Shown here: positions 1-34,088 of the stretch, piece by piece
Numbering within the stretch: position 1 is the first letter of the stretch
How the letters are laid out: the number at the start of each line of letters is the position of its first letter
Source of the DNA: Vulcanimicrobiota bacterium
GTDB lineage: Bacteria > Vulcanimicrobiota > Vulcanimicrobiia > Vulcanimicrobiales > Vulcanimicrobiaceae
Reading direction: 5' to 3'
DNA: 34,088 nucleotides
Assembly (NCBI GenBank): GCA_019233415.1
Contig: JAFAMK010000203.1
Location: 1-34,088 of the forward strand
Position numbers and translations under genes: made by a program
The notes under the pieces: generated by a model
Told to the model about the DNA's origin: nothing
The model's database searches: none
The model's input: the letters and a program-made list of their open reading frames with translations, nothing else

Positions 1-240
1 ACGAACGATTGCGCTCTGATCGTGGTCGAACAGTTCGAGAAGACGCTCGCGAGCCGGGAGATACACAAGAGCACCCATTGCCTCTGCCGCATCATTTCGG
101 ACAAGGTCATTGGGGTCGAAGAGCAACGGTGCGATCATCGAACCGACATCCATCCCGCTACCGATGCGTCCGAGCTTTTGTACGGACGGCCCTAGAAATC
201 TCGTCGACGAGTCCGGCATCACTTTGGCTTGCGGAAACAT
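1..240 (-). CDS. HEAT-repeat-like protein, truncated by the window start
   Basis: Open frame on the minus strand with no stop from ATG at 240 to position 1: MFPQAKVMPDSSTRFLGPSVQKLGRIGSGMDVGSMIAPLLFDPNDLVRNDAAEAMGALVYLPARERLLELFDHDQSAIVR. The helical pattern 'IAPLLFDPNDLVRNDAAEAMGAL' is HEAT-like. Absent from the ORF track because it runs off the edge. Confidence 0.5.
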   Translation of the reverse strand, partial: MFPQAKVMPDSSTRFLGPSVQKLGRIGSGMDVGSMIAPLLFDPNDLVRNDAAEAMGALVYLPARERLLELFDHDQSAIVR

Positions 241-321
241 GCGCCGTGGAAAGCAACAATGCAAGTGCGCCGATTGCGATACCGGCGACAGCATTGGGGC
301 GCCGGCGGTGGACGATGATCG

Positions 322-1110
322 TTAGCCGAACCGGCCCGTGATGTAGTCTTCGGTTCGTTTTTCTTTGGGGTGGGTGAAGATTTGGTTGGTGGGGCCGACT
401 TCGACGATTTCGCCGAGGTGGAAGAAGGCGGTGAAGTCGGAGATGCGGGCGGCTTGCTGCATCGAGTGCGTGACGATGACGACGGTGAACTGTTCCGTCA
501 GCTGGCCGATCAGGTCTTCGATCTTCGAGGTGGCGATCGGGTCGAGCGCGGAGGCCGGCTCGTCCATCAGGATCACTTCGGGGTCGAGCGCGACGGCGCG
601 CGCAATGCACAGGCGCTGCTGCTGGCCGCCCGAGAGGTCGAGCGCGGAGCGCTGCATGCGGTCCTTGACTTCGTCCCAGAGCGCGGCTTGGCGCAGCGCG
701 CGTTCCGCGATCTCGTCGAGCTTCGCCTTGCTGTGCTCGCCGTGGATGCGCGGGCCGTAGACGACGTTCTCGTAGATCGTCTTGGGGAACGGGTTCGGGC
801 GCTGGAAGACCATCCCGATGCGGTGTCGGATGACGACCGGGTCGGCATCGGCGCCGTAGATGTCCTCGCCGTCGAGCAGGATCGTCCCTTCGACGCGCGC
901 GCCGGGCGTGAGGTCGTGCATGCGGTCGAGCGCGCGCAGGAACGTCGACTTGCCGCAGCCCGACGGGCCGATCAGCGCCGTCACGTGCTCGCTCTTCATC
1001 GAGAGCGTCGCCTTCTTGATCGCGTGGAACGACCCGTAGAAGATGTCGACGTCTTTCGCGACGATCTTGTCGGCGGTCGTGGCGCCCGACGACTGCGGCG
1101 TCTCGATCAC
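322..1110 (-). CDS. pstB: Phosphate ABC transporter ATP-binding protein PstB
   Basis: Walker [10 protein letters not shown], signature [16 protein letters not shown], Walker [14 protein letters not shown]; PstB-like [12 protein letters not shown] start overlaps the pstA stop (GTGA). Confidence 0.95.
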
Positions 1111-2024
1111 GAATATCTCCCGGTGAAGCGTTTGGTCAGCTGGCGACCCAGCACGCGAGCGGACACGTTGAAGAGCAGGACCATGAGCAGCAGAACCAGC
1201 GCCGACCCGTTGCCGATGCGGTCGACGTCGGGGACGATCGACTCGGAGTGGGTGTACCAGAGGTGCACCGCCAGCGTCTCGGCCGGGCGCATCGGATTCA
1301 AATCGTAGGGGTTGTTGAACGGCACGCTGAGCCCGGCGGTGAAGATCAGCGCGGCGGTTTCGCCGAAGATGCGCCCCGCGATCAGGACGACGCCGGTCGT
1401 CATGCGGCCGATCGCGCTCGGCAGGACGACGCGCGTGATCGTCTGCCACTTCGTCCCGCCCAGCCCCATCGACGCTTCGCGCAGCGTGTCGGGAACACTG
1501 GACAATGCTTCCTGCGTCACGCGCATCAGCGCCGGCAAATTCAGCAGCGTCAATGTCAACGCGCCGCCGAGCGCGGTGAACTTCCACTTGAACAGATAGA
1601 CGAACACGAGCAGGCCGAACAGCCCCATCACGACCGACGGAACGGTCGCGAGCGACTCGGCGCTGAACTGCACGACGTTGCGGAAGGTGCCCGGGCGCGC
1701 GTACTCCTGGAGGTACACGCCCGCGGCGACCGCGATCGGGACCGTGAACGCCAGCGTCATCAGCAGGATGTAGAACGAGTTGTAGATCTCGGGCCCGATC
1801 CCGCCGCCGGCCGTCGTCTCCTTCGGCACGCCGAACAGGAACGAGAGCGAGAGCGCCGACCCGCCCAGGTAGATCATGTAGACGATGAACGCCGCGAGCA
1901 TCACGATGATGCTGCACGCCATCGCCCACAGCACCACGGTCGCCACGTTGTCGGTGACCTTGCGGGCGCGGACGCTGCCGGTCGCCTTCACCTTGCCCCG
2001 CGGCGGGACTGCGGTCATCTCCAC
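1107..2024 (-). CDS. pstA: Phosphate ABC transporter permease PstA
   Basis: Polytopic permease with PstA motifs ([51 protein letters not shown]); sits between pstC and pstB. Confidence 0.93.
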
Positions 2025-2025
2025 G

Positions 2026-2910
2026 TCAGCTTCTCTTCCGCAGCGCGAACCGCACCAGCACGATCAGTACCATCGCGATCAGCAGCAAGAGGAACGCCAT
2101 CGAGAACAGCACGTGTTCGAGCAGCGAGCCTTCGGTGGCGCCCGGCATGTCGGTGACGATCTCGGTCGTCAGCGCGGCGGTCGGCGCGAACAGCCCATTC
2201 GCGAACTGCGCCGAGTTGCCGATTACCATTTGAATCGCCAGCGTCTCGCCGATCGCGCGCGCGATGCCGAGGATCAGAGCGACCGCAAGACCGCTCGAGG
2301 CGCTCGGCAAGAGCACGCGCGTGATCGTCTGCCAGCGCGTCGCACCGAGGGCGAGCGAGCCCTCCTTCAGCGCCCCAGGCAGCGAGCGGAACGCGTCCTC
2401 GCTCAGCGTGATGACGGTCGGCAAAATCATGATGGCGAGGACGATCCCCGCCGCCGCCAGACCAAAACCGCTCGGCGAGCTGGTGTGCGTGCGAATGATC
2501 GGGACCAGCAGGGTGAGCCCGAGCCAGCCGTAGACGACCGACGGGATCCCGACCATGACCTCGATCGCGGGCTTGAGAATCTGCGTCATGCGCAGCGGCG
2601 CGATCTCGGCGAGGAAGACGCCGACCGCGATTCCGAACGGGCCGCCGATCAGGATTGCGCAGAGCGTGACCGCCAGCGTGCCGGCGATGAAGACCGCGGC
2701 GCCCGGCTTGCCGCTGTCGATCGCGAAGTCGGGCGAAAACAGAAACTGCCAGAGCGGGAACTTGTCGACGTAGAACGTCTTCGTCCCCTCGAACGCCAGG
2801 TACCCCAGCAACGCGAGCATTGCCAGGATCACGAATCCGGCGGCGACGCGCAGGCCGAAGACGGCGATGCGCTCGGCGCGGTGCGAACGGCGGGCTTGTA
2901 CGGCGATCAC
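2026..2910 (-). CDS. pstC: Phosphate ABC transporter permease PstC
   Basis: Polytopic permease (KPAIEVMVGIPSVVYGWLGLTLLVPI; LKEGSLALGATRWQTITRVLLPSASSGLAVALILGIARAIGETLAIQMVIGN). GTG start at 2910 inferred; the ORF track extends upstream to 3135. Confidence 0.92.
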   Translation of the reverse strand: MIAVQARRSHRAERIAVFGLRVAAGFVILAMLALLGYLAFEGTKTFYVDKFPLWQFLFSPDFAIDSGKPGAAVFIAGTLAVTLCAILIGGPFGIAVGVFLAEIAPLRMTQILKPAIEVMVGIPSVVYGWLGLTLLVPIIRTHTSSPSGFGLAAAGIVLAIMILPTVITLSEDAFRSLPGALKEGSLALGATRWQTITRVLLPSASSGLAVALILGIARAIGETLAIQMVIGNSAQFANGLFAPTAALTTEIVTDMPGATEGSLLEHVLFSMAFLLLLIAMVLIVLVRFALRKRS

Positions 2911-2987
2911 TCGTCGACGGTGCTCCGGAGGAAAGAGCGGAAGGGCGACTGCGGCAGCCGCCCCTCCGATGCCTTCACGCGCAGGTG

Positions 2988-3806
2988 TTAGCGGTCGGTC
3001 TCGTTGACCTTCATGTCGCGGATCAGGATGAAGCCATCCTTGCGCACGAGGTCCGAGTTGCTCTGTACGAAGGCGATGAAGCGCGAGATCTCGCCGGTCG
3101 CCGGGCCGTTCGTGAACATGTGCTCGTACGACCAAACGGGGTACTTACCGGTGATGATGTTGTCGTCGGTCGGCGCGACGCCGTCGACCGAGAGCTCATT
3201 CAGGCCGCCGCCTCGCGTGCCGCTCAGCGCAGCGTACGAGATGGCGCCGGGCGTCTGCTTGACGACACTGACGACCGTTCCGGTCGCGTCCTCGGTGAGC
3301 CCGCTCTCGCTGATCGCGACGCTGCCCATGACCGTCTTCGTGAAGACGGCGCGCGTGCCCGAGCTGCGCGGGCGGTTGATCACGACGATCTTCTGATCGG
3401 CACCGCCGACCTCTTTCCAGTTCGTGACCTTGGCCGAGAAGATGTCCTGGAGCTGCTTCTTGGTGAGGCTCTTCACACCGGTGGCCGGGTGCGTGACGAT
3501 CGCGAAGCCGATGACGGCGACGCGGTTGTCCTTCAGCTCGGGATGGGTCGGCGCTTGGATATCGGAGTCGCCGATGTCGATCGCCTTGGCCGCGACCTGG
3601 TTGATCCCCGTGCCCGAACCGCCGCCGGAGACGCTGATCTTGACGTCGCCGTGAGCCTGCTGATAGGCGGCGGCAGCGTCCTTCACCAGCGGCAGGAGCG
3701 CGGTCGAGCCGGCGATGGTGATGTTCGTGTCCGCGAAGACCGGCGTCGAGCTGGCGACGACCGAGAGCCCGAGGAGAAGAGCCGCGAGCGCAGCGTTCTT
3801 CTTCAC
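2988..3806 (-). CDS. pstS: Phosphate ABC transporter substrate-binding protein PstS
   Basis: Signal peptide (VKKNAALAALLLGLSVVASSTPVFA) followed by PstS motifs (ITIAGSTALLPLVKDAAAAYQ; SVSGGGSGTGINQV; IVVINRPRSSGTRAVF). Confidence 0.93.
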   Translation of the reverse strand: MKKNAALAALLLGLSVVASSTPVFADTNITIAGSTALLPLVKDAAAAYQQAHGDVKISVSGGGSGTGINQVAAKAIDIGDSDIQAPTHPELKDNRVAVIGFAIVTHPATGVKSLTKKQLQDIFSAKVTNWKEVGGADQKIVVINRPRSSGTRAVFTKTVMGSVAISESGLTEDATGTVVSVVKQTPGAISYAALSGTRGGGLNELSVDGVAPTDDNIITGKYPVWSYEHMFTNGPATGEISRFIAFVQSNSDLVRKDGFILIRDMKVNETDR

Positions 3807-3898
3807 TATGAAAATCCTCCAACAAAAACGCATGACGTGGTAGCCGAGTACGGGAACGGCCGGCCGTGGTGCATCGTCGCAAGCGAAGCGTAACGGCA

Positions 3899-3925
3899 CT
3901 TTAAATTTACCTTAACGTTCCTTAA
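3899..3925 (-). promoter_or_regulatory. Candidate Pho box upstream of pstS
   Basis: On the minus strand, TTAAGG / TTAAGG / TTAAAG direct repeats at 10-11 bp spacing, in a short AT-rich patch overlapping the phoR stop, about 95 bp upstream of the pstS start. Confidence 0.5.
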
Positions 3926-5033
3926 TATCAGGGGAGACGCTGAGTCCCGCCGGCGCAGGGACCCGCATCGTGAAGGTCGAGCCGGTCCCGTAGACCGACT
4001 CTGCGACCAGCGAGCCCCCGTGGGACTCGACCAAGTGCTTGGCGATCGCGAGGCCGAGCCCGGTTCCGCCGTGCTCGCGCGAGCGCGAGCGGTCGACGAC
4101 GTAGAAGCGCTCGAAGACGCGCGGCAGGTCGGCGTACGGAATCCCGGCCCCCGTGTCGCGCACGCGCAGCACCGCGTCGGCGCCCTCGCGGCCGACCTCG
4201 ACGGCGACGTTCCCGCCGGCCGGCGTGTGGCGCAGCGCATTGTCGACCAGGTTCACCAGCACTTGGGTCAGCGCGCCGCGGTCGGCGTCGACCGGAACGG
4301 CGGCCGGCGCGTCCAGCTCCAGCTCGACCCCGAGGCCGTCGGCGCGGTGCGCGAAGGTGTTGACCGTCGACGCCGCCATGTCGCCGAGATCGAACCGCTC
4401 GACGCGCAGCTGCAGGGTCCCCGACTCCGAGCGCGCGAGGTCGAGCAAATCTTCGACGAGCCGGATCATCCGCTCGACTTCGCCCTGAATTTGCGGCAGG
4501 AAGAGCGCGCGCGCCTCGGCATCGTCCTCGGAGATCAGCACCGTCTCGAGCATCAGCTTCATCGCCGAGAGCGGCGTGCGCAGCTCGTGCGAGACGTTGC
4601 CGATGAACTCGCTGCGCATCCGCTCGGCCGCGAGCAGCGCGGTGCGATCGCTGGCGATCGCCATCGCGCCGCTCTCGTACGGCTGCGCGGTCACGCCGAA
4701 GTAGCGCTGGCGCGCGACCGCGCCCAGCACGATGTCGCGCGTGCGCGTCTCGCCGGCGAGCGCGGCCTGCAGCATCCGCTCGAGGTCGACCGACGGGATC
4801 ACCTCGATGATCGCGCGGCCGACCGCGCGCGCACGGTCGACGCCGAACAGCGCCGCCGCCGCCGTGTTGAAGACGCGCACGCGACCGTCGGGCCCGAGCG
4901 TGAACGCGGCGAACGGAAGCCCTTCGACGAGCCGCGCCGCGCGGTCCTGATCTCGCTCGACCGGTTCGGGCGCCGCTGCGTGCATCGCCGCGCTGTCGCG
5001 GTCCGCGGCGCGCAGCGCGGTGTAGGTGAGCAC
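3912..5033 (-). CDS. phoR: Phosphate regulon sensor histidine kinase PhoR
   Basis: PAS-like region, then HisKA (GNVSHELRTPLSAMKLMLETVL) and HATPase_c (NLVDNALRHTPAGG; GAGIPYADLPRVFERFYVVDRSRSREHGGTGLGLAIAKHLVESHGG). Start uncertain; see findings. Confidence 0.9.
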   Translation of the reverse strand: MLTYTALRAADRDSAAMHAAAPEPVERDQDRAARLVEGLPFAAFTLGPDGRVRVFNTAAAALFGVDRARAVGRAIIEVIPSVDLERMLQAALAGETRTRDIVLGAVARQRYFGVTAQPYESGAMAIASDRTALLAAERMRSEFIGNVSHELRTPLSAMKLMLETVLISEDDAEARALFLPQIQGEVERMIRLVEDLLDLARSESGTLQLRVERFDLGDMAASTVNTFAHRADGLGVELELDAPAAVPVDADRGALTQVLVNLVDNALRHTPAGGNVAVEVGREGADAVLRVRDTGAGIPYADLPRVFERFYVVDRSRSREHGGTGLGLAIAKHLVESHGGSLVAESVYGTGSTFTMRVPAPAGLSVSPDIKER

Positions 5034-5092
5034 GACCCCGGCGAGGACGCCGAGCGAGGCCGAGACGAGGTCAGCCGTCGGAGGCGGCCCCG

Positions 5093-5797
5093 CTACTCAC
5101 GGAACATGTAGCCGCGGCTGCGCACCGTGATGATGTGCCGCGGGTTGTTCGGGTCGACTTCGATCTTCTCGCGCAGCCAGCGAATGTGCACGCTGATCGT
5201 CTGGTGCTCGCCCTCGAAGTCGTAGCCCCACACCTTTTCGAGCAGCATCTGGCGGGTGACGATCCGGCCGCGGTTCTCCATCAGCACGTGGAGCAGCCGG
5301 AACTCCTTGGGCGCGAGCTGCACGTCGCGGCCGCGCACGACGAGGCGCTGGCGTGCCGGGTCGATCGTGATCTCGCCGGCGGTGATCGACTCGTCGCGCT
5401 CCTCGGCGTCGACCTCGACACGGCGCAGCCGCGCCTTGATGCGCGCCATGATCTCGCCCAGCGAGAACGGCTTGGTGACGTAGTCGTCGGCGCCGAGCTC
5501 CAGCGCAAGGACCTTGTCGAACTCCTGGTCCTTCGCGGTCAGCATGATGATCGGGACGCTGGAGGTCTTGCGAATCTCCTTGCAGGCCTCGATCCCGTCG
5601 AGCAGCGGCAGCATGATGTCGAGCACGACCAGGTCCGGGTGCTCGGTCTGCGCCAGCGTCACCGCGGTGCGGCCGTCGCCAGCCGTCGTGACGGCGTAGC
5701 CGTTCTTTTCGAGATTGTAGCGCAGCGAGTGAACGATCGCGGCCTCGTCGTCGACGAGGAGGATCTTCTTCTTCGTCGCGACCGCGGCGGTCGTCAT
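5093..5797 (-). CDS. phoB: Phosphate regulon response regulator PhoB (REC + winged helix)
   Basis: REC domain (ILLVDDEAAIVHSLRYNLEKNGY; DLVVLDIMLPLLDGIE; YVTKPFSLGEIMARIKA) plus OmpR-type wHTH (LAPKEFRLLHVLMENRGRIVTRQMLLEKVWGYDFEGEHQTISVHIRWLREKIE). Confidence 0.94.
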   Translation of the reverse strand: MTTAAVATKKKILLVDDEAAIVHSLRYNLEKNGYAVTTAGDGRTAVTLAQTEHPDLVVLDIMLPLLDGIEACKEIRKTSSVPIIMLTAKDQEFDKVLALELGADDYVTKPFSLGEIMARIKARLRRVEVDAEERDESITAGEITIDPARQRLVVRGRDVQLAPKEFRLLHVLMENRGRIVTRQMLLEKVWGYDFEGEHQTISVHIRWLREKIEVDPNNPRHIITVRSRGYMFRE

Positions 5798-7359
5798 GAC
5801 GCGTGTACTCCGTCCAGCCTGTCCAGCACGTGCCGCAGGGCGACCCGAACGCCGAAGGTGCGCTCGAAGAGGTCCGCTTTGAGCATCGCCGCGTCGAGTT
5901 CGCCCGAGGCGTCACCGTCGGCCTGCGCGGTCACGACGACCAGGCCGTCCTCGGGGACGGCCGCGACGTCCGTCACGACCCCGAGGTGGCGGACGTCGAG
6001 CCCGTCGGCGATGCGCAGGAGCGAGGCGAGCACGTCGACCCGGCGCCGGTCGCCCGGGCTCAGGGCCGCGTAGTCCGCGTGCGACGGCTTCGGCATCGCC
6101 CGGCGGTAGTAGCGGCAGATCAGCGCGATCAGGTCGCGTTCGTCGTCGCTCCAGCCCTCGAACGGCGTGTTGCGGATCAGGTACGCGGCGTGCTTGTGGT
6201 GCCCGCTCTCCGCGACGAAACGACCGATCCCGTGGAGCATCGCCGCGGCCCAGAGGAGATCGCGGTCGGTCGGGGCGAGCCCGTGCAGGGGCGCGAGGCG
6301 CTCGAACAGCACGAGGGCCAGCCGCGCGACGTGCCGCTGGTGGCCGCCCAGGTGTTCGTAGCGGCGCGCGACCGCCTCGACCGCCTCGACCCGGCGCGCG
6401 CGCGCGTCGCCGAGCCGCTGCGCGAGGGCGCGGTCCCGGTGGGCCAGATCGACGACGACCCCGTCGCGCAGCGCGCGCTCGCAGACGACGATCTCGTCGC
6501 GCCCCAGCAGCCCGAGCGCGCCGATCAGCACTGCGTTGCCGGCGACGATGATGTCGGCGCGGCGCGGGTTCATCCCCGGCATCCGGCGCCGCTCGGCCTC
6601 GCTCAGCAGCAGCATCTGGCGCTGCAGCGACTCGAGCCGCGCGCGCGCGAGCGTGTAGCCGTGCACGCGCTTGAGCGTCAGCCCGCGCTGCGCGGCGTCG
6701 AGCGCGGCGAGCCCCATGATCGTCCCGGAGGTTCCGATCGTGAGGTCGAGCCGGTAGTGCCGCACGCGCTCGGCGAGCGGGCCGAGCACCTCGGTCACGT
6801 ACGCATCGAGGCGCCGCGCCGCGCGCAGCTGATCGGCCTTGCCGCGCAGAAACGCGTCGTACAGCCGCAGGCTGCCGAGCTTCACCGAGTCGACCAGGTA
6901 CGGCCGTTCGCCGTCGGCGACGATCAGTTCCGTCGAGCCGCCGCCGATGTCGACGATGCACGCGACGCGGTCGTAGAGCGGGAAGCCGTTCGCGACACCG
7001 AGGTGGATCAGCCGCGCCTCTTCGTTGCCGTCGAGAATTTCCAGCCGCAGCCCGGTGCGCGCCTCGACCATGGCGCGGAACTCCTCGCCGTTCTCGGTCT
7101 CGCGCACCGCCGACGTGGCGACGGCGCGCATCCGTTCCGCGCCGCGCGCGTGCGCGGCGTCGGCAAAGCGCGCGATCGCGTCGACGCCGCGTTCCATCGC
7201 CTTGCGCGCGAGCCGTCCGCGTTCGAGCGCGTCGTCGCTGCCCAGGCGCACCATCTCGCGCGCCTTGTAGACGACGCGCGAGGTGTCGAATGCCGCGTCC
7301 AGCTCGACCACGATCAGGTGGATCGAGTTCGTACCGACGTCGATCGCACCGAACAGCAT
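5794..7359 (-). CDS. ppx: Ppx/GppA family exopolyphosphatase with HD-type C-terminal domain
   Basis: MLFGAIDVGTNSIHLIVVEL; VACIVDIGGGSTELIVADG; LTIGTSGTI; AAMLHGIGRFV. Stop overlaps the phoB start (ATGA). ATG at 7359 inferred within a longer ORF. Confidence 0.92.
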   Translation of the reverse strand: MLFGAIDVGTNSIHLIVVELDAAFDTSRVVYKAREMVRLGSDDALERGRLARKAMERGVDAIARFADAAHARGAERMRAVATSAVRETENGEEFRAMVEARTGLRLEILDGNEEARLIHLGVANGFPLYDRVACIVDIGGGSTELIVADGERPYLVDSVKLGSLRLYDAFLRGKADQLRAARRLDAYVTEVLGPLAERVRHYRLDLTIGTSGTIMGLAALDAAQRGLTLKRVHGYTLARARLESLQRQMLLLSEAERRRMPGMNPRRADIIVAGNAVLIGALGLLGRDEIVVCERALRDGVVVDLAHRDRALAQRLGDARARRVEAVEAVARRYEHLGGHQRHVARLALVLFERLAPLHGLAPTDRDLLWAAAMLHGIGRFVAESGHHKHAAYLIRNTPFEGWSDDERDLIALICRYYRRAMPKPSHADYAALSPGDRRRVDVLASLLRIADGLDVRHLGVVTDVAAVPEDGLVVVTAQADGDASGELDAAMLKADLFERTFGVRVALRHVLDRLDGVHAS

Positions 7360-7373
7360 GCGCCCTGCTCCGG

Positions 7374-8276
7374 CTAGGTCGTCTTTTTGCGCACGCGCAC
7401 GCCCGCCGCGCGCTCGTAGAACGTCGCGACCGACGTGTAGTCGTCGCGGCCGTGTCCTTCGCCCGAGGCCGCGGTGTACATTTGGTACGCGAGCGCGCTG
7501 GCCGGCATCGGGACGCCCATCGTGCGCGCGGAGTCGAGCGCCGCGGCGAGGTCCTTGCGCAGCAGGTCGAGCGCGAAGCCCGGCGCGTGCGAGCCGGCGA
7601 GCCAGCTGTTCGGAATCCAGTTCTGCAGCAGGTAGTTCGAACCGGTCGCGCTCGCAATGACCGCGAGAACCGCGTCGACGTCGGCGCCGGCCTTCGCGGC
7701 GAACGTCAGCGCCTCGGCGTTGGCGAGCATCACGCTCGAGATGATGACCTGGTTGACGAGCTTGACGACTTCGCCCATCCCGACGCCGCCGACGTGGTTC
7801 GGCGTCCCCATCGCTTCGAGCACCGGTTTCGCGGCGATGAAGTCGTCGTCGGACGCGCCGACGATGATCGTGAGCGTCCCGCTCTTCGCGCGCGCCGGCC
7901 CGCCGGAAACCGGCGCATCGACGAACCGGAAGCCTCCGGCGCGCAGGCGCTCGTCGAAGCCGCGCGTCGCGACCGGCGAGATCGTCGACATGTCGATGAA
8001 GAGCGTGCCCGGTTTCGCGCCGTGCGCGGCACCGTGCTCGCCGAACAGTGCCTCTTCGACCTGCGGCGCGTCGGGGACGACCGTGATGACGAACGCGCTC
8101 GCGCGCGCGACTCCGGCCGGATCGCCGCCGTCGTGCGCGCCGGCCGCGACGAGCCGTTCGACCGGCGCGCGGTCGCGGTGCGCGCACACGCTCACGGTGC
8201 AGCCGGCCCGCAGCAACGCCGCGGCCATCGGCTCGCCCATCGCGCCGACGCCGATCACCCCGACTTCGTATGCCAT
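7374..8276 (-). CDS. NAD(P)-dependent oxidoreductase, 3-hydroxyisobutyrate dehydrogenase family
   Basis: Rossmann motif GVIGVGAMGEPMAAALLRAG; FIDMSTISP; FVDAPVSGGPARAKSGTLTIIVGA; VGGVGMGEVVKLVNQ. Confidence 0.9.
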   Translation of the reverse strand: MAYEVGVIGVGAMGEPMAAALLRAGCTVSVCAHRDRAPVERLVAAGAHDGGDPAGVARASAFVITVVPDAPQVEEALFGEHGAAHGAKPGTLFIDMSTISPVATRGFDERLRAGGFRFVDAPVSGGPARAKSGTLTIIVGASDDDFIAAKPVLEAMGTPNHVGGVGMGEVVKLVNQVIISSVMLANAEALTFAAKAGADVDAVLAVIASATGSNYLLQNWIPNSWLAGSHAPGFALDLLRKDLAAALDSARTMGVPMPASALAYQMYTAASGEGHGRDDYTSVATFYERAAGVRVRKKTT

Positions 8277-8310
8277 ACGACCCGCACGCGTACGGCGCGC
8301 GGTCACGTGC

Positions 8311-8339
8311 GCCCTTCGCCCCTTCGCCCTTCGCCCTTC
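8311..8339 (+). repeat. Short tandem repeat (gcccttc)n leading into dispersed repeat copy 1
   Basis: gcccttc-gccccttc-gcccttc-gcccttc. Confidence 0.7.
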
Positions 8340-8361
8340 GACAAGCTCAGGATGACAGGGG
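8334..8361 (+). repeat. Dispersed repeat copy 1
   Basis: cccttcgacaagctcaggatgacagggg, in the gap before the UbiA start. Confidence 0.85.
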
Positions 8362-8364
8362 CTT

Positions 8365-9291
8365 GTGAAGAACGCGGGTGGGGTGCGCGCGTTCGTGGCG
8401 TTCGTCCGGTTGTCGCGGCTGCTCTTCCTCTATGGCGGGTTCGCGGGGGTCGCGTTCGGCGCGGCCGTGGCGGTGCACGGGGGGATGCCGTTCGACGTTG
8501 CGACCTATGTCTGGGCGCAGGTCCTCGTCACGGCGTTTCACCTGATGGTGCACTACGCGAACGAGTACTTCGACGCGGCCGGCGACGCGCTCGCGCGGCG
8601 CGACGCGCGGACCGCGTGGTCGGGCGGAAGCGGCATCCTCGTCGACGGCGCGCTGCCGGCGCGGGTCGCGCTCGTCGCCGCGCTCTTCTGCGCCGCGGTC
8701 GGGCTCGTCGCGACGGCGCGCTTCGCGCTCGCCGGGAACGCCGTCGTCGCGGCGCTCGGCGTCGCGATCCTCGCGTTCGCGTGGTTCTACTCGGCGCCGC
8801 CGCTGCGCTTCGCGGCGCGCGGGCTCGGCGAGGCGGACGCGGCACTCGTCGTCGCGGTCCTCGTGCCGGCCGTCGGCTACGCGGCGTTCGCACACGGGCT
8901 CGACGTGCACATGCTCGCGGCGACGATTCCGACCGCCGCGGCGATGTTCGCGATGATGCTGTCGGTCGAGCTGCCCGACGCCGGCGCCGACCACCTCGCC
9001 GGAAAGCGCACGCTCGTCGTGCGCTGGGGCCCGTCGCGCACCTGGCCGTTCCTCGCCGGCGCCGCCTGGACCGCCGCCGTGACGGCCCTCGCAACCGCAT
9101 TCCGCGTCGCGCCGCCCCCGTTCGTCGCCGCGCTCGTCCCTTCGGTCGTCGCCGCGGCGGCCATCGTCTGGCTCACGGTGCGCGACCCCCGCCCGGCGAC
9201 GCTCGCGTTCTGGGGCGTCGCGCTCTACGCAACGACAGTCACCGGACTAGCGGTCGTCTTCGCCCTAGCCCCCTCGACAGGCTCAGGATGA
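8365..9291 (+). CDS. UbiA-family prenyltransferase (MenA-like)
   Basis: Polytopic; NEYFDAAGD motif (variant of NDYFD); AFAWFYSAPPLRFAARGLGE; VELPDAGADHLAGKRTLVVRWG. GTG start. Confidence 0.85.
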   Translation: MKNAGGVRAFVAFVRLSRLLFLYGGFAGVAFGAAVAVHGGMPFDVATYVWAQVLVTAFHLMVHYANEYFDAAGDALARRDARTAWSGGSGILVDGALPARVALVAALFCAAVGLVATARFALAGNAVVAALGVAILAFAWFYSAPPLRFAARGLGEADAALVVAVLVPAVGYAAFAHGLDVHMLAATIPTAAAMFAMMLSVELPDAGADHLAGKRTLVVRWGPSRTWPFLAGAAWTAAVTALATAFRVAPPPFVAALVPSVVAAAAIVWLTVRDPRPATLAFWGVALYATTVTGLAVVFALAPSTGSG

Positions 9292-9297
9292 CGGGGA
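9271..9297 (+). repeat. Dispersed repeat copy 2
   Basis: ccctcgacaggctcaggatgacgggga; spans the UbiA stop codon. Confidence 0.8.
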
Positions 9298-9393
9298 CGT
9301 CGTTGCGCGGGCCTCCGGAACGGGAGCACAATGGTCGCGATGGGCCGCGGGCGAAGCCGACGGGCCACGAACTCACCAAGGGGAACCGACAGG

Positions 9394-10299
9394 ATGCTTG
9401 CTTCGATCCGCCGGCCGACGTTCGAAGACCTCAACCTCTCCACCGGGAAGCGCGCCCACCTCTGGAACCTGATGCACGGGCACGGCCCGGGCAACGGGAC
9501 GCTGATGATGCTCCCGATCGACCAGGGGCTGGAGCACGGCCCGGTCGACTTCTTCGACAATCCCGACGCGATCGACACGGACTGGGTGCTGCGGCTCGCG
9601 GTCGAGGGGAACTTCTCCGGGATCGCCTACCACGTCGGGCTCGCCGAAAAGTACCACAAGCAGTACGCCGGCCGCGTTCCGCTGGTGCTGAAGGTCAACG
9701 GGAAGACGAACGTTCCTCCCGACGACGAGTCGTTCAGCCCGCTCACGTCGAGCGTCGAAGACGCGGTGCGGCTCGGCGCCGACGCCGTCGGCTACACGGT
9801 CTACGTCGGCTCGCCGGCGCAAGACCGCGACCTTCGCCAAGCCAACGACGTCCGCCGCGACTGCGAAAAATACGGAATGCCGCTGATCGTGTGGGCGTAT
9901 CCGCGCGGCTCCGCGGTCAAGGCGAAGGGCGGTCAGGACTCGCTCTACGCGGTCGACTACGCGGCGCGCGTCGCGTGCGAGATCGGCGCCGACATCGTGA
10001 AGCTCAACGTGCCGAAGGCCGAAGAGGCCGCAGCGGCGTCGCCCAAACCCTACAACACGCTGACGATGTCGGAACTGGACGGGCTGCGCAAGGTCGTGAA
10101 GTCGGCGGGGCGCACGCTCGTGCTCGTCTCGGGCGGCTCGAAGCTCAGCGACGACGACACCGTGCACAAGGCGCGGCTCGCGATGGAAGCCGGCTGCGTG
10201 GGGCTGATCTTCGGGCGCAATATGTGGCAGCGGCACTGGGACGACGCCCGCGCGATGGCCGGCCGCATGCACGACCTCATGAAGGAGTTCGGGCAGTAG
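9394..10299 (+). CDS. Class I fructose-bisphosphate aldolase (FbaB/DeoC-LacD-like)
   Basis: LMMLPIDQGLEHGPVDFF; LVLKVNGKTN; GADAVGYTVYVGS; ADIVKLNVPKAEE; VLVSGGSKLSDDD; GLIFGRNMWQR. Confidence 0.88.
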   Translation: MLASIRRPTFEDLNLSTGKRAHLWNLMHGHGPGNGTLMMLPIDQGLEHGPVDFFDNPDAIDTDWVLRLAVEGNFSGIAYHVGLAEKYHKQYAGRVPLVLKVNGKTNVPPDDESFSPLTSSVEDAVRLGADAVGYTVYVGSPAQDRDLRQANDVRRDCEKYGMPLIVWAYPRGSAVKAKGGQDSLYAVDYAARVACEIGADIVKLNVPKAEEAAAASPKPYNTLTMSELDGLRKVVKSAGRTLVLVSGGSKLSDDDTVHKARLAMEAGCVGLIFGRNMWQRHWDDARAMAGRMHDLMKEFGQ

Positions 10300-10300
10300 C

Positions 10301-10534
10301 ATGACCACCGCGACGGTCGAAGGCCGCATCGAAGCGGCCCTCGACCGGATTCGCCCGGCGATCCGCCGCGACGGCGGCGACGTCTGGCTGGTGAAGGTCG
10401 ACGCGGACGTCGCCTACGTGCAGATGATCGGTGCCTGCGGCGGCTGCCCCGCCTCGCACGCGACGCTCAAAGGCGGAATCGAAGCGGTCGTCCGCGAGGA
10501 CGTCCCCGAAATCCGCGCCGTCGAGCAGCTCTAA
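10301..10534 (+). CDS. NifU-like Fe-S cluster scaffold protein (NifU C-terminal domain)
   Basis: 77 aa; IRPAIRRDGGDVWLVKV and the CxxC motif GACGGCPASHATLKGGIEAVVRE. Confidence 0.88.
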   Translation: MTTATVEGRIEAALDRIRPAIRRDGGDVWLVKVDADVAYVQMIGACGGCPASHATLKGGIEAVVREDVPEIRAVEQL

Positions 10535-10537
10535 CTC

Positions 10538-10565
10538 GCCCTTCGACAAGCTCAGGGTGACGGGG
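10538..10565 (+). repeat. Dispersed repeat copy 3
   Basis: gcccttcgacaagctcagggtgacgggg; fills the convergent gap between the NifU-like and CoxM-like genes. Confidence 0.85.
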
Positions 10566-10566
10566 A

Positions 10567-11436
10567 CTAGCTGAACCAGCCGCGCTTCTTCTTCGGTGAG
10601 GGCTGCGGACGCATGCGCACGGCGGTGCGTTGCGGTGCATCGGCTGCGGCGCCGTTGGTGTCGTTCGACGGCGGCTTTGCGCGTGCGGCTTCGAAGGCGT
10701 CGCGCAGCGTCGCGAGCGCGAGCGGAACGAGGGCGCGCGCAGCGGCGCTCGAACGCGCGTCGTTCGCGGGGATCGCGGTCGCCGCGAGTCGCGCCGCTTC
10801 GGCGAACATGTCGCGGTCGCAGCGCTGCTTCTCGAGCTTCGCCTCGGCGTCGGCCGCGCGGCGCATGTCACCGTCGAGGTCGATGAAGAAGCGCACGTTC
10901 TCGAAGCGCGCGAGCGGCGTGACGCGCAGGCCGACGGTGACGCCGAGGCTGAGCGGCGTCGCGCCGTCGTTCGTCGTGATGCGGCGTTCCGCGACGCCGA
11001 GCAGCGCGTTGCCGGCGGGCAATTCGATGGAGACCGGCAGTTCGTGCGCGGCGAGGGTCAACTCGTCGAGCGGCGCGATGCGCGTGCGGCCGAGGCCGAA
11101 GACGGTCACGCGCGCGTCGTGCAGCGCGAGGCGCATGCGCGCGTTGGCGAGCGACGCATCGGGCGGAATCACCGCCGGGAGCGACTCCTGCACCTTCGCG
11201 AGCGGAACGAATGCGCCGATCAGCGTGCTCCCGTTCGGCGCGACGGTGATCGCGCGCAGCTCGGGCAGCTCGCGCACGTCGACCGCGAAGTTCGTCGCGC
11301 CGCCGGCCGGTTCGAGCGCGACGCCGAGCAGCTCGCTCGCGCCGGCGTCGAACCGCGTGCGCTCGCGGTGGAGAAAGGCGAGGTTGTTGACGTCGCGCAT
11401 CGTCGCCGCGACTTGCCGTCCATCCCTGGGCTGCAT
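10567..11436 (-). CDS. FAD-binding molybdopterin dehydrogenase-like (CoxM/XdhB-like) orphan protein
   Basis: Weak family features: 'LEPAGGATNFAVDVRELPELRAI' (cf. AGGTDL), 'STLIGAFVPLAKVQ', 'ARVTVFGLGRTRIAPLDEL' and a C-terminal 'DARSSAAARALVPLALATLRDAFEAA'. ATG start at 11436 approximate. Confidence 0.5.
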   Translation of the reverse strand: MQPRDGRQVAATMRDVNNLAFLHRERTRFDAGASELLGVALEPAGGATNFAVDVRELPELRAITVAPNGSTLIGAFVPLAKVQESLPAVIPPDASLANARMRLALHDARVTVFGLGRTRIAPLDELTLAAHELPVSIELPAGNALLGVAERRITTNDGATPLSLGVTVGLRVTPLARFENVRFFIDLDGDMRRAADAEAKLEKQRCDRDMFAEAARLAATAIPANDARSSAAARALVPLALATLRDAFEAARAKPPSNDTNGAAADAPQRTAVRMRPQPSPKKKRGWFS

Positions 11437-11565
11437 CACGCGCCATGTTCGCCGTCGTGGCACGCGAGACCGTCGCAAACTGACGGATGCTCGGTTAGAA
11501 AATGGTCAGGTCGCGATTCAACCGGCCTTTGGAACGCAAAGTCTCCGCGCCACGGGCCGGGGCCT

Positions 11566-13005
11566 TCATGACGAGCGCGCGGCGCGCGCGAGCAAGGACG
11601 GCCGCACGTAGACGCGCGCGCGGCCGTCGGCGGCGATCAAAGACCATCCCTCGGGGCGCTCGGCGAGAAGACTGTCGAGCGCCCCGTCGCGTCGCACGAT
11701 CACCGCGTCGACGTGGTGCGCATCGAGGACGTGCCGCCAGCCGGTGTTTCCGTTCAGCACGGTCAGGTACTCACGCCATAGGCGCGGCGGATACGGGTCG
11801 CAGCGGCCGTCCATGAAGAAGCGCGCCGGACGCCGCTCTTCGAGGAAGAGGCTGCACCAGGCGAAGTCCTCGCAGAAGACGCGCGGCGGCGCTGTGCTGC
11901 GCGCGAGCAGTTCGCGCACGGGACCGACCGGCAACGCCGACGCGGCGCTCGGCGCACTGCGCCACGACGCGATCGGGATGATGACCGCGACGAGCGTGGC
12001 CGCTGCGGCCGTGACCCACGCGGCAGCGCGCACGCTGCGCGTCGGCTGTTCGCGACGCGTGGCGGCGCGCGGCAGCGCCGCGAGCGCGATCGGCGCGACC
12101 GCGAACGCGAACAGCGGGACGTTGCGGACCGCGGTGAAGAGCAGCACGCCGAACGCGAGCGCGACGAGCCGGTCGCGGAGCGGTGCGCGCACGCCGAAGG
12201 CGACGAGTGCGAGGACGAGCGGGAGCGCGCCGAGCGTGAACGCCACGCTGTTCAGGCTCGTCGCGCCCCACTCGCTGATGGCGTGGCGGATGGGGCTCGC
12301 CAAGAGCCCGACGGCATAGCGCGGCAAGTCGAGGCCGAGCGGCGTCAGCGTCGTCGCGAACGCGCATGCGCCGGCGATCATCGCGTAGCGGCGCACCGCC
12401 GGCGAGAACCCACGGTCGCGCAGCGCCGCGGCGACCGCGACGAGCAGTACCACGAGCGGTGCGAGGAACACGCTCGCGTGCAGGTTCGCCCATACCAGCG
12501 TCAGCGGAATTGCGGCCCACGCGAGCGGACCCTCACGTTCGAGCAGCCACAGCAGCAGCGCAACGCCCGCCCAGCCGACGACCTGCACGCGTGTCCCGAA
12601 CGATTGGATCGTCGCGAGGCCGCAGAGCAGCACCGCGGCCGACGTCGCCGCCGCGGAGACCCCGCGCCGCGCGCAGCGTAACACGACCGCGACGAGCGCG
12701 ACGCCGACCAGCAGCGCGCACGCGAGCGGCACGAGCCACGCCAGACCGTGATCGATGCTCGCGGCGAGCGCGGTCGAGAAGAGCCACTCCTGCGGCGTCC
12801 ACGGCGCGCCGGCGGCGGCGAACGTCTCGGGGCCGAGCGCACGTGGGATCGCGTGTTCGTGCAGGATGCGCTCGCCGAGCCAGCGCTGCCAGATGCGGTC
12901 GCCGTCTTGCGGCGGAAACGCGATCGCGACCGCGATCAGCCGGCCGACGACCGCGGCGACGCACAGCCACGGCAGCAATCGGTCCGGGTTCAGGCGTGCG
13001 CTCAC
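11566..13005 (-). CDS. Polytopic membrane protein, glycosyltransferase-C-like
   Basis: VSARLNPDRLLPWLCVAAVVGRLIAV...; about 10 hydrophobic segments and a soluble C-terminal part with conserved-looking 'FCEDFAWCSLFLEERRPARFFMDGRCDPYPPRLWREYL'. GTG start overlaps the upstream gene stop (GTGA). Confidence 0.6.
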   Translation of the reverse strand: MSARLNPDRLLPWLCVAAVVGRLIAVAIAFPPQDGDRIWQRWLGERILHEHAIPRALGPETFAAAGAPWTPQEWLFSTALAASIDHGLAWLVPLACALLVGVALVAVVLRCARRGVSAAATSAAVLLCGLATIQSFGTRVQVVGWAGVALLLWLLEREGPLAWAAIPLTLVWANLHASVFLAPLVVLLVAVAAALRDRGFSPAVRRYAMIAGACAFATTLTPLGLDLPRYAVGLLASPIRHAISEWGATSLNSVAFTLGALPLVLALVAFGVRAPLRDRLVALAFGVLLFTAVRNVPLFAFAVAPIALAALPRAATRREQPTRSVRAAAWVTAAAATLVAVIIPIASWRSAPSAASALPVGPVRELLARSTAPPRVFCEDFAWCSLFLEERRPARFFMDGRCDPYPPRLWREYLTVLNGNTGWRHVLDAHHVDAVIVRRDGALDSLLAERPEGWSLIAADGRARVYVRPSLLARAARSS

Positions 13006-14429
13006 GCGACCACCGGCACGACGCGCAGCGACGCGTTCCGCGCGCGACGCGCAAGCGGCGTCATGAACGCGGCGCGCACGACGGCAACGAGACCACAGGC
13101 GAGACCGGTCAGCGTCACCATGCGCAGCCACTGCGTCAGCAGCGACGGGCGCGCGAGCACCGCGCGCGAGAACTCGCCCCAGCTGCGCTCGGCGAGCGAG
13201 TCGGCCGGAAATGCGTGCGGGACGAAGGTGACGTCGGCCGGGCCGAGTCCGGCGAGCGCGAACCCGAGCAGCGAGAGCGAGAAGACCGCGGAAAGTGCGG
13301 CGAGCACGAGCCCGGCGCGGCGACCGATCGCCGCCGCCCCGAACGCGCCGACGAGCAGCGGCGCGAACCCGGCCAGTACGGTCGAGCAGAGCACGTTCCA
13401 CGGGATCATCGCGACGGCGAGGCCGCTCGCGGCCAGCGAGCGCACCTGCGGGAACCGCGCGCAGACGTAGAGGATCGCCGGAAACGCGATCGCGAGCTGC
13501 TGGAAGTGGACGTGCACCCCGCCGAAGACGGCAAACGCGGGCGGGATCAGGACGATCGGCGCCCGGTCGCCGCACACGCGCGCGAGCCGGTGCGCGACGA
13601 CGATCCCGATCGCAACCATGCCAGCGAACATCGCCTCGCCGAGGCGAACCGCGAGCGGCGCGGCGACGCCGAACGACGTCAGCACCGAGGTGAGGCTGTA
13701 CTGCCATTCGTACGCGTTGGCGAGCGCGTGCGCGGGAATGACCTCGCGCACGTACTGCACGGTCGTCGGAACGCCGACCGCCGCGACGCTGATCGCTCCA
13801 AGCGCGAGCCCGAAGCCGACCAGCGGCAACCGCGTCCGCGGAGCCAGCACGAACATCGCGGCGAGCGCAGGAAGCGCCAAGTGCGGCTCGATCGCTGCCG
13901 CTGCCGCGCATGCGCTCGCCGCGGTCCAGCGGCCGTTGCGCAGCAGCAGCGCGGCACCGGCGAGTGCGACGAACACCAGCGGCGTCGGCTGGCCGACGTA
14001 CCACGTGACGGTCGCGGTGATCGCGGCGAAGACGACGTTCAGCAGCGCGCTCGACGTGCCGGTGACGCGCGCCCACAGCGACGTCGCGGCGACCATCGCG
14101 GCGATCAGCACCGCGAGCCACGCCGCCGCGGCGAGCGGGAACGGCAGCAGCGCGAACGGCACGAAGAAGGCCAGCGCGTACGGCGGAAGCGGCGCGGGGA
14201 GCGCGACGCGCAGCAGCGAGCGCGGCGGCGCCGGCGGCCCCGCGTGCTGCTCGCAACTCCGCAGCGGCTCTTCGAGGTACGGGTTGGCGTGCTGGGCGAC
14301 GGCCGCGCTCGCGCAGTAGAACGCGCGGAAGTCGCCTTCGAGGTACGACGGGCGCGAGAGCGGGTTGAGCAGGACCATCGCGGCAAGAATCGTTGGCGCG
14401 AGGAACCATGCGAGCCGGCGCGCGGTCAC
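13002..14429 (-). CDS. DUF2029/GT87-like polytopic glycosyltransferase
   Basis: VTARRLAWFLAPTILAAMVLLNPLSRPSYLEGDFRAFYCASAAVAQHANPYLEEPLRSCE (GT87-like D-F and 'NPY' region) followed by many TM helices. GTGA overlap with the TadE-like gene. Confidence 0.65.
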   Translation of the reverse strand: MTARRLAWFLAPTILAAMVLLNPLSRPSYLEGDFRAFYCASAAVAQHANPYLEEPLRSCEQHAGPPAPPRSLLRVALPAPLPPYALAFFVPFALLPFPLAAAAWLAVLIAAMVAATSLWARVTGTSSALLNVVFAAITATVTWYVGQPTPLVFVALAGAALLLRNGRWTAASACAAAAAIEPHLALPALAAMFVLAPRTRLPLVGFGLALGAISVAAVGVPTTVQYVREVIPAHALANAYEWQYSLTSVLTSFGVAAPLAVRLGEAMFAGMVAIGIVVAHRLARVCGDRAPIVLIPPAFAVFGGVHVHFQQLAIAFPAILYVCARFPQVRSLAASGLAVAMIPWNVLCSTVLAGFAPLLVGAFGAAAIGRRAGLVLAALSAVFSLSLLGFALAGLGPADVTFVPHAFPADSLAERSWGEFSRAVLARPSLLTQWLRMVTLTGLACGLVAVVRAAFMTPLARRARNASLRVVPVVA

Positions 14430-14869
14430 TGCGAGATCACCATCTGCGAGCTGCCGCGCATCGTCATCGTGAAGTTCGGGAGCAGCGAGACGATGAACGT
14501 GAACGGATAGCTGGTCTGCACGTTCACCGTGCAGCCGGCGCTCTGGAAGGGCGAGCCCGCGCAGGCCGTCCCGGTCGACCAGGTCGTCGTGACGGTCAGA
14601 TGCGTCGCGTCGATCCCGGGGACGAGGCCGCGCACGTAGGTCCGAATCTGCGCCGCCGTCGCCGGGCAGCCACTGAGCGTGCACGACGATCCGTGGACCA
14701 CCGCGTAGCGCGCGCCTTCCTTCGCCGCGTTCGCGACGAGGTGGTTGGCGTACATCGCGCGCCCGACGTCGACGATTCCGACGATCATCGTCATCAGCGC
14801 CGCGACGGCGAGCGCGAACTCGGCGATCGTGCTCCCGCGTTCGCCCTCGCGCGACGGCGCGGCGATCAC
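14426..14869 (-). CDS. TadE-like pseudopilin
   Basis: N-terminal ERGSTIAEFALAVAALMTMIVGIVDVGRAMYANHLVANAAKEGARYAV, typical TadE-like leader/TM. GTG start, GTGA overlap. Confidence 0.85.
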   Translation of the reverse strand: MIAAPSREGERGSTIAEFALAVAALMTMIVGIVDVGRAMYANHLVANAAKEGARYAVVHGSSCTLSGCPATAAQIRTYVRGLVPGIDATHLTVTTTWSTGTACAGSPFQSAGCTVNVQTSYPFTFIVSLLPNFTMTMRGSSQMVISQ

Positions 14870-15315
14870 TGCGGCACCCGCATGACCGCGGTCGCACTGA
14901 CCGGAAACGACGACTGAATCCCCGGGTAGTGCAGCACCGTGGTGTACGAGCCGTTCACGCGCACCTGGACATAGACGAGGCGGTGGCTGCTCGCGCAATC
15001 GCTCGCCAGGCACGTGGAGGTGCTCCCGTCGGCGCACTGGCAGAACTGCGAGGCGGTCGCCGTGACGCCGGTGATCCCGGACGCGTCGGCGGTCGCCGCG
15101 TTCTGCATCCCCGTCGTGTCGGAGGCGGTGGCGAGGTTCTGCGCGCCGTACTGGACGCCGGCGCGCGCCGCGCCCGCGACGCCGACGCCGTAGGTGGAGA
15201 AGCGGCCCAGCTCGACCGTGCCGGCGAGTAGGAACAACAGCAGCGGCGTTACGACCGCCATTTCGGCGAGCGCAGAGCCGCGCTCGTCGCGGCGCAGTCG
15301 GTCGAGATCGATCAT
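14866..15315 (-). CDS. TadE-like pseudopilin
   Basis: MIDLDRLRRDERGSALAEMAVVTPLLLFLLAGTVELGRFSTYGVGVAGAARAGVQYG. Confidence 0.85.
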   Translation of the reverse strand: MIDLDRLRRDERGSALAEMAVVTPLLLFLLAGTVELGRFSTYGVGVAGAARAGVQYGAQNLATASDTTGMQNAATADASGITGVTATASQFCQCADGSTSTCLASDCASSHRLVYVQVRVNGSYTTVLHYPGIQSSFPVSATAVMRVPQ

Positions 15316-15328
15316 CGGTGGTCTCCGG

Positions 15329-16495
15329 TCACTCGCCGAGCGCCGCATGTTGCAGTCCCGGGAAGCTCTGGTTGGCAGGGATGGTGGCGTTGGCCGCGTT
15401 CATGTTGAGGCTGCTGGCGATGATGAACAACCACGACCCGAACGACGCATTCGCGTTGACGAGCGCAGCTGGGAAGTAGAGCGCGCCCGCGAGGCCGGTC
15501 CCGCCGCTCCCATTCAGGTTCGGGTTGTTGCTGTTGCTCGGCGGTTGGTAGAAAAGCATCCCCGCGGTATTGCCGCTCGCCGGAGCGGTCAGGTTGAACG
15601 TCGTCGCGTTCGCGTTGACCGAGTTGTTCGGCAGGTCGAACGTGACGCCGGTGCCGGTCATTGTGCTGCCGTTCACGTTGAGGCTGCCGCCGGTTATCAC
15701 GTAGACGCCTGCGTTGAACGTGACGTTCGCGCCGTTGAGGGTGAGTCCACCGCAGTAGACGCCGGGGCTCAGCGTGGTGGTCGACCCGTTCAGCGCAAGG
15801 TTCGAGAAGCTGCACGGCGAGGTCGCCGGCGGATGGGCGGCCAGGTAGGCGCAGCCTGCGATCTGCGGACACGGATCCGTCACCGGCACGACCGTCGTCG
15901 GCTGCGCCTCGGGGAACGTCGACGCGTTCACGGTGACGCCGCCGACCGTGCCCACCTCGGCCGCGGTGACCGTGGAGCCGTTCATGGTGATGCCGCCGTT
16001 CGAGACGACGCCGCAGCTCGGCGCGTTGATCGTCGAGCTGTTCATGTTGCTCACGCCGTTTCCGAGCATGTAGACGCAGGCATGCGGGACGTTGGCGAAC
16101 GCTGCGACGGCGCGCGCCTGTACCCACGCGTACGACGTTCCGAAGACGTGTTCGAAGAACGTCGCGTGCTTCGCGGCGACGATCACCTCGACGGCGTTCG
16201 CGTTCCCGGCGTATGCACCGGAAACGGGCGGATGGTTCACCGTGACGGTCACCGTCGCGCCGTTGTCGTCGGTGAAGCCGTTCAGCGCGGCGTCGTGTTT
16301 GGCGGCCGCGGTCACGTCGGCCGAGGCGGGATAGTTGAGCTCGGTCGCGCCCGCCAGCGCGGCGCCGTCGGCGGCGGTCTGCTGCAGCCGCTGCTGGTAG
16401 TGCAGCGTGCCCACGTCGACGGCGAGCGCGGCGGCGCCGCACAGGGCGGCGAGCGCGAGCGCGGCGACCGGCAGGACCTGTCCCCGGTTCTCCAT
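15329..16495 (-). CDS. TadG-like pilus-assembly protein with Asn-rich repetitive C-terminal region
   Basis: MENRGQVLPVAALALAALCGAAALAVDVGTLHYQQRLQQTAADGAALAGA (TadG N-terminus) followed by N-G-S/T-rich repeats (LNGSTTTLSPGVYCGGLTLNGANVTFNAGVYVITGGSLNVNGSTMTGTGVTF). Confidence 0.85.
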   Translation of the reverse strand: MENRGQVLPVAALALAALCGAAALAVDVGTLHYQQRLQQTAADGAALAGATELNYPASADVTAAAKHDAALNGFTDDNGATVTVTVNHPPVSGAYAGNANAVEVIVAAKHATFFEHVFGTSYAWVQARAVAAFANVPHACVYMLGNGVSNMNSSTINAPSCGVVSNGGITMNGSTVTAAEVGTVGGVTVNASTFPEAQPTTVVPVTDPCPQIAGCAYLAAHPPATSPCSFSNLALNGSTTTLSPGVYCGGLTLNGANVTFNAGVYVITGGSLNVNGSTMTGTGVTFDLPNNSVNANATTFNLTAPASGNTAGMLFYQPPSNSNNPNLNGSGGTGLAGALYFPAALVNANASFGSWLFIIASSLNMNAANATIPANQSFPGLQHAALGE

Positions 16496-16497
16496 CG

Positions 16498-17940
16498 TCA
16501 GCGCGTGAGCACTTGCGGCGTCATCACGAAGACGACATCGGTCTGCTGGCTCTGGTAGCGCGTCGAGCGGAACAGTTTCCCGAGTACCGGCAGGTCGCCG
16601 AGCAGCGGGATCTTGTCGATGTTGCGCTGCTCGATGCGGCGCAACAGGCCGCCCATCACGATCGACTCGCCGGACTTCGTGATCACGTCGGTCGAGAGCC
16701 GGCTCGTCTTGAGCGCGGGGATCGTGAACCCGCTCAGCGTCACGCCGTCCTGGAAGTCGAGGTCGGAGACTTCCGGCGCGATCACCGTCTCGACGCCGCC
16801 GTCGCCGAGGATCGTCGGCGTGACCTTCAGCGACACGCCGAAGTCCTTGTACGAGACGGCGATCTGCTGCGGGCCCGAGGCGTACGGAATCGGAATCTGT
16901 CCGCCGACGAGGAAGTTCGCCTCGCGGCCGGGGAGCGTGACGAGATCGGGCGACGAGAGCAGCTTCGCGTGACCGCTCTGCAGCACGAGGTTCAGCGTCG
17001 GCGCGAGCGTGATCGAGCGGAAGAACCCGCCGATGTTCAGCGCGCGGCCGGGGATCCCGGGAGCCCCCGAACTCGACGAGCCGGCCGTCGGCGATTCGAC
17101 CACCGGGAACTGCGGCTGGCCGAGCGCGTACGTGCCGTCGGGGTTGAACGTCGCCGACTGCAGGTTGATGCCGAGGTTGCGCAGCGCCGTGTCGTCGACT
17201 TCGAGGATATAGACTTTCACGTCGACTTGGCTGACGGTCGCGGACTCCAGCCGGTCGATCACTTTCCCGTCGGTCGCGAGATACGGACCCGCGAGTGCGC
17301 GGATGCGCGCGAGCACGCGTTCCGCGGTCGTGCGGTCGGGAACCGGACCGCTCGCGATCAGGTTCCCCTTCAGGTCGCGGTCGATGCGCACGCCCGCGGT
17401 CGACGGATCGGCGGCGAGCTCGCTCTGCAGCGGCCCGAGCGGGTGCGCGACGGTGACGGCGTTGACGATCGTGTACTTGTCGCTCGTCGCGAGCGGCTCG
17501 AACCGCGCGGCGACGTCGTTCAGGCGTGCGAGACGGTCGCCGTTCGCGACGCTGCCGCTGACGACGACGGAGTGTTCGAACGCGTCGACGTGCACGTCGG
17601 GATCGGCGATCGCGGCCTGCAGCATCTTCTGCAAACCGACGAGGCTCTGTTCGTTGACCGCGACGTCGTAGGCGCGCCGGCCGGTGGTCGTCCACACGAA
17701 CAGCGTCGTGTGTCCCGACGTTTTGCCGTTGAGCACGACGTCGGTGTTGCCGAGCGGGACGACGCCGACGATCTTCGCATCGCCCACGGCGACGCGCGTG
17801 AGGCCCGGTGCGTGGATCACCGTCGACTGTCCGGTTTGCAGAGTTATTACATTCGGAGCGTCGGCGCCCGCGGCGAGCGGCGCCGCCGCGAGTGCGGCGA
17901 GGGCAGCCGCGGCGAGCGTCCTGCGAAGGTTCGTGAACAT
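16498..17940 (-). CDS. cpaC: Type II/IV secretion system secretin (CpaC/RcpA)
   Basis: Signal peptide; pilus-and-BON domains (ITLQTGQSTVIHAPGLTRVAVGDAKIVGVVPL; DPDVHVDAFEHSVVVSGSVAN); secretin core (VDVKVYILEVDD; LLSSPDLVTLPGREANFLVGGQIPIP; VMGGLLRRIEQRNIDKIPLLGDLPVLGKLFRS). Confidence 0.93.
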   Translation of the reverse strand: MFTNLRRTLAAAALAALAAAPLAAGADAPNVITLQTGQSTVIHAPGLTRVAVGDAKIVGVVPLGNTDVVLNGKTSGHTTLFVWTTTGRRAYDVAVNEQSLVGLQKMLQAAIADPDVHVDAFEHSVVVSGSVANGDRLARLNDVAARFEPLATSDKYTIVNAVTVAHPLGPLQSELAADPSTAGVRIDRDLKGNLIASGPVPDRTTAERVLARIRALAGPYLATDGKVIDRLESATVSQVDVKVYILEVDDTALRNLGINLQSATFNPDGTYALGQPQFPVVESPTAGSSSSGAPGIPGRALNIGGFFRSITLAPTLNLVLQSGHAKLLSSPDLVTLPGREANFLVGGQIPIPYASGPQQIAVSYKDFGVSLKVTPTILGDGGVETVIAPEVSDLDFQDGVTLSGFTIPALKTSRLSTDVITKSGESIVMGGLLRRIEQRNIDKIPLLGDLPVLGKLFRSTRYQSQQTDVVFVMTPQVLTR

Positions 17941-18045
17941 GGTCCGAGTATGCACCGTGTGAGCGTTGTCACGGCGTTGTCGCACCATCAAGTGTTCCGC
18001 GACGGTCTTTTCAGCGCGGTTCGGACCCGTTACGATGCGGCCACG

Positions 18046-18477
18046 ATGCACGTCAACACCTGGCCCGCTCTGATCCTCGGCACGACGCTCCTCACCGGCG
18101 CAGCGTTCACGACGCCCGCCGATGCGCAACCGTCGCCCGCCACGACTGCGCCGGTCACGCTCACGCTGACGCGCGACGGCGGCCACGAAGCCGTCGTCGC
18201 GACCGGGAACGCTCCCGCCGCACGTCCCGTCGAGCTCGCCGCGTACGCAACGTACTCGCGCGATCTTCCGACGGTGCTCCTCAGCCGCCGCGTCGTCACC
18301 AGCGACGCGAACGGCCGATTCACCACGACGCTCGCGCTCGCACCCGCCTACTTCCGCGGCGCGCTCGTGACCGTCGTCGCGCGGTCCGTGCCGGACGGGC
18401 CGAGCGCAACGGCGCGCATCAGCGTGACCGCTCCCAACGATCCGGCAGCCGCGGACGCGGATCCATCCGATCACTAG
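18046..18477 (+). CDS. Secreted hypothetical protein
   Basis: Signal peptide MHVNTWPALILGTTLLTGAAFTTPADA-QPS and a beta-rich mature part; divergent from the secretin and upstream of the flp genes. Confidence 0.6.
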   Translation: MHVNTWPALILGTTLLTGAAFTTPADAQPSPATTAPVTLTLTRDGGHEAVVATGNAPAARPVELAAYATYSRDLPTVLLSRRVVTSDANGRFTTTLALAPAYFRGALVTVVARSVPDGPSATARISVTAPNDPAAADADPSDH

Positions 18478-18554
18478 CCACCCGAAAACACAAAGTTAAC
18501 TCGACGTCACCCCACCTTCCCACCTTGTTCGCATCCCCCAAGGAGAATCATCAC

Positions 18555-18716
18555 ATGATCAAGTCGTTTCGTTCCATCCTCACCGACGAGAGCGGCCAGG
18601 GCCTCGCGGAATACGGTCTCATCCTGGGTCTCATCGCAGTCGTCTGCGTCGCCGCGGTGGTCTTCCTCAGCGGTCGTATCCAGGGTCTGCTCAGCAACGT
18701 CGGATCGAGCATCTGA
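18555..18716 (+). CDS. flp: Flp family type IVb pilin 1
   Basis: MIKSFRSILTDESGQG/LAEYGLILGLIAVVCVAAVVFLSGRIQGLLSNVGSSI: prepilin G/xxEYG motif; AGGAGA SD-like sequence at 18541. Confidence 0.95.
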   Translation: MIKSFRSILTDESGQGLAEYGLILGLIAVVCVAAVVFLSGRIQGLLSNVGSSI

Positions 18717-18717
18717 C

Positions 18718-18900
18718 ATGACCGAACCCGAAGCGGCGCCGGTCGCGGCGCTCCGCGCCCTGACCGTCGCCGATTCGGGTCAAGGACTTGCCGAGTACGG
18801 CCTCATTCTCGGCCTGATCGCCGTCGTCTGTGTCGTGGCGGTCGCATTCCTCAGCGGGCACATCCGCTCGCTCCTCAGCAGCGTCGGGACGAGCATCTGA
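18718..18900 (+). CDS. Flp family type IVb pilin 2
   Basis: MTEPEAAPVAALRALTVADSGQG/LAEYGLILGLIAVVCVVAVAFLSGHIRSLLSSVGTSI; 30 of 37 mature residues identical to pilin 1. Confidence 0.93.
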   Translation: MTEPEAAPVAALRALTVADSGQGLAEYGLILGLIAVVCVVAVAFLSGHIRSLLSSVGTSI

Positions 18901-18901
18901 C

Positions 18902-19396
18902 GTGCTCGTGCTCGTCCTCGTCGCGTTCGCCGCGGTTGCCGCCGTCATCGACGTGCGCTCGCGCCGCATCCCCAACGTTCTCACCGGCGCGCTAGCGCTG
19001 AGCGGGCTCGCCATCCACCTAACGCAAGGTGCCGTTCCCACGCTCATTGCGCTCGCGACGATGCTCGCCGCGTTCGTCCTCGGCACGCTGGCGTTTCAAG
19101 CCGGCTGGTTCGGCGGCGGCGACGTCAAGCTGATCGCCGGTGCCTGCGGCCTCGTCTCCTATCCCGACTGTCTTCCGCTGCTCGCTTACATTCTCGCCGC
19201 CGGCGCCGCGCTGGCGCTCGCCTCCGCCGCGCGCGAAGGCCGGCTCGTCGAGCTGATCCGCAGCACGGCGATCATCGCCGCGCACGGCGGCGGCCCTTCA
19301 CGTCGCAGCCCCCTGCCGTACGGCGTCGCGATCGCCGCGGGCAGCGCCGGCTACGCGCTTGCGACCTTCCTTCCGCTCACCTGGACCACACCATGA
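18902..19396 (+). CDS. cpaA: A24-family prepilin peptidase (CpaA/TadV)
   Basis: Catalytic-type aspartates in 'VIDVRSRRIPNVLT' and 'FGGGDVKLIAGA'; polytopic. GTG start. Confidence 0.9.
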   Translation: MLVLVLVAFAAVAAVIDVRSRRIPNVLTGALALSGLAIHLTQGAVPTLIALATMLAAFVLGTLAFQAGWFGGGDVKLIAGACGLVSYPDCLPLLAYILAAGAALALASAAREGRLVELIRSTAIIAAHGGGPSRRSPLPYGVAIAAGSAGYALATFLPLTWTTP

Positions 19397-20265
19397 ACAT
19401 CCGCCGCATCCCGCTGATCATCGGCCTGCTGCTCGCAGCCGGCACGGGCGTTCTTCTCCTGAACTATCTGGCGTCCGTGCGCGGAAGCGCCGAGCCGAGC
19501 CGCACCGTTCTGGTCGCGGCCGCGGCGCTCACGCCCGGGATGCACGTCACGGACGCCATGGTCACGACGTCGAGCCGGCCCACGAACGTGGTCGATCCCG
19601 ACGCGCTGACCGACCGCCGGCTCGTCGTCGGCAAAGTCGCGCTCATCGGCATCCCCGAAGGCGGCGTCTTCACGCAGGACAAGGTCGGCGCCGACGCAGC
19701 CGCGGCGGTGCCCGGCGATCTCCCCGTCGGGATGCGTGCGGTCAGCATCGCGATCGACCGCGTCAAGGGCGTCTCGGGACTCGTCGCTCCCGGCGACCGC
19801 GTCGACGTCATCGCCGTCCCGCCGCGCGTCGGCAACGAGACGCCCGTCGCCTCGACGATCTTGCGCGGCGTGCTGATCGTCGCCCTCGGCGGCTCCACCG
19901 GCGCGGCGGCCGCGGAGGCGACGCCGAACCCCGATGCGCAGAGCCTCACCACCGTCACGCTTGCGGTCACGCCGCAACAGGCCGACCTGCTCGCTGCGGC
20001 CGACGTCAGCACGACGCTCCGGCTCGCGCTGCGCCCGAAGAGCGAACCGGTCCGCGCCGAGCGCGGCGAACCGCTTCACCTCCCGACCGCGCCGCCGCTG
20101 CCGCAGCAGGCGCCGCCGCTCACGCAGCAGATGCCGCCGGCCATGCCGCAGACGGTCGCCGCCGTGCCGCCGCCGGCGCCGCAGCCCTCGCCGCGCCACC
20201 GCGCCCGGCGCGGCTCGACCGTCATGGTGATCGACGGCGACCAGGTCGAGGACACCCAGCCGTGA
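19393..20265 (+). CDS. cpaB: Flp pilus assembly protein CpaB/RcpC (SAF domain)
   Basis: MNIRRIPLIIGLLLAAGTGVLLLNYLASVRG...VLVAAAALTPGMHVTDAMV...GDLPVGMRAVSIAIDRVKGVSGLVAPGDRVDVIAV; Pro/Gln-rich C-terminal tail. Confidence 0.93.
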   Translation: MNIRRIPLIIGLLLAAGTGVLLLNYLASVRGSAEPSRTVLVAAAALTPGMHVTDAMVTTSSRPTNVVDPDALTDRRLVVGKVALIGIPEGGVFTQDKVGADAAAAVPGDLPVGMRAVSIAIDRVKGVSGLVAPGDRVDVIAVPPRVGNETPVASTILRGVLIVALGGSTGAAAAEATPNPDAQSLTTVTLAVTPQQADLLAAADVSTTLRLALRPKSEPVRAERGEPLHLPTAPPLPQQAPPLTQQMPPAMPQTVAAVPPPAPQPSPRHRARRGSTVMVIDGDQVEDTQP

Positions 20266-22409
20266 TCGACGAGGCCCGCGTCTATCTCGTCGTCGGCGCC
20301 AAGGGCGGCGTCGGCGCAACGACGATCGCGCTCGGGCTGGCCGAGCAGCTCGAGACGACGCGCCCGCGCGTCGTCGTCGACGCCGACTTGGCCGGCCGGC
20401 GCAGCGTCGCGGTCCTCCACGATCTCACCGCCGAGCTGGACACCGGCCGCGTTCGCGGGGACGTGGCGTTCGCGAAGGCGCACGGTTTCACGCTGCTCGA
20501 GCTGGCCCGCACGTACGAAGAAGCGTTTCTGCTCCAAGCCGCCGACGTCGAAGAGGCGACGACGCGGCTGCCGGGCAGCCCCCTCGTCGTCGTCGACGCG
20601 CCGCAGCCGTTCGCGGCGGTCGTCCGCCCGTTCATCTCGCGCGCGGCGCAGATCGTGATCGTCACCGAGCCGACGCTGCTCGGCGTCGCCTCGGCGCGCG
20701 CGATGCTCGCCGCGATGGAGCGCTTCGGCATCCCGACGCAGCGCATCGCCTTCGTTCTCAACAACCCGCACGGCGTCAACGAGCTGCGCCGCAACGAGAT
20801 TCAGCAGGCGCTGAAGATCCCGATCGCGGCCGAGCTGCCGCCCTCGCGCGACCGTGGCTACGGCCGCGCCTTCAAGCAGCTGTGTGCGCACCTGAGCGAG
20901 GCGCCCGACGCGGTGAAGCTGACGACGCTGCGCCAGTCGACCGGCAAGCCGATCGGCGACCGCCGCGAGGAGAAGCGCGACTTCAACGCCGGCCCACCCC
21001 CGCCGAACGCCGCGAACGCCGGAAAAGTCATCCCGATCAACGGCGCGGCGCAGCAGCCGGCGCCGTCGCAGTCGCGGAGCGAACCGCGCCTGGCGACCGC
21101 CGACCGCGAGAAGCTCAAGACCGAGATTCACGCCGTGATGATGCGGCGCATCGACTTCTTCTCGGCGGCGCGCGCGCACAGCGGCACCGCGCAGCTCGCC
21201 GAGCTGCGCACGCAGGTCGACGCGATCGCCGACGAATACCTCGCCGCGCACCGCGGCGTCGCGACGGCTGAGGAGGCCGCGCGCATCCGCGCCGAGGTCG
21301 CCGAAGAGGCGCTCGGTCTCGGCCCGATCGAGAGCCTGCTGGACGATCCCAGCGTCAGCGAAATCATGGTCAACGGCCACGCGAACATCTTCGTCGAGAA
21401 GGGCGGCCACATCGAGCGGACCGTCAAGCAGTTCGCCGACGACCGCCAGGTGCGGCTCGTCATCGAGCGCATCATCGCACCGCTCGGGCGCCGGCTCGAC
21501 GAGTCGAGCCCGATGGTCGACGCGCGCCTCCCCGACGGCTCGCGCGTCAACGCGGTCATCGAACCGCTGGCGATCGACGGGCCGTCGCTGACGATCCGCC
21601 GCTTCGGCAAGACGCGCCTCGACATGAACGGCCTGGTCGAACGCGGCGCGCTGACGCCGGCGATGGCCGACTTCCTGCGCGCCGCCGTCGAAGCGCGGCT
21701 CAACGTCATCGTCTCCGGCGGCACGGGTTCCGGGAAGACGACGCTGCTGAATTCGCTCTCGTCCTTCATCCCGAAGTCCGACCGCATCGTCACCGTCGAA
21801 GACGCCGCCGAGCTGAAGCTCGACCAGCCGCACGTCGTGCGGCTCGAGTCGCGGCCGGCGAACCTCGAAGGAAAGGGCGCGATCTCGATTCGCGACCTCG
21901 TGCGCAACTCGCTGCGCATGCGTCCCGACCGCATCGTCGTCGGCGAGTGCCGCAGCGGCGAGGCGCTCGACATGCTGCAGGCGATGAACACCGGCCACGA
22001 CGGCTCGATGACGACGATCCACGCCAACACGCCGCGCGACGCCTGCGCCCGCGTCGAGACGCTGGTCCTGATGGCCGGCTTCGACCTGCCGGTGCGCGCG
22101 ATCCGCGAGCAGATCGCCGGCGCGATCGACGTGATCGTGCAGGTCGCGCGCCTGCGCGACGGCTCGCGCAAGGTGACGGCGATCAGCGAGCTGGTCGGGA
22201 TGGAAGGCGAGGTCGTCACGATGCAAGAGCTGGTGCGCTTCGAGCAGCAGGGCCTCGACGCGCAGGGCACCGTCAAGGGCGAGTTCGTGATGAGCGGCGT
22301 CCAGCCGGCCTGCCTGCGGCGCTTCGAAGAAGTCGGCGTCGCATTCGACGCGGGCCTCTTCAGCACGGCGCCCGGCCGCAAGGCCGTGGGGACGACATGG
22401 CTGCGCTAA
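20262..22409 (+). CDS. CpaE/TadZ-CpaF/TadA fusion: ParA/MinD-like ATPase joined to the pilus secretion ATPase
   Basis: One uninterrupted frame of 715 codons. N-terminal deviant Walker A 'VVGAKGGVGATTIALGLAEQLE', linker 'FNAGPPPPNAANAGKVIPINGAAQQPAPSQSRSEP', then CpaF 'LGLGPIESLLDDPSVSEIMVNG', Walker A 'VSGGTGSGKTTLLNSLS', 'RMRPDRIVVGECRSGEALDMLQAMNTGHDGSMTTIHANTPRD'. Confidence 0.92.
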   Translation: MIDEARVYLVVGAKGGVGATTIALGLAEQLETTRPRVVVDADLAGRRSVAVLHDLTAELDTGRVRGDVAFAKAHGFTLLELARTYEEAFLLQAADVEEATTRLPGSPLVVVDAPQPFAAVVRPFISRAAQIVIVTEPTLLGVASARAMLAAMERFGIPTQRIAFVLNNPHGVNELRRNEIQQALKIPIAAELPPSRDRGYGRAFKQLCAHLSEAPDAVKLTTLRQSTGKPIGDRREEKRDFNAGPPPPNAANAGKVIPINGAAQQPAPSQSRSEPRLATADREKLKTEIHAVMMRRIDFFSAARAHSGTAQLAELRTQVDAIADEYLAAHRGVATAEEAARIRAEVAEEALGLGPIESLLDDPSVSEIMVNGHANIFVEKGGHIERTVKQFADDRQVRLVIERIIAPLGRRLDESSPMVDARLPDGSRVNAVIEPLAIDGPSLTIRRFGKTRLDMNGLVERGALTPAMADFLRAAVEARLNVIVSGGTGSGKTTLLNSLSSFIPKSDRIVTVEDAAELKLDQPHVVRLESRPANLEGKGAISIRDLVRNSLRMRPDRIVVGECRSGEALDMLQAMNTGHDGSMTTIHANTPRDACARVETLVLMAGFDLPVRAIREQIAGAIDVIVQVARLRDGSRKVTAISELVGMEGEVVTMQELVRFEQQGLDAQGTVKGEFVMSGVQPACLRRFEEVGVAFDAGLFSTAPGRKAVGTTWLR

Positions 22410-23260
22410 TCACCCCGTTCGCGATCATCGCCGGCGGGATCGGCGCGATCGCCCTCGTCTTCTATTCGTTCCGCCGCGCGATCACCGCGCGCGCCGAGAA
22501 GTTCGGCGCGCGCTTCGCGGCCGACCTCGAGGTCGCCGGGATGACGATCTCGCCGCAGACCTTCACCTTCGCGCTCGTCGGCGCCGGAGCCGGCCTCTGG
22601 GTCGCGCTGCTGCTGATGCTGAGCCCGCCGCCGCTGGTCGCGCTCCCCGCGCTCGTGGTGTGCGTCGCGCTCGTCGTCCACGTCGGCGGCACCTTCGTCA
22701 AAGCGCGCCGCGGGAAGCGCGTCGCCGCGTTCCACGACCAACTCGAAACCGTGCTGCGCACGATCTCGGGCGGCGTGCGCGTCGGCCTCGGCCTGCGCCA
22801 GGCGCTGATCCTCGTCGGCGAGCAGTGCCAGGATCCGGCGCGCTACGAGTTTCTGCGCGTCGTCGGCTTGACCAACATCGGCGTCTCGATGCTCGACGCG
22901 CTCGACGACCTCGCGCGCCGCATGACCAACCCGGAGACGGCGATGCTGACCCGCGTGATTCGCGTGCAGGCGCAGACCGGCGGCGACCTCGCCGGCGTCC
23001 TCGAAAGCCTCGCCGCGACGATCCGCGACCGCCGCCGGCTGCGCCGCCGCATCGGCGCGATCACCGCGCAGGGGCGCGCGACGGGCTGGCTGCTCGGGCT
23101 CATGCCGATCGGCGTCGGCGGCTTCGTCTTCCTCACGCAGCCGAATCTGCGCGACGCCATGCTGCACACCATCATCGGAAACATCGCGCTCGCCGTCGCG
23201 CTCCTGCTCGACGGTCTGGCGGTGTTCTGCCTGATGAAGATCGTGAAGATCGACCCGTGA
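22397..23260 (+). CDS. tadB: Flp pilus assembly inner-membrane protein TadB
   Basis: T2SSF domain: FHDQLETVLRTISGGVRVGLGLRQALILVGEQ...TNPETAMLTRVIRVQAQTGGDLAGVLESLAATIRDRRRLRRRIGAITAQGR. Overlaps the cpaF end by 13 nt. Confidence 0.92.
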   Translation: MAALITPFAIIAGGIGAIALVFYSFRRAITARAEKFGARFAADLEVAGMTISPQTFTFALVGAGAGLWVALLLMLSPPPLVALPALVVCVALVVHVGGTFVKARRGKRVAAFHDQLETVLRTISGGVRVGLGLRQALILVGEQCQDPARYEFLRVVGLTNIGVSMLDALDDLARRMTNPETAMLTRVIRVQAQTGGDLAGVLESLAATIRDRRRLRRRIGAITAQGRATGWLLGLMPIGVGGFVFLTQPNLRDAMLHTIIGNIALAVALLLDGLAVFCLMKIVKIDP

Positions 23261-24117
23261 CGCACACGCCGTTCACGCAGTTCGTGCCCTACGCGATCGT
23301 CGCGATGGGCGTCGGCGCGGTCTTCCTGCTCACGACCGCGGCGATGCCGCACCGGACGGCGCTGACCCGCCGCATCGAGAAGCTCGACGCGCCGTCGGAC
23401 CGCCGCGAGCTGATCATCCAGCAGATCGTCAACAGCAAGGCGTCCTCGACGCTCGCGCAGCGGCTCGCCGAGGCGGGCTGGTACGGCGTCACGCCGGCGG
23501 CGATGAAGATTCGTGGCTTCGTCGCGATGGGCGTCGGCGCCGTGCTCGGCCTGATCCTCGCGATGCTCGTGCACGGCGGCATCCTCGGGCTCATCCTGGG
23601 CGGGTTCTTCACGCTCGTCGCGTGGCGGTTCCCGGCGATCGGACTCTCCCGCGCGATCAAGCTGCGCAAGGAAGAGCTGGGCCGCGAGTTGCCCGACTTC
23701 CTCGACCTGCTCTCGACGACCGTGCAGGCCGGTCTTGCCCTGAACGCCGCGATGCTGCAGGCCGCCGACGCGACGTTCGGCGCGCTGCGCGAAGAGCTGT
23801 ACGCCACGCTGACCGAGGTCAAGCTCGGCCGCTCGCGCAGCGAGGCGCTCACCGCGCTGGCGGACCGCGTCAACGAACCGGCGGTTCGCACGATGGTCAC
23901 CGCGATCGTGCAGGCCGAAAAGCTCGGCTCGAACCTCGGCGGCGCGCTGCAAGAGCTGGCGAAAGACACCCGCGACCGGCGCTGGATCCTCGCGGAAGAG
24001 CGCGCCGCCAAGCTGCCCGTCACGATGATCATCCCGATGGCGCTGTTCATGCTGCCCTCGCTGTACCTGATGATCTTCGGTCCCGTCGCCGCGCTGCTGC
24101 TGAGGCCGCACACGTGA
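23257..24117 (+). CDS. tadC: Flp pilus assembly inner-membrane protein TadC
   Basis: T2SSF domain: LPDFLDLLSTTVQAGLALNAAMLQAADATFG...VRTMVTAIVQAEKLGSNLGGALQELAKDTRDRRWILAEERAAKLPVTMIIPMALFMLPSLYLMIFGP. GTG start. Confidence 0.92.
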   Translation: MTHTPFTQFVPYAIVAMGVGAVFLLTTAAMPHRTALTRRIEKLDAPSDRRELIIQQIVNSKASSTLAQRLAEAGWYGVTPAAMKIRGFVAMGVGAVLGLILAMLVHGGILGLILGGFFTLVAWRFPAIGLSRAIKLRKEELGRELPDFLDLLSTTVQAGLALNAAMLQAADATFGALREELYATLTEVKLGRSRSEALTALADRVNEPAVRTMVTAIVQAEKLGSNLGGALQELAKDTRDRRWILAEERAAKLPVTMIIPMALFMLPSLYLMIFGPVAALLLRPHT

Positions 24118-24722
24118 ACCTGCTGATCGTCTGCGCTCCCGTGCTCGGCGCGTTCGCCGCGTGGTCCGGCGCGATTCTGGGCGAACTCGCCTGCGAAGGG
24201 CGCGCGCCGTTCGCCGACGGCCCCGCGCCGGTCGCGTACGCGCGCGGTCATTTCGCGCTCGGCGGCCTGGTCGCGGGCGTGCTCGCGAACGCGCTGGGCG
24301 CCGACGTCGCGCAGCTCGCCTTGCTCACGCTCGCGATCCTCGCGCTCGCGGCGTGCTCGGCCGCCGACCTGCGCTGCGGGCAGATTCCGGACGCGTGCTC
24401 GCTCGGCGGCCTCGTGCTCGTCGTCGGCCTGGGCGCGTTCGCGAACGACGCCGCGCCGGCGCTCGGCGCACTCGTGATCGGCATTCCGTTCGCGCTCGCC
24501 GCGGCGGCGACGCGCGGCCGCGCGATCGGCTGGGGCGACGTCAAGGTCGCCGCGCTCGGCGGCGCGCTGCTGGGCGCGGGCAACGCAACGCTCGCGTTCG
24601 CGCTCGCCGCTGCCGCCGCGTACCTCGTCGCACGCCGCGTGCGCGCGCTGCGCCGGCCGATCGCGTTCGGGCCGTTCCTCGCGGCGTCGATCCTGCTCGT
24701 CGCGCTCGGCGGGACGGTATGA
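24114..24722 (+). CDS. Second A24-family prepilin peptidase
   Basis: Aspartates in 'SAADLRCGQIPDACSL' and 'IGWGDVKVAALGGALLGAG'; polytopic. GTG start overlapping the tadC stop. Confidence 0.82.
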   Translation: MNLLIVCAPVLGAFAAWSGAILGELACEGRAPFADGPAPVAYARGHFALGGLVAGVLANALGADVAQLALLTLAILALAACSAADLRCGQIPDACSLGGLVLVVGLGAFANDAAPALGALVIGIPFALAAAATRGRAIGWGDVKVAALGGALLGAGNATLAFALAAAAAYLVARRVRALRRPIAFGPFLAASILLVALGGTV

Positions 24723-25081
24723 CGATGGCCGCACTCAAGAACCACAGCACGCGCACGATCGTCGCGACGCGGATCGGTCGGCCGATGAACTTCCTCGCGC
24801 GACTCGTCGGGCTGATCGGCCGCCGCGACATCGAGCCCGACGAAGGGCTCTGGTTCGAGCGCTGCACGTCGATCCACACGTTCGGGATGCGCTCGGCGAT
24901 CGACGTCGTCTTCGCGGACGCGCGCGGCCGCGTCCTCGCCTTGAAGAACCGCCTCGTACCGGGCCGGATCGCGTTCGCGCCGCCTGGCGCGACGACCATC
25001 GTCGAGCTGGGCCCGGGTGCGCTCGACCGCCTGACGATCCTCGTCGGCGACCAGCTCGAGTTGGTCGACCCGCTCGGATGA
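24719..25081 (+). CDS. DUF192 family protein
   Basis: GRPMNFLARLVGLIGRRDIEPDEGLWFERCTSIHTFGMRSAIDVVFADARGRVLALKNRLVPGRIAFAPPGATTIVELGPGALD. Confidence 0.85.
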   Translation: MTMAALKNHSTRTIVATRIGRPMNFLARLVGLIGRRDIEPDEGLWFERCTSIHTFGMRSAIDVVFADARGRVLALKNRLVPGRIAFAPPGATTIVELGPGALDRLTILVGDQLELVDPLG

Positions 25082-27681
25082 GAACGGTCGACGGCGTGAT
25101 CGCGCGCATTTGCCTGGGGCTGCTGTTCGGCGTCCTCGCCGCGATCGGGCTGTTCAACCTGTACGCGCTCGCGTCTGCGTTCGAAAACACCGAGCTGCTC
25201 AGCTCGAGCCTCGGCCGCGCCGATCAGTACCGGCAACTCGCCTACGCCGCCGACGAAGAGTACGTCGCGCTCCTGATGGACCACGCCCGCCTGCCGGGTG
25301 CCGCCGAGCGCTTTCACCGCGGCAACGCGCTGTTCGCCATCGCGGTGCACGACATGTGGCAGGAACACTTCATGGACGACGCGATCCGGCTGCACGACAT
25401 CGAGACGCGGCACGCCACGGTCGTCGTCGCGGGCGACGTCACGATCAACTTGCGCGCACGCGGCGCGGTGGCCGCGGCCGACCGCTACGAAGCCACGGCC
25501 GTCACACCGGCGGCCACGTCGCTGCGTGACATCCTCGACGAGCTCGCGCGCATCTCCTACAAGGAGAGCAAGGACAAGCAGCGCCGCGCCGGCGCAACCT
25601 CGATCCGCGTCCAGGAGGGAAGCGGGCTCATGACACTGTTCGGCATCATGCTGATGGGCGCGCTTGCGTTCATGCTGATCGAGTACGTCCGGCGGCTGAC
25701 CGAGGCGCGGCAAGCCGCGCTCGCCGCCAGCGCCTCGAAGGGCCAGTTCCTGGCGAAGATGAGCCACGAGATTCGCACGCCGCTGCACGGGATCATCAGC
25801 ACGACGCAGCTGCTGCTCACCTCGGCGCTCGGCCCGCGGCAGCGCCGCCTCGCAACGATCATCGGCCGCTCGGGGCGCACGCTGCTCGAGATCATCGACG
25901 AGATCCTCGACCTCTCGAAGCTCGAAGCCGGCAAGCTGAAGCTCGAAGCGATCGACTTCAACCTGTGCGACGTCATCGAAGAGGTCATCGACACGTTCGC
26001 CGAGCAGGCCGCGAAGAAAGGGCTCACGCTGCGCGCGAAGATCACGCAGACACCGCAGGCGTGCGTCGTCGGCGACCCGGTCCGCGTCCGCCAGATCGTC
26101 ACCAACCTCGTCTCCAACGCGGTCAAGTTCACCGAGCGCGGCGACGTCTCGGTCGAGCTGCGCTTCCCGCACGACGACGGCGCGCACGTCGTGAGCGAGA
26201 TCGTCGTGCGCGACACCGGCATCGGGATCGCCGACGCCTTCAAGGACCGCCTGTTCGAGTCGTTCTCGCAGGCCGACGACGCGACGACGCGGCGCTTCGG
26301 CGGGACGGGCCTCGGCCTGGCGATCGTCAAGCAGATCGTCGACCTGCTGGGCGGCGAGATCCACGCCGAGAGCACGCTCGGCAAAGGCACCGTCTTCTCG
26401 CTCTTCGTGCCGTTCGACAAGGGAGACCCGTGCGGCGCGGCCAGCTGCCAGCCGCCCCAGCAGCTGAACGGATTGCGCTGCCTGGTCGTCGAGGGCGACG
26501 TCTGGAGCCGCGAGTCGCTGCGCGAACAGCTCGAGCGCTGGCACGCGCACTGCAGCGTCGCGAGCAGCGGCGAAGAGGCGCTCGCGATCCTGCATTCCGA
26601 CGACACGTTCAGCGCGGCGTTCGTCGCCTCGTCGCTGAGCGACATGACGGCGCTCGAGCTGATCGAGCGCGTGCGTTCGGCGGAGGTCGCGACGGCGACG
26701 TCGTTCGCCGTGATGGGCAGCCTGCGCGAGCACCGCGACGACGACGCGATCGCGCGCCTGCGGATCGACGACTGGCTGTATGCGCCGATCCGCTCTTCCG
26801 ACGTCTACAACGTCCTCGTTCGCATGATCGAGACGCCGGTCGCCGTGCACGAGGCGGCGCCGGAGCCAGCATCCGCGCCGGCTTCGGAAACGCCGCCGCC
26901 GGCCGCGCACCAGAGCGCGCGTATCCTGCTCGCCGAGGACAACCTCGTCAACCAGGAAGTCATGTACGAGACGGCCGCGTACCTGGGCTACCGCATCACG
27001 GTCGTCGCGAACGGCGCCGAGGCGGTCGAGGCGGTGCGCAACGGCGAGTTCGATCTCGTGCTGATGGACTGCCACATGCCGGTGCTGGACGGCTACGCCG
27101 CGACCGCGGCGATCCGCGATCTCGAGCGGGCGAACCCCGCGCGCCGGCGGACCCCCATCGTCGCGCTCAGTGCGAACGCGATGGACGACGACAAACGACG
27201 CTGCCTGGAGGCCGGGATGGACGATCATTTGGCAAAGCCGTTCGCGCTGCAAGACCTGCGCGCGACGATCGAGCAGTGGGCCGGCGCACCGCCGCCCGTC
27301 CCGGAGGAACGCGAGCCCGCCATCGACCCGCGCGCGCTCGAACGGATCGCCGCGCTGCGGCGCCCCGGCCGTCCCGATCCCGTCGCGCGAATCGTCGCCA
27401 GCTTCCTGAACGACATGCCCGTGCAGCTCGACGCGCTCTCCGAGGCCATCAACGAGGGCGCGTTCGGCGCGCTGCGCGACGGCGCGCACAGCCTCAAGTC
27501 CAGCAGCGCGAACGTCGGGGCGACGAAGCTCGCCGCGCTCTTCCGCGAGCTCGAACGCCAGGGCACCGAGCGCGACGGCGTCGCCGCACCCGCCACGCTG
27601 CGCGCGATCCACGCCGAGTACGCGATCGTCACCGAGCAGCTCACCACCTACCTCGCGCCCGGCGAACCCGGCGCCGTCTGA
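25078..27681 (+). CDS. Hybrid sensor histidine kinase (TM sensor, HisKA, HATPase_c, degenerate REC, REC, Hpt)
   Basis: HisKA 'FLAKMSHEIRTPLHGIISTTQLLL'; HATPase 'RFGGTGLGLAIVKQIVDLLGG'; canonical REC 'ILLAEDNLVNQEVMYETAAYLGY...FDLVLMDCHMPVLDGYAATAAIR...DDHLAKPF'; Hpt 'DGAHSLKSSSANVGATKLAALFRELE'. Confidence 0.93.
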   Translation: MRTVDGVIARICLGLLFGVLAAIGLFNLYALASAFENTELLSSSLGRADQYRQLAYAADEEYVALLMDHARLPGAAERFHRGNALFAIAVHDMWQEHFMDDAIRLHDIETRHATVVVAGDVTINLRARGAVAAADRYEATAVTPAATSLRDILDELARISYKESKDKQRRAGATSIRVQEGSGLMTLFGIMLMGALAFMLIEYVRRLTEARQAALAASASKGQFLAKMSHEIRTPLHGIISTTQLLLTSALGPRQRRLATIIGRSGRTLLEIIDEILDLSKLEAGKLKLEAIDFNLCDVIEEVIDTFAEQAAKKGLTLRAKITQTPQACVVGDPVRVRQIVTNLVSNAVKFTERGDVSVELRFPHDDGAHVVSEIVVRDTGIGIADAFKDRLFESFSQADDATTRRFGGTGLGLAIVKQIVDLLGGEIHAESTLGKGTVFSLFVPFDKGDPCGAASCQPPQQLNGLRCLVVEGDVWSRESLREQLERWHAHCSVASSGEEALAILHSDDTFSAAFVASSLSDMTALELIERVRSAEVATATSFAVMGSLREHRDDDAIARLRIDDWLYAPIRSSDVYNVLVRMIETPVAVHEAAPEPASAPASETPPPAAHQSARILLAEDNLVNQEVMYETAAYLGYRITVVANGAEAVEAVRNGEFDLVLMDCHMPVLDGYAATAAIRDLERANPARRRTPIVALSANAMDDDKRRCLEAGMDDHLAKPFALQDLRATIEQWAGAPPPVPEEREPAIDPRALERIAALRRPGRPDPVARIVASFLNDMPVQLDALSEAINEGAFGALRDGAHSLKSSSANVGATKLAALFRELERQGTERDGVAAPATLRAIHAEYAIVTEQLTTYLAPGEPGAV

Positions 27682-27701
27682 CCGAAAAGGCCCCCGAACC
27701 A

Positions 27702-29887
27702 TGGACTACGACAGCTCGAAGAAGCAGACCGTCCTCGTCGTCGACGACGACGCGGTGATCCGGCTCCTCGCGCGCGAGGCCCTCGAACCCGAAGGGTTCA
27801 CGATCGAGGAGGCAATCGACGGCGTGACGGCGCTCGCGACCGCGCGGCGCATCGTGCCCGACCTGATCCTGCTCGATGTCCAGATGCCGGCGAAGAACGG
27901 GTTCGACGTCTGCGCCGACGTGCGCGCCGATCCTCTGCTGGCGCACGTCCCGATCCTGATCGCGACGGGGCTCGACGACGTCGAGTCGATCGAGCGTGCG
28001 TACCGGCTCGGCGCGACGAACTTCATCGAGAAGCCGATCTCGTGGAACACGCTCGCCTACGACGTGCGCTACGCGATCCGTAACGCCGAGCTCGAAGCGG
28101 AGCTGCGCGTCGCGCACGCGAGCGCTCAAGAACGGCTCGAGCAGCTCAAGAGCGAGAACGCCGAGCGGCGCCGCGCCGAAGGCGCGCTGCGCGAGTCCGA
28201 GGTGCGCTTCCGCCGCCTGTTCGAGACCGCGAAGGACGGGATTCTGCTGCTCGACTACGCCACGGAGCGCATCGCCGACGTCAACCCCGCGTTACTCGAG
28301 ATGATCGGCTACCAGCGCAGCGACCTGCTCGGCGAGCGGCTCGTCGACGTTGCGCCGTTCAACGACGTGCCGGACTGCCGTACCGTGCTCGACGAGTTGC
28401 GCGCCGAGAAGCGCGTGCGCGCGGACCAGTGGCGGCTCGCGACGCGCGACGGCTTCACGCTCGACGTCGAGTTCATCGGCAACGTCTACGAAGCCGACGG
28501 CGGTGCGCGCGTGATGCAGTGCAACGTGCGCGACATCACCGAGCGCATCGAGACCGAGGCGCGCATGCGCTACATGGCGCTGCACGACGCCCTGACCGGG
28601 CTGCCGAACCGCGCGCTGCTGCAGGACCACCTGAGCCAGGCGATCACCGCGGCGCGCCGCAACAAGCAGAAGATCGCCGTCCTCATGCTCGACCTCGACA
28701 ACTTCAAGGAAGTCAACGACTCGCTCGGGCACCACGTCGGCGACGACCTGCTCGAAACGACCGCGAAGCGGCTGCGCAAGTGCCTGCGCGAGAGCGACAT
28801 CGTCGCGCGCCTGGGCGGCGACGAGTTCGTCGTCACGCTGATGGACGTCGCCGACGCGCGCCACGTCGAAGTCGTCGCGCACAAGATTCTGAAGGCGCTG
28901 GCCCAGCCGTACGACCTCGAAGGCCGGGAAGTCCAGGTCGGCACCAGCATCGGGATCAGCCTCTATCCCAACGACGGCGAAGACGCCGGCGCGCTGCTGC
29001 GCGCGGCCGACACCGCAATGTACGACGCGAAGGGCAGCGGCCGCGGAACGTTCCGCTGCTTCACCCCCGCGCTCAACGACGCGGCGCAGCGGCGGCTCGT
29101 CCTCGCCAACGACATCCGCCACGCCTGCACGCGCGGCGAGTTCGTCGTGTTCTACCAGCCGCAGGTCTCGCTCGAGAGCGGGAACATCGTCGGCGTCGAG
29201 GCGCTGCTGCGCTGGCGCCACCCGGAGCAAGGACTCGTCGCGCCCAGCACCTTCATCCCGCTGCTCGAAGAGACGGGACTGATCGTCGAGATCGGCGAGT
29301 GGGTCCTGCGCACCGCGTGCGCCCAGAGCGTGGCGTGGCAGAACGAAGGGCTGCCGCCGATGCGCGTCGCCGTGAACCTCTCCGCGCGCCAGTTCTACCG
29401 CGGCGACATCGTGCGAACCGTCGCGCAGGCGCTGGAGGAGTCGGGACTCGAGCCGCACCTGCTCGAACTGGAGCTGACCGAGAGCCTGACGCTCGACGAC
29501 ACCGACGCGACGATCCGGATCATGCACGACCTCAAGATGCTGGGCGTGAGCCTCTCGCTCGACGACTTCGGCACCGGCTGGTCGTCGCTCTCGTACTTGC
29601 GGCGCTTCCCGCTCGACCGGATCAAGATCGACCGCTCGTTCATGCGCGACGTCGCGACCCACACCGGCGCCTCGACGATCGTCCAGAGCATCATGCACCT
29701 GGCCCAGAAGCTCGGCATCCAGTGCATCGCCGAGGGGCTCGAGACCCCCGACCAGCTCGGCTACCTCGACGACCAGATGTGCCCCGAGGTCCAGGGCTTT
29801 CTGTTCGCCCCGGCCCTCCCGGCAAGCGAGCTGGCGGCGATGCTTCAGTCGCCTCAGCCCCTCGAAACCTGGCAGGGCGCGGCCTGA
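27702..29887 (+). CDS. REC-PAS-GGDEF-EAL bifunctional cyclic-di-GMP regulator
   Basis: REC 'VLVVDDDAVIRLLAREALEPEGF...PDLILLDVQMPAKNGFDV'; PAS 'RFRRLFETAKDGILLLDYATERIADVNPALLEMIGY'; GGDEF 'IVARLGGDEFVVTLMD'; EAL 'IVGVEALLRWRHPEQGLVAPSTFIPLLEETG', 'DDFGTGWSSLSYLRRFPLDRIKIDRSFM'. Confidence 0.94.
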
Positions 29888-29981
29888 CCTCTTCCCGGGG
29901 ATTTCTTCCGCCGTTCAATAGTCATTCGTAGTTAATTCCTACCGGTCAGCGATCATCGGGGCAGTGAGAGGAGGCTCCGAC

Positions 29982-31529
29982 GTGGTTAAGCTGCCCCCGC
30001 CTAGTGACGTGCTCCCGAACCGGCCGACCCGGCCGACCCTCGTCGTGGCCGAGCCACAGGCTCAGGTCCGCATCGAGCGGCCGCGTCTGCTGCAAGCACT
30101 CGCCGCGCGGGCCGAGATGCCGATCCGGTTCCTCTGCGCGCCGACCGGCTCCGGAAAGACGACGCTGCTCCGGCAGTACGTCGCCGCGAGGCCGGGTGCC
30201 GCCTACATCGCCACCCCGCTCCGCTTCTCGTCCAGTGCGCTGCGCGAGATCCTCGACGGCACGACCGAGGTCGTCCTCGACGACTTCGATCTCGCCGACC
30301 CGCGCACGGTCGAAGGGCTCATGCGCGCGATCGCCTCGGCCGACTCCGGTCTGCCCCGGCTGATCGTCGCCGGCCGCTCCCGCCGGCTGCTCTACGTCCA
30401 AAGCCTCGTCGCACGCGGTCACGGCGCCGTCCTCGGCGCCCGCGACCTCGCCTTCGACCGCGCCGACGTCGGGCAGCTCGGCACCGCGCTCGGCCTGCGC
30501 CTGACCCGCGACGACGTCACGCAGCTGCTACACGTCACCGAAGGCTGGACGCTGCCGCTGACCTGGATGCTCCGCGCGACCGCGAACGCCGGCTGGACCG
30601 CGCGCGAAGGCGTCGAGCGCTGGCTGAACGACGCCGGCGGCGCACTCCTCGAGCTGGTCGACGAGGCCGGCTCCATCGACGACGACGCGCGCCGCAGCTT
30701 CAACGCCGTCCTGGCCGGCAACGCCGTCGCCGACAACGTCACCGCGACGCAGCTCGAAGCCGCCGGCTGCCCGGTCGTCCGCGACCGCGACGGCGTGCGC
30801 CCCTACCGCATCCTGACCAGCGTCGCCGCCCGCGGCGGCGCGCACCCCGCGACGGTCGCAGCGCCGGAGGACGGCGTGTTCAACGGGTCCGGCCCGGTCG
30901 GCGCGAGCGCGACCGGCGAACGGATGACGATGAAGCTGCTCGGCCGGTTCGTCTGCGAGGTCGGCGGAAACCCCGTCGCGTTCGCACGCCGCCGCGACCG
31001 TAACGTCCTCGCCTACATCGCGCTCGCACCCGGCGCGCGCGTCTCGCGCGACGAACTGCTGGCCGCGTTCTGGCCCGGCGTCACGCACGCCGTCGCCTGC
31101 CAGGGGCTGCGCACCACGCTGTGCCGCCTGCGCCGCGCGATCGCCGACGCCGCGAACGGCGCCGACGCGCAGCGCTACCTGCACGTCGACGCGCACGCCG
31201 CGCTCGACCTCGCCAACGTCGACGTCGACGCGCGCACCTTCGCCGACCTGGCCGACGGCGCCGAACGCGCCGACCGCCGCGGCGACGCCGACCAGGCGCA
31301 GACCGGCTACGTCGAAGCCGAACGCGCGTACGTCGGCCACCTGCTCGAGTCCGACGCCGTCGAAGACCCGCTCACCGCGCGCGTCGCCGAATATGCCGCG
31401 CGCTTCGAACAGGTGCTCGCGCGCCTCGTCGACTTCTCGCTCCGCGAGCACCGCTTCGACGCCGTCCGCACCTACGAGCGCCGCGCCCTCGCCCTGAGCC
31501 TTCCGCCCGTCGCAGGCCGCACCGCGTGA
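29982..31529 (+). CDS. Transcriptional regulator: N-terminal MalT/STAND-like NTPase, then OmpR-type wHTH and BTAD domain
   Basis: Walker A 'FLCAPTGSGKTTLLRQYVAARPG', Walker B-like 'TEVVLDDFDLADP'; C-terminal 'MKLLGRFVCEVGGNPVAFARRRDRNVLAYIALAPGARVSRDELLAAFWPGVTHAVACQGLRTTLCRLRRAI' and BTAD-like helices. GTG at 29982 preferred over 29964 because GAGGAGG lies just upstream. Confidence 0.85.
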   Translation: MVKLPPPSDVLPNRPTRPTLVVAEPQAQVRIERPRLLQALAARAEMPIRFLCAPTGSGKTTLLRQYVAARPGAAYIATPLRFSSSALREILDGTTEVVLDDFDLADPRTVEGLMRAIASADSGLPRLIVAGRSRRLLYVQSLVARGHGAVLGARDLAFDRADVGQLGTALGLRLTRDDVTQLLHVTEGWTLPLTWMLRATANAGWTAREGVERWLNDAGGALLELVDEAGSIDDDARRSFNAVLAGNAVADNVTATQLEAAGCPVVRDRDGVRPYRILTSVAARGGAHPATVAAPEDGVFNGSGPVGASATGERMTMKLLGRFVCEVGGNPVAFARRRDRNVLAYIALAPGARVSRDELLAAFWPGVTHAVACQGLRTTLCRLRRAIADAANGADAQRYLHVDAHAALDLANVDVDARTFADLADGAERADRRGDADQAQTGYVEAERAYVGHLLESDAVEDPLTARVAEYAARFEQVLARLVDFSLREHRFDAVRTYERRALALSLPPVAGRTA

Positions 31530-32701
31530 ACCCGATCCGGCCGGTCCACACGAGCCGGCCGGCGCCCGCGAACGGTACGGCGCTCGTCGAATACGTCGGC
31601 GACGGCCTCGCCGCCGACGTGCGCGTCGACGCGGTCGATCACCGCGACGGCGCGGCGTGGTACGTGATCCGTCTCGCCGGTACGTACGAGTCCGCCTCGG
31701 GCCGCATCGTCGGCACCACCGCGCGCGGAACCAAAACGGAACTCGGCACGGTCGACGTCGCGCCCGGCGCGATGGGCACCGCGCGCTTCGCCGTCCCCCT
31801 CGCCAAGACGCGCCGCGCGTTCGACGCGGTCCGCCTCGAACTGCGCTGCGGCGAACGCCACCTCCACGTCGCCGTCCCGCCACCGCCGCCGCGCAAACGC
31901 GGCGGCTTCCGCACCGGCGTTGCCTTGCTCGCCACCGGTCTCGCTGCAACGACCTTGGGTGGCGCAACCTACGCCGCATCCGCGATGCGCCCGCCCGCCA
32001 CGACGGCGCTCCCAATGCTTGCCGCGCCGCACGCACCCGCCGCCGTTCATGCGCCGAGCGCCGCGCGCATCGCCGCCTTCTCGGCGCACCGCGACCTCAT
32101 CGCCGGCGGCGAGAGCGTCCTCGTCTCCTACCTCGCCGTCGCAACGACGGGAACCGCCACGGTCACCGACCCGCAAGGGAACGCGGTCGCGCGCGCCAGC
32201 TTCAGCCGCGAAGGAACGACCCGCATCCCGATCCCGCACGGCCTCGAAACGCGCATGCTCACCGTCCGCCTCGACGTCCGACGCGCCGCATCGCACGCCT
32301 ACGCCACGCTCGACCTCCAGCCGCTCGCCGTCCCCGCAGCTGTCGTGCCGCCGGCGACGGTGAACGCAGCCTCCGCGGCAACCGCGACGATGCGCACGAC
32401 AAGCACGGTTCCTCCCGCGGATGCCGGCACCGAACCATTCGCCGTGGTCGGCGCGCCGCTCGCGGGGCGTCCGCTGACGATCGCGATTCGCGGTCAGGTC
32501 GCCCGGATGCACCTGCGGCTGGAAGACAGCACCGGCCTGGCGCTCGACGAAGTCGACGTTCCCCCGACCGCCACCGCGATCGCACTGCGCACGCCGCCCG
32601 CCGCAGCGCCGCGCATCTACTACCTGACCTGCACCTACGACACCGGCGCCGGCGAGGAAGTCCTCGTTCGCGCGGTCAGCGTCGCATCGTCTCCCACGTA
32701 G
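31526..32701 (+). CDS. Hypothetical single-pass transmembrane protein coupled to the BTAD regulator
   Basis: Soluble N-terminal region, then 'PPPPPRKRGGFRTGVALLATGLAATTLGGATYAAS' (basic stop plus TM), then a long Ala/Thr-rich beta-type domain; GTGA overlap with the upstream gene. Confidence 0.65.
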   Translation: MNPIRPVHTSRPAPANGTALVEYVGDGLAADVRVDAVDHRDGAAWYVIRLAGTYESASGRIVGTTARGTKTELGTVDVAPGAMGTARFAVPLAKTRRAFDAVRLELRCGERHLHVAVPPPPPRKRGGFRTGVALLATGLAATTLGGATYAASAMRPPATTALPMLAAPHAPAAVHAPSAARIAAFSAHRDLIAGGESVLVSYLAVATTGTATVTDPQGNAVARASFSREGTTRIPIPHGLETRMLTVRLDVRRAASHAYATLDLQPLAVPAAVVPPATVNAASAATATMRTTSTVPPADAGTEPFAVVGAPLAGRPLTIAIRGQVARMHLRLEDSTGLALDEVDVPPTATAIALRTPPAAAPRIYYLTCTYDTGAGEEVLVRAVSVASSPT

Positions 32702-32708
32702 CTCGCTG

Positions 32709-33128
32709 CTAGCGGTCGATTCCGAGGCGTACGACGCGCAGCCGGCCCGCGCGCCGGAGTCGCACGTACACCGTGAATCGCCACCCTTCGCGCAACAGCG
32801 TGAACACCGAACCCGGTCCGTTCGCCGCGACGATGCGAGCCTCGACGCGCGCGACTGGAAATCCGACCGAGCGCGCAAACGCGACCGCTTCGTCGCGATA
32901 GCCCTCAGGGCCAACCGACTCGCGCCCGTGCGCGAACGCCCGGTAACGCGCCTCGAACGACGCGCGACCGCACGCGGCGAGCGTGCGCGGCAAAAGCGCG
33001 CGAAGCGCCGTTAGCCGCTTGCGAAACACGATTTCGACGTAGTGCGCGACGTCCGCCTCGTCCACGCCGGGAACGGTCAGTCGCTCACCGGTCAGTGCCC
33101 GAGCGAGCGCGCGCTGATAGGCGATCAT
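32709..33128 (-). CDS. Short putative partner of the DUF692 enzyme (possible HvfC/BufC/DUF2063-like)
   Basis: 139 aa MIAYQRALARALTGERLTVPGVDEADVAHYVEIVFRKRLTALRALLPRTLAACGRASFEARYRAFAHGRESVGPEGYRDEAVAFARSVGFPVARVEARIVAANGPGSVFTLLREGWRFTVYVRLRRAGRLRVVRLGIDR; ATGA overlap with the DUF692 gene stop. Family assignment is by helical pattern only. Confidence 0.6.
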   Translation of the reverse strand: MIAYQRALARALTGERLTVPGVDEADVAHYVEIVFRKRLTALRALLPRTLAACGRASFEARYRAFAHGRESVGPEGYRDEAVAFARSVGFPVARVEARIVAANGPGSVFTLLREGWRFTVYVRLRRAGRLRVVRLGIDR

Positions 33129-34018
33129 GCGACGATACGGCCGTGCTGCGCCACACCCGTCATCCTGAGCTTGTCGAAGGACGGCGCGGACTCCGCCGCC
33201 GCGGACTCGACAACCGCGCGTCGCGCCACCGCGCGTGCGGCGTCGAGTTCGGCGAGCAGGGTCTCGAACGGCGGCAGCCCCGTTTCGCGTTCGATCAGCG
33301 TCAGCGGCGGGATGCGGCGCGCGCACAGCGCGGCGTAGAGGCGCCACGTCGCATCGGGAACCGGGGCATCGTGTGAGTCCGCGTACTCGCTGCCGATGCG
33401 GCGACCACCGGCGAGATGCACCTCGACGATGCGTTCGACCGGCACGGCGGCCACGACCGCGTCGGCGTCGCACCCGAGGTTCCAGGCGTCGGCGTGCAGG
33501 TTCTCCACGTCGAGGATCAACCCGCAGTCCGCCGCCGCGCAAACCCCTGCGAGGAATTCCGCCGGCGCAAGCTCCGCGCCGTCGACTGCAAACGGCGCCG
33601 CGGGGTTTTCCAGCGCGAACGGCGCGGTGACGATCGCCCGCACGCGCGCTGCATTGCGCGCGACCACATCCACGGCTTCGTGCGTGTGCGGGAGTGGCGC
33701 GAAGGCGCCGAGCTGCGTCGTTCCGACGCGGGTGAAGGCGAGATGGTCACTCCACCACAGCGGGCGCACGTAGTCGAGCAGACGCGCGATCCGTTCGAGG
33801 TGGCGTTCGTCGACGCCGTCGGCGCTGCCGATCGACGTCCCGAGCGCGTGCACGGTGAGCGGAAAGTGCGCGCGCAGCACCTCCAGCTCGTCGCGCTGCT
33901 CGGCGGTCAGGTCGAGGAAGTGCTCGGCGACGATCTCGAGCGCTTCCACGCGCGGCCGCGTCGCGAAGAGCGCCGCACGCTGCTCGGCGCGGTAGAGCAG
34001 CCCGAAGCGCGGCGTCAC
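33125..34018 (-). CDS. DUF692 family (MNIO, multinuclear non-heme iron-dependent oxidative) enzyme
   Basis: MTPRFGLLYRAEQRAALFATRPRVEALEIVAEHFLD; HALGTSIGSADG; LWWSDHLAFT; 'LENPAAP'; 'CGLILDVENLHADA'; 'IVEVHLAGGRRIGSEYADSHDAPVPDATWRLY'; 'PPLTLIERETGLPPFETLLAELDAA'. All are hallmark DUF692 blocks. GTG at 34018 forms GTGA with the upstream stop. Confidence 0.9.
   Translation of the reverse strand: MTPRFGLLYRAEQRAALFATRPRVEALEIVAEHFLDLTAEQRDELEVLRAHFPLTVHALGTSIGSADGVDERHLERIARLLDYVRPLWWSDHLAFTRVGTTQLGAFAPLPHTHEAVDVVARNAARVRAIVTAPFALENPAAPFAVDGAELAPAEFLAGVCAAADCGLILDVENLHADAWNLGCDADAVVAAVPVERIVEVHLAGGRRIGSEYADSHDAPVPDATWRLYAALCARRIPPLTLIERETGLPPFETLLAELDAARAVARRAVVESAAAESAPSFDKLRMTGVAQHGRIVA
33157..33181 (-). 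repeat. Dispersed repeat copy 4, inverted and inside the DUF692 coding sequence
   Basis: Plus strand ccgtcatcctgagcttgtcgaagga; minus strand tccttcgacaagctcaggatgacgg. Confidence 0.85.
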
Positions 34019-34088
34019 CCGCCGCCGCAGCCTCCGCCGCAGCCGCTGCTGCACCCACTGCTGCTGCAGCTGCCGCTGCCGTCGCCGC
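34015..34088 (-). CDS. C-terminal end of an upstream ORF with a Cys/Gly-rich tail (candidate MNIO substrate; truncated by the window end)
   Basis: Minus-strand frame from 34086 reads GDGSGSCSSSGCSSGCGGGCGGG followed by TGA (34015-34017), overlapping the DUF692 GTG start by 4 nt. Not in the ORF track because its start is outside the window. Confidence 0.75.
   Translation of the reverse strand, partial: GDGSGSCSSSGCSSGCGGGCGGG

Follow-up and report, generated by a model that had tools for sequence, protein, structure and literature searches.

A Three-Gene Cassette at the End of a Contig

The DNA analyzed here (34,088 nucleotides, hereafter the window) comes from the lineage Candidatus Eremiobacterota and raises two linked questions: whether a cysteine-rich reading frame that runs into an MNIO (DUF692) gene encodes a real protein tail, and whether that tail is the substrate of the enzyme. 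At the right end of the window, on the minus strand, three genes overlap head to tail (Table 1). The TGA stop of the tail frame (34086–34015), at 34017–34015, overlaps the GTG start of the MNIO gene at 34018–34016 within the tetranucleotide GTGA, and the MNIO stop in turn shares 4 nt (ATGA) with the start of the partner gene. Translation and these overlaps reproduced the frame and the GTGA junction described in an earlier reading made from the letters of the DNA (the sequence-only reading), and the coupling of tail and MNIO is thereby confirmed.

TABLE 1. Genes of the cassette, with the evidence for each assignment
Feature	Position	Strand	Evidence
Tail-bearing gene, 3' end; GDGSGSCSSSGCSSGCGGGCGGG followed by stop (C-X4-C-X3-C-X3-C-GGG)	34015..34088	-	Translation; tails of homologous relatives; full gene in same-genus genome G007
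MNIO (DUF692), 297 aa, GTG start	33125..34018	-	PF05114; nine Fe ligands
Partner, 139 aa, DUF2063-like (probable PME-type 2), ATG start	32709..33128	-	Weak DUF2063 match; position

Because the contig (G000:C388) ends at position 34088, the upstream gene is present as its last 23 codons, without a start or its full length. The source assembly is ~75% complete, comprises 456 contigs, and encodes one MNIO. A search of the whole assembly returned no match to the missing N-terminus of the tail gene, and an HMM search returned no match to TIGR04222 anywhere in the assembly, the N-terminus of the window protein lying beyond the contig. No viral relatives were found, neither a copper gene nor a metal regulator was recognized adjoining the cassette, and the tail region contains a DNA hairpin that is within the range of shuffled sequences (z -1.6).

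The Tail Frame Is Conserved Upstream of MNIO

The contig terminates in GC-rich repetitive sequence, and the upstream frame might accordingly be a chance low-complexity reading of such a repeat. Alternative frames are open too: the other two frames of the same strand are themselves of low complexity, one poly-Ala and the other Arg/Gln-rich, such that composition by itself is no proof of coding. We therefore turn to relatives of the MNIO, which were recovered with an alignment as query and not in a contig search with P0003 alone. An ORF with a Gly/Ser/Cys tail, defined as at least 3 Cys and at least 30% Gly plus Ser among its final 60 residues, was directly upstream of MNIO in 45 of 58 relatives (named genomes) and within 4 kb in 5 more, against a background of 23 among 1398 other ORFs of at least 150 aa from the same loci. 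The majority of these 23 are apparently tails of paralogues.

Related tail-MNIO loci were identified in Eremiobacterota, Cyanobacteria, Planctomycetota, Acidobacteriota, and other phyla. Gly or Ser makes up 981 of the 1079 residues that separate tail cysteines, and the cysteine spacing to which the sequence-only reading had drawn attention is conserved across homologous loci, with gaps of 2–5 residues between cysteines (208 of 251) and the last Cys positioned 2–4 residues from the C-terminus (37 of 45 tails). The motif CGGGCGG of the window tail is present in 27 of 41 aligned homologues, including cyanobacterial ones. Since the tail is conserved upstream of MNIO across relatives and distant phyla, and since same-genus genomes hold a full gene in the same place with the same type of tail, the tail frame is coding, as the sequence-only reading had supposed; the full genes and recurring tails of relatives refute a chance frame, to which we assign a negligible probability.

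The Carrier Protein and Apparent Loss of Membrane Helices

Full upstream genes of sister taxa place the tail on a protein of 220–310 aa. In G047, G017, G025, G051, G139, and G122, this protein scored above the TIGR04222 HMM cut-off of 43 bits, which bears out the suggested association of TIGR04222 proteins with DUF692 genes (the MNIO sequences of the same-family genomes G047, G025, G051, and G017 are identical to those of PMHP01000159, PLFC01000001, JAFAHZ010000147, and JANYGA010000243, respectively). The same HMM gave no match in the genus of the window: the 224 aa carrier of G007, a same-genus genome whose MNIO is 79% identical to that of the window, matched 0 NCBIfam families. Despite the missing HMM match, the G007 carrier (queried without its tail) aligned to the 41 TIGR04222 tail proteins with an hhalign probability of 95.9 (E = 5e-9) and is, as judged from this profile comparison, a TIGR04222 relative.

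In this alignment, the G007 carrier keeps the DPIEVAFVRKG domain and the RGK segment, and gaps occupy the positions of the N-terminal helix (TM1) and of the TM2-TM3 hairpin. By simple Kyte-Doolittle windows, on which all transmembrane calls here are based, its best 19-residue window scored 1.52, as compared to three windows in the membrane forms that are mostly ~2 or above. The tail-bearer of the window's genus is thus apparently soluble and without membrane helices. We infer helix loss in the window's own species from G007 and the second same-genus copy, G005, because the window contains the tail alone. The suggestion that the tail sits on a large membrane protein instead of a small leader-core peptide therefore holds in part: the carriers of sister taxa are too long for such a peptide, but the same-genus carrier does not appear to be a membrane form. 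In G005, the tail gene is frameshifted near a GGGGGG run in a single-contig assembly (L027, MNIO-oriented 7345–7990), owing to sequencing error or decay, and its fragments resemble G007. The tails of sister taxa, including that of G007, have added histidines (HGGHGGGGHGDGGGGHGG), which suggests metal binding.

TIGR04222 proteins were detected in 23 of 28 tail-survey genomes searched whole; the TIGR04222-free genomes (L096, L098, L104, L105, and L107) were all from loci whose MNIO had no tail neighbor. In Eremiobacterota, each of the seven complete TIGR04222 proteins encoded immediately before an MNIO has 4–10 tail cysteines. Likewise, 26 of 26 TIGR04222 proteins upstream of MNIO in Mycobacteriales have at least 3 tail Cys, whereas several neighboring paralogues have 0–1, with counts for paralogues away from MNIO drawn from the loci examined and not from a systematic sample. 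Two Cys-tailed TIGR04222 copies were located away from any MNIO, and both genomes encode a tail-type MNIO elsewhere. Several Nostocales (cyanobacterial loci L055, L060, L064, and L069) have Cys-tailed TIGR04222 genes in tandem, two or three of them ahead of a single MNIO.

The TIGR04222 family has been described as integral membrane proteins, with the tail placed in the periplasm (PMC12452194). Counts of Lys plus Arg, averaged over 41 homologues, were 0.3 for the stretch of up to 15 residues that precedes TM1, 1.9 (per 15 residues) immediately following TM1, 2.3 (per 15) ahead of TM2, and 4.5 (per 20) following TM3. Under the positive-inside rule, this distribution would make both the post-TM3 segment and the globular domain cytoplasmic. 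In an AlphaFold2 model, the G051 protein comprises long helices at residues 6–30, 145–176, and 181–198, a 14-residue helix at 232–245, and a disordered tail, and a Foldseek search with a TIGR04222 model (pLDDT 89) returned no significant PDB match. The hydropathy of the fourth segment is borderline (mean 1.53), and the side on which the tail lies depends on whether this segment crosses the membrane. A cytosolic tail would be reachable by a cytosolic MNIO, and the helix-free form would fit a cytosolic tail more simply.

The MNIO and Its Partner

The assignment of the enzyme to DUF692 in the sequence-only reading was borne out by a match to PF05114 (E = 4.8e-73; 246 bits against a cut-off of 25). 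Residues H57, H92, E137, D170, N173, H201, D214, H216, and E243 align with H71, H107, E151, D184, N187, H216, D229, H231, and E258, the nine iron ligands of TglH as given in PMC10880893, and all nine are invariant among seven Eremiobacterota homologues. By this alignment, the active site is intact. The enzyme missed the equivalog cut-offs of BufB (214.7 against 310 bits) and HvfB (154.9 against 360). In a tree of 62 rows, it was positioned inside a clade of MNIOs with Cys-tailed neighbors, and bufferin-type MNIOs of the same phylum were across a split with 95/90 support; three bufferin-type loci that a regular expression had labeled as 'tail' (L032, L041, and L042) fell within the bufferin clade and were left out of account.

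Near the tail clade are MNIOs from the Verrucomicrobiota (L096, L098, and L099) that keep the downstream partner but follow a different, tail-less upstream protein. TIGR04222 was absent from both Verrucomicrobiota genomes searched, and these MNIOs possibly have a different substrate. The 3' end of the window MNIO gene also carries a dispersed repeat, CATCCTGAGCNTGTCGAAGGA (33161–33181), with further copies at 8334–8354 and 10539–10559 of the window and 35 copies in the assembly, compared to 0 for the reversed control. The repeat is in frame near the MNIO stop and gives rise to the C-terminal sequence SFDKLRMTG, which is not found in same-genus enzymes.

The partner (P0002) matched DUF2063 below the gathering threshold (E = 1.7e-4; 22.2 bits against 27.2), and its hhalign match to the partners of bufferin-type loci was weak (E = 2.7e-4; probability 41%). 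A sequence-profile search of the PDB with the partner yielded marginal matches, and a Foldseek search with its model (pLDDT 88) yielded no significant PDB match. In 49 of 58 relatives, MNIO is immediately followed by a gene of the partner family, and by position and size the partner is probably a PME-type 2 protein, a type listed as partners in TIGR04222-MNIO clusters (PMC12452194).

In Sister Species, an ABC Exporter Operon Hosts the Cassette

The genes for an ABC ATPase and an FtsX-type permease flank the cassette in G007, G005, and G017, within a conserved operon that also encodes a UbiE-like methyltransferase, a FAD_binding_3 oxidoreductase, an SRPBCC polyketide cyclase, and a beta-ketoacyl synthase and that is followed by a CrtC/lipocalin (AttH-like) gene. 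The ATPase and permease genes are directly adjacent, with no cassette between them, in 17 other examined genomes of the family. In G025, they are likewise uninterrupted and the cassette is elsewhere in the genome. At the cassette position in G032 (L154, 4780–6037), a tail-less TIGR04222 protein that lacks cysteines near its C-terminus precedes a manganese-efflux-like gene of the Mntp family (PF02659; E = 5e-30), and there is no MNIO. Across these genomes, the cassette thus behaves as a unit that may be present, missing, or relocated, and tail and MNIO travel together.

In the genome of the window, a contig of 2888 bp (G000:C81:1-2888; L050) is collinear with the ferredoxin-to-ketosynthase half of this operon at 79–80% identity. 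It breaks off within the ketosynthase gene, and the window contig picks up within the tail gene; the two probably adjoin across a gap, expected from G007 to be ~2.3 kb, that no read or contig spans. An orthologous permease was not found in the assembly. A SARP/BTAD-like regulator and the gene next to it (29964–32701, plus strand) are convergent to the cassette in the window, and genes similar to this pair are 4–6 kb downstream of the cassette in G005, in the other orientation. Within the ketosynthase/exporter operon, the role of the cassette could be metal supply, protection of the pathway, or coincidental co-expression.

A Proposed Modification System and Its Alternatives

We propose that these three genes constitute a single cassette for post-translational modification. 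Its upstream gene would encode a protein of ~220 aa (a length taken from sister species) in which a TIGR04222-type globular domain is joined to a Gly/Ser tail that is disordered, carries four cysteines, and terminates in CGGGCGGG. Together, the DUF2063-like partner and the globular domain would act as a leader that docks the carrier on the MNIO, and the di- or tri-iron enzyme would use O2 to oxidize the tail cysteines together with their neighboring backbone amide, most likely forming 5-thiooxazole-type heterocycles. The modified tail would then present a row of metal ligands of the thiol type, which in the simplest case would bind copper or some other soft metal. Pairs of MNIO and DUF2063 proteins install 5-thiooxazole on Cys, and their products bind copper (PMC13097082).

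That the tail is the MNIO substrate is likely, given that the cassette is conserved across many phyla, that Cys tails accompany MNIO throughout the Eremiobacterota (7 of 7) and Mycobacteriales (26 of 26) proteins and are missing together with it at the G032 position, and that the window enzyme belongs to the tail-associated clade with all iron ligands kept. We consider it probable that the cassette as a whole operates in this way, through docking by carrier and partner and oxidation of the cysteines to metal-binding heterocycles; the two Cys-tailed TIGR04222 copies away from MNIO, the weak relation of the partner to DUF2063/RRE, and the lack of a recognizable copper gene or metal regulator beside the cassette weigh against it.

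The tail could instead be the substrate of a reaction other than thiooxazole formation, such as one yielding an oxazolone-thioamide, excision of a beta-carbon on Cys, or a reaction on the C-terminal Gly. MNIOs do perform very different reactions (PMC12452194, Table 1; PMC10880893), and the enzyme both falls below the BufB cut-off and groups away from bufferin-type enzymes. However, the Gly/Ser-Cys-Gly context permits the Cys-heterocycle route, TglH-like excision requires a C-terminal Cys where here three Gly follow the last one, and no PEARL-type gene for amino acid addition was recognized in the operons examined; we regard a different reaction as an unlikely alternative. Less likely still, and in our view improbable, is that the tail is an unmodified appendage that binds or delivers metal, supplying iron to the MNIO or buffering metal, with the enzyme acting on another substrate. 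Tails rich in Cys, His, and Gly bind metals without modification and, as noted, occur on TIGR04222 copies away from MNIO genes, but tail cysteines track MNIO adjacency, being absent from G032 where MNIO is missing from the same operon position, and no other candidate substrate was seen within the cassette.

A more specific reading for this genus is possible and is offered tentatively. The MNIO may modify the tail of a soluble, cytosolic, folded protein that has neither a signal peptide nor membrane helices, so as to produce a permanent, modified metal-binding domain and not an exported peptide, as a module slotted into the ketosynthase/ABC-exporter operon to serve it. MNIO loci with TIGR04222 are a large MNIO group without a known product, and the published view is of membrane-protein substrates, which are hard to express, with tails assumed to face the periplasm. 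That a helix-free form takes the operon position held by a membrane form in a sister genus points to globular domain plus tail as the functional unit. The helix-free carrier is also a tractable, natural, and apparently soluble protein with which to ask whether an MNIO modifies the end of a folded protein, and the G032 locus, with its tail-less TIGR04222 protein and no MNIO, is a natural control.

Comparison With Known Systems

The MNIO of the methanobactin system (MbnABC) acts on an internal Cys; membership in this system was rejected, as the MbnB model scored 33.8 bits on the window enzyme against a cut-off of 325. The pearlin system (TglA/TglHI) has an MNIO with the same nine iron ligands and, like that predicted here, C-terminal Cys chemistry. 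Membership was rejected here as well, since the last tail Cys is followed by GGG, and no PEARL gene was recognized.

Bufferins and captophorins (BufABC, HvfABC, and FonABC) likewise place an MNIO and a DUF2063-like partner beside a Cys-rich substrate, with likely Cys oxidation and metal binding. Their precursors carry a signal peptide and DUF2282 or EGKCG motifs, and their PME-type 1 partners are full-length (~260 aa), whereas here a Gly/Ser/Cys-tailed protein goes with a partner of 139 aa. Bufferin-type loci of the same phylum encode precursors with GKGGC repeats and DUF2063-like partners of ~260 aa.

The closest likeness is to the TIGR04222 (near_uncomplex)-MNIO-PME-type 2 clusters of Leprevost et al. 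(2025; PMC12452194), who proposed TIGR04222 proteins as putative MNIO substrates. These clusters have the same Cys/Ser/Gly C-terminal tail and the same order of tail protein, MNIO, and short DUF2063-like protein. The sequence-only reading knew of no assigned product or function; the association itself had already been described, and the TIGR04222-MNIO pairing is an already published prediction. No experimental study of the pairing and no demonstrated product were found in a literature search that largely excluded subscription journals, and a text search of PMC12452194 turned up neither a helix-free carrier nor the ketosynthase/ABC operon. The published carriers are integral membrane proteins, in contrast to the G007 carrier, which has neither an NCBIfam match nor membrane helices. 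What is added here is this helix-free carrier related to TIGR04222, the operon setting of the cassette, the tail-less and MNIO-free variant in G032, and the collinear contig in the genome of the window.
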